This document shows positions 1 to 53,719 of a DNA stretch of 53,719 bases, one piece after another (position 1 is the first letter of the stretch; each line of letters starts with the position of its first letter). The DNA comes from Ignavibacteriales bacterium. Lineage in GTDB: Bacteria; Bacteroidota; Ignavibacteria; UBA10030. The notes beneath the pieces are model-generated. The model was not told the DNA's origin and did no database searches. It worked only from the letters and a program-made list of their open reading frames with translations. The position numbers and the translations under genes were made by a program. Where the stretch lies: positions 1 through 53,719 of the forward strand of contig JAPLFP010000345.1 in NCBI GenBank assembly GCA_026390585.1. The letters run 5' to 3'.

Positions 1-26
1 CAGGATTTTTGTATTCTCCACACCAC

Positions 27-902
27 TTACCAACGCCGCTCCCGAAGCCGGAAGAAATCGACAAGGGGCTTCATATAAGGTTTGTCGAGGTGAATATCGA
101 TACTGTCAAGCTTTGCTTTGATGAACGTCGATCGCCGTGAATCTTCCACCGCCCGGCGATAGGCGCGATACGCCGCTACCACCCGGGGGTCTGCGGTGTT
201 GACCCACCGCTGTGCGCCCGATTCGGCGTCTTTCATCGTGACGAGACCGACCCTTGGCAGCTCTTGTTCGCGCGGGTCAATCAGCCTGATGCCAATGAGA
301 TCGTGCCGTTTTCCTGCAATCCGCAGAGCGGTTTCGTAACCCTTGTCCAGAAAATCCGAGATGACAAAAACGATACTCCGTTTCTTCAAAACGTGGTTCA
401 AATACTCCATTGCGATCTTGATGCTTGTGCCGGAGCGCCTGGGTTCATACGAGATCAGTTCGCGCACAATGCGCAACGAATGCGACTGCCCCTTGCGCGG
501 TGGAATGAACCTTTCAATCTGATCGGAAAACAGCATGGCGCCGACTTTGTCGCCATTCTTCATCGCGGAGAATGCGAGAATTGCGCTGATCTCAACGGCA
601 ATATCGCGCTTGAGTTGACCCTGCGAGCCAAAGAACTGCGATCCGCTCAAGTCAACAAGAAGCATGACGGTAAGCTCGCGCTCTTCTTCGAAGATCTTGA
701 CGAACGGATGATCAAACCGCGCAGTGACATTCCAGTCTATAGTGCGGACATCATCCCCGATCTGGTATTCACGAACCTCAGAAAACGCCATTCCTCGCCC
801 CTTGAACACGGAATGGTACTCACCGGAAAAAACCTGGTTGACCAGTCCCCGAGTGCGGATCTCGAGTTGTCTGACTTTTTTGAGAAGCTCTTTAGTTTCC
901 AC
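27..902 (-). CDS. DUF58 domain protein (MoxR-associated, VWA-like)
   Basis: A 291-residue cytosolic DUF58 protein. Residues 36-60 carry the family signature (GRGMAFSEVREY, then GDDVRTIDWNVTAR). A VWA-type metal-site motif, DLSGS, lies at 84-88. Family members sit beside MoxR ATPases and are thought to act with them in assembling or inserting cofactors into envelope or metal proteins; the client here is unknown. I chose the GTG at 902 because homologues I recall begin with (M)ETKELLKKVRQ. A TTG at 923 would add seven residues, and neither start has a good Shine-Dalgarno. It follows the moxR gene on the same strand after about 100 bases of AT-rich DNA, so co-transcription is likely. The downstream Bat-type genes usually found would lie beyond the window edge. 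Confidence 0.9.
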   Translation of the reverse strand: METKELLKKVRQLEIRTRGLVNQVFSGEYHSVFKGRGMAFSEVREYQIGDDVRTIDWNVTARFDHPFVKIFEEERELTVMLLVDLSGSQFFGSQGQLKRDIAVEISAILAFSAMKNGDKVGAMLFSDQIERFIPPRKGQSHSLRIVRELISYEPRRSGTSIKIAMEYLNHVLKKRSIVFVISDFLDKGYETALRIAGKRHDLIGIRLIDPREQELPRVGLVTMKDAESGAQRWVNTADPRVVAAYRAYRRAVEDSRRSTFIKAKLDSIDIHLDKPYMKPLVDFFRLRERRW

Positions 903-1006
903 GAGAGAAAATGAAAAAATCAAAATTCAAAATGAAAAACAGTGAGCAGTAAACAGTAAAACGGCTCAGTCAAAAATCATAAATTAGAAATCGCAAATCG
1001 GCGATG

Positions 1007-1990
1007 CTAAGGTACTTCAATGTGATTCAAAATTTCCTGCACCACGCTCTCCGACGTCACCTCTTCTGCTTCTGCCTCGTACGTGACGGCGATGCGGTGT
1101 CGGAGGACGTCGAGACTGATTGCGCGGACATCTTCGGGAATCACATACCCGCGGCGTTTGATAAACGCATGTGCCTTCGAGGCGAGGGCGAGGTTTATCG
1201 ATGCGCGCGGCGAGGCACCGTAGCTGATCATCGGTGCGATCTTCTCGAGCTTGAATTGTGCCGGCTCGCGGGTGGCAAAGACAATGTCCAGAATATAGCG
1301 CTCGATCTTTTCGTCCATGTATACGTTTTTGACGGCCTCCCGGGCGGCGAGAATATCTTTCGTTGAGACAACAGGCCTGATGTCTCCCTGGCTGCCCATA
1401 ACATTCTGTCGCATAATCGCTAACTCGTCTTCGCGGGAAGGGTAGTCAATCTTCACCTTCAGCATAAAGCGATCGACCTGTGCTTCGGGTAGCGGATACG
1501 TTCCCTCTTGCTCGATCGGATTCTGAGTGGCGAGCACCAGAAAGGGTTCGTCAAGCTTGAATGTCTCTTCGCCAATGGTTATCTGTCGCTCCTGCATGGC
1601 TTCGAGCAGGGCGCTCTGGACCTTTGCCGGAGCGCGGTTGATTTCGTCTGCTAGGATGAAGTTGGCGAAAATTGGCCCGCGGCGCGTGAAGAATTTTCCA
1701 TCCTTCTGATTGTAAATCATGGTGCCGACAAGGTCTGCGGGCAGGAGGTCCGGTGTAAACTGAATTCGCTGGAATTTCGCGTTGATCGCCGCAGCAAGCG
1801 ATTTGATGGTAAGGGTCTTGGCGAGACCGGGAACACCCTCGAGAAGAATGTGTCCGTTGCAGAGGAGGCCGATGAGGAGTCGGTCGACCATTTGCTTCTG
1901 GCCGACAATGACCTTTGCGATCTCGGTTGTCAGCGTATCGACGAAGGCGCTCTCACGCTGTATCATTTCATTGATAGTCTTGATGTCCAC
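1007..1990 (-). CDS. MoxR family AAA+ ATPase
   Basis: A 327-residue MoxR-type AAA+ ATPase. Walker A is GVPGLAKT (52-59), with the Gly-Leu-Ala replacement typical of MoxR. Walker B is ILADE (112-116), followed by INRAPAKVQSALLEAMQE. Sensor 1 (ATQNPIEQEGTYPLPEAQ) begins at 154. The start is a GTG at 1990, preceded on the minus strand by a strong AGGAGG at good spacing; no ATG fits better. MoxR proteins act as chaperone-like ATPases with a VWA or DUF58 partner, which here is the next gene. Length and motifs are complete. Confidence 0.95.
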   Translation of the reverse strand: MDIKTINEMIQRESAFVDTLTTEIAKVIVGQKQMVDRLLIGLLCNGHILLEGVPGLAKTLTIKSLAAAINAKFQRIQFTPDLLPADLVGTMIYNQKDGKFFTRRGPIFANFILADEINRAPAKVQSALLEAMQERQITIGEETFKLDEPFLVLATQNPIEQEGTYPLPEAQVDRFMLKVKIDYPSREDELAIMRQNVMGSQGDIRPVVSTKDILAAREAVKNVYMDEKIERYILDIVFATREPAQFKLEKIAPMISYGASPRASINLALASKAHAFIKRRGYVIPEDVRAISLDVLRHRIAVTYEAEAEEVTSESVVQEILNHIEVP

Positions 1991-2802
1991 TCAATCCTCC
2001 TAAGTCGTTGACTCTAAAATAGTTCCGTATTGATATTAAACGATAAAATCGGGCAATCGTTCCGTACTTCGGTGGTGTACAAACAAATCGAGCCACGCAC
2101 AAATTCCGACAGAAGCTGGTGGGCGGCTCGGGGCGGCAGAAGAAGGCAGGGCAACAACAGCCCACCGTACCGCGAAACCCAATTTAGCATTTATTGACAC
2201 ATGATGCAACGCGGCAGAATCTCTGTGGATATGCGTCTACCGTGAGCGCGAGGGAGTTAATTCTTCGAGTTCGATGGGTTGCCCAGCACGAAATCGATTC
2301 GCGCGAATGGGGATACAAGCATCTAGGGTTGGGCGATGTTGTATGAGACAACAGATCCGTTTCGAGCTTAATTTTTCTAAAATCTATCTCAAAAACACCC
2401 TAGAGAAAGAAAATAGTCTCACGCAAAGTCCCGAAAATTCAAACGTCTCAACCTTCTTTGCGTCTTGGCGCCTCTGCGTGACATTTTTGAGATGGCCTCT
2501 AAAGTCAAGGTAGCTGATCACACAAGAAGAATTGTCAGAAGTTTGTCAGGACGGAGTCAAAAATACTTCACAGAAAAAAAATCAGGCGAAAGACCGTCAT
2601 TCTATGCGCGAGCCCGACCGCGGTCTAGATGTTTCTCACTTTTCGCTCGACAGTCAGATGCCTTGTTGTCATCTGCAGTTCTCCCAATTCTGACAACGGA
2701 CAACGATTTGAGAAAGTTGGGTTGAAGTTCCGCTGCGAGAGAGTTATGTTGAAGATGGCCTGCAAAAACGACCTTGACCCAAGAACACGTCGGGTTGATT
2801 TT
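1991..2802. other. Intergenic region, 0.8 kb, with one MITE-like repeat
   Basis: No credible gene is seen between moxR and the lipoprotein gene. The stretch is the divergent promoter region for both. It holds the inverted-repeat element at 2383-2496 listed separately. Open frames here are short, lack ribosome-binding sites and do not resemble known proteins. Confidence 0.6.
2383..2496. repeat. MITE-like palindromic element (family R3, full copy)
   Basis: The ends are imperfect inverted repeats: TCTATCTCAAAAA on the left (2383-2395) and TTTTTGAGATGG on the right (2484-2495). Inside lies a second inverted pair, CTCACGCAAAG near 2419 and CTTTGCGTCTTGGCGCCTCTG near 2456. The left half recurs at 53422 and the right half at about 50675-50749. 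No coding capacity. Confidence 0.65.
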
Positions 2803-3573
2803 ATGAAAGCTTGGCTAGAAAACTTTAGAATTGCGTTGGCTGGCTCGCTCCTACTTCTCTCCGCCTGCAAGGAATCGGTTTTGGAGACACCGGCGGGGGG
2901 TTGGACCGTTCGGGTTTCTGTTGCGGCCTATGACGAATTCAATCTCGTCGTTCCACTGACAGGACCGACAGATGTGGTTCTTACGGCTGGTGATCGGGCG
3001 TTTCGCGGAGTCATTCCGCTAGGGAAGTCATCCTGCACATTTGGGAACCTGCCAAGCGAGGATATTTATTACGCAACAGTTCAGAAAGAAGGATACTATC
3101 CCGCTACCGTCCCGTACGTCGTTGGCAGCATGCATCAAGATTCGGTATTCATGAATGTCGGTTTGTATCCCTATCCGTCTCCAATGGTGAAGATCAATTC
3201 CATTCGGTTTCTGGTCAACACGGTCGTCCCGCAGGTCCGGGTCAGACTTTACACCGCACAAACAATTCCGGCAGGTGGTGGCAGGTCGGCGATCGTTTTT
3301 GTGGGACTGGGGACAGATGTCAGCTCCCGGTACGGAACGTACATATACACGATGAACTGGGTCTCGCAGGCCGTGGGTACCTCACAAATACTCACCGACG
3401 ACTTCTACCGCGAACTCCATCATGCCGGAGCTGCAAGCGGAGCAAGAGTCTATGTCACTGCCCGCCTTACATCGGGAGCAACAACCAGATTCTCAGATCA
3501 GGCGACGGGATTATCGATCTTCGGCAATCTCGAAGAAAACACGCGAATCGTCTCTTCATTCATCATGCCGTAG
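2803..3573 (+). CDS. Putative exported lipoprotein, unknown function
   Basis: A 256-residue protein with a lipoprotein signal peptide: a hydrophobic stretch (10-20) ends in the lipobox LSAC, with lipidation expected at Cys22. The rest looks like beta-rich sandwich modules (segments such as TVRVSVAAYDEFNLVVPL, ITLRAG-like turns and VNVGLYPYP). I do not recognise a family. The ATG at 2803 is favoured because it gives a proper signal peptide; the open frame extends upstream to 2629 without one. The stop is 9 bases before the next gene, a T9SS cargo protein, so the two are probably co-transcribed. The lipoprotein may be a surface or periplasmic partner of that cargo, but this is inference. Confidence 0.7.
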   Translation: MKAWLENFRIALAGSLLLLSACKESVLETPAGGWTVRVSVAAYDEFNLVVPLTGPTDVVLTAGDRAFRGVIPLGKSSCTFGNLPSEDIYYATVQKEGYYPATVPYVVGSMHQDSVFMNVGLYPYPSPMVKINSIRFLVNTVVPQVRVRLYTAQTIPAGGGRSAIVFVGLGTDVSSRYGTYIYTMNWVSQAVGTSQILTDDFYRELHHAGAASGARVYVTARLTSGATTRFSDQATGLSIFGNLEENTRIVSSFIMP

Positions 3574-3582
3574 ACAAGAGAA

Positions 3583-5262
3583 ATGAAAAAGAACTTCCAA
3601 ATATCCGGATTGATATTCCTTGTGCTGTTTTTGTTGGCCTTGGAACGGGTGTGTGCACAACGAAATCCAAACGCTAACCGACTGTCGAAGGCGAATGAAA
3701 CAAGCCTCAATCGGCCAGGACAACTGAATATCAACAGGATTCTGATGAATTTCATGAACCTTGGAGGGTTGAATCAAAACGCCTATCCGATTTCACGATG
3801 GGATGGTTGGTGGGGCGATCGCCTGACATTCGATATGGTTTTCGACCAGGGGCTCTGGATAACCGGAAAGCGAAACGGTTCTGTCGGATGTCTGCCGTAC
3901 ACGTGGGGTTCTACGAATGCGCCCGGGCCGATCATCAACGGGCAACCGGCCATGAAGGCAAGGCCACAGGATTCCACGCGTTATCGTATCTATGGATTAA
4001 CACGCGGGGACACTCCCGAACTGAATCAGGATGTCCTTACCTGGCCAGCCGATCTTGGATCGCCGACAGACTTGTCGGGCAAGCCGCTTGTTCACGGCGA
4101 CCAAATGGTGTGGACGTGCTATAACGGTGCGGACACAACAGTGGCGACTGGGAGCGCGCAATATTTCTATCGAACGGTGCCGCGTCAAACAATATTACCT
4201 GTCGAAGTTCACCACACAGCGTTCGAACATTTCGGTGAGGTCGGAGACACATCGATCTGGGCGAATACCGTCTTCCTCGAGTGGGCAATCTATAATAGAG
4301 GTCCCAATCCTCTCGACTCTGTCTACCTGTCGCTTTGGACCGATATCGACTTCTACGACGCAACCAAGAATGTCCCCGCGGTTGACACCTTGGCGCAAAC
4401 GGGCTACTGTTGGTACGCCTCAGATAGCACGTTTGGCTCTGTGGGCTACACGCTGCTGTTTGGTCCGGTTGTTCCCTCTGCCGGCAGCACAGCAACCTTT
4501 TTTGGAAAAACCCGCCAGGGATATAAGAACCTGCCCCTGAGTTCTTTTTGGGCGATTATCGATGATTCAGTTCCCGATGGTTACGATCCGGGCCCTCCTA
4601 AATCGTTGAGAACGGGTTGGAATGTTGTGCGCGGCTTATCACAGAGTGGAGCAGCGATCATTGATTCGAGCACGCACCGCCCGACGAAGTTTCCGTATTC
4701 CGGCGATCCGATAACTCACACAGGATCGCTCTTTCCACTTTTTCCCCCCGTGGGTGGGGGCGCCGGATTCATGTTCACCACGGGCCCGTGTTCTATCGCT
4801 CCCGGCGACTCCCAATGGGTCGTGATTGCACTCATGCCCACCACCAAAGTGAACGGTGTCGATGCAATCAATAGGTTGCGCGCGAATGCCGCGTACTTGC
4901 GAAGTCTTCCGTACGATAGCCTCGTCACACCAAAAGCGCGAAGATCGGTGCCGATCGGTCCGCTGCCGGTGTTCGACATCCCCACTTCATTCGTGTTGAG
5001 GCAAAATTATCCGAATCCGTTTAACGGCGGGACGGTCATTCCTTTTGATTTGCCGGAGAAAAGCCAGGTTCACATCGAGGTTTTCGACATGCTCGGGAGG
5101 TTTGTGGCGAAGATTGCCGACCAGGCTTTTGAGCGGGGGCGTAAGTCGGTGAGCTGGTTTCCGGCTACAGGTTCAGGAGTTTACTTCTTCAGACTGCACG
5201 CAGCTTCGCTGGAAAGTTCAGATGTGTGGAATGGAAGCGGGAAGATGATTTTTGTGAAATGA
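3583..5262 (+). CDS. Secreted protein with type IX secretion C-terminal tail
   Basis: A 559-residue exported protein. The signal peptide covers residues 1-25 (hydrophobic LIFLVLFLLALE, then VCAQ). The last 90 residues (470-559) are a T9SS sorting domain: QNYPNPFNGGTVIPF, VFDMLGRFVAKI, SGVYFFRLH and a terminal KMIFVK. The central part (about 60-440) shares a module with the minus-strand cargo at 7050-10385: both have Y(K/R)NLP(L/M)(S/T)SF, NV(V/L)RGL, SGDP.T and a GP...(A)PGDSQ/DTQ..VV segment. No enzymatic motif is seen. It follows a lipoprotein gene by 9 bases. Expected to be exported through the outer membrane and anchored or released there. Confidence 0.85.
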   Translation: MKKNFQISGLIFLVLFLLALERVCAQRNPNANRLSKANETSLNRPGQLNINRILMNFMNLGGLNQNAYPISRWDGWWGDRLTFDMVFDQGLWITGKRNGSVGCLPYTWGSTNAPGPIINGQPAMKARPQDSTRYRIYGLTRGDTPELNQDVLTWPADLGSPTDLSGKPLVHGDQMVWTCYNGADTTVATGSAQYFYRTVPRQTILPVEVHHTAFEHFGEVGDTSIWANTVFLEWAIYNRGPNPLDSVYLSLWTDIDFYDATKNVPAVDTLAQTGYCWYASDSTFGSVGYTLLFGPVVPSAGSTATFFGKTRQGYKNLPLSSFWAIIDDSVPDGYDPGPPKSLRTGWNVVRGLSQSGAAIIDSSTHRPTKFPYSGDPITHTGSLFPLFPPVGGGAGFMFTTGPCSIAPGDSQWVVIALMPTTKVNGVDAINRLRANAAYLRSLPYDSLVTPKARRSVPIGPLPVFDIPTSFVLRQNYPNPFNGGTVIPFDLPEKSQVHIEVFDMLGRFVAKIADQAFERGRKSVSWFPATGSGVYFFRLHAASLESSDVWNGSGKMIFVK

Positions 5263-5267
5263 CTTCT

Positions 5268-5552
5268 TCTGTCATCCCCACATGTCCCGCTTTTGGATTC
5301 CGCTTACCAGCGGGATTCAGAGAGCGGAAATTCGTCGCTTCCCGCCCGCCTCGAAGGTTCACCGAGGGCAGGTCCGCCACGAAGTGATCTCCTCGCGAAA
5401 GGACTCCTTCGGAGCGGGTGTCCCAAACAACGGGACACAGGATCACAACTAACATATGACATGGTAAATCAGATCCTTCGACTCGCGGAGTTTCCCCCGC
5501 TGAAAGCGGGGCTCGCTCAGGACGTCGATTCTCAGGATGACGACTGAAAAGC
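5268..5552. repeat. Dispersed repeat block (family R4) between convergent genes
   Basis: The interval between two convergent T9SS genes is almost wholly made of repeat words found elsewhere in the window: GTCATCCCC, CCCGCTTTTGGATTCCGC, GGCGGGATTC-like words, TTCGTCGCTTC and GGATGACGAC. Related blocks occur at 6905-7049, 47268-47515 and 53488-53600. Several local inverted repeats could form hairpins. No gene is seen. Confidence 0.6.
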
Positions 5553-5556
5553 GTCG

Positions 5557-6867
5557 TCATTTCATCAGCACCATCGCCCTCGATTGTGTAAACCCCCCAG
5601 CCTGAAGCCGGTAAAAGTACACACCACTCGGAAGCGATGAAGCATCCCAACGGACTTTGTATACTCCGGCTGGCCGCATGCCGTTGACAAGCGTGGCAAC
5701 CTCTCTGCCGAGAACATCAAAAACCTTCAAAGAGACAGATCCGCAATTCCCAATTCGAAATTCGAAATTCGTTGTTGGATTGAACGGGTTGGGATAGTTT
5801 TGTTCCAACTGAAAGCCAGAAGGAACGACCGCTTCCGCATTTCCAACAGAGCTCACAATCTGGTTTCCATTGACAGTGCGATACAACCGTCCATTGTCGC
5901 ACAAGAGCCATCCGTGTGTCGCATCCGTGAACACGATGTCGCGGCCAAACACCTTGCCCGTGTCGATCACCTGTTGACTCCATGTGCGGCCGGTATCACT
6001 GCTAAAGAGCAGGTTATTGTAGTCTGTATACCAAACTCGGGCAGGGTTTCCGGGAAGAAACTCGATATCGTTTCCCCACCCCGGTTGGGCATTGTTGACG
6101 GCGATGGTGTCCCAGGTGATTCCGCCATTGAATGTTCTGTAAATCTGCGGCAGAGGATAACCGCCTCTCTCGAAACCGATCTGCTCGTTGTAGAACCTCA
6201 GTATCGTACCACCCCCTGAAAGGACCGGCGACCAGGACGCACCACCGTTCGTCGTTTTGTAGGTCTTCTGTGGATTATCACTTCCGCCCGATGTGTAGAA
6301 ATATCCCACCGACTTGTTCACAAAATCGATTCTTCTCCACATATCGCCCGAAACCATGTTGGGCAGCGATGACGTATTCATGTTGGTCCAGTGCGCACCG
6401 CCATCCACCGTCTGAAGGATGGCCGGCTGTTTTCCTGCATTTGCATCACCCACGGCCACTCCGTTGTTGAGATCGAACATTTTTACATAGTCGAAAAATT
6501 GAGTTTGTGTCGTATCGTAGAATTGCTGCTGCCACGACGTTCCACCGTTGGTGGTTGCGAGAATCCTGGAGGGGGTCACAACCCAGATATGCAAGGTGTC
6601 GGTCATGCTCACATCGACCGGCAAATCAGGAAACGCTGAAGGGTCTTTCAGGGCTCGGAAATGGGCGCCTCCATCGCTGGTCATGTACATCATCGCCGGC
6701 GCTGCTCTCACAGCGATTACCGCCGCGGAGGGGCCGACCGCGTCAATAGCGTCGCCCACCAACCATGTCGAAGGCAGACCGCCGCTTTGTTTCACCCATT
6801 GCGCATTGCCGGATGCGCTAACCGCAACGATAAAGAAAAATGTCAGGAACCAATGCTTTGTTTTCAT
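5557..6867 (-). CDS. Secreted Asp-box (YCF48/BNR-like) propeller protein with T9SS tail
   Basis: A 436-residue exported protein. The signal peptide ends near residue 22 (SGNAQ). Six or so Asp-box repeats follow: TSDGGAHF (63-70), TTNGGTSW, TVDGGAHW, TTNGGASW, TFNGGITW and SSDTGRTW, which predict a sialidase- or YCF48-like beta-propeller. The C-terminal 85 residues (352-436) are a T9SS tail: QNYPNPFNPTTNFEF, VFDVLGREVATLV, SGVYFYRLQAG and a basic end. No catalytic residues of sialidases were identified, so a binding or structural role is more likely than hydrolysis. The ATG at 6867 has a GGAGGAG site upstream. It lies tail-to-tail with the cargo gene at 3583. Confidence 0.88.
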   Translation of the reverse strand: MKTKHWFLTFFFIVAVSASGNAQWVKQSGGLPSTWLVGDAIDAVGPSAAVIAVRAAPAMMYMTSDGGAHFRALKDPSAFPDLPVDVSMTDTLHIWVVTPSRILATTNGGTSWQQQFYDTTQTQFFDYVKMFDLNNGVAVGDANAGKQPAILQTVDGGAHWTNMNTSSLPNMVSGDMWRRIDFVNKSVGYFYTSGGSDNPQKTYKTTNGGASWSPVLSGGGTILRFYNEQIGFERGGYPLPQIYRTFNGGITWDTIAVNNAQPGWGNDIEFLPGNPARVWYTDYNNLLFSSDTGRTWSQQVIDTGKVFGRDIVFTDATHGWLLCDNGRLYRTVNGNQIVSSVGNAEAVVPSGFQLEQNYPNPFNPTTNFEFRIGNCGSVSLKVFDVLGREVATLVNGMRPAGVYKVRWDASSLPSGVYFYRLQAGGFTQSRAMVLMK

Positions 6868-6904
6868 AACTCCTCCTTCAAGAATCGTTCACCCATGCCA
6901 CCGA

Positions 6905-7049
6905 TCAACCGGCGCGCGGGACTCAGGATGACGATTGAAAAACGACACGCGAGATCAGATCCTTCCTGCCCGCCTCGAAGGTCCACTGAGGGTAGGCGGG
7001 CGTCCCGTCAAACAAAGGCGGGACTCAGGATGACGACCGCAAAACATCG
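6905..7049. repeat. Dispersed repeat block (family R4)
   Basis: Two GGGACTCAGGATGACGA words (about 6919 and 7020) flank CCTGCCCGCCTCGAAGGT and an inverted GGGTAGGCGGGCG. The block lies between two minus-strand cargo genes and matches words in the 5268-5552 block. Confidence 0.55.
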
Positions 7050-10000
7050 TCACTTCATCAAAATCATCTTCTTCGTCTGAATAACGTCACCTGCTTGCAG
7101 CTGATAGAAATACACTCCGCTAGCGGTCCCCTGTGCATTCCACTCGACCAAGTAGAAGCCGGCGTTCCTTTGCTTGTCGACCAGCGTGGCCAGGAGTTGC
7201 CCGAGGACGTTGAAGACCTTGAGCTTGACCGAAGAATGCTGTGCGAGTTCAAACCGAATCGTTGTCGACGGATTAAAAGGATTGGGGTAATTCTGACTCA
7301 ATGAAAAAGAGGTTGGCACAACCGGCTGAGGACTTCCGGCAAGTATCTGTGCCGGATTGAAAGACCAGCTGTCCGCTGACGAGACAAGATGATGAGACGA
7401 AATTCGGATAACGGTCCCCGCGGGTGGAAGATATCGCTTTCCCTTCCAATCGACAAACACCATTCTGCCGAGAACAGACGTGTTAGCCGGAGTTTCGACA
7501 GGTGAGATGGCGGGGAGGGGCTCCGCATATGGGATTGCGGAGGATCCAAAGAGCTGATTCCACCCAACCCCGACACCGAGGTTTGTAAGCGCACCACCCC
7601 CAAGCGTGTCGTACGAGGTGCTAACTACTTTCGTTTGATATACCTTCACGATCAAACGCATATTCTTTGTGACATCCCAAACCTGTAACGGAATGCGACT
7701 GGAGGCTTTTGCATTCCCCGCCAGTGCTCCGCCATCGGACCCAAGATAGTACTCACTTCCCGTATTATCGTTCGAAGTAATCCTGATTTCGTAATCATGG
7801 GTAGTGTTGTTCTGCCAGTTGAACCGACCAAGTGCATACGCCTGGATGGTCGAGAAGGGGGAGTCAAATGACCACATGCCGTCAGACCAGACATTTCTCA
7901 GGATGTCGAATGCCGGTTTGACGGATGTCCCAGCATATTGCGGAACAGAAACGCGAAAAAAACCTCCTTCAACGTTTGAAATCGTGCCGGAAAGAATTTT
8001 TAAACCGTCGACAACCGGACTAGTGTGCCCTAGCGCATCGGGCAGCGAATGGTTGTCAATAAGCACCGTGCCGGTGAGCGAATCCAGAAGGCGATATCCC
8101 CTTGCTTTGGAGGCACCGACAGAGTCGAGACCATAGATATAATAGACATGACTTTTTACTTTGGCTGGGTCGACAATTGAAATGGCGAAGTCACCGCCGT
8201 CGAGTCCCGATACCCGCGTGACCACCTGATTCACGAGAGGATATCTCATCAGTTTTACGGGTATCGTGAATGATGACGACCACCTGTTACCCGTGGGATC
8301 TTTGATGAGAAGGGAGAATGAAATGATCGTATCGGTCGTTGCTGAAGGAACGATGAAAGTCAGGTATGTTGTGGCGTCTGGGGGATCATATTTCAACGCA
8401 ACACTCGAATAGGCGTTGACTGTACCGACAAAGGCTGAACCACTCGTTGACAACAGTGTAACGGAGAGATTCTGCAGCGTTGCGGTGGAATTGTTCACAA
8501 GGGTGAAACCAATCCGGATATCTTCGCCCGGATTCGCAATTCCATCGGAATTGAGATTGTCAGAGACAATCACAGGAGATGTCACCAGCACAGGTCCGGC
8601 CGTGGTGACATTGTTGACAAGCCCCGGCCATGCTGTTGACGATGAATTTGTGTAGACGACATTTGCATCAACAGACAAGCCCGAAGATTGTTGAGGAAGT
8701 GAATACGTTGCCGCGAACATCCCGTCTCCAGCCTGACCATCTCCGTGTGTTCCGTCATCGTACAGCTGAACCGATGCCGCGGTTGATCCGTCAGACCGGC
8801 GCAGGAAAGCATCGATGGACTTTACATTCAGTCCCCGGCAATCAGCGGTTAATGCGAGCTGGGTGTTCTGCCCCGATGTGTAAGTGGGTGTGACAGCCAT
8901 CGATGGCGGAGATAGCACCTGAGAAGTCCCGCGATAGCTTGATCTCAACTGGACTGCTGAGGCCTTCAATGCAGTGACACTGCTTATCCGGTCTGCTCCC
9001 ATTGCGATTGTAGCAGCCACAACAACTTCTTGCGTATCACCAGCTGCAAGCGTGAATGGGCCGGAGGAAAACGTAAAGGTGCACTCATCGCTTGGGGCTA
9101 TCCAACCTTTCCCTGTTACCGGATCTCCCGAAGCGAGATACTTTGTGACGTTTCCGGTTGAAGGATCAATGAAGGGCGTTCCGGTTTTCGTTCCGAGACC
9201 TCTCAGGACGTTGTACAAGTCAATGGTGGATTGAGGCTTCCCCGCGCTTGCGTCGACATAGGTCGCGTTGCCGCAAATAGTAAAAATGAACGATGTCATC
9301 GGAAGATTTCGATAACCCCTCCGGAATCCGGAAGATGTTATAGCGCTGTCTGAGAATGAGCCGGGAACAAGCGGACCCTGCACAAGAACGTAGCCGAAGG
9401 CAGGCAGAGGGGAACCCCAACCGCCATAGACTTCCCGGCCGCTGTAGACATACCCGAGACTCAACGTTGAATCGCAACCAGGAGTGTCATAGATAGTACC
9501 AGCGACACCACCCAAGTCTGGATCTGCCCACTGGCCGATGTACATAGAGTCGAGCCGTGCACCACTTTTGTTCACAATCCGGTACTTGGTGAAGATGATG
9601 TTCCCCAGCAATCCCAAACGATTGTACCCCCAAATAGTCCGTTGCACTTCGAGTCCGATAGGGGTTGCCCCGCCCATAGAATACGCTCGCTGTACATTCA
9701 TGTCGTTCGAAACGTGCCAGAGAGTTTGATCAGCGCCCGGGACACCGGGAATATCAACTGAAGGATCGTACACGCCATTGCCATTTACATCGGTGTAAGG
9801 AGCCCCATCCGCTGCAGGCCATTCGTTCCAATCTTTGATGTATTGGACATAGATAACACTGTCGGTGAAACTCTGATACCGACGGATTAAATCTCCTTCC
9901 TGGGACTGTATCTTCTGCTTCATCGCTGTGCCCCATGTCGTCGTCGGACCGATGTCCGGGCGCACGCGGTAGACACGGTACTTTGGAAGAGAGGGGTCAT

Positions 10001-10385
10001 CGGCAGAACCGTTGGAGAGAATTTTCCCCGCCTGCAAGCCGTGCCAGTAAGATGAGCCATTTGCCTTGAGCGTTCCGTTCTGCCGGCAGACCCAAATAAG
10101 CCCATCCTCGAAGGCGGCCGTCTTTCCTGTTCCACCCCCTTTGGGCCATTCAAACCCTTCGTCATCATTTGCATACGGGTTGAAAGAACCGTCGCCGTTG
10201 TTGCTGTAGTAATTGAAGATATTGTTGATCAGAAAGGCGGCGTAGAAGTCGTTCGTGGTGGTCTTGGCAAGCCGGTGGCTCTGCGTTTTGTTCTCGTTGC
10301 AGTCCTGGGCTTGGAGCGGAACGCGCAGCGTTGTGGCAAGAAGAATGATGAAGAAACAGAAGAAACCCTTGAGGGACTTTTTCAT
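7050..10385 (-). CDS. Large secreted protein with type IX secretion C-terminal tail
   Basis: A 1111-residue exported protein. The signal peptide is residues 1-27 (KKSLKGFFCFFIILLATTL ending LQAQ). An N-terminal module of about 480 residues is paralogous to the cargo at 3583 (GYRNLPMTSF, NVLRGLG, YLASGDPVTG, GPFTLAAGDTQEVVVA). A PKD/CARDB-like beta-sandwich region follows (LRRSDGSTAASVQLYDDGTHGDG, then NLNSDGIANPGEDIRI near the middle). The last 80 or so residues are a T9SS tail: QNYPNPFNPSTTIRFEL, VFNVLGQLLATLVD, SGVYFYQLQAGD and KKMILMK. The ATG at 10385 has AGGGAGG at good spacing and gives a clean signal peptide; an ATG at 10406 would add seven residues. No catalytic motif is seen. Probably a surface or extracellular structural or binding protein. 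Confidence 0.88.
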   Translation of the reverse strand: MKKSLKGFFCFFIILLATTLRVPLQAQDCNENKTQSHRLAKTTTNDFYAAFLINNIFNYYSNNGDGSFNPYANDDEGFEWPKGGGTGKTAAFEDGLIWVCRQNGTLKANGSSYWHGLQAGKILSNGSADDPSLPKYRVYRVRPDIGPTTTWGTAMKQKIQSQEGDLIRRYQSFTDSVIYVQYIKDWNEWPAADGAPYTDVNGNGVYDPSVDIPGVPGADQTLWHVSNDMNVQRAYSMGGATPIGLEVQRTIWGYNRLGLLGNIIFTKYRIVNKSGARLDSMYIGQWADPDLGGVAGTIYDTPGCDSTLSLGYVYSGREVYGGWGSPLPAFGYVLVQGPLVPGSFSDSAITSSGFRRGYRNLPMTSFIFTICGNATYVDASAGKPQSTIDLYNVLRGLGTKTGTPFIDPSTGNVTKYLASGDPVTGKGWIAPSDECTFTFSSGPFTLAAGDTQEVVVAATIAMGADRISSVTALKASAVQLRSSYRGTSQVLSPPSMAVTPTYTSGQNTQLALTADCRGLNVKSIDAFLRRSDGSTAASVQLYDDGTHGDGQAGDGMFAATYSLPQQSSGLSVDANVVYTNSSSTAWPGLVNNVTTAGPVLVTSPVIVSDNLNSDGIANPGEDIRIGFTLVNNSTATLQNLSVTLLSTSGSAFVGTVNAYSSVALKYDPPDATTYLTFIVPSATTDTIISFSLLIKDPTGNRWSSSFTIPVKLMRYPLVNQVVTRVSGLDGGDFAISIVDPAKVKSHVYYIYGLDSVGASKARGYRLLDSLTGTVLIDNHSLPDALGHTSPVVDGLKILSGTISNVEGGFFRVSVPQYAGTSVKPAFDILRNVWSDGMWSFDSPFSTIQAYALGRFNWQNNTTHDYEIRITSNDNTGSEYYLGSDGGALAGNAKASSRIPLQVWDVTKNMRLIVKVYQTKVVSTSYDTLGGGALTNLGVGVGWNQLFGSSAIPYAEPLPAISPVETPANTSVLGRMVFVDWKGKRYLPPAGTVIRISSHHLVSSADSWSFNPAQILAGSPQPVVPTSFSLSQNYPNPFNPSTTIRFELAQHSSVKLKVFNVLGQLLATLVDKQRNAGFYLVEWNAQGTASGVYFYQLQAGDVIQTKKMILMK

Positions 10386-10655
10386 GATTGCCTCCCTGGC
10401 ATTCATGGCTTGACGATGCTGCTATAGCGTGGATCGTGTCGGGCCAGAACAATTGAAGCAAAAAGTCGATCTTGGATTTCAGCGATCCCCAACCACTTAA
10501 TCTACCCCCGTCTCGAACAAAACGCAAGCCCACATCACCCAGAAATGGGAAACCGCTTCATTATGAGGCAGAATTTTATTTCTTTTCATATGCCCTTTGA
10601 GTTAACTTCTCTCACTCGTGTTTTTGTCAGTTCACAAAACTAAGAAGGCCTTTCT

Positions 10656-12965
10656 ATGAACCGACGCGATGCCATCAGGCTTTTCGGCACATCTCTCGCA
10701 ACCTTGCCGCTGTCCAAGATTAGATCATTTGAGTACAAGGATTTTGTTTTCGATGACGATGCGATGGATCAATTGGACCGATTGAAGTCAGAACCCGCAT
10801 GCCGTTGCGAGGTGCGGATGGAGCGCGGTGGCGCGCGCCTCTTCCTGAACGGGAAAGAAGAATATCCCCTCCTTGCCGTGAGCTCGAGCCTGCTCCACAC
10901 CGCGCCAAGCTATCGGAAGGCCGGCATAAAATTCTTGCATCCTCTGATCGGCCTAGAGGACGGTTGGATTGGTCCTGGCAAGTATGACTGGGAACGGTTC
11001 GACAAGTATTTTGCGAAACTGCTGGAGCTCGTTCCCGACGCCTTCCTCTTGCCACGCCTCCACCCCTACGCTCCGGAGTGGTGGAAAGAATCTCACCCGA
11101 ATGAACTTGTGAAATGCGGCCTACCCATTGACGCCGGCCAATATAAGGCACCCGCGCAGATCATCGAAGGAGGATTCAACTGGACGTCATTGGGTGATCC
11201 GTATGCGGCATCGTTCGCATCGGAAATCTGGAAGAAAGAAACCATCGAGATGCTCAGGAATTTTCTCCGCCACATGGAGGCGTCACCGCTTAAAAGTAGA
11301 ATGATGGGATACCAAATTTCCGGGATGCATACCGGCGAGTGGCACTATATCGGATGCCGATGGATGCCGGACTACAGTGCCCCCATGGAGAAAATCGCCG
11401 GCCCGATTCCGTCAACGGAAAGAAGAATCAACAAGGGTGGGCCGCTGATGCGCGACCCGGAAAAGGATCGCGACATCATTGAGTTCTACAGAAAATATCA
11501 CATGAACACAGCAGAGACGGTGGCATTGTTTGGGAAGGTTATTAAAGAAGAGACAGAGCGGCGGGTGATCTGCGGTACGTTCTTCTGCTATGTTCTGGAG
11601 AATGTGATGATCCAGGAGGCGGGACATCTGGTGCCGGAGCCGGTCCTTCGATCGCCCGACTTCGACTACATAGCAACTCCGTATACCTATCAGCGAAGCA
11701 ACGTGCCTGGCCGCCAACGGTGGGACAGCGACGTGATTGACGATGCGGGCAATTGGCTTGGACGTGCGCGGGGAGTCGGGGGCGACGGTGCCTATAGGGT
11801 TCTGAGTGAATCCATTCGTCGGAACAACAAGATGTTTATTTCTGAAATGGATCCGAGCACATACCTTGAGCCCTATAGAAGAAGCGAAGGTGGCTCTGGT
11901 TCGGAGACCGTTGAAGGGACGCTCAAAATCCTTCAGCGCGATCTTGGGCAGGTATTTGCCACAGGTCATGCCGGCTGGTTGTTCGACTTCGGTCATCTCA
12001 GTCCCCCCTTCAAGGCAAACAGAGGTTGGTACGATGACCCACCGATGATCAAGGTGATCAAGTCGTTCGCGGAACTCGGCAGCACAAATCGACACAGACT
12101 CGACATCAGTCCGGTGTCAGAAATTGCCGCGGTCTACGAACCGAAGTCATGGATGGCCACCGAACATTGGTGGGCCGAAGAACCGTGGAACAATTTCGGC
12201 ATTGTGATCAGCGATTTCTTCGGTCATTGGGTTGTCAACTCACAAGCGAGGACGATCAACCGCGTCGGCGCCCCGACGGATTTTCTATACAGGTTTGATT
12301 TGAAGCCCGAAGATCGCTCGCGGTTTAAACTCTTCCTAATGGTCAACACGTTCTTTCTTATAGCGGAAGAAGTGAAACAGCTGCAGAACCTCTTCAAAGG
12401 AAGTGGCGCTACGGTTGTCTGGTTCTACGCTCCGGGATACATCGGCCCGGACCGCTTCGAACCGAAACAAATGGAAGTTTTGACAGGGTTTTCCTTCAAG
12501 CGCATCGATGAGCCGGGGCCGATGATGATTCGATGCTTGATCGACGATTCGGGGACGAAGTTCTTCAGGGACTTTGGCGTCAAGAAGCCGCACTATCCGC
12601 GGTTCGCGGTGGTGCAGGGGGAGAAGGATGGAGTGCGTGTGCACGGTCAGTGGACGGACAACGGAGAAATAGCGTTTGCGAGTAAGGAGCACGACGGCTT
12701 CACATCGTTCTATGCGGGGACGGGCCCGTTGCCGGTCGAGGTAATCCGATGGATATCAACAAAGGCCGGTGTGAAGATGTGGAGCTCAAAATCGGACAAC
12801 GTCCGCGCATCGAAAGGTGCAGCCATGGTCGTTGCCTCCGATGACGGAGAGCGAACCGTCCGCTTTCCTGTCCCAATGGCTCCCATCGAGGGGGGCAATG
12901 CCAAGCGGGAGCATCGATTGACCATGGAGTTTGGAGAGGTGAGAGTGTTTATGCGAAAGAGCTAG
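10656..12965 (+). CDS. Putative glycoside hydrolase, GH42-like TIM barrel, possible Tat substrate
   Basis: A 769-residue protein. The N-terminus (NRRDAIRLFGTSLATLPLS) resembles a twin-arginine signal, though its hydrophobic stretch is short. Residues 55-400 read like a (beta/alpha)8 barrel of the GH42 beta-galactosidase kind: YDWERFDKYFAKLLE, LLPRLHPYAPEWWKE, then GYQISGMHTGEWHY with Glu228 as candidate acid/base and KMFISEMDPSTYL with Glu397 as candidate nucleophile. The C-terminal part (about 480-640) looks like the flavodoxin-like trimerisation domain of GH42 (FFLIAEEVKQLQNLFKGSGATVVWFYAPGY). Specificity cannot be read. AAGAAGG lies upstream of the ATG. It heads a run of exported carbohydrate-related genes on the same strand. 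Confidence 0.7.
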   Translation: MNRRDAIRLFGTSLATLPLSKIRSFEYKDFVFDDDAMDQLDRLKSEPACRCEVRMERGGARLFLNGKEEYPLLAVSSSLLHTAPSYRKAGIKFLHPLIGLEDGWIGPGKYDWERFDKYFAKLLELVPDAFLLPRLHPYAPEWWKESHPNELVKCGLPIDAGQYKAPAQIIEGGFNWTSLGDPYAASFASEIWKKETIEMLRNFLRHMEASPLKSRMMGYQISGMHTGEWHYIGCRWMPDYSAPMEKIAGPIPSTERRINKGGPLMRDPEKDRDIIEFYRKYHMNTAETVALFGKVIKEETERRVICGTFFCYVLENVMIQEAGHLVPEPVLRSPDFDYIATPYTYQRSNVPGRQRWDSDVIDDAGNWLGRARGVGGDGAYRVLSESIRRNNKMFISEMDPSTYLEPYRRSEGGSGSETVEGTLKILQRDLGQVFATGHAGWLFDFGHLSPPFKANRGWYDDPPMIKVIKSFAELGSTNRHRLDISPVSEIAAVYEPKSWMATEHWWAEEPWNNFGIVISDFFGHWVVNSQARTINRVGAPTDFLYRFDLKPEDRSRFKLFLMVNTFFLIAEEVKQLQNLFKGSGATVVWFYAPGYIGPDRFEPKQMEVLTGFSFKRIDEPGPMMIRCLIDDSGTKFFRDFGVKKPHYPRFAVVQGEKDGVRVHGQWTDNGEIAFASKEHDGFTSFYAGTGPLPVEVIRWISTKAGVKMWSSKSDNVRASKGAAMVVASDDGERTVRFPVPMAPIEGGNAKREHRLTMEFGEVRVFMRKS

Positions 12966-13023
12966 GTCAAAACGTTCCTTCTGCGACGCATTTATCATCA
13001 GCCGGGCGACTCAGCGTCGTGTC

Positions 13024-13052
13024 TTGACAATGGTTCAAAAGCGCGATACATT
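13024..13052 (+). promoter_or_regulatory. Candidate sigma70-type promoter
   Basis: A perfect TTGACA at 13024-13029 is followed after 17 bases by TACATT at 13047-13052. It lies about 75 bases upstream of the GTG start of the small lipoprotein gene. Seen by eye only; it would allow transcription independent of the upstream GH42-like gene. Confidence 0.4.
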
Positions 13053-13127
13053 TCTGCCAGATTTTGAACCATCACATGCTGAAGAGCCATAATCATCATG
13101 CGCTACCTTTGGCTATTGGAGGATGAA

Positions 13128-13580
13128 GTGATTAAAGCTCTCCTCGTCTGCGGCACAATTCTCTTCCTGGGAGGATGCGAGAGGTTGCCGGACCCCCCTT
13201 TGGCCCCCGCGTCTAGCTCCGCCCCAGCAGGACAAATTCTGATTATCCATGGGTTCGGCAATGCCGACACGGCAAGCGTTGGGAATGAGGGATACCGAGT
13301 TGGATGGTATTTTGATTTCAAAGACTATGATAGCCTCAGAATCAACTTCTCCGCAAAGCGACTCGCTTTTGGTTCGTCGGTCGATCACATTCTGATCAAG
13401 GTTGGACCAGCCTGCTACATCAGTGACTCCCTCTCTGCTTCTCAGAAAGATTTTTCCCTTTTTATCAAACCCGCTGCCATTCCAAAGTCGCAATTCGCTG
13501 CATTGGTGTTCATTGTTCCAGACGCCGATGCCACCCTCTTGCTCTCACAGTTACGCGTGATCGGCTGGGCCATGCACTAG
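13128..13580 (+). CDS. Small lipoprotein, unknown function
   Basis: A 150-residue protein. I place the start at the GTG at 13128, because a perfect GGAGG (13118-13122) lies five bases upstream and the resulting N-terminus (VIKALLVCGTILFLGGCERL) is a compact lipoprotein signal with lipobox LGGC and lipidation at Cys17. An ATG at 13098 in the same frame lacks such a site and would put charged residues before the signal. The mature part starts with a Pro/Ser/Ala-rich linker and then looks like a small beta-sandwich (YRVGWYFDFKDYDSLRINF). No family recognised. It lies between two glycoside-hydrolase-like genes and has its own candidate promoter. Confidence 0.65.
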   Translation: MIKALLVCGTILFLGGCERLPDPPLAPASSSAPAGQILIIHGFGNADTASVGNEGYRVGWYFDFKDYDSLRINFSAKRLAFGSSVDHILIKVGPACYISDSLSASQKDFSLFIKPAAIPKSQFAALVFIVPDADATLLLSQLRVIGWAMH

Positions 13581-13924
13581 GCTCGAATCGGGGAGTCATC
13601 CGCTATCAATTTGAAATTGAGTATTCTCACGCACGGTGATTCGATAAGAGTTCAACCGCCTGTTGTCGGCGTGGTCTGTGCAGTTCTATTTCATTTGCAC
13701 GGCTGATGTTGAGCGTTCCACGAAGAGTGCGCGGGCTGTTTCGTCCCGGATGTTCGGCTTGATTTTTGAGCGACCGTCTGCTATCATGGCTGCAATTGTA
13801 TTTCGAGAAGGCTCTTCTCGGTCTCCGACATCGGGAAGGGAGGGTGCCTTTGCATTTTCCCCGCAGGAGGTCCCACATGACCGTGTCATCCATCGCCCCA
13901 CATCCGCACCGGAGGAACAAATCC
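13581..13924. other. Intergenic region without a recognised gene
   Basis: About 340 bases before the three-gene operon. I see no convincing coding region, terminator or promoter. An in-frame upstream ATG at 13877 with CAGGAGG (see the next gene) is an alternative start for the operon's first gene. Confidence 0.5.
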
Positions 13925-16231
13925 ATGAAGCGATCTCGTTTGATGCTTTCCTTCACAATTGCGTCTGTTATTGTCTTATCGGCACGTGCACAAGAGGGGG
14001 GCAGGGTCAGCGACGTTCTGAAACGCATTGTCACCCTGGAAATCCCTGCCTCGGGATATCCTGTCGAGCGCACCGTGGTCGAGGCAATGAAGAAAACCTT
14101 CGGTCAGACTGCTTCCGTTGTGGAAGTGCCGGCGGGTCAGGCGCTTCGGAAAGGATCGTTCCGTATCCAGGTCTTGCGCTCCGGCGCCGAAGCGTCTGCT
14201 GGTTGGTTTCGACTTCAGATGTCACAAGATGGGACCGGTGAGCTGACGGCATCGCACACTCACTTGCTGTATACGGCATTCTGCCGTGTCCGTGACGAAT
14301 GGGCCGACAACAAGGTCGAGGAGTTTGCACAAGGGCGAACCGCCTCGACACGCCTTCCGTGGCTGGAAGGAAACGACGGGATGTTCGCTTCCCTGCCCCG
14401 TTTCATTCGCAACTATGATCCGGAAGCGACAATCCAGGAGCTCGCGCGGCTTGGGTGCTCGCATGTGTCTGTCAACGTTCTTGCATCTCCGACGGCGTAT
14501 GAAGAAGGACCTCCGGGAGAGATCTATCCACGTTTTTACGCCAGCAGCCCGGATCTTGATCAATTCGTAGTGAGCGACCTTACCCGTGGTCTGTACCCAC
14601 CCGAGTATCTTCAGGCAAATCTCGATCTTCTGAAAAAAAACGTTGCGCTCGCTCTTGCTTACGGTCTCACACCGGGCCTCACCATATGTTCACCGTGGAC
14701 CATGCCGGAGGCTTTCTTCACAAAGTACCCGTACCTGCGTGGAGCGCGAGTTGACCATCCATATCGTAGCTATCGGCCACGCTATACCGCAACGCTCAGT
14801 CATCCGGTTGTCCGGTGGCACTACGCACAGCTGATGGTGGCGATGATGAAGGAAGTGCCGGAGCTTGGATATCTGTACTTGTGGACGAACGACAGCGGCT
14901 CGGGGTTCGAATATGTGTCGACACTCTATGCTGGCAGAAATGGCGGCGCATATCTCATCAGGGAGTGGAAATCTGATGAATCGATTGCCCGTGCAGCGGG
15001 TGAGAACGTTCTACGATACCTCCGCCTGTTGCGCGATGCTGCATCAGAAACCAACCCTCGCTTCCGCGTGATCACATCGGCATCCTGGTTTGGTGCTGAG
15101 CAGGATATTATTCTGGGGGGCCTGGGTGATCGATTGGACCTTTATGTTCAACCTGCTGATACGGCGAATGCGCGTCGCTGGCCTGTTCTTCGGGCTCTTG
15201 AGACCAAAGGATCTCAGTTATTTGGTGCCGCACGCGCTGCAACCAACTACATCCTCGGTGCTCCGTGTCCGTGGTTGAGTCGCGACAGACTCGAAGCCGC
15301 AATGAGCCCTGGCATACGACATGTTGCAGTGACATTTGATCCGCCGTCGCTCGCGCCATGGAGCATCAATAGAGAGATCATCCGCGCCTTTCAGTCTGAC
15401 ACGAAGCGCACGGTAGACGAAATTGTTGGGTCAACAGCACGGCGTTGGGCTGGGATCACCGAAGGCGAAATGCTCGTACGGGCATGGCGTCTCACCGATC
15501 AGGCTGTTCGCTCTTTTCCCGACATTCCTCTCTATGGCACCAGCTGGGCGTTTCCATTGTACCGGCATTGGGTGAGACCGTTCGTGCCGAATATTCTGGC
15601 AATTCCGGAGAACGAACGACGGTACTATGAGCAGCACATGATTGCCACGTTCAACAATCCTACGATGATAGACTTCGGTGCCGATGCGCTCTGGTTATTG
15701 ATCGACACGGCACAGGCGAACTCTATTGTCCGGACATGCGACTCACTGGTGTGGAAGCCTTTGGACGAGGCTCTTGCGGTTCTGGATGTCTCACTCAAAC
15801 GGCAGGCACAAAGCTCGAGCATACGCGACGTACTCCAGGATCAACGCAATCGTTTGCAGGGGTTGCGCTGTTATTTCCGAACACTGCGCAATATTGCCGG
15901 CTGGATCGCAAACGTGCGCGGGTATATGGCAGCATCTTCCCGGGGTGCGCAGATAGCGATGCTCTCATCGGTGCGCGCAACAATTGACGATGAGCTGAAG
16001 AATGCTGAAGACCTGCTCCGATTGTGGAACACGAGCCATACGAATTTCATGCCAGTAGCCTCACTTGGGGAAAACTGGGCTTTCTATGGGAGCAACCTTG
16101 GTGAGTTGTTACAAAAGAAAATCGATCTGATGAAGAAGCACCGCGAGGATATTCCGTTTATCGATCCGAACTTCATGTGGAGGATGGGGGCTGAATGTCC
16201 CGTGCCACCAGCCGAATATCTAAAGTATTGA
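13925..16231 (+). CDS. Exported protein with glucuronidase/hexosaminidase-like N-domain and predicted barrel
   Basis: A 768-residue exported protein. The signal peptide is residues 1-22 (KRSRLMLSFTIASVIVLSARAQ). Residues 30-125 look like the small alpha/beta domain that precedes the catalytic barrel in GH67, GH20 and GH84 enzymes (VTLEIPASGYPVERTVVEAMK, then a strand-turn pattern with GTGELTASHTHLLYTAF). Residues 150-450 read as a TIM barrel (RNYDPEATIQELARLGCSHVSVN, LALAYGLTPGLTICSPW, GYLYLWTNDSGSGFEY, ASWFGAEQDIILGG). An acidic pair near WTNDSGSGFE is a candidate active site, but I cannot assign a family. The C-terminal third is mostly helical. The start at 13925 follows GGAGG; the ATG at 13877 with CAGGAGG is also possible but gives a long polar leader. 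First gene of a tight operon. Confidence 0.7.
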   Translation: MKRSRLMLSFTIASVIVLSARAQEGGRVSDVLKRIVTLEIPASGYPVERTVVEAMKKTFGQTASVVEVPAGQALRKGSFRIQVLRSGAEASAGWFRLQMSQDGTGELTASHTHLLYTAFCRVRDEWADNKVEEFAQGRTASTRLPWLEGNDGMFASLPRFIRNYDPEATIQELARLGCSHVSVNVLASPTAYEEGPPGEIYPRFYASSPDLDQFVVSDLTRGLYPPEYLQANLDLLKKNVALALAYGLTPGLTICSPWTMPEAFFTKYPYLRGARVDHPYRSYRPRYTATLSHPVVRWHYAQLMVAMMKEVPELGYLYLWTNDSGSGFEYVSTLYAGRNGGAYLIREWKSDESIARAAGENVLRYLRLLRDAASETNPRFRVITSASWFGAEQDIILGGLGDRLDLYVQPADTANARRWPVLRALETKGSQLFGAARAATNYILGAPCPWLSRDRLEAAMSPGIRHVAVTFDPPSLAPWSINREIIRAFQSDTKRTVDEIVGSTARRWAGITEGEMLVRAWRLTDQAVRSFPDIPLYGTSWAFPLYRHWVRPFVPNILAIPENERRYYEQHMIATFNNPTMIDFGADALWLLIDTAQANSIVRTCDSLVWKPLDEALAVLDVSLKRQAQSSSIRDVLQDQRNRLQGLRCYFRTLRNIAGWIANVRGYMAASSRGAQIAMLSSVRATIDDELKNAEDLLRLWNTSHTNFMPVASLGENWAFYGSNLGELLQKKIDLMKKHREDIPFIDPNFMWRMGAECPVPPAEYLKY

Positions 16232-16257
16232 ACAGAAGTGTTTCCGGAGATTGTCTC

Positions 16258-18021
16258 ATGCGACGACCTGTGTTCATTATGGTATTCCTGGTCACCCTCG
16301 GCAGTCTGTACGCAATGGCCGACGATGGCGTATTTGAAGCCCGGCAGCGCCGGTTTCTGGAGGTTGTGAGCAGAGAACCGGGCGTGAGTATCCACAGTCT
16401 TGCGGCGAAATTTGCCGTAGGCCGAGATATTCAAAGAGCCATGATGGAGTTTGACTCTGCCATCGGGTCGTTTCATGGCTACACGCTGATGGGGACCTTC
16501 CTTCGCTTCCGTTCCATCCTTCCGGATTCAACGCGCGGGAAGGTGAGGGATATCTTCCGGTCGAGGGGTTTGTACCGGGGAGACACCGAGAACCATTGGG
16601 TCATGCATTATGCGGGTCTGTATCTTGCAGCGCAGACCTGGCCACACGAGGACGGAACACAATGGTTCAATGGACGCAGCTCGGATGAAAACTTCCGCGA
16701 CGCAAAAGAGTGGCTCAATCACTGGATGACGGTTGCGACCACCATCGGCCAGGGGGAGTTCGACTCGCCCACCTACATGCCGGCTTTCCTTGCGCCCATG
16801 CTTGTGCTGTACGATTGTGCAACTGATCCGGCCATGAAAACAAAAGCGCAGATGATGTGCGATCTCCTCCTCGCCGACTTCGCTGTGGAGCACCTGCACG
16901 GCAACTACGGCGGAGGCCACAGCCGTGATTATCCCGCAGACATTATCAATCCTCTGGCAGCACAGACAACGCGGGTCTTGTGGCTTTACTTTGGCGAACC
17001 AAAACGAGAAACTTGGGAAGAAGCAAACTTCCTGCCGAGGGTCCGCAGTTCGTGGGAAAGCGTGTTCGCGGCATTGAGCACATATCGCATGCCCGACATC
17101 ATTCTTCACATAGCCACAGACCGATCCACACCCTATGTTCAGCGCGAGCGCAAACGGGTGCGCAACGTCATGCGCTTTGGGGACGAACTCAATCCTCCCG
17201 CGTACAAATACTCCTACATAACAGAAGATTACATCCTTGGATCTTTACAGGGAGGAGTCCTGGAGCCTTTCCAGCAACACACATGGGATGTCACGTTTGT
17301 TTCCGAAAAACCGAACAATACAATCTTCACGCTGCACCCCTATTACTCGAGCCGCCAGCTTGGGATGTTCTTCCCCGAAGAGCTCAACGTTCTTGCACAG
17401 GACGTGGACCGGTACAAGCTTGTGTACACAAGCCCGGACAAATGGAACTCCAGCTCGCCATATGAACAAACGTTTCAAAACAAGAACATCATTATCGTTC
17501 TCTATAATATTGCACCCGGAGCGCACCACCCCCACATTGATGGATTCTTTCCAAAGACGCTTGATGCCCGCACGGTAGATTCAACGGGTTGGATCTTCTG
17601 TCGAGGTGGAAACACCGCTATCGCATTCTATCCTCTGAAACCGTATGAGTGGATTAATGAAGAGAAGAACTGGAGGTTGCGGAGTCATGATCTGAAGAAC
17701 GGCGCTGTTGTCGAGATCGCGTCGATCCACACTGTTGCAAACTATGACGAATTCACACGCCGTATGCGCTCGCAACGGGTGGAATCGAAGGACTTCGAGC
17801 GCACATTGACGGTGACATATCTATCGCTCAGAGGGGACACGCTGACTTTTACGTACGACGGTCTCCGGCTGCTGAACGGCAAAACTGTGGATCTGGCAAA
17901 GACCAGGTTCTATGATGGGCCATTTATGTCGGCCGAAGTCGGCGCCGGGATCATCGAACTTCGCTACCGGGATCGCGTCAGGATCCTTGATTTTCAGAAA
18001 GGAAGGATCACTGAGCGATGA
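16258..18021 (+). CDS. Exported protein, probable alpha/alpha-toroid (lyase- or hydrolase-like)
   Basis: A 587-residue exported protein. The signal peptide is about residues 1-21 (RRPVFIMVFLVTLGSLYAMA). The first half is rich in aromatic, paired helices (NHWVMHYAGLYLAAQTWP, AKEWLNHWMTV, YMPAFLAPMLVLYDCA), as in alpha/alpha toroids of polysaccharide lyases and unsaturated-sugar hydrolases. A GNYGGGHSRDY segment follows near residue 220. The second half looks like a beta-sandwich with GAHHPHIDGFF, a His-rich loop comparable in style to heparinase II/III lyases. I do not recognise the exact family, and catalysis is inference. It starts 26 bases after the preceding stop; its stop overlaps the next start (ATGA). 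Confidence 0.65.
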   Translation: MRRPVFIMVFLVTLGSLYAMADDGVFEARQRRFLEVVSREPGVSIHSLAAKFAVGRDIQRAMMEFDSAIGSFHGYTLMGTFLRFRSILPDSTRGKVRDIFRSRGLYRGDTENHWVMHYAGLYLAAQTWPHEDGTQWFNGRSSDENFRDAKEWLNHWMTVATTIGQGEFDSPTYMPAFLAPMLVLYDCATDPAMKTKAQMMCDLLLADFAVEHLHGNYGGGHSRDYPADIINPLAAQTTRVLWLYFGEPKRETWEEANFLPRVRSSWESVFAALSTYRMPDIILHIATDRSTPYVQRERKRVRNVMRFGDELNPPAYKYSYITEDYILGSLQGGVLEPFQQHTWDVTFVSEKPNNTIFTLHPYYSSRQLGMFFPEELNVLAQDVDRYKLVYTSPDKWNSSSPYEQTFQNKNIIIVLYNIAPGAHHPHIDGFFPKTLDARTVDSTGWIFCRGGNTAIAFYPLKPYEWINEEKNWRLRSHDLKNGAVVEIASIHTVANYDEFTRRMRSQRVESKDFERTLTVTYLSLRGDTLTFTYDGLRLLNGKTVDLAKTRFYDGPFMSAEVGAGIIELRYRDRVRILDFQKGRITER

Positions 18022-19067
18022 TTCCTCTAAGCCGGATATACTCGAAAGGCGCATCTCTGTTGAGGTCGAGACTATATATCAGCATTGTGTTGCTGGCTTT
18101 TCTTACCGATGGAGCGGTCGCGCAGCGTGAGGTCATCTACATGGCGGTGTTAAGCTCTTTTCGCCCCAGGGACAAGGGCGATAGTACACCAGCCGCCGGA
18201 CTTTTTGTGAGCACCGACCAAGGACACACCTGGCAGCACCGTGGTTGGCATGACTACATACGCGACTTCTATTCTGAGGAGGGGAGCGATGGCACAATCT
18301 GGTCTGCCTGCGGGAATGGCGTCCTCCGCTCGACCGACGCGGGCAAGACATGGCGAATCACGACCGACTGGAAAGTGACAGAGGTGCTCAAGGTCAAGGC
18401 CGCGGAGATGGATCCAGCGGTAGTTTTTGCTTCGACCGCGTACGGCATTATTCGAAGCACCAACAAAGGGGTTTCATGGGAGAAGAAGGTTCTGGGCATG
18501 CGACGCGCTTACTCGGGGGATGTTTGCATCGACCGTACCGATCCACAACACGTTTTGGCTGCCACCGAGGATGGAGCCTACGTTAGCGAAGACTGTGGAG
18601 AGCGATGGGTTGCTGCAGATCTCACCGCGAAGGGAGTGCGTGTCGTTGTACAGGACCCACATGATGCAAAACGATTCTGGATCGGGACAGAAGAAGACGG
18701 GGTGTTTTGTTCCCAGGATGGCGGGCGGCGATGGGAGCAGCGTTCGACAGGCCTGGATCATAGAACCGTCTACACGATTACTGTGCATCCCCAGAAGAAA
18801 AATTGGCTCTACGCAGGTACATTTGGTGGAGGAGTGTACCTGAGCACCGACGGAGGCGCCCACTGGGAGAGGCGCTCCCGCGGCCTTACGGATCTTCAGG
18901 TACATGCTATTGTTGTACTTCCTTCCGATCCCCGCATCGTGCTTGCTGGAACGCTGAACAAAGGGCTGTTCCGAAGTATCGACGGCGGAGAGACGTGGCA
19001 ATTCAACTCTCACGATGATGCGCAGGTGTGGGGACTGTCTGTCCGGTCGATCAAGGCGGGTAAATAG
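18018..19067 (+). CDS. Exported seven-repeat Asp-box beta-propeller protein
   Basis: A 349-residue protein that starts inside the stop codon of the previous gene (ATGA overlap), so translational coupling is likely. A signal-anchor or signal peptide ends near residue 36 (ISIVLLAFLTDGAVAQ). Seven Asp-boxes are visible: STDQGHTW, STDAGKTW, STNKGVSW, SEDCGERW, SQDGGRRW, STDGGAHW and SIDGGETW. This fits a complete propeller of the sialidase/Vps10/xyloglucanase superfamily. Unlike the window's other propeller (5557-6867) it has no T9SS tail, so it is probably periplasmic. Catalytic residues of GH33 or GH74 were not identified. Third gene of the operon; a glycan-binding or hydrolytic role is inferred from position. 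Confidence 0.78.
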   Translation: MIPLSRIYSKGASLLRSRLYISIVLLAFLTDGAVAQREVIYMAVLSSFRPRDKGDSTPAAGLFVSTDQGHTWQHRGWHDYIRDFYSEEGSDGTIWSACGNGVLRSTDAGKTWRITTDWKVTEVLKVKAAEMDPAVVFASTAYGIIRSTNKGVSWEKKVLGMRRAYSGDVCIDRTDPQHVLAATEDGAYVSEDCGERWVAADLTAKGVRVVVQDPHDAKRFWIGTEEDGVFCSQDGGRRWEQRSTGLDHRTVYTITVHPQKKNWLYAGTFGGGVYLSTDGGAHWERRSRGLTDLQVHAIVVLPSDPRIVLAGTLNKGLFRSIDGGETWQFNSHDDAQVWGLSVRSIKAGK

Positions 19068-19547
19068 AGCGTTGATCGACGAGTGCGTTACCGCACGACA
19101 ACGTTGAAGTTCATTGCACCTCAACGCAAATTTGCTTTTCTTTTAGCCGACGAGCATAAACCATATTGCTGCCGATCATGCAAGGTTTACGCTCACGATG
19201 GCGGACAATTCAACTGGAGTACACCACATGGTTGACGTTGCATTCAGGCGCGGGGAGCGCCGATTCGCCGCATCATCCCCCTTCTCATTCCCGGATCTTT
19301 CGGATCTCGTTCATCCATCTGCCGATACACTCCATATTGCGATTTGGCGTCGGCAATCGAGGAACAGGAACAGTCAATGTGCGCCTTGAAGACGGGCAGA
19401 CCGTTGAATCCGTTTGTCAAAGCGTCCAGATGAAAGCCGGAGAATTGATACAGACGAGGAAACCCTTGCTGGCGAAATAGAAAGCTTCCAAACGCAGCAC
19501 AAGTATTCTTTTCATGGAATAATATAATCATGATGATGGGGGGATCC
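19068..19547. other. Intergenic region with degraded T9SS tail
   Basis: Nearly 480 bases between the propeller gene and the next cargo gene. It contains the tail remnant listed at 19401-19480. No intact gene is seen; the open frames present are short and mutually overlapping. Confidence 0.5.
19401..19480 (+). pseudogene. Remnant of a T9SS C-terminal sorting domain
   Basis: The stretch ends in an open frame reading QMKAGELIQTRKPLLAK and a TAG stop, almost identical in style to the ends of the intact cargo proteins here (QAGDVIQTKKMILMK, SSGGIVETRKLVLAK). Just upstream, in another frame, is PLNPFVKAS, resembling the NPFNPST motif at the start of such a domain. The usual 70 residues between the two parts are missing. 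I read this as a decayed cargo gene; short similarity by chance cannot be excluded. Confidence 0.4.
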
Positions 19548-21461
19548 ATGCACACACGCTTGGCTATGACCACCGCGATCTTGATGTTGGTGCGTTTCGC
19601 ACCCGCATATTCCCAGGATTGCCAGGACTGCAAGAATCGACGAGTCACTTTGTATGACAACGAAGTGAACGTTCCGCGCCCGTCGGCAAATCCCGATTCC
19701 ATCTATCGGTATTGGGACTATTTTTTTATCGCTGGCGGAGTTAAAGAGTATTTGGCGAACACCGATCCAACGCGCGATTGCATCAGGAGGCTTGACGGAG
19801 CATTCTTTACAAAGAAGGATACCGTCACGAGCAACATCAAGTTTGGCCTCGAACACGCAAACCTTCCACCCCCCGGGGAAGCACCAGGATCTCCGGATTA
19901 CCTGCTCTACGGTGTGGTGACCGCGCAATCCTTCACACTGATGCTCGAAACCGGCAAGACGCGAGAGCTTGTCAAGTCTGGTGTCATCGCTCTTCCTGCA
20001 GGATTCGACCCATTCCAGATTGGGAGAACCGTTGCAGCGTTTGTGGGTCCGTTGTATACGACGATTATGGATTTCGAAAGAAGGAAGAGAGACCAGGGGG
20101 AGCCGTATGCAATTCAGCCGAAGATTACGCTGATTCCCGGAACGGCGAAGCTCAAGGTTAACGAAAAGACAAACATTGATGTTGTGTTCAAAGATTGCGA
20201 TGGTGCGCCATTGAAACAGCGTCACATCACATTTACCGCAGATGGTGGTACGCTGAAGAGCGCTGATGTCACGACGGACGATCAAGGACGCGGGACGCTG
20301 GAGTTTACTGCCGGACCTGTCCCGGCGCTCGCAACCGTGACCTCGGATTATCCCTACCAACAGCCCGCAGGATACATGTCTGCGATAAGCGCGGAACCAG
20401 CGTCCATTCAGATTGACAAACCCAGCACTTCTTGGTTCGCTGCGGGGACATTTGCAATTGACAACGTGACAAATCTTCAATCAAGCGGTGCCTTCGAAAC
20501 AAAAACAGGAGGGGGAAACGACGGAACAACTATCTCGTTCAGCGCATGGGTGACCAATATGAGTCCTATCCCAGGGCAGTTTTCGTCGACATGGTTGACC
20601 ACAACCCAACTGAAATATGCCGGGAGCTATCATGAGTCGTACTATGAGCATTCGCACATGGAAGTGTCTGCCGGAGGAGTGTTCGCTATGATCGACGACC
20701 AGCTGACCAATATCGTTAATGCTACCTCGACCAATACCAGAACACCGGACCTCACGATCAGCATCTACAAAAACTCGTATAATATCAGCATTCAGCAGAT
20801 GGATGCGGTACAAACAGGTGGAGAAACAACTACGCGGGTCTCTGTCGACCCAATCGCCGGCCGCAAAACAGACACGCAGGTCACGCCCGCCTCCCCCAAG
20901 AAATCGATGGGACTGTCCGTGGGGGGAGTAAACAGGGACACGGTCTATTCTAACGTTGAAACAACGGATTTTGGGGATGGGAGAATAACGAAAACCGTGA
21001 CCCAGGTAACGCAACAATTTTCCTGGAAGGACAACGTCTGCAAACTTACGTACATCCGGGGAATCAGAGAAGATTCCCAGATGAGGAGTAATTATAATGA
21101 GGATACATATTCGAACCAAACGTTCCGAGTGACATTCCTGCTGTCGTACACCGGTGATCCTCCGACGTGGGTCGAGGCACCCGAGCAAAATGTGCCGACG
21201 AAATTTGTCCTTGGACAAAATTATCCTAACCCATTCAATCCGAGCACAACGATTTCGTACAACCTTCCTCAAACAACGCATGCGACGTTGGCCATCACCG
21301 ATCTTCTCGGGAGAAAAATAACGACTCTCGTTGACGAGGTGAGACCAGCCGGTCTTCATATGATGCAATGGAATGCAAGCGGATTGCCCAGCGGTGTGTA
21401 TTTTCTTCGCATGAGCTCCGGTGGAATTGTAGAAACCCGGAAACTGGTGCTAGCGAAATAG
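19548..21461 (+). CDS. Secreted protein with Ig-like domain and type IX secretion tail
   Basis: A 637-residue exported protein. The signal peptide is about residues 1-23 (HTRLAMTTAILMLVRFAPAYSQ). A bacterial Ig-like (Big_1) domain lies near 205-275 (TLIPGTAKLKVNEKTNIDVV, ITFTADGGTLKSADVTTDDQ, GRGTLEFTAG). The tail of about 85 residues is a T9SS sorting domain: QNYPNPFNPSTTISYNL, ITDLLGRKITTLVDEV, SGVYFLRMSSGG and KLVLAK. The middle (280-540) is Thr/Ser-rich and not recognised. An ATG at 19530 in frame is possible, but the ATG at 19548, preceded by a G-rich stretch, gives a standard signal peptide. It is followed by a terminator-like hairpin. Confidence 0.85.
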   Translation: MHTRLAMTTAILMLVRFAPAYSQDCQDCKNRRVTLYDNEVNVPRPSANPDSIYRYWDYFFIAGGVKEYLANTDPTRDCIRRLDGAFFTKKDTVTSNIKFGLEHANLPPPGEAPGSPDYLLYGVVTAQSFTLMLETGKTRELVKSGVIALPAGFDPFQIGRTVAAFVGPLYTTIMDFERRKRDQGEPYAIQPKITLIPGTAKLKVNEKTNIDVVFKDCDGAPLKQRHITFTADGGTLKSADVTTDDQGRGTLEFTAGPVPALATVTSDYPYQQPAGYMSAISAEPASIQIDKPSTSWFAAGTFAIDNVTNLQSSGAFETKTGGGNDGTTISFSAWVTNMSPIPGQFSSTWLTTTQLKYAGSYHESYYEHSHMEVSAGGVFAMIDDQLTNIVNATSTNTRTPDLTISIYKNSYNISIQQMDAVQTGGETTTRVSVDPIAGRKTDTQVTPASPKKSMGLSVGGVNRDTVYSNVETTDFGDGRITKTVTQVTQQFSWKDNVCKLTYIRGIREDSQMRSNYNEDTYSNQTFRVTFLLSYTGDPPTWVEAPEQNVPTKFVLGQNYPNPFNPSTTISYNLPQTTHATLAITDLLGRKITTLVDEVRPAGLHMMQWNASGLPSGVYFLRMSSGGIVETRKLVLAK

Positions 21462-21494
21462 TCGAATCCAAAGAGTCAGTGTTGTACGCAAAGA

Positions 21495-21522
21495 GGGGCC
21501 GACTCCGCAAAGGGTCGGCCCC
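21495..21522 (+). terminator. GC-rich hairpin after the T9SS cargo gene
   Basis: A perfect nine-base-pair stem, GGGGCCGAC (21495-21503) with GTCGGCCCC (21514-21522), and a ten-base loop, 34 bases after the stop. There is no T-run, so it may act as an mRNA 3' stabiliser rather than an intrinsic terminator. Confidence 0.45.
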
Positions 21523-21560
21523 GGTGTTTGCGGGGACGATGGGGCGCCGAAGATGTGGGC

Positions 21561-21641
21561 CACCGACTGAAGTCGACGGCTTTGGATAAACAAAACCCTT
21601 CGTCTATAGAACATTTGAGCCGTCCGATTTATCGGATGGCG
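21561..21641 (-). repeat. Three-hairpin dispersed element (family R1), copy A
   Basis: Read on the minus strand it runs CGCCATCCGATAAATCGGACG, then a CGAAGGGTTTTG arm, then CCGTCGACTTCAGTCGGTGG. It matches the copies at 35037-35120 and 50775-50858 in order and spacing. It lies between a cargo gene and hrpB and accounts for the upstream open extension of the hrpB frame. Confidence 0.75.
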
Positions 21642-21737
21642 CAGCAGGACAGATCTTCTGCAAGCCGCCGGGCTCCGGTGAGCCCACAAGAGCTTTTCTA
21701 TGAAAGCTGCCGGAGTTTTTGCATATTCTCTGATCGT

Positions 21738-24218
21738 ATGAGTCAAAGCAATTCTCATCTCCCCGTTGAAGATGTTGTGCCGGAGTTGATCAAGGCACTC
21801 GCCGGATCGCGTTGTGTGGTGCTGAGTGCACCACCCGGAGCAGGCAAAACGACGCACATCCCGCTCACCCTTTTTGATACCCCATGGTTGGAAGGAAAGA
21901 AAATCCTCATGCTCGAGCCCCGGCGGCTTGCCGCGCGGCGGGCTGCAGAGTATATGGCACAACAGTTGGGAGAGGGGGTGGGCCGGACGGTGGGGTATCG
22001 CATTCGCGGAGACGCCGTTGTCAGTGATGATACACGTCTTGAGGTGGTGACAGAGGGAATTCTCACGCGGATGCTTCATGCGCACCCCGATCTCCCGGGT
22101 GTTGGCCTGGTGATCTTCGACGAGTTTCATGAGCGAAGCATCTATGCGGATCTGGGTCTTGCGTTTGCCCTCGATGTGCAGAAGCACCTGAGGGAGGATC
22201 TTCGCCTCCTGGTGATGTCTGCGACACTCGATGGTGTAGCGGTGGCGAGCTTGCTTGGAGACGCTCCGGTCATTGAGAGCCATGGAGCGGCCTTTCCTGT
22301 CGAAACGAAATACGCGCGCTTCAGTGCCGAAAAGCCACTTGAGATTCGTGTCGCGGATGTGGTGTCTCGTGCTTTGGCTGCAAACGAAGGAGATGTTCTC
22401 GTGTTCCTACCCGGGATGCGGGAAATTCGTCGCACGGAAGAGGATCTCTGGAAAAAACTGTCAGACGATGAAGTTGTTCACGTGCTGCATGGCGATCTGC
22501 CGCGCTCCGTTCAGGACTTGGCGCTTACTCCTGACAAGGAGGGCAAGCGGAAAGTCATTCTCTCGACGAGCATTGCCGAGACAAGTTTGACAATCGACGG
22601 GGTGAGAATTGTGGTCGACTCGGGGTTCGTACGAACGGCGCGGTTTGATCAGCGGCGTGGGATGTCAGGACTTGTAACCATTCCCGTCTCCCGCGCTGTT
22701 GCCGATCAACGGCGTGGCAGGGCCGGAAGACAGAGCGCTGGAATATGCTACAGGCTTTGGACAGAACCCGAGCATGCGCAATTGCCGGACTATCCGGTGC
22801 CGGAAATTCGCGTGGCCGATCTTGCACACGTAGCCTTGGACTTCGCCTCTTGGGGTACGCCGACAGGCGAAGGACTCCTGTTCCTTGATCCGCCCCCCGC
22901 AGCGCATCTCGCGTACGCACAGGAGGTTCTCAGACGCCTCGGAGCGATGACTGACGATGGACGATTGACGCCGCATGGCCGTGCAATGGCGGCCTTGCCC
23001 ATTCATCCGCGTCTTGCACACATGATTATCAAAGGAGAACAACTTGGCTTTGGTGCTTCGGCGTGTGAGTTGGCGGCAGTACTTGAAGAACGCGACTCTC
23101 TGTTGAGCGGCACCAACAAGGATGTGGATTTGACTGCGCGTATCGACGCGGTTCGGAAATCAAACAGCCGGAAAACCGGTGTGAGCGAACGCGTTACCTC
23201 TCAGACGCGGCGGCTCATGGAGATGATTGGTGCAATCAATGTGGACAAGGGTGGTGATGCAGTCGGCCTTCTGCTTGCCTTGGCATATCCGGAACGAATT
23301 GCACGGAAGCGACCGGGGCGTTCCGGATCGTACCAACTTTCAGGCGGAGGGGTTGCGGCGCTTCCGGCAGGAAGCCTCCTCGCGCGCAGCGAATATCTCG
23401 CGATCGCCGATCTCGATGCAGGATCAGAAACCGCGCGAATCTACCTCGCAACAACTGTCCGCCAGAATGAATTGGAATCCGCATTCGCCAGCGAGATTGT
23501 TGTTGAGAAGGAAATAGAATGGAGTGCGTCGGAAAAGCGAGTGAAAGCACGACACCTTCGAAAACTTGGCGATGTTATTCTTCGTGAAGAACCGCTCGAA
23601 CTGGAAGGGGAGGAAGTTGTGAAGGTGCTGGCCGAGGGAGTCCGGCGAGCCGGTCTGCGTTGTTTGCCATGGGATAAGGATGCGGAGCACTTTCGTGCAC
23701 GAGTGCAGTGGGCGCGAGGACTCATGGCGGAACTGCCCGATCTTTCGGATGAAGCGCTCGAAGCGTCGATCGCAGAGTGGTTGGGTCCTTTTCTTGAAGG
23801 CATGTGGACCCTACAGCATCTGCAGCGGCTTCGGCTGGCAGAAATTCTCCGTTCCAGGCTATCTCAACATGACCTGCGTGAGATTGAGCGCCTTGCACCT
23901 TCTCATCTGCAGGTGCCAACTGGCTCGCGCATCGCGGTTGAATACAGCGCCTCTGGTCAGCCTGCGCTTTCGGTGAAACTGCAAGAGCTCTTTGGATTGA
24001 CCGAAACACCCCGCGTCGGCGGTGGAACAACGCCGGTTACCATACACCTGCTCTCTCCGGCCGGACGGCCACTTGCTGTAACTCAGGACCTCCACAGTTT
24101 CTGGCAGAACACCTATCCTGAAATCAGAAAGCAGCTTCGCGCCCGGTATCCCAAACATCCTTGGCCGGAGAATCCTCTCACCGCCACCCCGACACGGCGA
24201 ACAATCCGGAAGAGATAG
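21738..24218 (+). CDS. hrpB: ATP-dependent helicase HrpB (DEAH-box family)
   Basis: An 826-residue DEAH-type helicase matching the usual length of HrpB. Walker A is APPGAGKTT (31-39), the DExH box is DEFHERS (128-134) and motif III SATLDG follows. Later motifs STSIAETSLTIDGVRIVVDSG and QRRGRAGR are intact. The C-terminal HrpB domain reads through LSPAGRPLAVTQDLHSFWQN, typical of the family. Its exact role is poorly known; RNA or nucleic-acid remodelling in the cytosol is assumed. The ATG at 21738 gives the normal HrpB N-terminus; the open frame upstream runs through repeat DNA and is not believed. No close Shine-Dalgarno is seen. It stands alone between a cargo gene and repeats. Confidence 0.95.
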   Translation: MSQSNSHLPVEDVVPELIKALAGSRCVVLSAPPGAGKTTHIPLTLFDTPWLEGKKILMLEPRRLAARRAAEYMAQQLGEGVGRTVGYRIRGDAVVSDDTRLEVVTEGILTRMLHAHPDLPGVGLVIFDEFHERSIYADLGLAFALDVQKHLREDLRLLVMSATLDGVAVASLLGDAPVIESHGAAFPVETKYARFSAEKPLEIRVADVVSRALAANEGDVLVFLPGMREIRRTEEDLWKKLSDDEVVHVLHGDLPRSVQDLALTPDKEGKRKVILSTSIAETSLTIDGVRIVVDSGFVRTARFDQRRGMSGLVTIPVSRAVADQRRGRAGRQSAGICYRLWTEPEHAQLPDYPVPEIRVADLAHVALDFASWGTPTGEGLLFLDPPPAAHLAYAQEVLRRLGAMTDDGRLTPHGRAMAALPIHPRLAHMIIKGEQLGFGASACELAAVLEERDSLLSGTNKDVDLTARIDAVRKSNSRKTGVSERVTSQTRRLMEMIGAINVDKGGDAVGLLLALAYPERIARKRPGRSGSYQLSGGGVAALPAGSLLARSEYLAIADLDAGSETARIYLATTVRQNELESAFASEIVVEKEIEWSASEKRVKARHLRKLGDVILREEPLELEGEEVVKVLAEGVRRAGLRCLPWDKDAEHFRARVQWARGLMAELPDLSDEALEASIAEWLGPFLEGMWTLQHLQRLRLAEILRSRLSQHDLREIERLAPSHLQVPTGSRIAVEYSASGQPALSVKLQELFGLTETPRVGGGTTPVTIHLLSPAGRPLAVTQDLHSFWQNTYPEIRKQLRARYPKHPWPENPLTATPTRRTIRKR

Positions 24219-24358
24219 GGGTTAGAACGTACCTTAGGAATACTCACGCAAAGTCGCAGAGAACGCAAAGGGAAGATTTAAGTAGTTCTTGAGCCTTTTG
24301 TTTTCCGGAAGCCATTAGAGAAACAAAACAGAAAGTCGAATCTTCGTGATGCCGCTGT

Positions 24359-24460
24359 AATTACACAGAGATCCACGGAGAATCACAGAGTGGCACAGAG
24401 GAGATTTCTCTGTGGAACCCCGTGTTCACTCTGTGTCTCTCTGTGTCACGCCTCTCCTCT
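24359..24460 (-). repeat. CACAGAGA palindromic element (family R2), inverted copy
   Basis: Built from CACAGAG and CTCTGTG words that form a long imperfect inverted repeat. Its reverse complement matches the two tandem units at 43799-44010, including the flanking GTAATTACAG/GCATCAC words. A half of the R3 element (CTCACGCAAAG, near 24243) lies just before it. No gene is seen between hrpB and the protease. Confidence 0.65.
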
Positions 24461-24474
24461 GAGATGCTCGTGGT

Positions 24475-27400
24475 TTACTTGTGCTTGTCCGGATACGGCG
24501 GATGCGGCGCAAGCTTCACCGGATTTGCCTTCAATTCATCAAGAATTACCTGAATGGCCTTCTCGAGCTGTTGATCCTCGCCCGCAAACTCTTTTGCCGG
24601 ATCGTTATCGACCACGATGTCCGGGTCTACGCCGTGCCCCTCCATAATCCACTCCTTCCCTTCGATATCATAACGGGAGAACTCCGGCTTGTTGAGGAAT
24701 CCGCCGTCGAGCAACGGAAGCGTTCCACGGATTCCAACCACCCCACCCCACGACCTCTTGCCGACTACCTTGCCTAGCTTGTATTGTTTGAATCGATACG
24801 CGACGATGTCGCCGTCGGAGGCAGAGAACTCATCGATCAGGAGGACCTTGGGTCCCATTATGGTTCCGCCGGGATCGATTGAAGGGCTGGTGTTACGCGC
24901 AATGTCGATCATTGCAATTTCCCGACGTAGCCGCTCGATGATCATCGGCGAAACATTCCCGCCGCCGTTACTCCGGCAATCAACGATCAAAGCCTGCTTG
25001 CGGAGCTGTGGGTAGTAGTATTTCACAAATTCATTCAAGCCCGGAACACCCATATCGGGAACATGCACGTAGCCGACCTTGCCATCGGTGGCCTTCGAGA
25101 CTTTTTCCAGGTTTGTCTGGACCCACCCATAGTAATAGAGTGGCTGCTCACTAGCGGTAGGAACAACCACTGCTTCGTGTGCACCAGCTTCCTTCGGCAC
25201 ACTGTTGACCTTCAACTTCACCTGTTTTCCCGCCTTGTTGACAAGGGACTCATAGAAATCGTTCATCTGATTTGTCGGTTCCCCATCCACGGCGAGAATG
25301 TAATCCCCCTCCTTCACAGTCACCCCCATCTCCGTCAGTGGTGAGCGAACCGCTGGATCCCAATTTTGTCCCTTGAGGATCTTTGTAATCCGGAAATACT
25401 TTGTCGCCACATCGCGATCAATCTGAGCGCCAAGCAGTCCAAGCTGAACACGCTCCGGACGCGGCATATCTCCACCGCCAACATAGGCATGACCGGCACT
25501 GAGCTCGCTGATCATCTCGCCGATGATATAGGTAAGGTCAGCCCGATGTGACACATAAGGCACGAGGACCTCGTATCTCTTCTTGATGGCAGGCCAATCG
25601 ACGCCGTGCATGTTTGGAGCGAAGAAGAAATCGCGCATTTGTCTCCAGCATTCGTTGAAGATCTGCGACCACTCTGCGTGCCGATCGAGCGCAATCTTCA
25701 TATCGCCGAGATTTAACTTCTCTTTGAGCTCGATTTTCGCCGAGGGGAGATCGATGATTCCGTACGATCCCTCCTGGCCGACAAGCATCTTCTTCCCGTC
25801 GGCCGAGATTTCGTAACCACCGACCTCGCCTAATTCGGTCTCCTTCAGCTTCTCGAAATCAAACATCAGCAACTTCGTCTTTTCGTCCTTGCTTCCGCGC
25901 CGAGTGTAATAGAGCTTCTCTCCGACTGATTGCAGGTTGCGGTAGCTGGACGCCGGGATGGGAAGCATCGCGATGCGGCCCTGGATTCCATCTGCGTCGA
26001 CCTTCACCACAATTTCCCTTTTCTCCTCTTTCTTTGGCGCTGCCTTTTCGGGCTCCTTCGCCGGCTTTTCTTCTTTTATCTTCACCTCATCGCTCTTCGG
26101 CTCGAAGGGGGAACGGATCTCCTTCGCAAGAGTCACCAGATAGATTTTTCCCATATCGAAATACGCGTTGTTGAATTCCGTCTGGCTATAAGAAGGGGTG
26201 AAGGAGCGGTTAGAGACAAAGAACAGATATTTGCCATCAGCACTGAACGACGGCGCATAAGACGAGAACCACCCATCTGTCACGGTTGTTGTCTGCATGC
26301 TGGCGAGCGAGTAGAGATAGAGTTTGGTCATCGATTCTTCTTCGGGCTTCGCATAGGCGATCCAGCGGCTGTCGGGTGACCATGCGTAGTCGGAGAATTC
26401 GAATGCCGTTGCCTCGGCGACCTGCGCTATCTTCTTCGATTCGACATCGACATACTGCAGACGCAGTTTCTTGTCGGCCCACAGGAGCTTCTTGCTATCC
26501 GGAGACCAGAGGATCTCATACTTGTAGACATCGCCGTTCGACGTTACAAGCGTCTCCGGAGCGCTGCCGTCCTGTGGCATTACGTAAATCTCGTCTTCGC
26601 CGGAAGCATCAGAGGTATAGGCAATCGACTTTCCGTCGGGTGACCATTTTGAATTCCGCTCGTGGATACCGGGCGTCTTTGTGAGGTTGCGTATGTTTCC
26701 ATATTTGGCGGGAACGGTGAAGATGTCTCCACGAGCCCCAAACAGAGCCCGGTTGCCATCGGGAGAGATTTCATAATTCGAGACGATTTTGCTGACATCG
26801 ATCAGGGCCCCGCGTCCACCGTTGAGGTCCTCTTCTAAAAAGATGGAGATCTTTTCGGACTTTCCGGTGGAAAGATCGCATCGATAGATGAACCCTCCGT
26901 TTTCAAACACGATTGCATTGTCGCCCAGCGAGGGGAACTTCACATCATATTCCTTGAAATCTGTTACTTTGCGGGTCGTCTTTGACGTGAGATCGTATGC
27001 GTAGAGATTCAACTTCTTGAGTTCGTCGCGGTCGGAGATAAAATAGATCGTATTTCCACTCCACATCGGAAAAATGTCTTGCGCGGGATCGTTCGTGATG
27101 TTGGTCGTTTGCTTGGTGTCGAAGTCATAGATCCAGACGTCATCCGCTTGACCGCCGCGATAGCGTTTCCATGTTCGGAACTCGCGAAAAACACGGTTGT
27201 AGGCGAACTTCTTGCCGTCGGGTGAGTACGAGCAGAATCCGCCGCGTGGCAATGGGAGTTCCTCGGTCGGTCCCCCTGTTTTGGAGACGAGGTACAGCTT
27301 CCCTTTGAAGTCGTTCCACTCGGTTCGTCTCGAACGGAACACAATGTGATCGTTGTCTTTCCATCCCATCACGATGTTGTTTGGACCCATCCGATCGGAG

Positions 27401-27744
27401 ACGTCATCGCGACCGAGCGTCGCTGTATATGTTAGTCGTTTCGGAACGCCCCCTTCCGATGGCATGAGGTACACCTCTGTATTGCCGTCGTACTGGGCGG
27501 TGAAAGCGATCTGCTTCCCGTCGGGGGAGAAGTGGGTAAACATTTCAAAGCCGACATCGTTCGTCAGCTTTCTGGCTACGCCTCCAGTTGCGGAGACAGA
27601 GTACAGATCGCCGGCGTAGGTAAACACGATCTGGTTTCCGTGGATGGCCGGGAAACGCAGAAGTCGGGCTTCCTGTTGAGCGAGCGCCATTGTGACGAGG
27701 CATGTGATTGCCAGGACAAGGATGAAGAGGATTCGGGTTTTCAT
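24475..27744 (-). CDS. Tricorn-like protease (PD40 propeller, PDZ, S41 peptidase)
   Basis: A 1089-residue exported member of the tricorn protease family. The signal peptide is about 1-22 (MKTRILFILVLAITCLVTMALA). Residues 30-330 and 340-620 hold WD40-like PD40 blades (THFSPDGKQIAFTAQYDGNTEVYLM; SKWSPDGKSIAYTSDASGEDEIYVM). A charged Lys/Glu linker precedes 650. The C1 region has SAGHAYVGGGD with His752, a PDZ domain lies at about 772-850 (EGDYILAVDGEPT), and the S41 core has VDCRSNGGGNV and DEFSASDGD with Ser976 as nucleophile. It degrades peptides to short fragments; the signal peptide suggests periplasmic rather than cytosolic action. The ATG at 27744 is chosen for the signal peptide; the longer frame upstream is not credible. 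Confidence 0.93.
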   Translation of the reverse strand: MKTRILFILVLAITCLVTMALAQQEARLLRFPAIHGNQIVFTYAGDLYSVSATGGVARKLTNDVGFEMFTHFSPDGKQIAFTAQYDGNTEVYLMPSEGGVPKRLTYTATLGRDDVSDRMGPNNIVMGWKDNDHIVFRSRRTEWNDFKGKLYLVSKTGGPTEELPLPRGGFCSYSPDGKKFAYNRVFREFRTWKRYRGGQADDVWIYDFDTKQTTNITNDPAQDIFPMWSGNTIYFISDRDELKKLNLYAYDLTSKTTRKVTDFKEYDVKFPSLGDNAIVFENGGFIYRCDLSTGKSEKISIFLEEDLNGGRGALIDVSKIVSNYEISPDGNRALFGARGDIFTVPAKYGNIRNLTKTPGIHERNSKWSPDGKSIAYTSDASGEDEIYVMPQDGSAPETLVTSNGDVYKYEILWSPDSKKLLWADKKLRLQYVDVESKKIAQVAEATAFEFSDYAWSPDSRWIAYAKPEEESMTKLYLYSLASMQTTTVTDGWFSSYAPSFSADGKYLFFVSNRSFTPSYSQTEFNNAYFDMGKIYLVTLAKEIRSPFEPKSDEVKIKEEKPAKEPEKAAPKKEEKREIVVKVDADGIQGRIAMLPIPASSYRNLQSVGEKLYYTRRGSKDEKTKLLMFDFEKLKETELGEVGGYEISADGKKMLVGQEGSYGIIDLPSAKIELKEKLNLGDMKIALDRHAEWSQIFNECWRQMRDFFFAPNMHGVDWPAIKKRYEVLVPYVSHRADLTYIIGEMISELSAGHAYVGGGDMPRPERVQLGLLGAQIDRDVATKYFRITKILKGQNWDPAVRSPLTEMGVTVKEGDYILAVDGEPTNQMNDFYESLVNKAGKQVKLKVNSVPKEAGAHEAVVVPTASEQPLYYYGWVQTNLEKVSKATDGKVGYVHVPDMGVPGLNEFVKYYYPQLRKQALIVDCRSNGGGNVSPMIIERLRREIAMIDIARNTSPSIDPGGTIMGPKVLLIDEFSASDGDIVAYRFKQYKLGKVVGKRSWGGVVGIRGTLPLLDGGFLNKPEFSRYDIEGKEWIMEGHGVDPDIVVDNDPAKEFAGEDQQLEKAIQVILDELKANPVKLAPHPPYPDKHK

Positions 27745-28032
27745 GGATCCCTCGCGAGAGATGGTGTTGGGAAATCGAAAGGAAAGTGTGGGTTGAAAAT
27801 AACCAGAGTGTGGTTCGAAAGCAAGGAGGATGGGATGGGCGGGCGCGTGGTGAAAAGAATGTGCCGCCGGGCCCCCCTCAAGCATTTCACCACGCAAGGA
27901 CGCGGAGATGATCGAATATCAAATCAAAACACGGACTGCGGGACTTGGCAAGCCGATCAGGGAGTGCTCGCATTGCGAGGTATTGATCCCGGCAGAAAAA
28001 GGTCGAGATCCTCCCCGAAAGGGCTCTTCGGA

Positions 28033-28079
28033 CAAAACGACAAACGAGTTAGCTAATAGCGCTAACTCGTTTTGTTTTG
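28033..28079. repeat. Tandem hairpin H1 (CAAAAC...GTTAGC type)
   Basis: Outer stem CAAAAC (28033-28038) with GTTTTG (28074-28079); inner perfect 12-bp stem AAACGAGTTAGC (28042-28053) with GCTAACTCGTTT (28061-28072); 7-base loop. Same plan as the hairpin at 28121-28166. Confidence 0.7.
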
Positions 28080-28120
28080 GCAAAACGGAATCAGACCACG
28101 ACAAGAAATGTCGGGGTCCT

Positions 28121-28166
28121 CAAAACACATCAGGGTTAGCAAAAATCGCTAACCCTGTGTGTTTTG
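28121..28166. repeat. Tandem hairpin H2, adjoining the tRNA 3' end
   Basis: Outer 9-bp stem CAAAACACA (28121-28129) with TGTGTTTTG (28158-28166); inner 9-bp stem AGGGTTAGC (28132-28140) with GCTAACCCT (28148-28156); 7-base loop and a small bulge. It begins two bases beyond the mature 3' end of the minus-strand tRNA, so it may serve termination or 3' processing. Confidence 0.7.
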
Positions 28167-28168
28167 GG

Positions 28169-28240
<72 letters not shown>

Positions 28241-28410
28241 ACTGCAACAGAAGAAATATATGATACCATAGCCCTACTTGCAATACCCAGCAGCAACGAT
28301 TCAATTGTGTGGTTTTTGCGCCGCGTCAACAACCTTGCGGGGAACAAAACAAATCCTCGTTGTTCATACCTCGCATCGATAGGGGGACACGTGGAGGAAA
28401 AAGCGCTTGC

Positions 28411-31029
28411 TTATTTTTTGCCGGCAGTTCTGTCTCTTAGATATCGACCGTACAGCAGTTCATAGCACTCAGGGCAGATGCCGTGTGTGAACTGAGCCTC
28501 CGAGTGCTCTTTGAGGTACTGTTCGAGCTGGTTCCAATATCCGCTGTCGTCGCGAATTTTCTTACAGTTTGAACAAATCGGGATAAGCCCGCCAAGAATT
28601 TTGAGCTGTGCGACAGTTTCGTTCACCCTCGTTTGAAGTTCCTTCTCCCGTTCAAGCAGCCGGGCGACCCGCCAGCGATACAACAGGACAAGGAACACGA
28701 TCAGGAGCAGCGTGCACAGGGCAAGGAACCAATTTGTCTGGTAAAAATAGGGTTTCAATACAATGGGAAGCGCGACCCCGTCCTTATTCCAGTAACCATC
28801 CGCATTGCGGGCGAGGACTCGAAAGACATACGCGCCGGGATGGATGTTCGTGTAGTATGCTACCCGGCGCGAACCCGCGTTTCTCCAATCCTTATCGAAT
28901 CCCTCCAGCTTGAACTTGAATACCATTCCCTCAGGTACGGTGAAACTCAATCCGGCATAGCGAATTTCGAGCTGCCAATACCCTGGTGCGATTTCCACCG
29001 GGCCTTGCAGATCGATCGAGACACTATCAACCTTAAGATCTTCTATGGTCACTTCGGGGGGAACCGTGTTGAGAGGAATGGCCGCGGGGTCGATTATGGC
29101 TACACCGTTTGTCGTTGGAAACCAAAGGCGACCGTCTTTCGTCCTAACGCCTGCAGGCTGGGAATTGCCATTGCATTCGCTGCTCCGCATCCCGTCCAGT
29201 GTACCATAGTTGATTGATGAAACATGCGGGATCTTCCCGTCAGCAAAATTGTTCAACTCCTTTTTGGAGGTGCGGAAAACGCCCCTGTTCGAGCTCATCC
29301 ATAAGTTTTGCTGATCGTCCTCGAGGATCTGATACACGGTATTGTCGTAGAGTCCGTCCTGAGAAGTAACCCGCGTTGTCTTGCCATCCTTCAATCGGAA
29401 GAGCCCATCTCCGTAGGATCCGATCCAGAGCATCCGGTCTGCATCTTCATAGAGTGCGAAGATGTCGTAGCCAAGCCCTTCTTCCTTTGAATAAATTTTT
29501 GTATGCCCATCCTTCCATCGAATAAGGCCCATTGTAGTTCCGACCCACATCGTCTCATTCTTACCCCGATAGATGACCCGAACCGAGGAGTGTGGTATGC
29601 CCTCGTTGGACATGTTTACAAACTTGCCGTTGTCAAAGCGGTCAATCCCATTGCCACCATATCCGATCCAAATGCGACCCTGGAAATCTTCGGTAATTGC
29701 ACGCGCGGATTCGTACGAGAGACCGTCGCGGAGCGTATAGTTGACAAAGTGTTTTCCGTCAAAGCGCGATACCCCCTTCATAGTCCCGAGCCACAAAATT
29801 CCTCGTCGATCAAGGTGCACAGAGCGAATATGGTTGTGGACAAGACCATCCTTCGAGGTATAATTAAGAAACCGTCCTGATTTCAAGCGGGAGAGCCCCG
29901 CCTCCGTGCCGATCCAGACCGTGCCGGTTTCTTTATCTTCGACGATGGCGCGCACCATTGGCCCGGAAAGGCCTTCGGCCACCGAGTAGATTTCAAATTT
30001 ACCTCGCCATAACTTGTTCACACCATTAAAGAACGTCCCCGCCCAAACGTTCCCCTCCCGGTCTTCAAACAAAGAAATGATATAGTTGGCCGATAGCCCG
30101 TCGACGGTCGTAAAGTGTTCCACCTTGCCGGAGGTACATCGAAAGAGCCCATTCGCTCCCGTGCCAATCCACACGCTGCCGAATTTGTCCTGGCACAGCG
30201 TTCGGACATCTTCTCCAGAAAGCTCAGGCACTTTCTCACACCGATTGTACGCGGCGCGGTGCGCAATATAGAGCCCCTCGCCGGTACCAACCCACAACGT
30301 TTGGTTCCGGTCGAACAACACCGAAGTAATGGCCCGGTTCGGCCACATCTCTTTCCAGGTCATATCCTTGACCGAGGTTCCGTTGAGCTTCTTGAGTCCC
30401 CCGTCGGTCCCGATCCAAATCTGACCGTCCTGGCCTTCGGCCATCGCATTGATTGAAAGGTCTTTGAACGCCTTCATCGGGCTGCAATGTGTTATGCGAC
30501 CATCGATGACCTGCAACATGCCGGTGTGCGTTCCGACAAGGAAATTGCCCTTCCGATCTATCAGAAATGATCTGGAGTAAAACGGCGCGACAGTAGAATC
30601 GACCGGAACTAGAGAGAACCGGCCTTTGCGGTGTTTTGCTATTCCGCGAATAGTGCTTATCCAGAGTACCGAATCCTTGTCCTCAAAGAGCGTTGTGACC
30701 TCGTTGTGAGGCAACGCCGGCGTGTTCTTCAAATCGAACGTGGTGAAGCGTTCTCCGTCGAAACGAACCAGTCCCTCCTGCGTAGCGAGCCATACATAGC
30801 CCGAGCTCGACTGGAGGACTGCAAAGATCTTGTTGTTCGGCAGGCCATCCGTCGTCGACCAGCTCCTGACATGATACTTCTGGAGAGAAGAAGTATACCG
30901 GTCCTGTCCGTTGACCGAACCCACGATCACGCAGCAGGCAACCAACATCAATGAAATAAAATGTGATGTTGCGCGGATGGAAAACAATCGGTGTTGTGGT
31001 TTTAACGGGCGCAATGAGGTGTCGTCCAA
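28411..31029 (-). CDS. Propeller sensor with Y_Y_Y domain and C-terminal Cys4 motif, no kinase
   Basis: An 872-residue membrane sensor. After a short signal region (LMLVACCVIVGSVNGQ) come about 12 two-component-regulator propeller repeats (GLPNNKIFAVLQSSSGYVWL, DSVLWISTIRGI, GQIWIGTDGGL and so on), then a Y_Y_Y domain near 660-730. One membrane helix lies near 766-786 (LLLIVFLVLLYRW) with a coiled coil to about 810. Instead of a histidine kinase or HTH output, the C-terminus carries CSNCKKIRDDSGYWNQLE (Cys819, Cys822) and HGICPEC (Cys852, Cys855), a likely zinc or metal site also seen at the end of some PAS-type regulators. The start codon is a TTG at 31029; a downstream TTG at about codon 15 is possible. 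Ligand probably periplasmic; output unknown. Confidence 0.85.
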   Translation of the reverse strand: MDDTSLRPLKPQHRLFSIRATSHFISLMLVACCVIVGSVNGQDRYTSSLQKYHVRSWSTTDGLPNNKIFAVLQSSSGYVWLATQEGLVRFDGERFTTFDLKNTPALPHNEVTTLFEDKDSVLWISTIRGIAKHRKGRFSLVPVDSTVAPFYSRSFLIDRKGNFLVGTHTGMLQVIDGRITHCSPMKAFKDLSINAMAEGQDGQIWIGTDGGLKKLNGTSVKDMTWKEMWPNRAITSVLFDRNQTLWVGTGEGLYIAHRAAYNRCEKVPELSGEDVRTLCQDKFGSVWIGTGANGLFRCTSGKVEHFTTVDGLSANYIISLFEDREGNVWAGTFFNGVNKLWRGKFEIYSVAEGLSGPMVRAIVEDKETGTVWIGTEAGLSRLKSGRFLNYTSKDGLVHNHIRSVHLDRRGILWLGTMKGVSRFDGKHFVNYTLRDGLSYESARAITEDFQGRIWIGYGGNGIDRFDNGKFVNMSNEGIPHSSVRVIYRGKNETMWVGTTMGLIRWKDGHTKIYSKEEGLGYDIFALYEDADRMLWIGSYGDGLFRLKDGKTTRVTSQDGLYDNTVYQILEDDQQNLWMSSNRGVFRTSKKELNNFADGKIPHVSSINYGTLDGMRSSECNGNSQPAGVRTKDGRLWFPTTNGVAIIDPAAIPLNTVPPEVTIEDLKVDSVSIDLQGPVEIAPGYWQLEIRYAGLSFTVPEGMVFKFKLEGFDKDWRNAGSRRVAYYTNIHPGAYVFRVLARNADGYWNKDGVALPIVLKPYFYQTNWFLALCTLLLIVFLVLLYRWRVARLLEREKELQTRVNETVAQLKILGGLIPICSNCKKIRDDSGYWNQLEQYLKEHSEAQFTHGICPECYELLYGRYLRDRTAGKK

Positions 31030-31102
31030 AATACGCGGGATTGGATGTGTGTATGATAGAAAAACGATGGAGCAAATGCAATGCAGCGAAGACCAGCCGC
31101 TG

Positions 31103-34100
31103 CTACCTGAACACCGGGATGAGCTTCATCGTTTGAATTGAATAATGCGTTAAACCGAATGTCACTTCGTCCAACTTGAATTGCATTGGCTTTCCCTCTT
31201 CCTCAATTATATTCGTCATCTCGGCTCCTCGAAGCGGCACAGCGAAACGCAACCGCGCCGAGACATCTTTTCCAGCATCTTCGTAGAGACGAATAATCAC
31301 GTTGTCGTCGTCATCGCATTTTTTGATGGTGCTGAGAGCGATGTTGTCGACACTGAGGGAGAAGAAGCCTTTCTCTTCGGGAAGCGTTGGTTTCGCAGAT
31401 GCGATGGGGTTGAACACAACCGCCAACGGCGTGTTGGAGCTTACGCCAAACCGCCGGCCATTTCTCCAGCCCGGGCGATGTGTTATCAGCGAAAACCTGT
31501 AATGATGATCTCCTGCTTGCAGATACCATGGACCCGCCCCGTGACAACTTCTGCGTGACGCCAGGAGCACCGGCTGCAACACGGGCGAGCTCATCGGTTG
31601 ATCGGTTGGATCCCGGTAGTCCCACACTGCAACACTGGAACTAATGGTAACGCCGATGTCGTTGTCGGAAGCACTAATCCAGTTCTGGATCGACCGGGGA
31701 TGTACATCAGAAACTTCTGTGGTATAGCGTTCTCCCGGCGCCCCTTTCATTTCGCTGCTGCCGACCTCAACGGTGCCGAATGGAACCTCATAGGCAACTT
31801 GTCCGCGCTGCATCTTGAGTGGAAACGCGAGGCGAAACTCCCGATACTTCGTCCCGTCCCATTTCAGAAGCGATGTCTCGAAATCAATCTGTTTCAACTC
31901 GCTATAGAGAATCACCCGTTGCAGGACAGTGACGTGGTTGATCTCCTGCTTCATTTCTACAACCTGCCTGACAGGCCCCAATTCCACGAGATGCCAAATG
32001 GGTCTGTAGCTGCCGAGCTTCTCAAAGCCCTCCATTGTCGGCTGCTGTGGCTCCGACCACTCTCCGGCATCTTCTCCAACAGATTGCATCGTGAATAACT
32101 CCCCGCCAAGAAACTTGTCTGTGTTGAGTATCTCCTTGTTCGATTCGGCATCGATGATTTGCCAGATGCCTCCCTCGGCAAGGAAAATCCGGTAGAACCT
32201 GCTCTGAACAATTGCGATGGGTGATGATGTGGTGTCGGGCACCGCTGCGCGCGGTGACGGGCGTACATAGTACGTAGCGTAGCCGACGGGGGGGACATCT
32301 GTAGCTGTAAAGAGCAGTTCAATCGATCTGATACTCCCATCGGCGTGTCGACTGACCGACAGGGTCTGAGAGGAAAGAGGTCTTCCGCCTGCGTCATAGA
32401 CGGCAACGTTTTTCCTCTGCGTGCCGATGGGAAATGTTGCAGTGAATTGGACTACGGTTGTCCGTTTCCACGAAAGACTGTTGAAGACCACAACAGGGAT
32501 TCCCTTGGTCTGCGACGTTCTGATTCGCGCTGCTAGGGCACCGGCAGAGCGTGCGAGAACGTTTTTTGCGATGTCGCGTGCATATTCATATTTCGCACAA
32601 AACGTGCTATCGGTGATCTCACCGTTTTTTCCACCCCACCCGTGGTCGGGGTAGATTTGCGACTCCCAGGCCGAGGTGAGCTCCTTCTGCGGATAGTGGG
32701 CGAACGATTTTGACAGTAGGGCATCAATAGTAGAGAATGTTTCCGCCGCCGGGAGGAAAACATCCGCTTCGCGTTTCGCCGAGACAGCCCAATGATGTGT
32801 TGGACCGTGGATGTAGAGCCAGATATTGGGACGTTCCCCTTTGACAACGGGGAGCAGAGGATTTTCAGCCGAAACAGCGTTGAGGAACGGTTCTGCATTT
32901 GAATAGCGAATCGGCGGAAGCAAAAGTGCCCGTGTTCCACCCGAAGCTTGATTGAGAGATTTGATTCCGTTCCACGTTTCTATCATATCATCGTATCGCA
33001 CGGGAGTGCTCATGTCGCTCATGGAAACAATCGGGATATTTGCGCTGCCGTTCTTTATGGAGTTGGTCCAGGTGCGGGCGAATGACGCGACGTAGCCGGC
33101 GATCTCCGGAAATCCCTTCCGCCCGACACGTTCGAAAAAGTCGCCGTAGTGGCCCGGGCTAAATGTAAGAACCCCCGACCCATCGGGACTGAGCCATGTA
33201 AACAGACCTTTTTCGAAACGGCTGATCAACAGATGGTCCACCCCGGCCTTCCGCATGATCTGCGGCATCTGCATCGTTCGTCCTGGAACATCGGGATTCC
33301 AATAGGTGCGGGTGTCACAACCGGGGAAGTTTTTCCTGAGCCACTTTCTACCGGCATAAAATTCCCGGACAAGCCCTTCGCCAGAAAACAAATCTTCGTA
33401 CGGCTGATTGTACGACGCTCCGACACCGAGGCGCCCTTGTGCAATATACTTGCGTAGTTCTTCTTTGCGATCAGGATGGCGCTCAACGAATTCGCGGAGG
33501 AACAAGACATCTTCGAGATCGAAACGGTAGTTCGGGTCCGCCTTCATGATTTCAAGCGTTGGCGTGAGAATCTTCTCGTCCCGGTCTTTGATGCATTGCT
33601 CGGGAGAATCCATCCAGGCGATATCCTGATGGGTGGAGACGATCAAGTGCAATTTGTTCCTGGCTGAGCTGGCATCCGAAAGATCGCCGAGAGATTGACC
33701 AAGGTGTGGTGCATAGATCGACCGATACTCCAGCAAAAAGCCTCCGTTGGGAGCAGCTTGGCCTTTCAACGTTTGAAGATTCTTTGAAAAGAGATTTATT
33801 TCCTTGACGGTCCCTGAAAGGCCTTTGGCATTGATGATGGCTGTGCCGTCGACTTTGAGCTGGAAATGATCCGTTGGCTTGGCCGCGAAAGAGAACACGG
33901 CGAACGCGCCAGAACTGTCGACAGCAATGTTTATCGGTCGGAGTTGTGTTCCACCCGCGGCATATGTCACGTTTCGAGTAGCCCATGACGAAGGAGCGTT
34001 CAGCCTGGCCCGGTACTGTTTGCCGCTGGTTTGGAAAGAGATGTCGCAGAAGGACTCGTTTGCCACGCGTTCAGCGACGTACGCGAAAACATCTGATTCC

Positions 34101-34681
34101 TTGAAAACCATGAACCACACCCGTGATCCCGCACTGTCGCCAACCGCTTTGAATCGCACCGGTTGGCCGGGTGTTATCAGTTCGGCCGGGATGAATATTC
34201 TCAGGTAGCCAAAGGCATCTGTGTGTTGGTCCCGCATCACGCCGTCGAAGACAAGCCTGACCCCACTGCTGTCAGTTGCCTCCCAGTTCAGGGTGTCGAG
34301 CGTGGAAAAGCGGCACATCGCTGCATCGTTGACGATGATCCGAAACCCAAAGACCGTATTGGGACGCGCCATAATACCAGCGCTCACAACAAAGCAAACG
34401 TCTTTTCCACTGGTGGTCGCCGGCACGCGCTGGGACTTCCACTCAATGAACATTGTGCCGGTGGTCGCCCGCGTGATGAGAGCCTCGGGGTGATCGTCCC
34501 TGATTCTTGGATAGTCGATAACCTCGCCGCTCACCGCTTCGGCATAACCCTCAAGGCATCCCTGGATTCTCTGAAGCACCTGGGCGTTTCGCTCGACAGA
34601 CTCCTTGAATTGACTGTGCGAAATTCCGGCGGCGGCAAGCACCAGAAGCACGACAACCATCGTTCGAAGTATCACTGTCAT
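31103..34681 (-). CDS. Exported GH38-like alpha-mannosidase
   Basis: An 1192-residue exported enzyme. The signal peptide is residues 1-23 (TMVVVLLVLAAAGISHSQ). A roughly 320-residue N-terminal extension looks like beta-sandwich domains. The GH38 N-domain begins at 345: HLIVSTHQDIAWMDSP with His351 and Asp353 as zinc ligands, RTYWNPDVPGRTMQMP with Asp464 as the likely nucleophile, then VDHLLISRFEK. The middle and C-terminal beta domains follow (RLFL-like SRFYRIFLAEGGIWQIIDAE; LYSELKQIDFETSLLKWDG). The family removes alpha-mannose from glycans. The start at 34681 is preferred because an ATG at 34726 lies within the preceding gene. It starts 11 bases after the stop of a small membrane-protein gene. 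Confidence 0.85.
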   Translation of the reverse strand: MTVILRTMVVVLLVLAAAGISHSQFKESVERNAQVLQRIQGCLEGYAEAVSGEVIDYPRIRDDHPEALITRATTGTMFIEWKSQRVPATTSGKDVCFVVSAGIMARPNTVFGFRIIVNDAAMCRFSTLDTLNWEATDSSGVRLVFDGVMRDQHTDAFGYLRIFIPAELITPGQPVRFKAVGDSAGSRVWFMVFKESDVFAYVAERVANESFCDISFQTSGKQYRARLNAPSSWATRNVTYAAGGTQLRPINIAVDSSGAFAVFSFAAKPTDHFQLKVDGTAIINAKGLSGTVKEINLFSKNLQTLKGQAAPNGGFLLEYRSIYAPHLGQSLGDLSDASSARNKLHLIVSTHQDIAWMDSPEQCIKDRDEKILTPTLEIMKADPNYRFDLEDVLFLREFVERHPDRKEELRKYIAQGRLGVGASYNQPYEDLFSGEGLVREFYAGRKWLRKNFPGCDTRTYWNPDVPGRTMQMPQIMRKAGVDHLLISRFEKGLFTWLSPDGSGVLTFSPGHYGDFFERVGRKGFPEIAGYVASFARTWTNSIKNGSANIPIVSMSDMSTPVRYDDMIETWNGIKSLNQASGGTRALLLPPIRYSNAEPFLNAVSAENPLLPVVKGERPNIWLYIHGPTHHWAVSAKREADVFLPAAETFSTIDALLSKSFAHYPQKELTSAWESQIYPDHGWGGKNGEITDSTFCAKYEYARDIAKNVLARSAGALAARIRTSQTKGIPVVVFNSLSWKRTTVVQFTATFPIGTQRKNVAVYDAGGRPLSSQTLSVSRHADGSIRSIELLFTATDVPPVGYATYYVRPSPRAAVPDTTSSPIAIVQSRFYRIFLAEGGIWQIIDAESNKEILNTDKFLGGELFTMQSVGEDAGEWSEPQQPTMEGFEKLGSYRPIWHLVELGPVRQVVEMKQEINHVTVLQRVILYSELKQIDFETSLLKWDGTKYREFRLAFPLKMQRGQVAYEVPFGTVEVGSSEMKGAPGERYTTEVSDVHPRSIQNWISASDNDIGVTISSSVAVWDYRDPTDQPMSSPVLQPVLLASRRSCHGAGPWYLQAGDHHYRFSLITHRPGWRNGRRFGVSSNTPLAVVFNPIASAKPTLPEEKGFFSLSVDNIALSTIKKCDDDDNVIIRLYEDAGKDVSARLRFAVPLRGAEMTNIIEEEGKPMQFKLDEVTFGLTHYSIQTMKLIPVFR

Positions 34682-34692
34682 CTGGTCGCTTT

Positions 34693-34917
34693 CTATTTCT
34701 TTGTTGATCGATCTCGTTTTGCCCAAACCCTATAGATCAGAACGCACCCAAAAGCGATGAAGATGATCCCCTCAACTATGGCGGCGACTCCTGTATAGTG
34801 TGGGCCCTGCCGGCTGAACATACTGAAGATATGCGATCCACGCTCATTGATGATATTGTCAACGCCAAGTCCGATTGCAGCGATTGCGATGATAAGAGAA
34901 ATCCAACGTTCGGTCAT
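34693..34917 (-). CDS. Small membrane protein, two helices
   Basis: A 74-residue protein with two hydrophobic helices, at about 5-20 (WISLIIAIAAIGLGV) and 43-63 (GVAAIVEGIIFIAFGCVLIYR), and a basic C-terminus (KRDRSTKK). The ATG at 34917 has GGAG just upstream; the longer frame to 34989 adds an unlikely polar leader. It lies 11 bases before the mannosidase gene and probably shares its transcript. Function unknown. Confidence 0.65.
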   Translation of the reverse strand: MTERWISLIIAIAAIGLGVDNIINERGSHIFSMFSRQGPHYTGVAAIVEGIIFIAFGCVLIYRVWAKRDRSTKK

Positions 34918-35036
34918 GCATTCTCCGATGTGGGTATGACGAAGATGGGGTAAGATAAGAAACTGTTGGGAATGATGTGTTCGGGGCAAATAGAATGCGA
35001 ATAAACAGAGGGGCTTGCGGAAAAATGGTTTTGCCC

Positions 35037-35120
35037 CGCCATCCGATAAATCGGACGGCTCAATGTTCTGCGAAACCCGAAGGGTTTCGTCATGTCAAAG
35101 CCGTCGACTTCAGTCGATGG
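35037..35120 (+). repeat. Three-hairpin dispersed element (family R1), copy B
   Basis: Hairpin 1 is CGCCATCCGATAAATCGGACG, hairpin 2 CGAAACCCGAAGGGTTTCG and hairpin 3 CCGTCGACTTCAGTCGATGG. It is the best-preserved of three copies. It occupies the divergent promoter region between the small membrane-protein gene and the lipoprotein/TonB pair; the 309-base gap holds no other gene. Confidence 0.8.
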
Positions 35121-35226
35121 TGCGCTTTCTCAACGGCCCTCAGTGTACATCTTTATAATTTTCCTTACATTTATTTCTGAGTCGAGCGCCGGTCGAAAAA
35201 CCACCAGAAGGGGTTCCCCCAGGAGC

Positions 35227-35874
35227 ATGCACCGAGCACTATCATCATATTCTGCGATCCGACGTCGGGTGCGATGGCTAAATCGGCTTCCCGCACTCCT
35301 TTGTGTCGCACTCATTCTTGCATTGAGCCTTTCGTGTAACGAGTCGCTTCCGCCGTACGATATTCCCTCCACTCTCTTTACAGGTGTCATCCGTCCGCGG
35401 TTTGTGAACAGCAAAGGAACTCACTTATGGGTTCTCCTCACGGTACAGAATACGTTTGACGAAACACTCCAGGACGCCGCAAGCCTGGTTGGAAATTTGG
35501 AAATCGTCCTTGCACGAGACCCGAGTATCCACAAGACCGTTACACTAGATTCCAGAAGCCTCCTCTACCATTTCAATGGCCTGCTGGGCTATCCCAACTA
35601 TGCGAACGTTCCATCCATCGATCAACGGGGTATCCTCACGATCAACAGCAAAGACTCGGTGTGCTTTTTCTATGACTGGACCTTTGTGAGCGATGATAGT
35701 CTGTATCTTCCGACGCAGGTGTTTCACATGCACGAAGATCCAAAGTATCCCGGCCACTTCATCGCGGACCCGGAGACATTTATTCTGAAGGGGTACGTGC
35801 AGGTGTTTACCAGAACCGGTCTCGTCATATTCGAACCTGTAAATTACGTTTTGAACTACGACTCGCCATCATGA
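35227..35874 (+). CDS. Lipoprotein paired with a TonB-dependent receptor
   Basis: A 215-residue protein with a lipoprotein signal: a basic N-terminus, the hydrophobic ALLCVALILAL, then lipobox LSLSC near residue 37. The mature part looks like a beta-sandwich (LWVLLTVQNTFDETLQDAASLVGNLEIV, then a strand-rich C-terminus). It is not SusD: too short and without TPR helices. The start is uncertain. The ATG at 35227 has AGGAG only one base upstream; a GTG near 35270 is an alternative. Upstream in-frame sequence is repeat DNA. The stop overlaps the receptor start (ATGA), so the two are translationally coupled and the lipoprotein may work as the receptor's surface or periplasmic partner. Confidence 0.65.
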   Translation: MHRALSSYSAIRRRVRWLNRLPALLCVALILALSLSCNESLPPYDIPSTLFTGVIRPRFVNSKGTHLWVLLTVQNTFDETLQDAASLVGNLEIVLARDPSIHKTVTLDSRSLLYHFNGLLGYPNYANVPSIDQRGILTINSKDSVCFFYDWTFVSDDSLYLPTQVFHMHEDPKYPGHFIADPETFILKGYVQVFTRTGLVIFEPVNYVLNYDSPS

Positions 35875-38462
35875 TGCGCGATGCTTCGATGCAGATGCTC
35901 CGTTTGAAATCCACCGTCTTCGCTCGTGTTCTGATCTCCGTTCAGATCTGCTGCGTCGCATTGCTTCTGTGGACAGGCTCAGCATTCGCGCGGCGAGGGA
36001 TCACCGGAATTCTGGAAGGAAGAGTGCGGGATAAACAAACGAAAGAATTGCTCCCGTCGGTTAATGTGATGATCGTCGGGTCGACTCTCGGGACCGCGAC
36101 GGATGAAAAAGGATATTTCCGCATCAGTAACATCCGCGCAGGCGATTACGATGTCCGCTTCAGCGTCATCGGCTACACCAGTGTCGTCATGAAAAAGGTG
36201 ACGATTCTGCCGGATCTTCGCACCCGGATCGAGGTCGATCTTGAGCCGAGCTCTGTGCAATTCCCGATCGTGGAAATTGTGGCAACGCGTCCATTGATAC
36301 AGGTTGACCAGGCGGCCACCGCCTTTCAAATTGAGCAAGGAAAACTTGATAAGCTTCCACTCACACAGTTTCAGGATATCGTAGGACTTCAACCGGGCAC
36401 GACGATGGAAGGGAACATCCGCGGTGGAAAGATCACCGACGCGCTCTATCTTGTTGACGGCCTGCCCATCCAGGATGTTATCAGAGGCGGAATCGGAACC
36501 AGCATTCCCAAGAGTTCCATCAGCAATATCACCATCACAACAGGGGGGCACGACGCAGAGTACGGAAACGCTCTGTCCGGCATCATCAATGTTGTGACGA
36601 AAAGCGGAGAGAACAAACACACTGTCATCACCAGAATTGAACGCGATGACTGGGTACCCCAATGGGCTGACAAGCAGATCGATCAGAGCCTCGAAGGCGA
36701 GGTTACAGCGAGCGGACCCGTCATTGTCAACAAATTGTATTATTTCAGCGCCAACATCGGTGCCGTCAGCGGTACACGATGGTGGCAGGATTTTCAGCAC
36801 TTTTTCACGCTTCCCATCAAAAGTGAATTCAGCGGCTTGAGCAAGCTTGAGTATCTTTTCTCCCCGACTCTCAGGCTTGGGTTACAAGGCATCTATTCCA
36901 TCCAGGACTGGCACGACTATGAGTACAGCTGGCGCTTCAATCTCAACGGGCTCCCGAAGGAAACAAAAACCTCATATCGTTTAGCGCTCACCCTGTCAAA
37001 GACCATTTCGAACAATGCGTTCTTCACGGTATCGGCGAGTACGTTCTACAACCAATCGCGTATTAACGAGGGATCAAAGGAAGAAATGACGTTGTTGCCC
37101 TACGCATACGATTTGTATCTGCGCTATGTCATCAGCGGATCGCGAAACTGGTGGGAAAACACACAACAGCACATTTATTCTCTCAAAGCAGATCTGACGT
37201 GGCAAGCCCACGGAAACCACCTGATCAAAGCCGGCTTTGTGGTCGATCAGTACGATATTGCATCCGATCTTGTCAAGTATGACCCGCAGATGACGTATTT
37301 CGGGAAGCCGATTGCCGGCGCTCCCATGCTCAACTACAGCAATTCATACAAGTATTACCCGCGGTCAGGAAGCGCCTACGTACAAGACAAAATTCAGATC
37401 ATTGAAGAAGGATCGAATATCAGCTTCGGCCTGCGATGGGATTTCTTCGACCCGACAGCCGAACGGCCGGTTGTCGAGTTTATTCCGATAAGCAAAACTG
37501 ACTATACACAGAACGTAACTGGAAAGGTCCGAGCTTCGCTGAAACAACAATTGAGCCCGAGAATTTCGTTGGCGCTTCCTGTCAATCCAACCACGTTTTT
37601 CTTTCTCAACTTCGGTCAATATTTTCAGTTCCCGATGTTTGATTATCTCTATTCAGGCTTGAATCCCGTTCAGCTGAAACTCGGCACGAAGAACGTGCAG
37701 GCAGGAAACGCCGACCTTCAGCCGGAAAGTCTTGTGATGTGGGAGATTGGATACAAGCAGACGATTCGTGAAGACCTGGTTGCCTCCCTGACGTATTTCA
37801 GGAAGGACATGAAGAACCAGGTTGACATCAAGACGCTGGTGCCGTTTGACAGCAAAGCTGCCGGAGATTATGGTTTCGCGTCGTACGTCAACAATGCAGC
37901 GGGAGATGCCCACGGTTTGGAAATCATTGTCAGCCGGGAAAGGAATGAACGGCTTTCGGGTTCGATCTCGTATACCTATATGGTGACGGAGGCCACCAGT
38001 GAATATGTCGATCAAAACCTGAACATCGCCCAGTGGGGTTTCAAGCTTGCGCCGGCGTCGTATCCGCTGAGCTGGGACCAGCGGCACACAGTCAAGGCAG
38101 ATATTGATTTCAAAATTCTTGGAGATATTCAATCGAATATTGTCATTCTCTACAACTCTCCCAGGCCGTACACATATTACCCCACGCGGGATGGATTCAC
38201 TCCGCTGGATACCAGCAAAGCTTTTGTTCCGAACAATGCGCGCATGAGTGATTTTTTGAACGTCGATTGGAAAGTCAGCAAATCTTTTCCACTCAAGGGA
38301 ATAAACGCACTCGTGACGTTGTACGCGGATGTCCGGAATCTCTTCAACCGGCAAAACGTGAAATGGATGGACTCGCAGGGAAAGATCGGGGGAGAGCTTG
38401 GCGATCCGGGAGCGTATTACAATCCCCGGAGAGCGAGGGTTGGGATTAGAGTGGATTTGTAG
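35871..38462 (+). CDS. TonB-dependent outer-membrane receptor with carboxypeptidase-like N-domain
   Basis: An 863-residue outer-membrane protein. The signal peptide is about residues 12-40. A carboxypeptidase-regulatory-like domain (about 47-120) starts GILEGRVRDKQTKELLPSVN and runs through GYFRISNIRAGDYDVRFSVIG. The plug (about 145-245) has LPLTQFQDIVGLQPGT, ALYLVDGLPIQD and GHDAEYGNALSGIINVVTKSG. A 22-strand barrel follows and ends in RRARVGIRVDL. It imports large substrates using TonB energy. No TonB, ExbB or ExbD gene is in the window. It lies in an overlapping pair with a small lipoprotein, not SusD, and ends before a strong terminator. The substrate is unknown. Confidence 0.9.
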   Translation: MMRDASMQMLRLKSTVFARVLISVQICCVALLLWTGSAFARRGITGILEGRVRDKQTKELLPSVNVMIVGSTLGTATDEKGYFRISNIRAGDYDVRFSVIGYTSVVMKKVTILPDLRTRIEVDLEPSSVQFPIVEIVATRPLIQVDQAATAFQIEQGKLDKLPLTQFQDIVGLQPGTTMEGNIRGGKITDALYLVDGLPIQDVIRGGIGTSIPKSSISNITITTGGHDAEYGNALSGIINVVTKSGENKHTVITRIERDDWVPQWADKQIDQSLEGEVTASGPVIVNKLYYFSANIGAVSGTRWWQDFQHFFTLPIKSEFSGLSKLEYLFSPTLRLGLQGIYSIQDWHDYEYSWRFNLNGLPKETKTSYRLALTLSKTISNNAFFTVSASTFYNQSRINEGSKEEMTLLPYAYDLYLRYVISGSRNWWENTQQHIYSLKADLTWQAHGNHLIKAGFVVDQYDIASDLVKYDPQMTYFGKPIAGAPMLNYSNSYKYYPRSGSAYVQDKIQIIEEGSNISFGLRWDFFDPTAERPVVEFIPISKTDYTQNVTGKVRASLKQQLSPRISLALPVNPTTFFFLNFGQYFQFPMFDYLYSGLNPVQLKLGTKNVQAGNADLQPESLVMWEIGYKQTIREDLVASLTYFRKDMKNQVDIKTLVPFDSKAAGDYGFASYVNNAAGDAHGLEIIVSRERNERLSGSISYTYMVTEATSEYVDQNLNIAQWGFKLAPASYPLSWDQRHTVKADIDFKILGDIQSNIVILYNSPRPYTYYPTRDGFTPLDTSKAFVPNNARMSDFLNVDWKVSKSFPLKGINALVTLYADVRNLFNRQNVKWMDSQGKIGGELGDPGAYYNPRRARVGIRVDL

Positions 38463-38496
38463 GTGTGACCGATGAAGACGCCGGTCTCAAACACAC

Positions 38497-38530
38497 AAGG
38501 GCAGCCGATGTTGCGGGCTGCTCTTTTTTT
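38497..38530 (+). terminator. Rho-independent terminator after the TonB receptor
   Basis: Stem AAGGGCAGCC-type (38497-38506) pairs with GGCTGCTCTT (38516-38525; core GCAGCC/GGCTGC), with a nine-base loop and a run of seven T (38524-38530). It lies 35 bases after the stop. Confidence 0.85.
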
Positions 38531-38601
38531 GTTTAGTCAACGACTAATTGGAGAATGCGGGCGCGTGTGGCCGCTTTCCTTTAGGGTTGGGGTGCGTCGT
38601 G

Positions 38602-39540
38602 TTATCTGCGGTCTGTTCTTCGGGATGGTGGGAGATCTGACAGTTGTGCCAGTAGATATTCTGTATTGTAGCGGATAAGGGCATAGGCTTCGCTCGTGAG
38701 CGTCGATAAGTTGTCCACATCAACATCTGTGAGGACTGAGCGCAATGTCGTGCACGCTTGAGTGGTGTTGTTAGCCTGCAGTTGTGAATTGGCCGAGGCA
38801 AAGTAGTTGATGTATTTGGCTGCTGTTGGCTGAGTTGTTATCCATCCTAGCGAGCGTGACTGATTTGCATAGGACGTGAGCGTGTCAAGCCAATCAGAAC
38901 CGATGAAGTTTAAGGGCGGCGCTGTTGGGCCAACAGTCCACCCGTAGAATTTGACTGCATTTTGGATTGAATCCGTATTCGGCATATCTTCATCGGTCGG
39001 AAACCGCTCTCGCGAGAAAAGACGGTCAAAATTGAAGAATGGCGAAACGACACACCTGCGAATTCTTGGTAATCCCTTGCTCACCATTATGAAGCCACCA
39101 AGGCTATGCCCAGGATCGATGCACGCTGAGTCCGCCGTCCATCCGGATGTTAGGTCGTTTGAGAAATGTCCTGTCCATGTAAATCCATGTGAGTTACCCG
39201 GGGTTGCAAGGAGTCCAGCTGGAATGATCTTCCCCTTCAAGAACGGAAAATGGCGTCGGAAGCTTGCTTCTATGAATCCATCGTTTTCAAATCGTAGCCC
39301 GCTCGTGTCAGAATCGTAACTCCTTGGGTCCCTCGAAATGTCAATTTCAAACCCGCAAATATTCCCTTTACTTGTTATACCATTTGTAAGCCCGAAGGTG
39401 TAGTAATAGAGACTGTCGTTCTGATGATGGTCAACCGCGGCATGAATTCGGACATCCTTTAACGTGGGATATTCCTGAGCAAAAGAGAAAATTGGCAACA
39501 AGATACTCAGCGCGATCGACAGAACAAGTTTCAGTGTCAT
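38602..39540 (-). CDS. Exported protein of unknown function
   Basis: A 312-residue exported protein. The signal peptide is residues 1-22 (MTLKLVLSIALSILLPIFSFA, then Q). The N-terminal half is strand-rich (YYYTFGLTNGITSKGNICGFEIDIS). The C-terminal 90 residues are helical with a repeat-like pattern (LGWITTQPTAAKYINYFASA, TTQACTTLRSVLTDVDV, SEAYALIRYNTEYLLAQL). I recall similar C-terminal helical domains in Ignavibacteria secreted proteins but cannot name the family. No catalytic or binding motif is seen. It is convergent with the TonB receptor. Confidence 0.7.
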   Translation of the reverse strand: MTLKLVLSIALSILLPIFSFAQEYPTLKDVRIHAAVDHHQNDSLYYYTFGLTNGITSKGNICGFEIDISRDPRSYDSDTSGLRFENDGFIEASFRRHFPFLKGKIIPAGLLATPGNSHGFTWTGHFSNDLTSGWTADSACIDPGHSLGGFIMVSKGLPRIRRCVVSPFFNFDRLFSRERFPTDEDMPNTDSIQNAVKFYGWTVGPTAPPLNFIGSDWLDTLTSYANQSRSLGWITTQPTAAKYINYFASANSQLQANNTTQACTTLRSVLTDVDVDNLSTLTSEAYALIRYNTEYLLAQLSDLPPSRRTDRR

Positions 39541-39641
39541 ATCACTTACCGTTTTAGCAAACCGTTTACCCGCCGTAGCGAAAGCGAAGGCGGGCTGTGC
39601 CGTTGCGAACGCACTTGTTTATTCAAGTTGACCGCTTTTCG

Positions 39642-39757
39642 AAGGGGTTGAAACCCTTGGAGGTATTGGATGAGATTTAAGGCCACGCCCTAAAGGGCGC
39701 GGCTCTACCCCGACCTAGAGAGTGTGGGTGTGGCCCTGACCTTTAGGTCGGGGAATG
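39642..39757. repeat. REP-like palindromic block
   Basis: Hairpins AAGGGGTTGAAACCCTT, CGCCCTAAAGGGCG and GACCTTTAGGTC. A longer-range pair CCCCGACC (about 39710) with GGTCGGGG (about 39748) encloses the last. Non-coding. Confidence 0.55.
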
Positions 39758-39813
39758 GAAAAAACACCAACCCAAACAGCTTTAGCCGTTTTCCAACAAC
39801 TGGTCAACATCAG

Positions 39814-39888
39814 CTATCTCAGTAAAATCATCTTCTTCGTTTCCACGAAACCGCTCGCTGAGCTTGTCTTTTTTGAGATCGGTTCTAT
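39814..39888 (-). pseudogene. Orphan T9SS sorting-tail remnant
   Basis: The minus-strand frame ends ASGFVETKKMILLR and a TAG stop, the exact style of T9SS C-termini in this window (SGGIVETRKLVLAK; DVIQTKKMILMK). The frame is closed by a stop about 25 codons upstream, and the NYPNPFNP and SGVYFYRL parts are absent. Read as the 3' end of a lost cargo gene. Confidence 0.5.
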
Positions 39889-39893
39889 CTACA

Positions 39894-40763
39894 TCATGAG
39901 AAATAGAAACACGTGACAAACAAAACGAACCGATAAATCCAGAGCACGTAGAATAATGCAAAGGTGATGAGCGTAGCCTTGGCCAACGTGAGAATTGCCG
40001 ACTGAGCCCGCACGCGCCTTAAGGCAAGAAATAGATATGACAACGTCGCCGCCGCAACGATGATCGTCGCGAAGTAATCTGCGTAGCCAGTCAAATCCCA
40101 ATGAGACAGTCCCCGGAGTGCAAGCAAGGCGAGTCTCAGAGAAACGAGAGCCGGAACAAGAAACACCAGCAAATAGGAGAAGAAGTGAATTGAGAAGACA
40201 AGGTTCTCGACATAGTAATGCCGTGGCCGCCAGTAGAGTGCCTGCAGAATCAAAGCAAGAAAAGGAATCATGGTGAAGATGAGAGATTTGGATAACGTAG
40301 CGCTGGCATAGTCAAAGATCACCTGGTATTGCTCAATGGACATGTTGCGCTCGGCGACTCGCGTTTCCACCATTGCTCTTGCCAAAGAGCCATAATAACT
40401 GTGGTTGAGATAGACTTCGAGGGGCGTTGCAAAAGTCTCCGAGCCAAAGAGTGAGACGGCCAGGAAATACGCCATGTTAATGAGGAGGAACAGCTGAACA
40501 GGCTTGACGTGCGAAATTCGTCTGCCTTCAAAATATTCATGAGTGAGGAATCCGGGTCTCGACATCAGGAGCCGGATAGATCGATACAATTTGGAATCGT
40601 AGTGGGTGAGGACGTCGACAGATTCTTCGATGAACTTGCGAAGAGAATAATCGCTCGACGAGAGTATTCTTTCGCCGCAATTGTGGCAGTACTTGCCGAC
40701 CAGCACTGACTTACACGAGGGGCAAGTGTTCGAGCTTTTTAGTTTGGATTGATGTGGACGCAT
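39894..40763 (-). CDS. DUF3667 membrane protein with zinc-ribbon N-terminus
   Basis: A 289-residue protein of the DUF3667 family. A zinc ribbon CPSC...CHNC uses Cys14, Cys17, Cys26 and Cys29. The family motif follows: TLLSLRKFIEES-like YSLRKFIEESVDVLTHYDS, MSRPGFLTHEYFEGRR (about 68-83) and KPVQLFLLINMAYFL. The rest is four or five membrane helices. Family members are common in Bacteroidota and have no known function. No Shine-Dalgarno is obvious before the ATG. The next gene downstream is lost except for the T9SS remnant. Confidence 0.85.
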   Translation of the reverse strand: MRPHQSKLKSSNTCPSCKSVLVGKYCHNCGERILSSSDYSLRKFIEESVDVLTHYDSKLYRSIRLLMSRPGFLTHEYFEGRRISHVKPVQLFLLINMAYFLAVSLFGSETFATPLEVYLNHSYYGSLARAMVETRVAERNMSIEQYQVIFDYASATLSKSLIFTMIPFLALILQALYWRPRHYYVENLVFSIHFFSYLLVFLVPALVSLRLALLALRGLSHWDLTGYADYFATIIVAAATLSYLFLALRRVRAQSAILTLAKATLITFALFYVLWIYRFVLFVTCFYFS

Positions 40764-40825
40764 CGAGTGTCAATGATTGATGTTTTATCACAAGTGGATT
40801 CACCGCCCAAGTCATGAGCCTGACG

Positions 40826-41284
40826 CTATCCACCAAGCCTACCAGTCTGCCAGCTCGAGTTGGGAATCGACAACTTGATATACGAACCGATTTCATGCTC
40901 ACCCCCTGACTGAAAAAGGAACTGATAATTGTAGTATGGCACCAGAAAGATTCCTGCATATGGTGTTACCCTGAATCCGTACGCGGTCGTATCGGATCGA
41001 TGGGCGACAACAGGTCCGGCGCAGATGCCAACATAGCCTACACCGTATTCAACCCCGAAATGGCAGTCCCAGATTTTTGGGGTTCCGTCAGCGGCTACGA
41101 CGAAGCCAACGTATCTATTTTCGTGCGCAACCATGATGCTCACCTCAAACCCGGCAACAAAGCCGCCCGCGTCTCCGAAACGGTAGCCGAGTTTCAATCC
41201 GGGATTGATACATGTTTGGGCGGCGGCTGGTAATAAGGCCGCGAGCAGAAGGATCACTGTGAGCAAACGACGAGACTTCTTCAT
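40826..41284 (-). CDS. Small exported protein, probably outer-membrane barrel-like
   Basis: A 152-residue protein with a signal peptide at 1-22 (KKSRRLLTVILLLAALLPAAA). The mature part is Gly- and Tyr-rich with alternating strands (GLKLGYRFGDAGGFVAGFEVS, FGVEYGVGYVGICAGPVVAH, GFRVTPYAGIFLVPYYNYQF), suggesting a small barrel or beta-sandwich. Family not recognised. It starts 38 bases after the DUF3788 gene, so the two may be co-transcribed. Confidence 0.65.
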   Translation of the reverse strand: MKKSRRLLTVILLLAALLPAAAQTCINPGLKLGYRFGDAGGFVAGFEVSIMVAHENRYVGFVVAADGTPKIWDCHFGVEYGVGYVGICAGPVVAHRSDTTAYGFRVTPYAGIFLVPYYNYQFLFQSGGEHEIGSYIKLSIPNSSWQTGRLGG

Positions 41285-41322
41285 AATGGCTTGGTCTATA
41301 TTCTATGGTCGAAGGCCATTAC

Positions 41323-41742
41323 TCAGGGTCGCAATGCTTTCAATGTGTCTACGACCAGGCGCACGGCCTTCATGTCACTCTGTTTGTTGACGTGCAAATG
41401 CAAAGGCCAGCCTTCAGGATACCTTTTTGCTGCCACCAACTCCTCTTTTGCCTTTGCCGGCAATTTTGACTTCAGCAAAACTTCCTTCTCCTTATCTCGC
41501 ACTGCAAGCCCCAGCCTGAATGACCCATCCTGCGGAGTCAGATAAAACAGCGCCTTCCCCTTATGTGTGACTTTGAATTGCCAGCCTATCTTGGGCCCAT
41601 AGAACTTCCACTCCCGCTGATAGGTCTCGGTCAACGCGAGGAGCTCTTTGTAAACAGGGTAGACGTCGCCCAGGGCTTTCTTCAGTTTCGGCTCATCGGG
41701 AACATCCTCTTTGCGGTCGAAAAGCACTTCGGTCGTCGTCAT
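41323..41742 (-). CDS. DUF3788 family protein
   Basis: A 139-residue cytosolic protein that matches DUF3788: LALTETYQREWKFYGPKIGWQFKVTHKGKAL near the N-terminal half, then YLTPQDGSFRLGLAVRDKEKE and a C-terminal KPYPEGWPLHL-like RYPEGWPLHLHVNK. The family is short, widespread and of unknown function, often on mobile or accessory DNA. No signal peptide. On its upstream side (41789-41947) lies an attC-like palindrome. Confidence 0.75.
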   Translation of the reverse strand: MTTTEVLFDRKEDVPDEPKLKKALGDVYPVYKELLALTETYQREWKFYGPKIGWQFKVTHKGKALFYLTPQDGSFRLGLAVRDKEKEVLLKSKLPAKAKEELVAAKRYPEGWPLHLHVNKQSDMKAVRLVVDTLKALRP

Positions 41743-41788
41743 TGTCGTCAGAACCTTCAGTTGTCAATGTTGCAGAGAAGTGGCTTGC

Positions 41789-41947
41789 GCATAACGTCTA
41801 GGTAAACCGCCGTTGCGAGGCGCCAGTAACGAACTGATCGTCGATTGCTCTGGCGCCGAGCAATGGAGCGAGCACTACCAATTTAGCCAATCTCTGAACT
41901 TCCTGCGCCTATCCAGCGTGCGAGCGCCGGTTTGCCGTTTGTTAGGC
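41789..41947 (-). other. Candidate integron attC-like recombination site
   Basis: An imperfect palindrome of 159 bases. On the minus strand it opens with GCCTAAC (41941-41947, matching RYYYAAC) and closes with GTTATGC (41789-41795, one mismatch to GTTRRRY). The arms pair through GGTAAACCG (41801-41809) and CGGTTTGCC with one G-T wobble. An inner stem GGCGCCAG (41819-41826) with CTGGCGCC (41850-41857) supports folding. It is slightly longer than most attC sites. It lies 57 bases after the DUF6933 stop. Confidence 0.35.
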
Positions 41948-42003
41948 GGCCGTTGCCGGCGCCGTCGTACCTTGACTTAACTTTCTGATTGCACAATCAA
42001 ACA

Positions 42004-42504
42004 TTATTTCTTCGGGGCGGCGGCCAAGAGGAAGTCTCGAACCGCTTCCCTTGGGTTTCCGTAGTTCAATGCCCCAGACGGCATCTCGCTGAGTTCATAA
42101 ATGATGTTCTGAAGAGACGGAGCCACGTCGATCTCAAAACGAGCCCGAACTTGATAAACAAAATCATTCATGGAGCCAAGGGTGTGACGATTTGTCTGCC
42201 GTGTCAGTTGGACTTGCCTGTATTCTTGGAGCTCCCGTTGGATGACTGTCTGTGATAAACCAATAGTGTGAAGCAGCAATTCAAGTGAGACAATAAACCT
42301 TGGCCAAAAAGTTACCGAGTCCTTTAATGGAACGACGACCGAAAGGAGCGTTCTTTCGTTTGTGATTAGGACGAACGGATATCGACCCAAGTTGAATGAG
42401 TTCGCACACCAATCGCCAAGTGTATTTGTCGTTGGCAGAGTGAGGTCAACCATGGAATACGGAAGTCGTTTTGCCAGCTTCAATGTGCAGTTGAGTGTGA
42501 CCAT
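42004..42504 (-). CDS. DUF6933-like protein, possible integron gene cassette
   Basis: A 166-residue cytosolic protein. The N-terminus (VTLNCTLKLAKRLPYS, then TTNTLGDWCANSFNLGRYPFVLITNERTLLSVVVPL) fits the DUF6933 family, whose function is unknown. The gene nearly fills the interval between a GCCTAAC/GTTAGGC core at 42560-42566 and the attC-like site at 41789-41947, with 56-57 bases on each side; that spacing is typical of a gene cassette. No integrase gene is in the window. Confidence 0.7.
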   Translation of the reverse strand: MVTLNCTLKLAKRLPYSMVDLTLPTTNTLGDWCANSFNLGRYPFVLITNERTLLSVVVPLKDSVTFWPRFIVSLELLLHTIGLSQTVIQRELQEYRQVQLTRQTNRHTLGSMNDFVYQVRARFEIDVAPSLQNIIYELSEMPSGALNYGNPREAVRDFLLAAAPKK

Positions 42505-43099
42505 AAACTCCCACTTGAGAGGCCGCCGCCCCCTTCAATTTTAGTGCGCTGGCAATGCCGCCTAACTAGTGCGATAACGAACTTCGTTTGTCCCGCCCAT
42601 ACAAAAACATGGACGCAGCAACGCATCCGCTGTGTTTCAACAGAGCGTCCGCACATAAAAAGGTATTCCGATGCCAGGTGAAGCGCAATACCATAAACTC
42701 GGTATTTTCAGAATTGCCGGGAGTGAGAAAAACTCTTCAAAAGGAAATTTGGTCGATAGACAGTTGGATCTATTTCAGAACCCGTCGTCCCGAAACACTT
42801 CTATTCGGGACCTCGGTTTTAGATCCCGACCAAAAGATTGTCGGGGTGACATAATTGCTTTGGCGCCTTTGTGGCTGGTAATGGTTTCTCGCCGGCATCG
42901 CCAAAATCACTCCAAAATCCTGCTGAAAACATAGCCCTTCGACCACAATTCTGATTTGGGAACGCCTCAATCCGCGCAGGCGTTATCATACTGTGCGATG
43001 GGATGCGGGCTGCCATAGAATCCCCTTCGATTTTCGTTGATCTCATCATCGAGATTTATCCCATTTCAAATTTCCACACCATTCAAAAAGGAGTTCACT
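42505..43099. other. Intergenic region, no convincing gene
   Basis: About 600 bases between divergent small genes. It contains a GCCTAAC core (42560-42566), an imperfect hairpin near 42612-42650 (GACGC with GCGTC), and a repeat-like GGGACCTCGG/GATCCCGACC/TGTCGGGGTGAC block near 42810-42850. A small plus-strand open frame (42588-42854) lacks a ribosome-binding site and runs into the repeat. Confidence 0.5.
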
Positions 43100-43399
43100 A
43101 TGATCCTCGTTCGCAATGTCTTTCAGCTCAAGTTTGGAAAAGCCAGAGAAGCCAAAGCTCTGGTGAAGGAAAATGAAGCCCTTCATAAGAAAATGGGCGG
43201 CGGAAGTTCGATTCGTTTCCTGACCGACGTCACGGGTCAGTACTATACGTTCGTCATGGAGATAACGTACGACAGTCTCTCTGCCTTCGAGAAATCATTT
43301 ACAGGTGTGACGGGCGCGAAGGAGTTTGCCGAGTGGGCTCAAAAATTCAATCCACTTGTCGAGTCCGGCCATCGGGAAATCTTTTCGATTGTCAGTTAA
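43100..43399 (+). CDS. Small protein, NIPSNAP-like/dimeric alpha-beta barrel fold
   Basis: A 99-residue cytosolic protein: MILVRNVFQLKFGKAREAKAL, a helix, then GQYYTFVMEITYDSLSAFEK and WAQKFNPLVESGHREIFSIV. This strand-helix-strand pattern, ending in a strand, fits the dimeric alpha/beta barrel (NIPSNAP/antibiotic-monooxygenase-like) superfamily. AAGGAG precedes the ATG at 43100. The next small gene starts 51 bases later on the same strand. Function unknown. Confidence 0.7.
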   Translation: MILVRNVFQLKFGKAREAKALVKENEALHKKMGGGSSIRFLTDVTGQYYTFVMEITYDSLSAFEKSFTGVTGAKEFAEWAQKFNPLVESGHREIFSIVS

Positions 43400-43450
43400 C
43401 GCGCGTCTGGCAAATCATTAACTGAGCCCACACAACAGAAAGAGAAAACA

Positions 43451-43708
43451 ATGGATCGATTCCTCGCAGTCTCTCCACACACGGCAGGTGATTGCGCCAA
43501 AGCGCTTAAGGAAATCCACACCGTCGGCTACATCACGCGCTTTGATTGGGGTTGCATGGATGGCGACCACACAGGGTGGCTCGTTCTCGAAGCGGAGAAT
43601 GCAAACCAGGCGTTGATGGTCGTGCCAGCCATGCAGCGCCATAAGGCAAAAGCCATAAAGCTCGTGAAGTTCTCTCCACAGGACATTGAAGGAATGCACC
43701 TCAAGTAG
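43451..43708 (+). CDS. Small protein, possible ferredoxin-like fold
   Basis: An 85-residue protein: MDRFLAVSPHTAGDCAKAL, GYITRFDWGCMDGDHTGWLVLEAE, then QALMVVPAMQRHKAKAIKLVKF. The strand-helix-strand order and the FDWGCMDGDHTG loop suggest a small alpha/beta ferredoxin-like protein; homologues I recall are annotated only as hypothetical. It probably shares a transcript with the preceding gene. Confidence 0.65.
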   Translation: MDRFLAVSPHTAGDCAKALKEIHTVGYITRFDWGCMDGDHTGWLVLEAENANQALMVVPAMQRHKAKAIKLVKFSPQDIEGMHLK

Positions 43709-44116
43709 GTGAGGTTTTTCTTACGGTGAGAGTAACCAGAGCTCATATCAATAAGCCCACCGAACAATGAACTCAGGCAAGCGCGTTAGATAAGAAGCGT
43801 TTCACAGAGAGACACAGAGTGAGCACAGAGTTACACAAAGAGATTTTCTCTGTGGCGCTCTGTGATTCTCCGTGGAACTCTGTGTCATTGTAGAAGCATC
43901 ATCAGATGAAAACCGTTTCACAGAGAGACACGGAGTGAGCGCGGAGTTACACAGAGAAATCATCTCTGTGGCGCTCTGTGATTCTCCGTGGAACTCTGTG
44001 TAATTGCAGAAGCATCACACAGGGGAAGCCTTCTCCTCTATCTTTGAAATGGCCTCCAGGAGCTTTGTATCGAACCGAAAAATTGCCTAGTTTTCTGAAA
44101 AGGAGGGACTGCGCCG
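43709..44116. other. Intergenic region filled by tandem repeat
   Basis: About 400 bases between the small genes and the racemase. Two tandem units of the CACAGAGA element fill 43799-44010. A GCGTTAGAT word at about 43785 resembles an attC end but has no partner. No gene seen. Confidence 0.55.
43799..44010 (+). repeat. Two tandem CACAGAGA palindromic units (family R2), period 116
   Basis: TTTCACAGAGAGACAC occurs at 43800 and again at 43916, so the period is 116 bases. Each unit is an imperfect palindrome ending CTCTGTGATTCTCCGTGGA and ACTCTGTGT. A reversed copy lies at 24359-24460. Confidence 0.8.
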
Positions 44117-44851
44117 ATGAAAACCATTGGATTGGTGGGTGGAACCGGCTGGATCTCAACCGTAGAATACTACCGCATCATCAACGAAGAAACGAACAGG
44201 CGGCTCGGCGGACTGGAATTTGCCAGGTGCGTTCTGTATTCTGTTAACTTTGGGGACATCCAAAGGTTCAACGAAAAGCGTGAGACGGAGGGCGTCTTCT
44301 CTCTGATGCTCAACGCCGCCAAGAAGCTCGAGACCGTTGGCGTTGACTGCATCCTTCTGTGCGCCAACACGATGCATATGCACGCGGATCGGGTGGAAAA
44401 GGAAATTTCGGTTCCGCTCATCCACATCGCGAAGGCGACAGGCGAGCAAATCAGGAAAAAGAACTTCAAGACAGTCGGGCTTCTGGGAACACGCCCCACG
44501 ATGGAGTTAGACTTCTATACCAAGAAGCTGGCCGAGCAGGGGATCACCACGCTTGTCCCCGATAAGGATGAGCGTGTATTCATTCAGCGGACAATCGACA
44601 GCGAACTGCTGATGGGTACGTTTCTCCCGGAATCCAAGAAACGCTTCGTGGAAATCATGCAGAAGCTTCGCTCGCAGGGGGCGGAAGGAGTTGTACTCGG
44701 CTGCACGGAAATACCACTCTTGATCAAGCAGGAGGATGTAGATTTTCCCCTGTTCAACACCACCGTGATTCACTCACTGGTTGCAGTCGATTTCGCGCTA
44801 AGCGAAGATAAAAGAACACACCCCTCCGCCACAAAGACGGCGGACAAGTAA
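44117..44851 (+). CDS. Aspartate/glutamate racemase family protein
   Basis: A 244-residue cytosolic enzyme. The N-terminal GLVGGTGWISTVEYY and the two catalytic cysteines are clear: Cys82 in LLCANTMHMHAD and Cys196 in VVLGCTEIPLL. Residues in between (TVGLLGTRPTMELDFYTKKL) match the family. It interconverts L- and D-forms of Asp or Glu, or a related amino acid; exact substrate not readable. AAAGGAGG lies before the ATG at 44117. It is convergent with the fucosidase gene, separated by two CCCCTCTC hairpins. Confidence 0.92.
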   Translation: MKTIGLVGGTGWISTVEYYRIINEETNRRLGGLEFARCVLYSVNFGDIQRFNEKRETEGVFSLMLNAAKKLETVGVDCILLCANTMHMHADRVEKEISVPLIHIAKATGEQIRKKNFKTVGLLGTRPTMELDFYTKKLAEQGITTLVPDKDERVFIQRTIDSELLMGTFLPESKKRFVEIMQKLRSQGAEGVVLGCTEIPLLIKQEDVDFPLFNTTVIHSLVAVDFALSEDKRTHPSATKTADK

Positions 44852-44852
44852 A

Positions 44853-44976
44853 TCCCCTCTCGCATCAGCACAAGCCACCGCACAGAGGGGACTGTTAGAA
44901 CCCAGCGCCTCGTCCCTTGCTTATCATGAATTAAACGTCCCCTCTCGTGTGTTGGGTTGAGGGTGGTGAGAGGGGA
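44853..44976. terminator. Two hairpins between convergent genes
   Basis: TCCCCTCT (44853-44860) pairs with AGAGGGGA (44884-44891), and TCCCCTCTC (44938-44946) pairs with GAGAGGGGA (44968-44976). No long T-run follows either, so a bidirectional terminator function is only inferred from position. Confidence 0.4.
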
Positions 44977-45000
44977 GCAGAGGGGTGTGTGACACCTTGC

Positions 45001-47244
45001 CTACTCCACAAAAATCTCATCCGTAAATAACCACGCTTTTTCCCCTGCACTCGGATGCCACGATGGACAGACTCCCACATTTTTTGCCGCAACCCGGATA
45101 TATCGGGTCTTGATCTTGTCGACGGCACAAGTGAAGTCCTTCGTGAGAACCCGCTCCGTCTGCTCAATCGGACTTTTCAACGCACCGACGTCTCTCCAAT
45201 TCGTCTTGTCCTCTGAAACGAAAAATGTGACAGCGCTTGGTAAGAAAATCCACGATCCTTGTTGCTGCAAGAAGCCCGCTGTAATCTTGCTGACCGTTCT
45301 TGCTTGACCCAGATCGACCGTCGCAATCATGTCGTCCCCTAGGAATCCCAACCACTCCTTATCATTAAGATCGAGTGACGCTCGCTTGCCGTTCATGATC
45401 GTTGCTTCACCGTGACCTGCGTATTTAGGGCTGAAAGGCTTTTCAAACTCGGCCGATTTGACACTAAAACATCGAATAAACCTGGCGACAACAGGTTCTG
45501 CGCACAATTCGCCGCCAATGACCGCCGTCGCCTTAAGGATCGCTGATCGGGTCAACACAATCGGTGTAGAATATTTCGCAGACCTCATGGTGGGATCTGT
45601 ACCGTCGAGTGTGTAACGAACCGTCGCCCCCTTTGTATCCGTTGAAAGCCGAACCCTGGTTTCCGTTTCGAAAGAACCCCCGTACGGTTCAATAACAACA
45701 TTGGGTGGGGCTTTGAAGAGACCAAACGCAGAAAGTGTCGGGCTCGTTCTTGATCGTTCAACAACAACTCGCACCTTTGCTGCCGTCATGCTTGGGAAGC
45801 GGAGAAGGCGCTTGTATCCGATCGTGGTCCCCCTGGCGATCTCCCTCCAGGTCTTTCCTGTCCATGCTTCAAGTCGAAAAGCCTCGACTCGCTGACCAAC
45901 GGTAATGTTCTCTTGCAGCAACGCCCGGTTGAACGTCAGGGTTCGCGCAAGTTGAATGTCGAGAGTTGCCGACTCAACACCGTCCTCTGTCGTCCAATAG
46001 TTCTTCGCATCCCGATCGACGCTCGACGCGCCGCTGTGTCCCAAGCGTTCGTTCGACGCAATGACACGCGCCCCCGTGGTGAGGTTTGTGCTGAACGTCT
46101 GGTCGAGAGTCTTACGTAATCCTTTCAATGCTTTGATATCATTGCCGCTGATGCGACCGCGCTTATCAGGGGGAATATTCAGGAGCAGCACCGAGTTGCG
46201 TCCGACAGAACTATAATAGATGTCGACGAGTTTCCCGGGTGTCTTCACGAGATCATCCTGGCCCTCGTGGTAGAACCAGCCCGGTCGAATCGATACGTCA
46301 GTTTCTGCAGGATACCACACGAGTGACTTAGCAGTTTTGATCTTGTCCCGGCTGCCGAGATCATCACCCATCAAATCTCCGGGGACATAAGCGCCGGCGA
46401 TGGGATCCTGTTGAGAAGAGGCCGCGATAGCGTCGAGGTTCTGTGAAACACGCGGAAGAACGCTCCATTCAGTTTCTCTTCCATAGCCGGATTCGGTTCC
46501 TACCCAACGAATGTCAGGTCCCATGATAGCAATAACCGCCTGCGGTTGGAGCTCCCGGATGACTTTGTAGTACGATTGCCAGTCGTATTCCTGCCTCTTT
46601 CCATTGGGCCCTTCGCCGCACGCACCATCGAACCAGACCTCAGCGATGTCGCCATAGTTGCTCAACAGTTCGCGGAGTTGGTTTCGGAAATGTTCGTTGT
46701 ATGTGGGAGAATCGCCGTATGACTTCTCGTGGCGATCCCAAGGGGACAAGTAGACACCGAGTTTGATACCGGCTTCCCTGCACGCTTGAGCGACTTCGCT
46801 GACAACATCCCCCTTTCCGCCTTTCCACGGGCTGTTCTTGACGTTGTGATCTGTATACTTGCTGGGCCAAAGGCAGAAGCCGTCGTGGTGTTTCGCGGTC
46901 ACGATGAGCATCTTCATCCCAGCGTCCTTGATGACCTTCACCCATTGCCGTGCATCCAGATCTGTAGGATTGAAAACAGCCGGGTCCTCGTTTCCTTGTC
47001 CCCACTCGCGGTCCATAAAAGTGTTCATGCCGAAGTGAACGAAGGCAATGAACTCCATTTGCTGCCAGGAGAGTTGGCGCGGGGAGGGGATAACCGTAGC
47101 CGCTTTGTGTATGATTTCTTCGGGAGACTCGCCGGGCTTGATGATCGCGTAGTTTGACGGCTGCTGGGCTTCCACGCAGGGAAAAAACATGACACATAAA
47201 TAGAAAACCAGAGAGCAACGCTTGTTAGTGGGGTTTTCTATCAT
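45001..47244 (-). CDS. Exported alpha-L-fucosidase, GH29, with accessory binding domains
   Basis: A 747-residue exported enzyme. The signal peptide is about 1-27 (LVFYLCVMFFPCVEAQ). The GH29 domain covers about 40-420: FVHFGMNTFMDREWGQGNED, VTAKHHDGFCLWPS (His119, His120) and EVWFDGACGEG with Asp206 as nucleophile. A chitobiase-like beta domain lies near 540-620 (EPYGGSFETETRVRLSTDT, RYTLDGTDP), and a discoidin (F5/8 type C) domain near 640-745. It removes alpha-L-fucose. The ATG at 47244 follows AAGGGGA; the longer frame upstream to 47448 is translated repeat DNA (family R4), so I reject it. Confidence 0.93.
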   Translation of the reverse strand: MIENPTNKRCSLVFYLCVMFFPCVEAQQPSNYAIIKPGESPEEIIHKAATVIPSPRQLSWQQMEFIAFVHFGMNTFMDREWGQGNEDPAVFNPTDLDARQWVKVIKDAGMKMLIVTAKHHDGFCLWPSKYTDHNVKNSPWKGGKGDVVSEVAQACREAGIKLGVYLSPWDRHEKSYGDSPTYNEHFRNQLRELLSNYGDIAEVWFDGACGEGPNGKRQEYDWQSYYKVIRELQPQAVIAIMGPDIRWVGTESGYGRETEWSVLPRVSQNLDAIAASSQQDPIAGAYVPGDLMGDDLGSRDKIKTAKSLVWYPAETDVSIRPGWFYHEGQDDLVKTPGKLVDIYYSSVGRNSVLLLNIPPDKRGRISGNDIKALKGLRKTLDQTFSTNLTTGARVIASNERLGHSGASSVDRDAKNYWTTEDGVESATLDIQLARTLTFNRALLQENITVGQRVEAFRLEAWTGKTWREIARGTTIGYKRLLRFPSMTAAKVRVVVERSRTSPTLSAFGLFKAPPNVVIEPYGGSFETETRVRLSTDTKGATVRYTLDGTDPTMRSAKYSTPIVLTRSAILKATAVIGGELCAEPVVARFIRCFSVKSAEFEKPFSPKYAGHGEATIMNGKRASLDLNDKEWLGFLGDDMIATVDLGQARTVSKITAGFLQQQGSWIFLPSAVTFFVSEDKTNWRDVGALKSPIEQTERVLTKDFTCAVDKIKTRYIRVAAKNVGVCPSWHPSAGEKAWLFTDEIFVE

Positions 47245-47267
47245 AAGGTATCCCCTTCGTAAAGAGT

Positions 47268-47515
47268 CATTGCGAGCGCTTTGTGCGAAGCGACTTCTTC
47301 TGTCATCCCCGCACGCTGTAGGCGGGGATCCAGAACGTGAACTGCATCGGCCACGTGCAAATGTAGAGCCCAGTCCTGGATTTCCGATAGAAACATTCGG
47401 GAATGACAAGGTTTTGGTTTGCTTGTCCCGCTTCTGGATTCCGCTCATAGGCGGGATTCCAAAGAGCGGAACTTCGTCGCTTCGCTCCTCGCAATGACTG
47501 AGACTGGTTTGTCAC
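47268..47515. repeat. Dispersed repeat block (family R4) upstream of the fucosidase
   Basis: GCGACTTCTTCTGTCATCCCC, TTGTCCCGCTTCTGGATTCCGC, CTTCGTCGCTTCGCTCCTCG and CAATGAC words match the 5268 and 53488 blocks. It lies in the 435-base gap between the GH116 stop and the fucosidase start, which also has a CACACCTGCAGGTGGGTGTG palindrome (about 47552), a GTCGGGGCGTAT/ATACACCCCGAC hairpin (about 47599-47626) and CGTTTAA/TTAAACG (about 47640). No gene. Confidence 0.6.
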
Positions 47516-47679
47516 CACGAGAGCGGTCAACGAAATATCGCTTTCCAGGATTCACACCTGCAGGTGGGTGTGAATGTCTTTGTGATGGATCATCCCGTCG
47601 GGGCGTATCGCAATACACCCCGACAGGTAAAATCACATGCGTTTAAGCAGATTAAACGGCGATGTAGATTTCTCCAGCG

Positions 47680-50238
47680 TTATTTTCCACCTTTCGCAAT
47701 CTCAATTGCCAGTGATTCCCCCGCCTTGAGCTGATAGGGCTCCCCGAAACGCGCCTCTCCAAAGCCGCCCAGCCGTATAGATTTGAGAGTCACGTCACCT
47801 TTTAGCGGTGAAATGGTAACCAGGCGCCGCCCCTCAGTTCCCATTTTTTGCTTTACAGAACCGTACGCGTAACCATTCGACCAGAAATACTTACCATCCT
47901 TAACGGCAACAGTGAACTGTTGGTCGACAGCGGAGTAGTGAAACCCCGTCAACGCGAGAATCTCCGCCCAGCTGATCATTGCCCGGCCGTAATGATGCCC
48001 GCACTCGGCCTCATCGTAAGGATTTCTCTTCAGGCCATCGTAACGATTCCGAACGCTCGTGATGCATTTCAAGCCATTGTCGATCTGGTTCTCGTACAGC
48101 ATTCCTATTGCCGCCGTGTACTCAAACCCCGTCATCACCTCCGTAAAATACGGGAAGGGGTTCACCGGTCGTTCGTTTGGATAACTCGCCATGAGCAGGG
48201 CGGCTTCGTCGCCGAGAGCAAAAGTGCGGAGGCAATTGAAATGGTCTGCCAACGAGCTCTTGTAGTTGTACTTCATGATGCTTTTGAGTGTCGTACGGAT
48301 GTGCTCTGGATCGGTGAGATAACCGAAATCGCAAACGTGCGCCATCATCTGTCCGATCAACTGATCGACGAGACAACCGTTGCCGAGCTGATAATCAGGA
48401 TTGGCAAAATCGCTCGACCCCATGCCGACGAGAAGACTCGGGGCGATGTTCGCCTTGTCCATCGGCGGCACGATCTTGTGAATGTAGTATTCGCCATTGA
48501 AAAGAGCGCTGTCGATCCATCGACTGCCACGTGCAAACAAGGATTGACAGGTGTTTGCGAAGGAGGTATCCTGCATGAACAAGGCCATCTTGCCGGCAGC
48601 CTTCAATGCACCGAGATACCAAAGTCCCATTTGAGGATTGGGGCCGTAATACTCAACATCCATCGTATTGTGCTGGCACCCCTCCATCACGCCGTCCTTA
48701 TTTGCGTCCCAGCCGCCTGGGATCCAGCAGAATTCAAGAGCTTTCTTCACGTTGGGCCAAAGCCTCGCGAGCATCGACGCATCTCCCGAAAGTTGCCAGT
48801 CTCGATACATTTTCATGATGCATCCCATCTGACCGTCGGCAGCAGCCTTGCCCCAAAGGTCCTGATCCAGAGGGAGCCTTGCGCGAAAGCTCATCAGGCC
48901 CGCACCGTCTGTCTCTTTGCTGAATTCAACCTCGCGCATCGACTTTGCAATTGAACCGAAAAGAAACGCGATAGCCTGCTCATAGTTCCATACATGCGTG
49001 CATGTTCCGGAGCAGCAACCATTGTTATCATCGCACCCCTCCCACGCGAAAAATCGTCCATCCTCTGTCCGAAAACATGTCTGGGTTCTCAGGGTGCTGA
49101 GGTTGAACAGTGCTGATTCCTTCACCGCTGGCGGGAGATCGCTTGCACAAAAGGCGGAAACGAAATCTATCGTTTCATTCCACAGGCGATCAAGTTTGGG
49201 GAGGGTCTTCTCAACAACATTCCATGCGTCGCCATACAGCGTCGCATAGTAGTTACCGATCCGCTTGGGAGACCAGGCAAAGCGATTTGGAAAATGCCAG
49301 GTGATGAAGAATGTGAACTCCTTTGTCCCTTTCGCCGGTATCCTCTGCTGGACGGCAAGGGAAGCCTTTGGTGCGTTGGCGCCGGGAGCTCGATCCGTAA
49401 GAAGTCCATCATCGCTGAGATCGTTCCAGAAGTCGAGCAGCGACGTTCCCCAACCAGCCTTCAACCAGGTGGTTCGATAGGATACACCTTCGTTTGCATT
49501 CGTGGTCAACGCCATCGTTCCCCAGCGTTCATCATCCTTCCTGACGCTGTCAGAAGACATGAAAATTCCCTGGAAATTGCTCCCTTGACGGTAGGTATTG
49601 CGGTTCTTCAGAGAGACATTCTTCGAGCCGTCATTGCCGATGAAATTTTCGATCGTTCCACAAACAGAAACTGACAATTCAACTGCGGTGGTGTTAGTCA
49701 CTTCATAGGTCGCAATGGCGATAGGAATTCCACTTGCATCGGGGTCGGTCGGGATCAGTGGATTGAACGCTTTGATCTTCACCGTGACCGGTAGACCAGC
49801 GTCGGAAAGATTCACGATCCCAAAAGGATAGCTGGCGTCAAAGCTGCAATTTCGAAAGCAAGGGAGGCCTGGATTTGTAGCGTTCTTGACGCCGGAAGCT
49901 CCCTCGTAGAGGTATTCATCAACAGGACCCTGCAACGCCCGCACAATCGCGTCACCCTTTGCGGGCTTGACCCGGATTGCGAAGAACGGTGAACCAGGGC
50001 TGAACCCCTTGGCGGGGCGGTTCATGATTTCCCAATCCCGCCAGTCTCCTCTTCCGCCGAGCGAGATTGTTCCTGTCCCGATGCCGCCAACGGGCAGAGC
50101 AATACGGCCAAGGTGCTGCTGATCGTAATGCTTAAGAATGGGCCAGTAGTGGTCCGAAGCGCTGGCAATCGAAGCTACAATGAGAACAAGGAGGATTGAT
50201 GACAGGCTTCTTAAGAGAAGACGTACGGTGGGAGCCAT
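47680..50238 (-). CDS. Exported GH116 family glycosidase (GBA2-like)
   Basis: An 852-residue exported enzyme with a signal peptide at about 1-28 (SILLVLIVASIASA). The N-terminal DUF608/GBA2-type domain starts with ALPVGGIGTGTISLGG and RGDWRDWEIMNRPAKGF (45-80). The catalytic half has CTHVWNYEQA (about 413-422), EGCQHNTMDVEYYGPNP (519-535) and GCLVDQLIGQ (621-630), in which Asp625 lines up with the acid/base segment of the family; I cannot fix the nucleophile. Characterised relatives cleave beta-glucosides, beta-xylosides or N-acetylglucosamine. AGAGAGG precedes the ATG at 50238. It lies downstream of a small membrane-protein gene and upstream of the fucosidase, on the same strand. Confidence 0.88.
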   Translation of the reverse strand: MAPTVRLLLRSLSSILLVLIVASIASASDHYWPILKHYDQQHLGRIALPVGGIGTGTISLGGRGDWRDWEIMNRPAKGFSPGSPFFAIRVKPAKGDAIVRALQGPVDEYLYEGASGVKNATNPGLPCFRNCSFDASYPFGIVNLSDAGLPVTVKIKAFNPLIPTDPDASGIPIAIATYEVTNTTAVELSVSVCGTIENFIGNDGSKNVSLKNRNTYRQGSNFQGIFMSSDSVRKDDERWGTMALTTNANEGVSYRTTWLKAGWGTSLLDFWNDLSDDGLLTDRAPGANAPKASLAVQQRIPAKGTKEFTFFITWHFPNRFAWSPKRIGNYYATLYGDAWNVVEKTLPKLDRLWNETIDFVSAFCASDLPPAVKESALFNLSTLRTQTCFRTEDGRFFAWEGCDDNNGCCSGTCTHVWNYEQAIAFLFGSIAKSMREVEFSKETDGAGLMSFRARLPLDQDLWGKAAADGQMGCIMKMYRDWQLSGDASMLARLWPNVKKALEFCWIPGGWDANKDGVMEGCQHNTMDVEYYGPNPQMGLWYLGALKAAGKMALFMQDTSFANTCQSLFARGSRWIDSALFNGEYYIHKIVPPMDKANIAPSLLVGMGSSDFANPDYQLGNGCLVDQLIGQMMAHVCDFGYLTDPEHIRTTLKSIMKYNYKSSLADHFNCLRTFALGDEAALLMASYPNERPVNPFPYFTEVMTGFEYTAAIGMLYENQIDNGLKCITSVRNRYDGLKRNPYDEAECGHHYGRAMISWAEILALTGFHYSAVDQQFTVAVKDGKYFWSNGYAYGSVKQKMGTEGRRLVTISPLKGDVTLKSIRLGGFGEARFGEPYQLKAGESLAIEIAKGGK

Positions 50239-50302
50239 GAGACACCTCTCTTTGACAGAAGAGAAAGCGAAAACACGGATTGTTTTCTTTTCACTGAGCT
50301 TC

Positions 50303-50611
50303 TTATTGGTATCCCAAGAGCGCGAGGACGATCCTCACGAGGATTAAAACCCACCCCACCAGCACGATGATCCACGCAACCTTCTTTGCAACCTGGACGA
50401 GTATCAAAAATGCAGTGAGAAGGGCAAGGTAACCAAGCGGATCAACTAGGTCCGTCGGCACCTTTGTCGCCGGCAAGACGCGCCCGAGAAGGTATACCAC
50501 AAACATTCCGACGTAGTGTGCGATAGAGTACAGAAACGTGAGAAGGGCTGACAGGATGTCCTTCCATGGCAAGTCGATGATTGTAGAGAGAACAGCAGCA
50601 ATTCTGGGCAT
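50303..50611 (-). CDS. Small membrane protein, three helices
   Basis: A 102-residue integral membrane protein with hydrophobic segments near 20-45 (ILSALLTFLYSIAHYVGMFVV) and 60-100 (LGYLALLTAFLILVQVAKKV, then AWIIVLVGWVLILVRIVLALL). AAAAGGAA precedes the ATG at 50611. Function unknown. It ends 65 bases before the GH116 gene and may share its transcript. Confidence 0.65.
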   Translation of the reverse strand: MPRIAAVLSTIIDLPWKDILSALLTFLYSIAHYVGMFVVYLLGRVLPATKVPTDLVDPLGYLALLTAFLILVQVAKKVAWIIVLVGWVLILVRIVLALLGYQ

Positions 50612-50674
50612 GGTGTTCCTTTTAGGTTTTTGATGTGCTATGAGTTTGGTTAAAGGATCATGCGACGAAAAAAC

Positions 50675-50749
50675 GTCTCACGCTAAAAAAGGGCATTATT
50701 TCCATTCCCTTTGCGCCTTTGCATGAGTGGTTTTGATGTAGCCTCTAGC
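50675..50749. repeat. MITE-like element (family R3), right half
   Basis: GTCTCACGC, then CCCTTTGCGCCTTTGC and GGTTTTGATGTAGCCTCTA match the right part of the element at 2383-2496 in order. The left end is missing. It lies between copy C of R1 and the small membrane-protein gene. Confidence 0.5.
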
Positions 50750-50774
50750 GGGCTGCTGAACCACCGTTTTGCCG

Positions 50775-50858
50775 CGCCATCCGATAAATCGGACGGCTTG
50801 ACTAAATCAAAACCCGAAGGGTTTCGCGTTTCCAAAGGCGTCGATTTCAATCGATGAC
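50775..50858 (+). repeat. Three-hairpin dispersed element (family R1), copy C
   Basis: CGCCATCCGATAAATCGGACG, then AAACCCGAAGGGTTTCG, then GCGTCGATTTCAATCGATGA. Same order and length (84 bases) as copy B; the third hairpin has paired changes (ACTTCAGT to ATTTCAAT) that keep the stem. It lies just after the GH3 pseudogene stop. Confidence 0.78.
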
Positions 50859-50877
50859 GAGCTTCTTCCGTAACATC

Positions 50878-53372
50878 CTAATGTTTTTCGTCAAGGAAGA
50901 GTCGTTCTCCGACCACTTGAAAGCGCCCGGTCAGGACTCCCGTAGTTGCCGCGTCGGCAATTCCTTTGAACCCCGGTTGTTTTCCCCCAATGCTCACCTC
51001 GAAGACACTAGGCTCCACCACACGCTTCGCGGTAGCATCGATGAGTGAAAGTTGGCGCGGAGCCAAAGAGAAGCTCACCGATGCTTGTTCTCCGACTTTG
51101 AGGAACACGCGCTGAAACCCCTGCAGCGATCGAATCGGCACCGGAGCGGAAGCATTCAGTTCAGTGACATATAACTGAACGACCTCTTCACCATTCATGC
51201 TGCCCGTGTTCTTCACAGTGACAGAAATCCGTGCATCGTCACCGGCTTTGACCGTCGTTGGAAGCTTGAGATTGCTGTACTCGAATTTCGTGTAGCTAAG
51301 GCCGTGTCCAAACGGGAAGAGAGGTTCCCCCTGAAAGTAGCGGTACGTTCGCCCCTCCATGTTGTAGTTGGTGAATGGAGGAAGCTCTTTTGTTGACTTA
51401 TAGAATGTTATCGGCAGTCGACCGGCCGGATTGTAGTTCCCAAAGAGAACGTCAGCAATCGCCAGACCCGCAGCCTGGCCCGGATACCACGCCGTCAAAA
51501 TTGCGGAGACGCGTTCTGCCGCCCAATTGACAGCAACGGCGCTGCCGTTCAATAACACAAGAACAATGGGTTTTCCGGTTGCCGCGACGGCCTTAATGAG
51601 TTCCTCCTGAGGCTGAGGAAGTCCAATATCAACGCGGTCTCCCCATTTGAAGCCCAGGACATTCACCGGCATTTCCTCGCCTTCGAGTCGTGGCGACAAG
51701 CCCATCACCATCACAACGACATCCGATGCTCTCGCGGCCACCAGAGCTTGCTCTTTCATAGTTGGTACAGGTTTGGACCACACCAACTGCACACTCGCGT
51801 CTGCCCTTCGGTCAAAAAATTCCACTGTCACGCGCCGTGGAATCCCGGCTTTGAGGTCCACCCACTTCCACGCTGTGAAGACAGAGTGACTGTTCGATGC
51901 GTCGACGATCAACGAATCCTCAATCTTCAGACAAACATCGCCGAACGCCCTCGCACCAATAGCATAACGGCCACTCACGGTCGGAACAATCGAGCCCGTC
52001 CAACGCACGCTGAAGCTGTCCGTATTCATCCCGGGAAGGGGGGCGTCGCGCCACCAATTGAAGTCCATGTTCTCATCGATTTGTGTGCGGAAGGGAGTGC
52101 CACTGAACTGCTGGTTGTTGAAGTACTCCGCTTCTAAGCCGCCCATCGCAGATCCCGCGCCATCCGGTGAGAGGACAACAGGAGGAACAACCGTCAGTGT
52201 GGGTATGCCCTCTGCAATGTCACATCCCTGCACATACATCAAACTGGTACCCTTCGGGGCCTTTTCTCTGATGCCCTCGAGCGGTGTGATCGGGTTGGCC
52301 GGCATTCCATTGTAGTTGCCGAGGAGAACGTCGATGTCGCCAGCGTTGGGACCAATGACGGCGATCGCGCGTAGTTCTTTTTTCAGCGGCAATATGCCGC
52401 CATCGTTCTTCAGCAACACGATCGACTTGCGGGTTGCCTCCAATGCAAGCTCACGATGCTCTTTGGAATCATTGACATCGAGAGGGATCTTTGCATAGGG
52501 AACCATCTCGGGGGGATCAAACATGCCGAGTTTGAACCGAGCGCGGAACAAGCGCTTGACCGCCGTATCAACCAGCGACTCGCTGACAAGGTGTTGGCGG
52601 ACGGCAACACCGAGGCTATCGTAGGTAACACCGCAATTCATGTCGGTCCCAGCGAGAAGCGCTCGGGCCGCTGCCTGGGGTGCAGTTTTGTCGATGTTGT
52701 GTGTGGTGTAGAAATCCATGATCGCCCAGCAGTCTGACACGACATAGCCGCTGAAGCCCCACTCATCCCTCAGGATTTTCTGGAGGAGCTCGCTGCTTCC
52801 GCAGCACGGTTCGCCGCGAAACCGGTTGTAGGCACACATCACAGATTGAGCATTTCCCTCGAGGACGGATCTTCGCCGAATGTTTCCATTCCCCGTCCCC
52901 ACCGCGGGTCGCGAAAAATGTTGATGTTGGGGGACCAAAACGTCAATCCCTCGTAGATTCCGCGCCGGCCGTTGCGCAGAGCGTCGTGGTGCTTGGCGCG
53001 GGCTTCGTCTGAAATGGCTGTCGCGACACGAAACATCAAATCACTGTCCCACGTTGCGGCAAGTCCGATCGACTGAGGAAACACCGTTGCCTTCCCGGCT
53101 CGCGCAACTCCGTGGAGTGCCTCACCCCACCAATTGTACTCGGGAATTCCTAACCGATTGATCGCGGGTGCATTGAACAACATTTGGCCAACTTTTTCGT
53201 CGAGCGTCATATGCGACACGAGGTCGCTCACGCGTTGTTCGAGCGGAAGACTAGGATTCTGAAATGGGAACGGCGACTCGACGGCATTTGGCCGATCTTG
53301 ACTGAGAGCAATTCCTGTGGCGATCAACAGAGAAGAAATCCCTGTGAGGGTGAGTCTTGAAAAAGCGCTCAT
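50878..53372 (-). pseudogene. GH3 beta-glucosidase with PA14 domain, broken by internal deletion
   Basis: The N-terminal frame (52839-53372) starts with a signal peptide (RLTLTGISSLLIATGIALSQ) and reads LVSHMTLDEKVGQML to PRWGRGMETFGEDPSS, then runs into REMLNL and a stop. The C-terminal frame (50878 to about 52870) takes up at VLEGNAQSVMCAYNRFRGEPCC and continues with GYVVSDCWAI (nucleophile Asp), a PA14 domain, the GH3 C-domain and a fibronectin-like end. About 65 residues between GEDP and EGxAxSVM, including the usual KHF/KHY segment, are missing, and the frames differ. The joint lies near 52859-52862. So the gene is either dead or mis-assembled here. An intact version would be an exo-beta-glucosidase or xylosidase of about 880 residues. 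Confidence 0.88.
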
Positions 53373-53719
53373 ACATTATCCCTTGAACAAGTCGATTGGT
53401 TGAAACACGATATCGCTAGATCCTATCTCAAAAACACTCTAGGGAGAGAAAATAATCTCGCGCAAAGCCCCGCTCCTCGCAATGAACAAAAGTAACGAGG
53501 CATTGCGAGCGCTTTTTGCGAAGCAATCTATCGAGCGCAGTTCAGATTGCTTCGTCGTCCCGTCAGAAAGCAATGGGACTCCTCGCAATGGGTATAATGC
53601 TCAAAAAGTGTTGCTGTTTTTCATCGGGAGTGAGTCTCACAAAGCATACCCCAAAGAAAACTCTTGTGGCATCTCGTGCAGTACCATCTCTGTTTCCCCT
53701 GATCGTCCATCCATGACGC
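53373..53719. other. Upstream region of the GH3 gene, repeats only
   Basis: No gene is seen to the window end. It holds the left half of the R3 element (CTATCTCAAAAACACTCTAGG, 53423-53460) and an R4 block (53488-53600) with CCTCGCAATG, GCATTGCGAG, GCGAAGCAATCT and GATTGCTTCGTCG inverted words. Confidence 0.5.
53422..53475 (+). repeat. MITE-like element (family R3), left half
   Basis: CTATCTCAAAAACACTCTAG, then GAGAAAATAATCTCGCGCAAAG, aligning with 2384-2428 almost base for base. The sequence then passes directly into a R4 repeat block (CTCCTCGCAATG), so the right half is replaced. Confidence 0.65.

Follow-up and report, generated by a model that had tools for sequence, protein, structure and literature searches.

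Three genes of an Ignavibacteriales bacterium, read in one direction and nearly touching, encode exported proteins, two of them of no evident family, and the question raised by this locus is which glycan, if any, they handle together and by what division of labor. The window (the whole analyzed stretch of DNA, 53,719 nucleotides long) was searched with profiles, structure models and genome comparisons. Gene layout, predicted folds, conservation, toroid-propeller coupling and methyl-transfer linkage were computed in this way, and enzyme activities, residue roles, a complex and a substrate are proposed from them.

Organization of the three-gene operon

The operon comprises the following genes:

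P0001, 13925..16231, + strand: 768 aa, start MKRSRLMLSFTIASVIVLSARAQ; exported three-domain protein with a GH138/GH67/GH89/GH115-like fold
P0002, 16258..18021, + strand: 587 aa, start MRRPVFIMVFLVTLGSLYAMAD; exported alpha/alpha toroid plus beta-sandwich, predicted polysaccharide lyase
P0003, 18018..19067, + strand: 349 aa; exported seven-blade Asp-box (BNR/Sortilin-type) beta-propeller

All three genes lie on the + strand, with 26 bases (16232-16257) between P0001 and P0002 and four shared bases (ATGA) between P0002 and P0003, so that the tight operon described in the original prediction is borne out in its coordinates, gap, overlap and common direction. As was also predicted, each protein starts with a Sec-type signal peptide, judged by sequence inspection and a crude hydrophobicity test, and none of the three carries a T9SS tail. 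The sole such tail nearby (Pfam Por_Secre_tail) belongs to the gene after the trio, at 19530-21461.

The proposed tie to a preceding GH42-like enzyme had to be given up. That gene (10656-12965) ends 959 bases before P0001 with a 160-aa ORF in between, and the 1.5-kb flanks of its orthologues in seven other genomes contain no trio genes; on these grounds it was dropped as a trio member. Its product has no Pfam match at E <= 5. The expected absence of SusC/SusD was confirmed, with no such pair adjoining the trio and a single weak SusD_RagB match in the genome, located on a different contig. A TonB receptor is encoded elsewhere in the window (35871-38462). Directly beside the trio we found neither a sulfatase nor a dedicated outer-membrane importer, and no methyl-transfer gene lies beside this copy of the trio.

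The toroid protein P0002

Sequence searches with P0002 were almost entirely silent. Among 77 family members, Pfam matches were limited to two single-member chance hits, and the heparinase II/III C-terminal model Hepar_II_III_C (PF07940) matched 0 of the 77. NCBIfam, searched with the single protein, and PDB sequences, searched by phmmer and by profile, returned no match, and profile alignment to heparinase II/III-type proteins (hhalign) was not significant at E 0.19.

The AlphaFold model is confident (pLDDT 92.1, pTM 0.91) and shows an alpha/alpha toroid followed by an antiparallel beta-sandwich, as in lyases of families PL8, PL12, PL15, PL17, PL21, PL33 and PL35. Foldseek gave 15 matches at E <= 0.001, each of them to a uronate polysaccharide lyase, including GAGase VII and GAGase II (PL35), Atu3025 (PL15), HepC, Alg17c (PL17), BT4410 (PL33), hyaluronate and chondroitin lyases (PL8) and an apo chondroitinase, at TM-scores of only 0.2-0.4 and with large rmsd. 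VIA gave Z-scores of ~9-10 over residues 21-550, with values tied among many families. VIA also returned two proteins of this fold that are not lyases, the human enzyme dermatan sulfate epimerase 1 (6hzn) at Z 9.6 and, at Z 8.5, a beta-galactosidase of GH154 (8oi4). Given the low TM-scores, the tied Z-scores and the epimerase and GH154 matches, the reaction of P0002 cannot be read off from its fold alone.

The candidate functional sites are:

N112-H113 (motif GDTENHW), 16591..16596, + strand: proposed carboxylate neutralizer and base; invariant in 77/77 members
Y173 (motif GQGEFDSPTY), 16774..16776, + strand: proposed catalytic tyrosine; invariant in 77/77
H341 (motif QQHTW), 17278..17280, + strand: proposed histidine partner of Y173; 70/77
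HIDG 426-429 (GAHHPHIDGFF loop), 17533..17544, + strand: possible metal or substrate site; H426 in 71/77, D428 in 58/77

Studies of PL35 and PL33 describe Asn, Tyr and His as the catalytic set common to the fold, and lyases with this residue order have Asn-Tyr spacings of 53-57 and Tyr-His spacings of 130-166 (PMC12088678, PMC11848413). The corresponding spacings in P0002, 61 and 168, are slightly above these published values; by sequence position, the Asn/His/Tyr/His set is compatible with the lyase residue table in order and approximate spacing. It is this order and spacing that suggest the residue roles listed above. E111 and E167 are likewise invariant and would be usable by a hydrolase. 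The segment HxHxD (H424-P-H426-I-D428) was considered as a heparinase-type motif and dropped, as position 424 varies. Of the predicted toroid with its GAHHPHIDGFF loop, the toroid itself was recovered in the model and the loop segment falls inside the lyase-type beta-sandwich. Taking model and residues together, we infer that P0002 is a lyase of an uncatalogued family.

The barrel protein P0001

The domain architecture and the candidate active site of P0001 are as follows:

P0001 domains: signal peptide; alpha/beta N-domain, residues ~30-126; TIM barrel, ~143-492; helical C-terminal domain
N322-D323-S324-G325 (NDSG), 14888..14899, + strand: segment after barrel strand 4, with D323 as proposed catalytic acid

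Single-protein searches of Pfam and NCBIfam gave no match for P0001, and a Pfam search with 19 barrels of its family yielded nothing beyond single-member chance matches. PDB sequences (phmmer and profile) were also without a match, including the founding member of GH138 (6hzg), and going from P0001 to GH138 by way of a remote barrel relative gave no sequence link either. Profile-profile alignment (hhalign) was not significant to either GH67 (E 0.44) or GH89 (E 0.086).

Structure comparison was more informative. The AlphaFold model, built from nine sequences, is of moderate confidence (pLDDT 75.8), and its loop 328-350, close to D323, falls below pLDDT 50. GH138 (6hzg) was the best match, with a Foldseek E of 1.5e-13 and a VIA Z of 16.4 (573 residues at rmsd 4.8), followed within about 2 units by GH89, GH115, GH67 and GH20C at Z ~14-15; identity to these structures is only 9-12%. 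The glucuronidase-type N-domain foreseen for this protein is matched by a uronidase-type N-domain and TIM barrel in the model. D323 is invariant down to remote relatives of ~20% identity; the other acids considered, E329, E347 and E392, vary among relatives at that distance. The NDSG segment was aligned to the NSEG segment of GH67 and the ADTF segment of GH89 in a statistically weak profile alignment. P0001 is probably a uronidase-like glycoside hydrolase with D323 as its catalytic acid.

Export is a feature of only part of this family, being found in the window copy and its two closest orthologues (71-75% identical). Because most other members have no clear Sec signal by the crude test, the exported form may differ from them in role.

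The propeller P0003 and its pairing with the toroid

In contrast to its neighbors, P0003 belongs to recognizable Pfam families, with scores of 80.2 bits for Sortilin-Vps10 (cut-off 33) and 55.6 bits for BNR (cut-off 27). Seven Asp-box tryptophans (W72, W112, W154, W197, W239, W283 and W327) recur with a period of ~42 residues, and the predicted seven-blade Asp-box propeller stands on both counts. Against NF045728 (F510_1955 glycosylhydrolase) the protein scores 141 bits, under the curated cut-off of 175. The strongest conservation falls on the structural positions of the Asp-boxes. Acidic residues are also kept on successive blades, namely E122 (98%), E184 (91%) and E225 (85%), and these could be ligand or metal binders.

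The best-conserved unit of the trio is the toroid plus the propeller. In 76 loci taken from public genomes (Ignavibacteria, KSB1, Calditrichota, Rhodothermia and others), 73 of the 92 toroids have a propeller either next to them or fused to them. The two fusions run in opposite orders, propeller-toroid in L085 and toroid-propeller in L088. This adjacency and the fusions are the strongest signs that the predicted lyase and the propeller may act as one unit.

Distribution and gene order

Among 100 related genomes, 28 carry relatives of P0001 and 29 carry relatives of P0002, at 45-75% identity, and 27 genomes have both families (Fisher p 6e-21, a value overstated by the relatedness of the genomes).

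The order of the trio is conserved in part. The full trio recurs in the same order in one other species (L070/L072), where URO-D and Pterin_bind genes follow on the same strand. At L109, a toroid orthologue of 90% identity and a propeller continue into the start of a large locus described below, with a downstream run of a methionine-synthase-like gene, a barrel, URO-D and a six-hairpin-like gene. In L127, L129 and L136 a URO-D gene stands between toroid and barrel. Gene order, on which the original prediction was to be judged, is thus kept in part, in the recurring trio and in the 73 of 92 toroid-propeller pairs. Strong matches to described families, the other point at issue, were found for neither P0001 nor P0002. 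Neither point refuted the prediction.

A paralogous locus with methyl-transfer genes

Paralogues of all trio members are gathered elsewhere in the same genome, in a one-directional locus of ~72 kb and ~48 genes (contig C56, 5.5-77.5 kb) that holds two barrels, two toroids and three propellers and is conserved in three further genomes examined. It opens with a TonB receptor. By Pfam, it also encodes ABC and SSF transporters, a heparinase II/III protein, GH38, GH3 and sugar-acid enzymes including a dehydratase, together with an FAA hydrolase, a glycerate kinase, a nucleotidyl transferase and a GHMP kinase. SusD is absent among its annotated genes, and no pectin esterase is annotated among those scanned.

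The same locus contains methyl-transfer genes (Pfam), among them those for two URO-D proteins, one B12-binding protein and MtaB. The MtaB gene precedes the second barrel at a distance of 89 bases, and the first barrel is followed after 52 bases by a URO-D gene. Such genes are recurrent partners of the barrel family. In 39 further barrel-gene stretches they were found near 30 of the barrel genes; of 20 control stretches, each 16 kb long, 2 had one (Fisher p 9e-7, with kinship among genomes ignored). One orphan barrel (L071) has heterodisulfide-reductase-like genes downstream, an observation kept out of the evidence.

Proposed function and alternative readings

We propose that the trio provides an exported lyase, a uronidase-like hydrolase and a binding propeller for an acidic, perhaps O-methylated, glycan, and put the chances of this reading at about even. 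P0002 would break the chain beside a uronic acid in a beta-elimination, using N112/H113, Y173 and probably H341, and P0003 would pair with it physically and bind or present the glycan. P0001, exo-acting and probably alpha-uronidase-like, would trim fragment ends with D323 as catalytic acid. The products would then be taken up and processed by functions like those of the ~72-kb locus, of which the trio may be an extracytoplasmic offshoot, and methyl groups would be removed through corrinoid and folate carriers. From the methyl-transfer genes of the ~72-kb locus, O-methyl groups may be expected on the substrate. The original suggestion of acidic-glycan breakdown gains indirect support, in that the significant toroid matches (E <= 0.001) are uronate lyases and the best barrel matches include alpha-uronidases.

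One alternative concerns P0002, whose scaffold is shared by dermatan sulfate epimerase 1 and the GH154 enzyme. P0002 could be a glycoside hydrolase, or an epimerase acting at C5 of uronates, and use E111/E167, both invariant, or the Tyr/His set without cutting the chain; this is rather unlikely, as every one of the significant Foldseek matches is a lyase and the invariant N, H and Y stand in lyase order. The propeller allows a comparable doubt. Hydrolases as well as lyases occur among seven-blade propellers, and the acidic residues on successive blades of P0003 might serve a glycosidase or lyase, in which case three enzymes would act in sequence with no complex. We judge this unlikely, given that conservation peaks at the Asp-box structural positions and that the two fusions and the frequent adjacency to toroids point to partnership.

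A different target is also conceivable, namely that the trio remodels or recycles the cell's own surface polysaccharide or exopolysaccharide instead of food glycans. The immediate neighbors of the trio include no SusC/SusD pair, no sulfatase and no dedicated outer-membrane importer, which agrees with such a role, as do the nucleotidyl transferase and GHMP kinase of the large locus. However, that locus is otherwise a catabolic set, with its TonB receptor, sugar transporters, sugar-acid dehydratase, FAA hydrolase and glycerate kinase, and we consider a function on the cell's own polysaccharides improbable.

The proposal of a lyase, a hydrolase and a binding propeller can be carried one step further, to the tentative and somewhat doubtful idea that trio and ~72-kb locus form a dedicated anaerobic system for O-methylated acidic glycan breakdown. 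Methylated sugars, uronic or other, would be set free by the lyase-propeller pair and the uronidase-like family, or methanol should the lyase eliminate a 4-O-methyl group, and cytoplasmic corrinoid/folate methyltransferases (MtaB, B12-binding, URO-D, MetE-like and Pterin_bind proteins) would remove and use the methyl groups. Speculatively, methanol would itself be a product wherever a 4-O-methyl uronosyl residue undergoes elimination, which would explain the presence of MtaB.

Comparison with known systems

P0002 resembles lyases of PL8, PL12, PL15, PL17, PL21, PL33, PL35 and PL39 in its two-domain fold over residues 21-550, and its candidate catalytic residues, the invariant Asn/His and Tyr and the nearly invariant His, stand in the order given for these lyases. 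It differs from them in matching no PDB chain or Pfam family by sequence and in having a propeller partner. Similarly, P0001 shares its domain order with GH138 (BT0997), the GH67 and GH115 alpha-uronidases, GH89 and GH20C; it is set apart by the low identity noted above and by the conserved NDSG after strand 4. P0003 has the seven Asp-box blades of Asp-box/Sortilin/Ycf48-type propellers and of NF045728, whereas its score below the NF045728 cut-off and its tie to a toroid, lyase-like partner distinguish it from that family.

At the level of gene clusters, the SusC/SusD polysaccharide utilization loci of Bacteroidota offer the nearest parallel for clustered exported carbohydrate-active proteins and, through the paralogous locus, for a TonB receptor, although SusD is absent from the trio and from the annotated genes of the large locus. 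The large locus also recalls the MtaB/MtaC/MtaA methanol:corrinoid methyltransferase systems in having genes for URO-D, B12-binding and MtaB proteins immediately upstream of a barrel gene. Unlike in those systems, the methyl-transfer genes adjoin glycan-degrading genes. No account of such a locus was found in openly licensed papers. P0001 and P0002 are uncatalogued by Pfam, NCBIfam and PDB, and an unlisted or very recent CAZy family may cover either. The trio is not an artefact; on these searches P0001 and P0002 are new families built on established folds, in an uncommon genetic setting.

The trio points to two uncatalogued carbohydrate-active families with candidate active sites, and to a toroid-propeller partnership that is conserved, even as fusions, across several poorly studied bacterial groups. 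It also points, in Ignavibacteria and related phyla, to a recurrent tie of corrinoid/folate methyl transfer to the breakdown of glycans. Such a tie, if functional, would offer a genetic handle on the anaerobic use of O-methylated sugars from plant, algal or microbial polysaccharides.

Gene content of the C56 locus and the window

The window's own genome carries a large paralogous locus on contig C56:

G000:C56:5539-77536 (L054-L057), one-directional locus of about 48 genes

It combines genes for uptake (TonB receptor and sugar transporters), glycan genes (heparinase II/III, GH38 and GH3), sugar-acid catabolism genes and MtaB, URO-D and B12-binding genes, and is conserved in each of three further genomes (G003, G071 and G036). 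Its first genes (L054:5539-12152) encode the TonB receptor and, by reading, a large exported protein whose C-terminus resembles a sorting tail, as well as an outer-membrane protein similar to PorV. A Tat-like leader of 36 residues, MTMRPSRRKFLNTAALTMAGVALAPR, is near-identical in one barrel gene (L054:12650) and the heparinase II/III gene (L055:15466) of this locus, and looks as if copied.

Many exported and carbohydrate-active genes also occupy the rest of the window:

within 24475-53372, Tricorn-type protease, regulator propeller, GH38, TonB receptor
within 24475-53372, alpha-L-fucosidase-like, GH116, GH3

Relatives of the trio

L085:7813-10596, natural propeller and toroid fusion
L088:1203-3941, natural propeller and toroid fusion
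L191:2005-3924, remote barrel relative (~20% identical)
L192:1345-3552, remote barrel relative (~20% identical)
L070:1-1876, minus strand, URO-D and Pterin_bind genes after the recurring trio

The domain orders of the two fusions are opposite to each other. Both remote barrel relatives, assigned to no known family, retain NDSGGG and have lost several other conserved acids. An orphan exported barrel (71% identical) is followed 3' by heterodisulfide-reductase-like genes, identified by reading only (L071:11751-18021). The URO-D and Pterin_bind genes of L070 possibly form a corrinoid-to-folate methyl-transfer pair.
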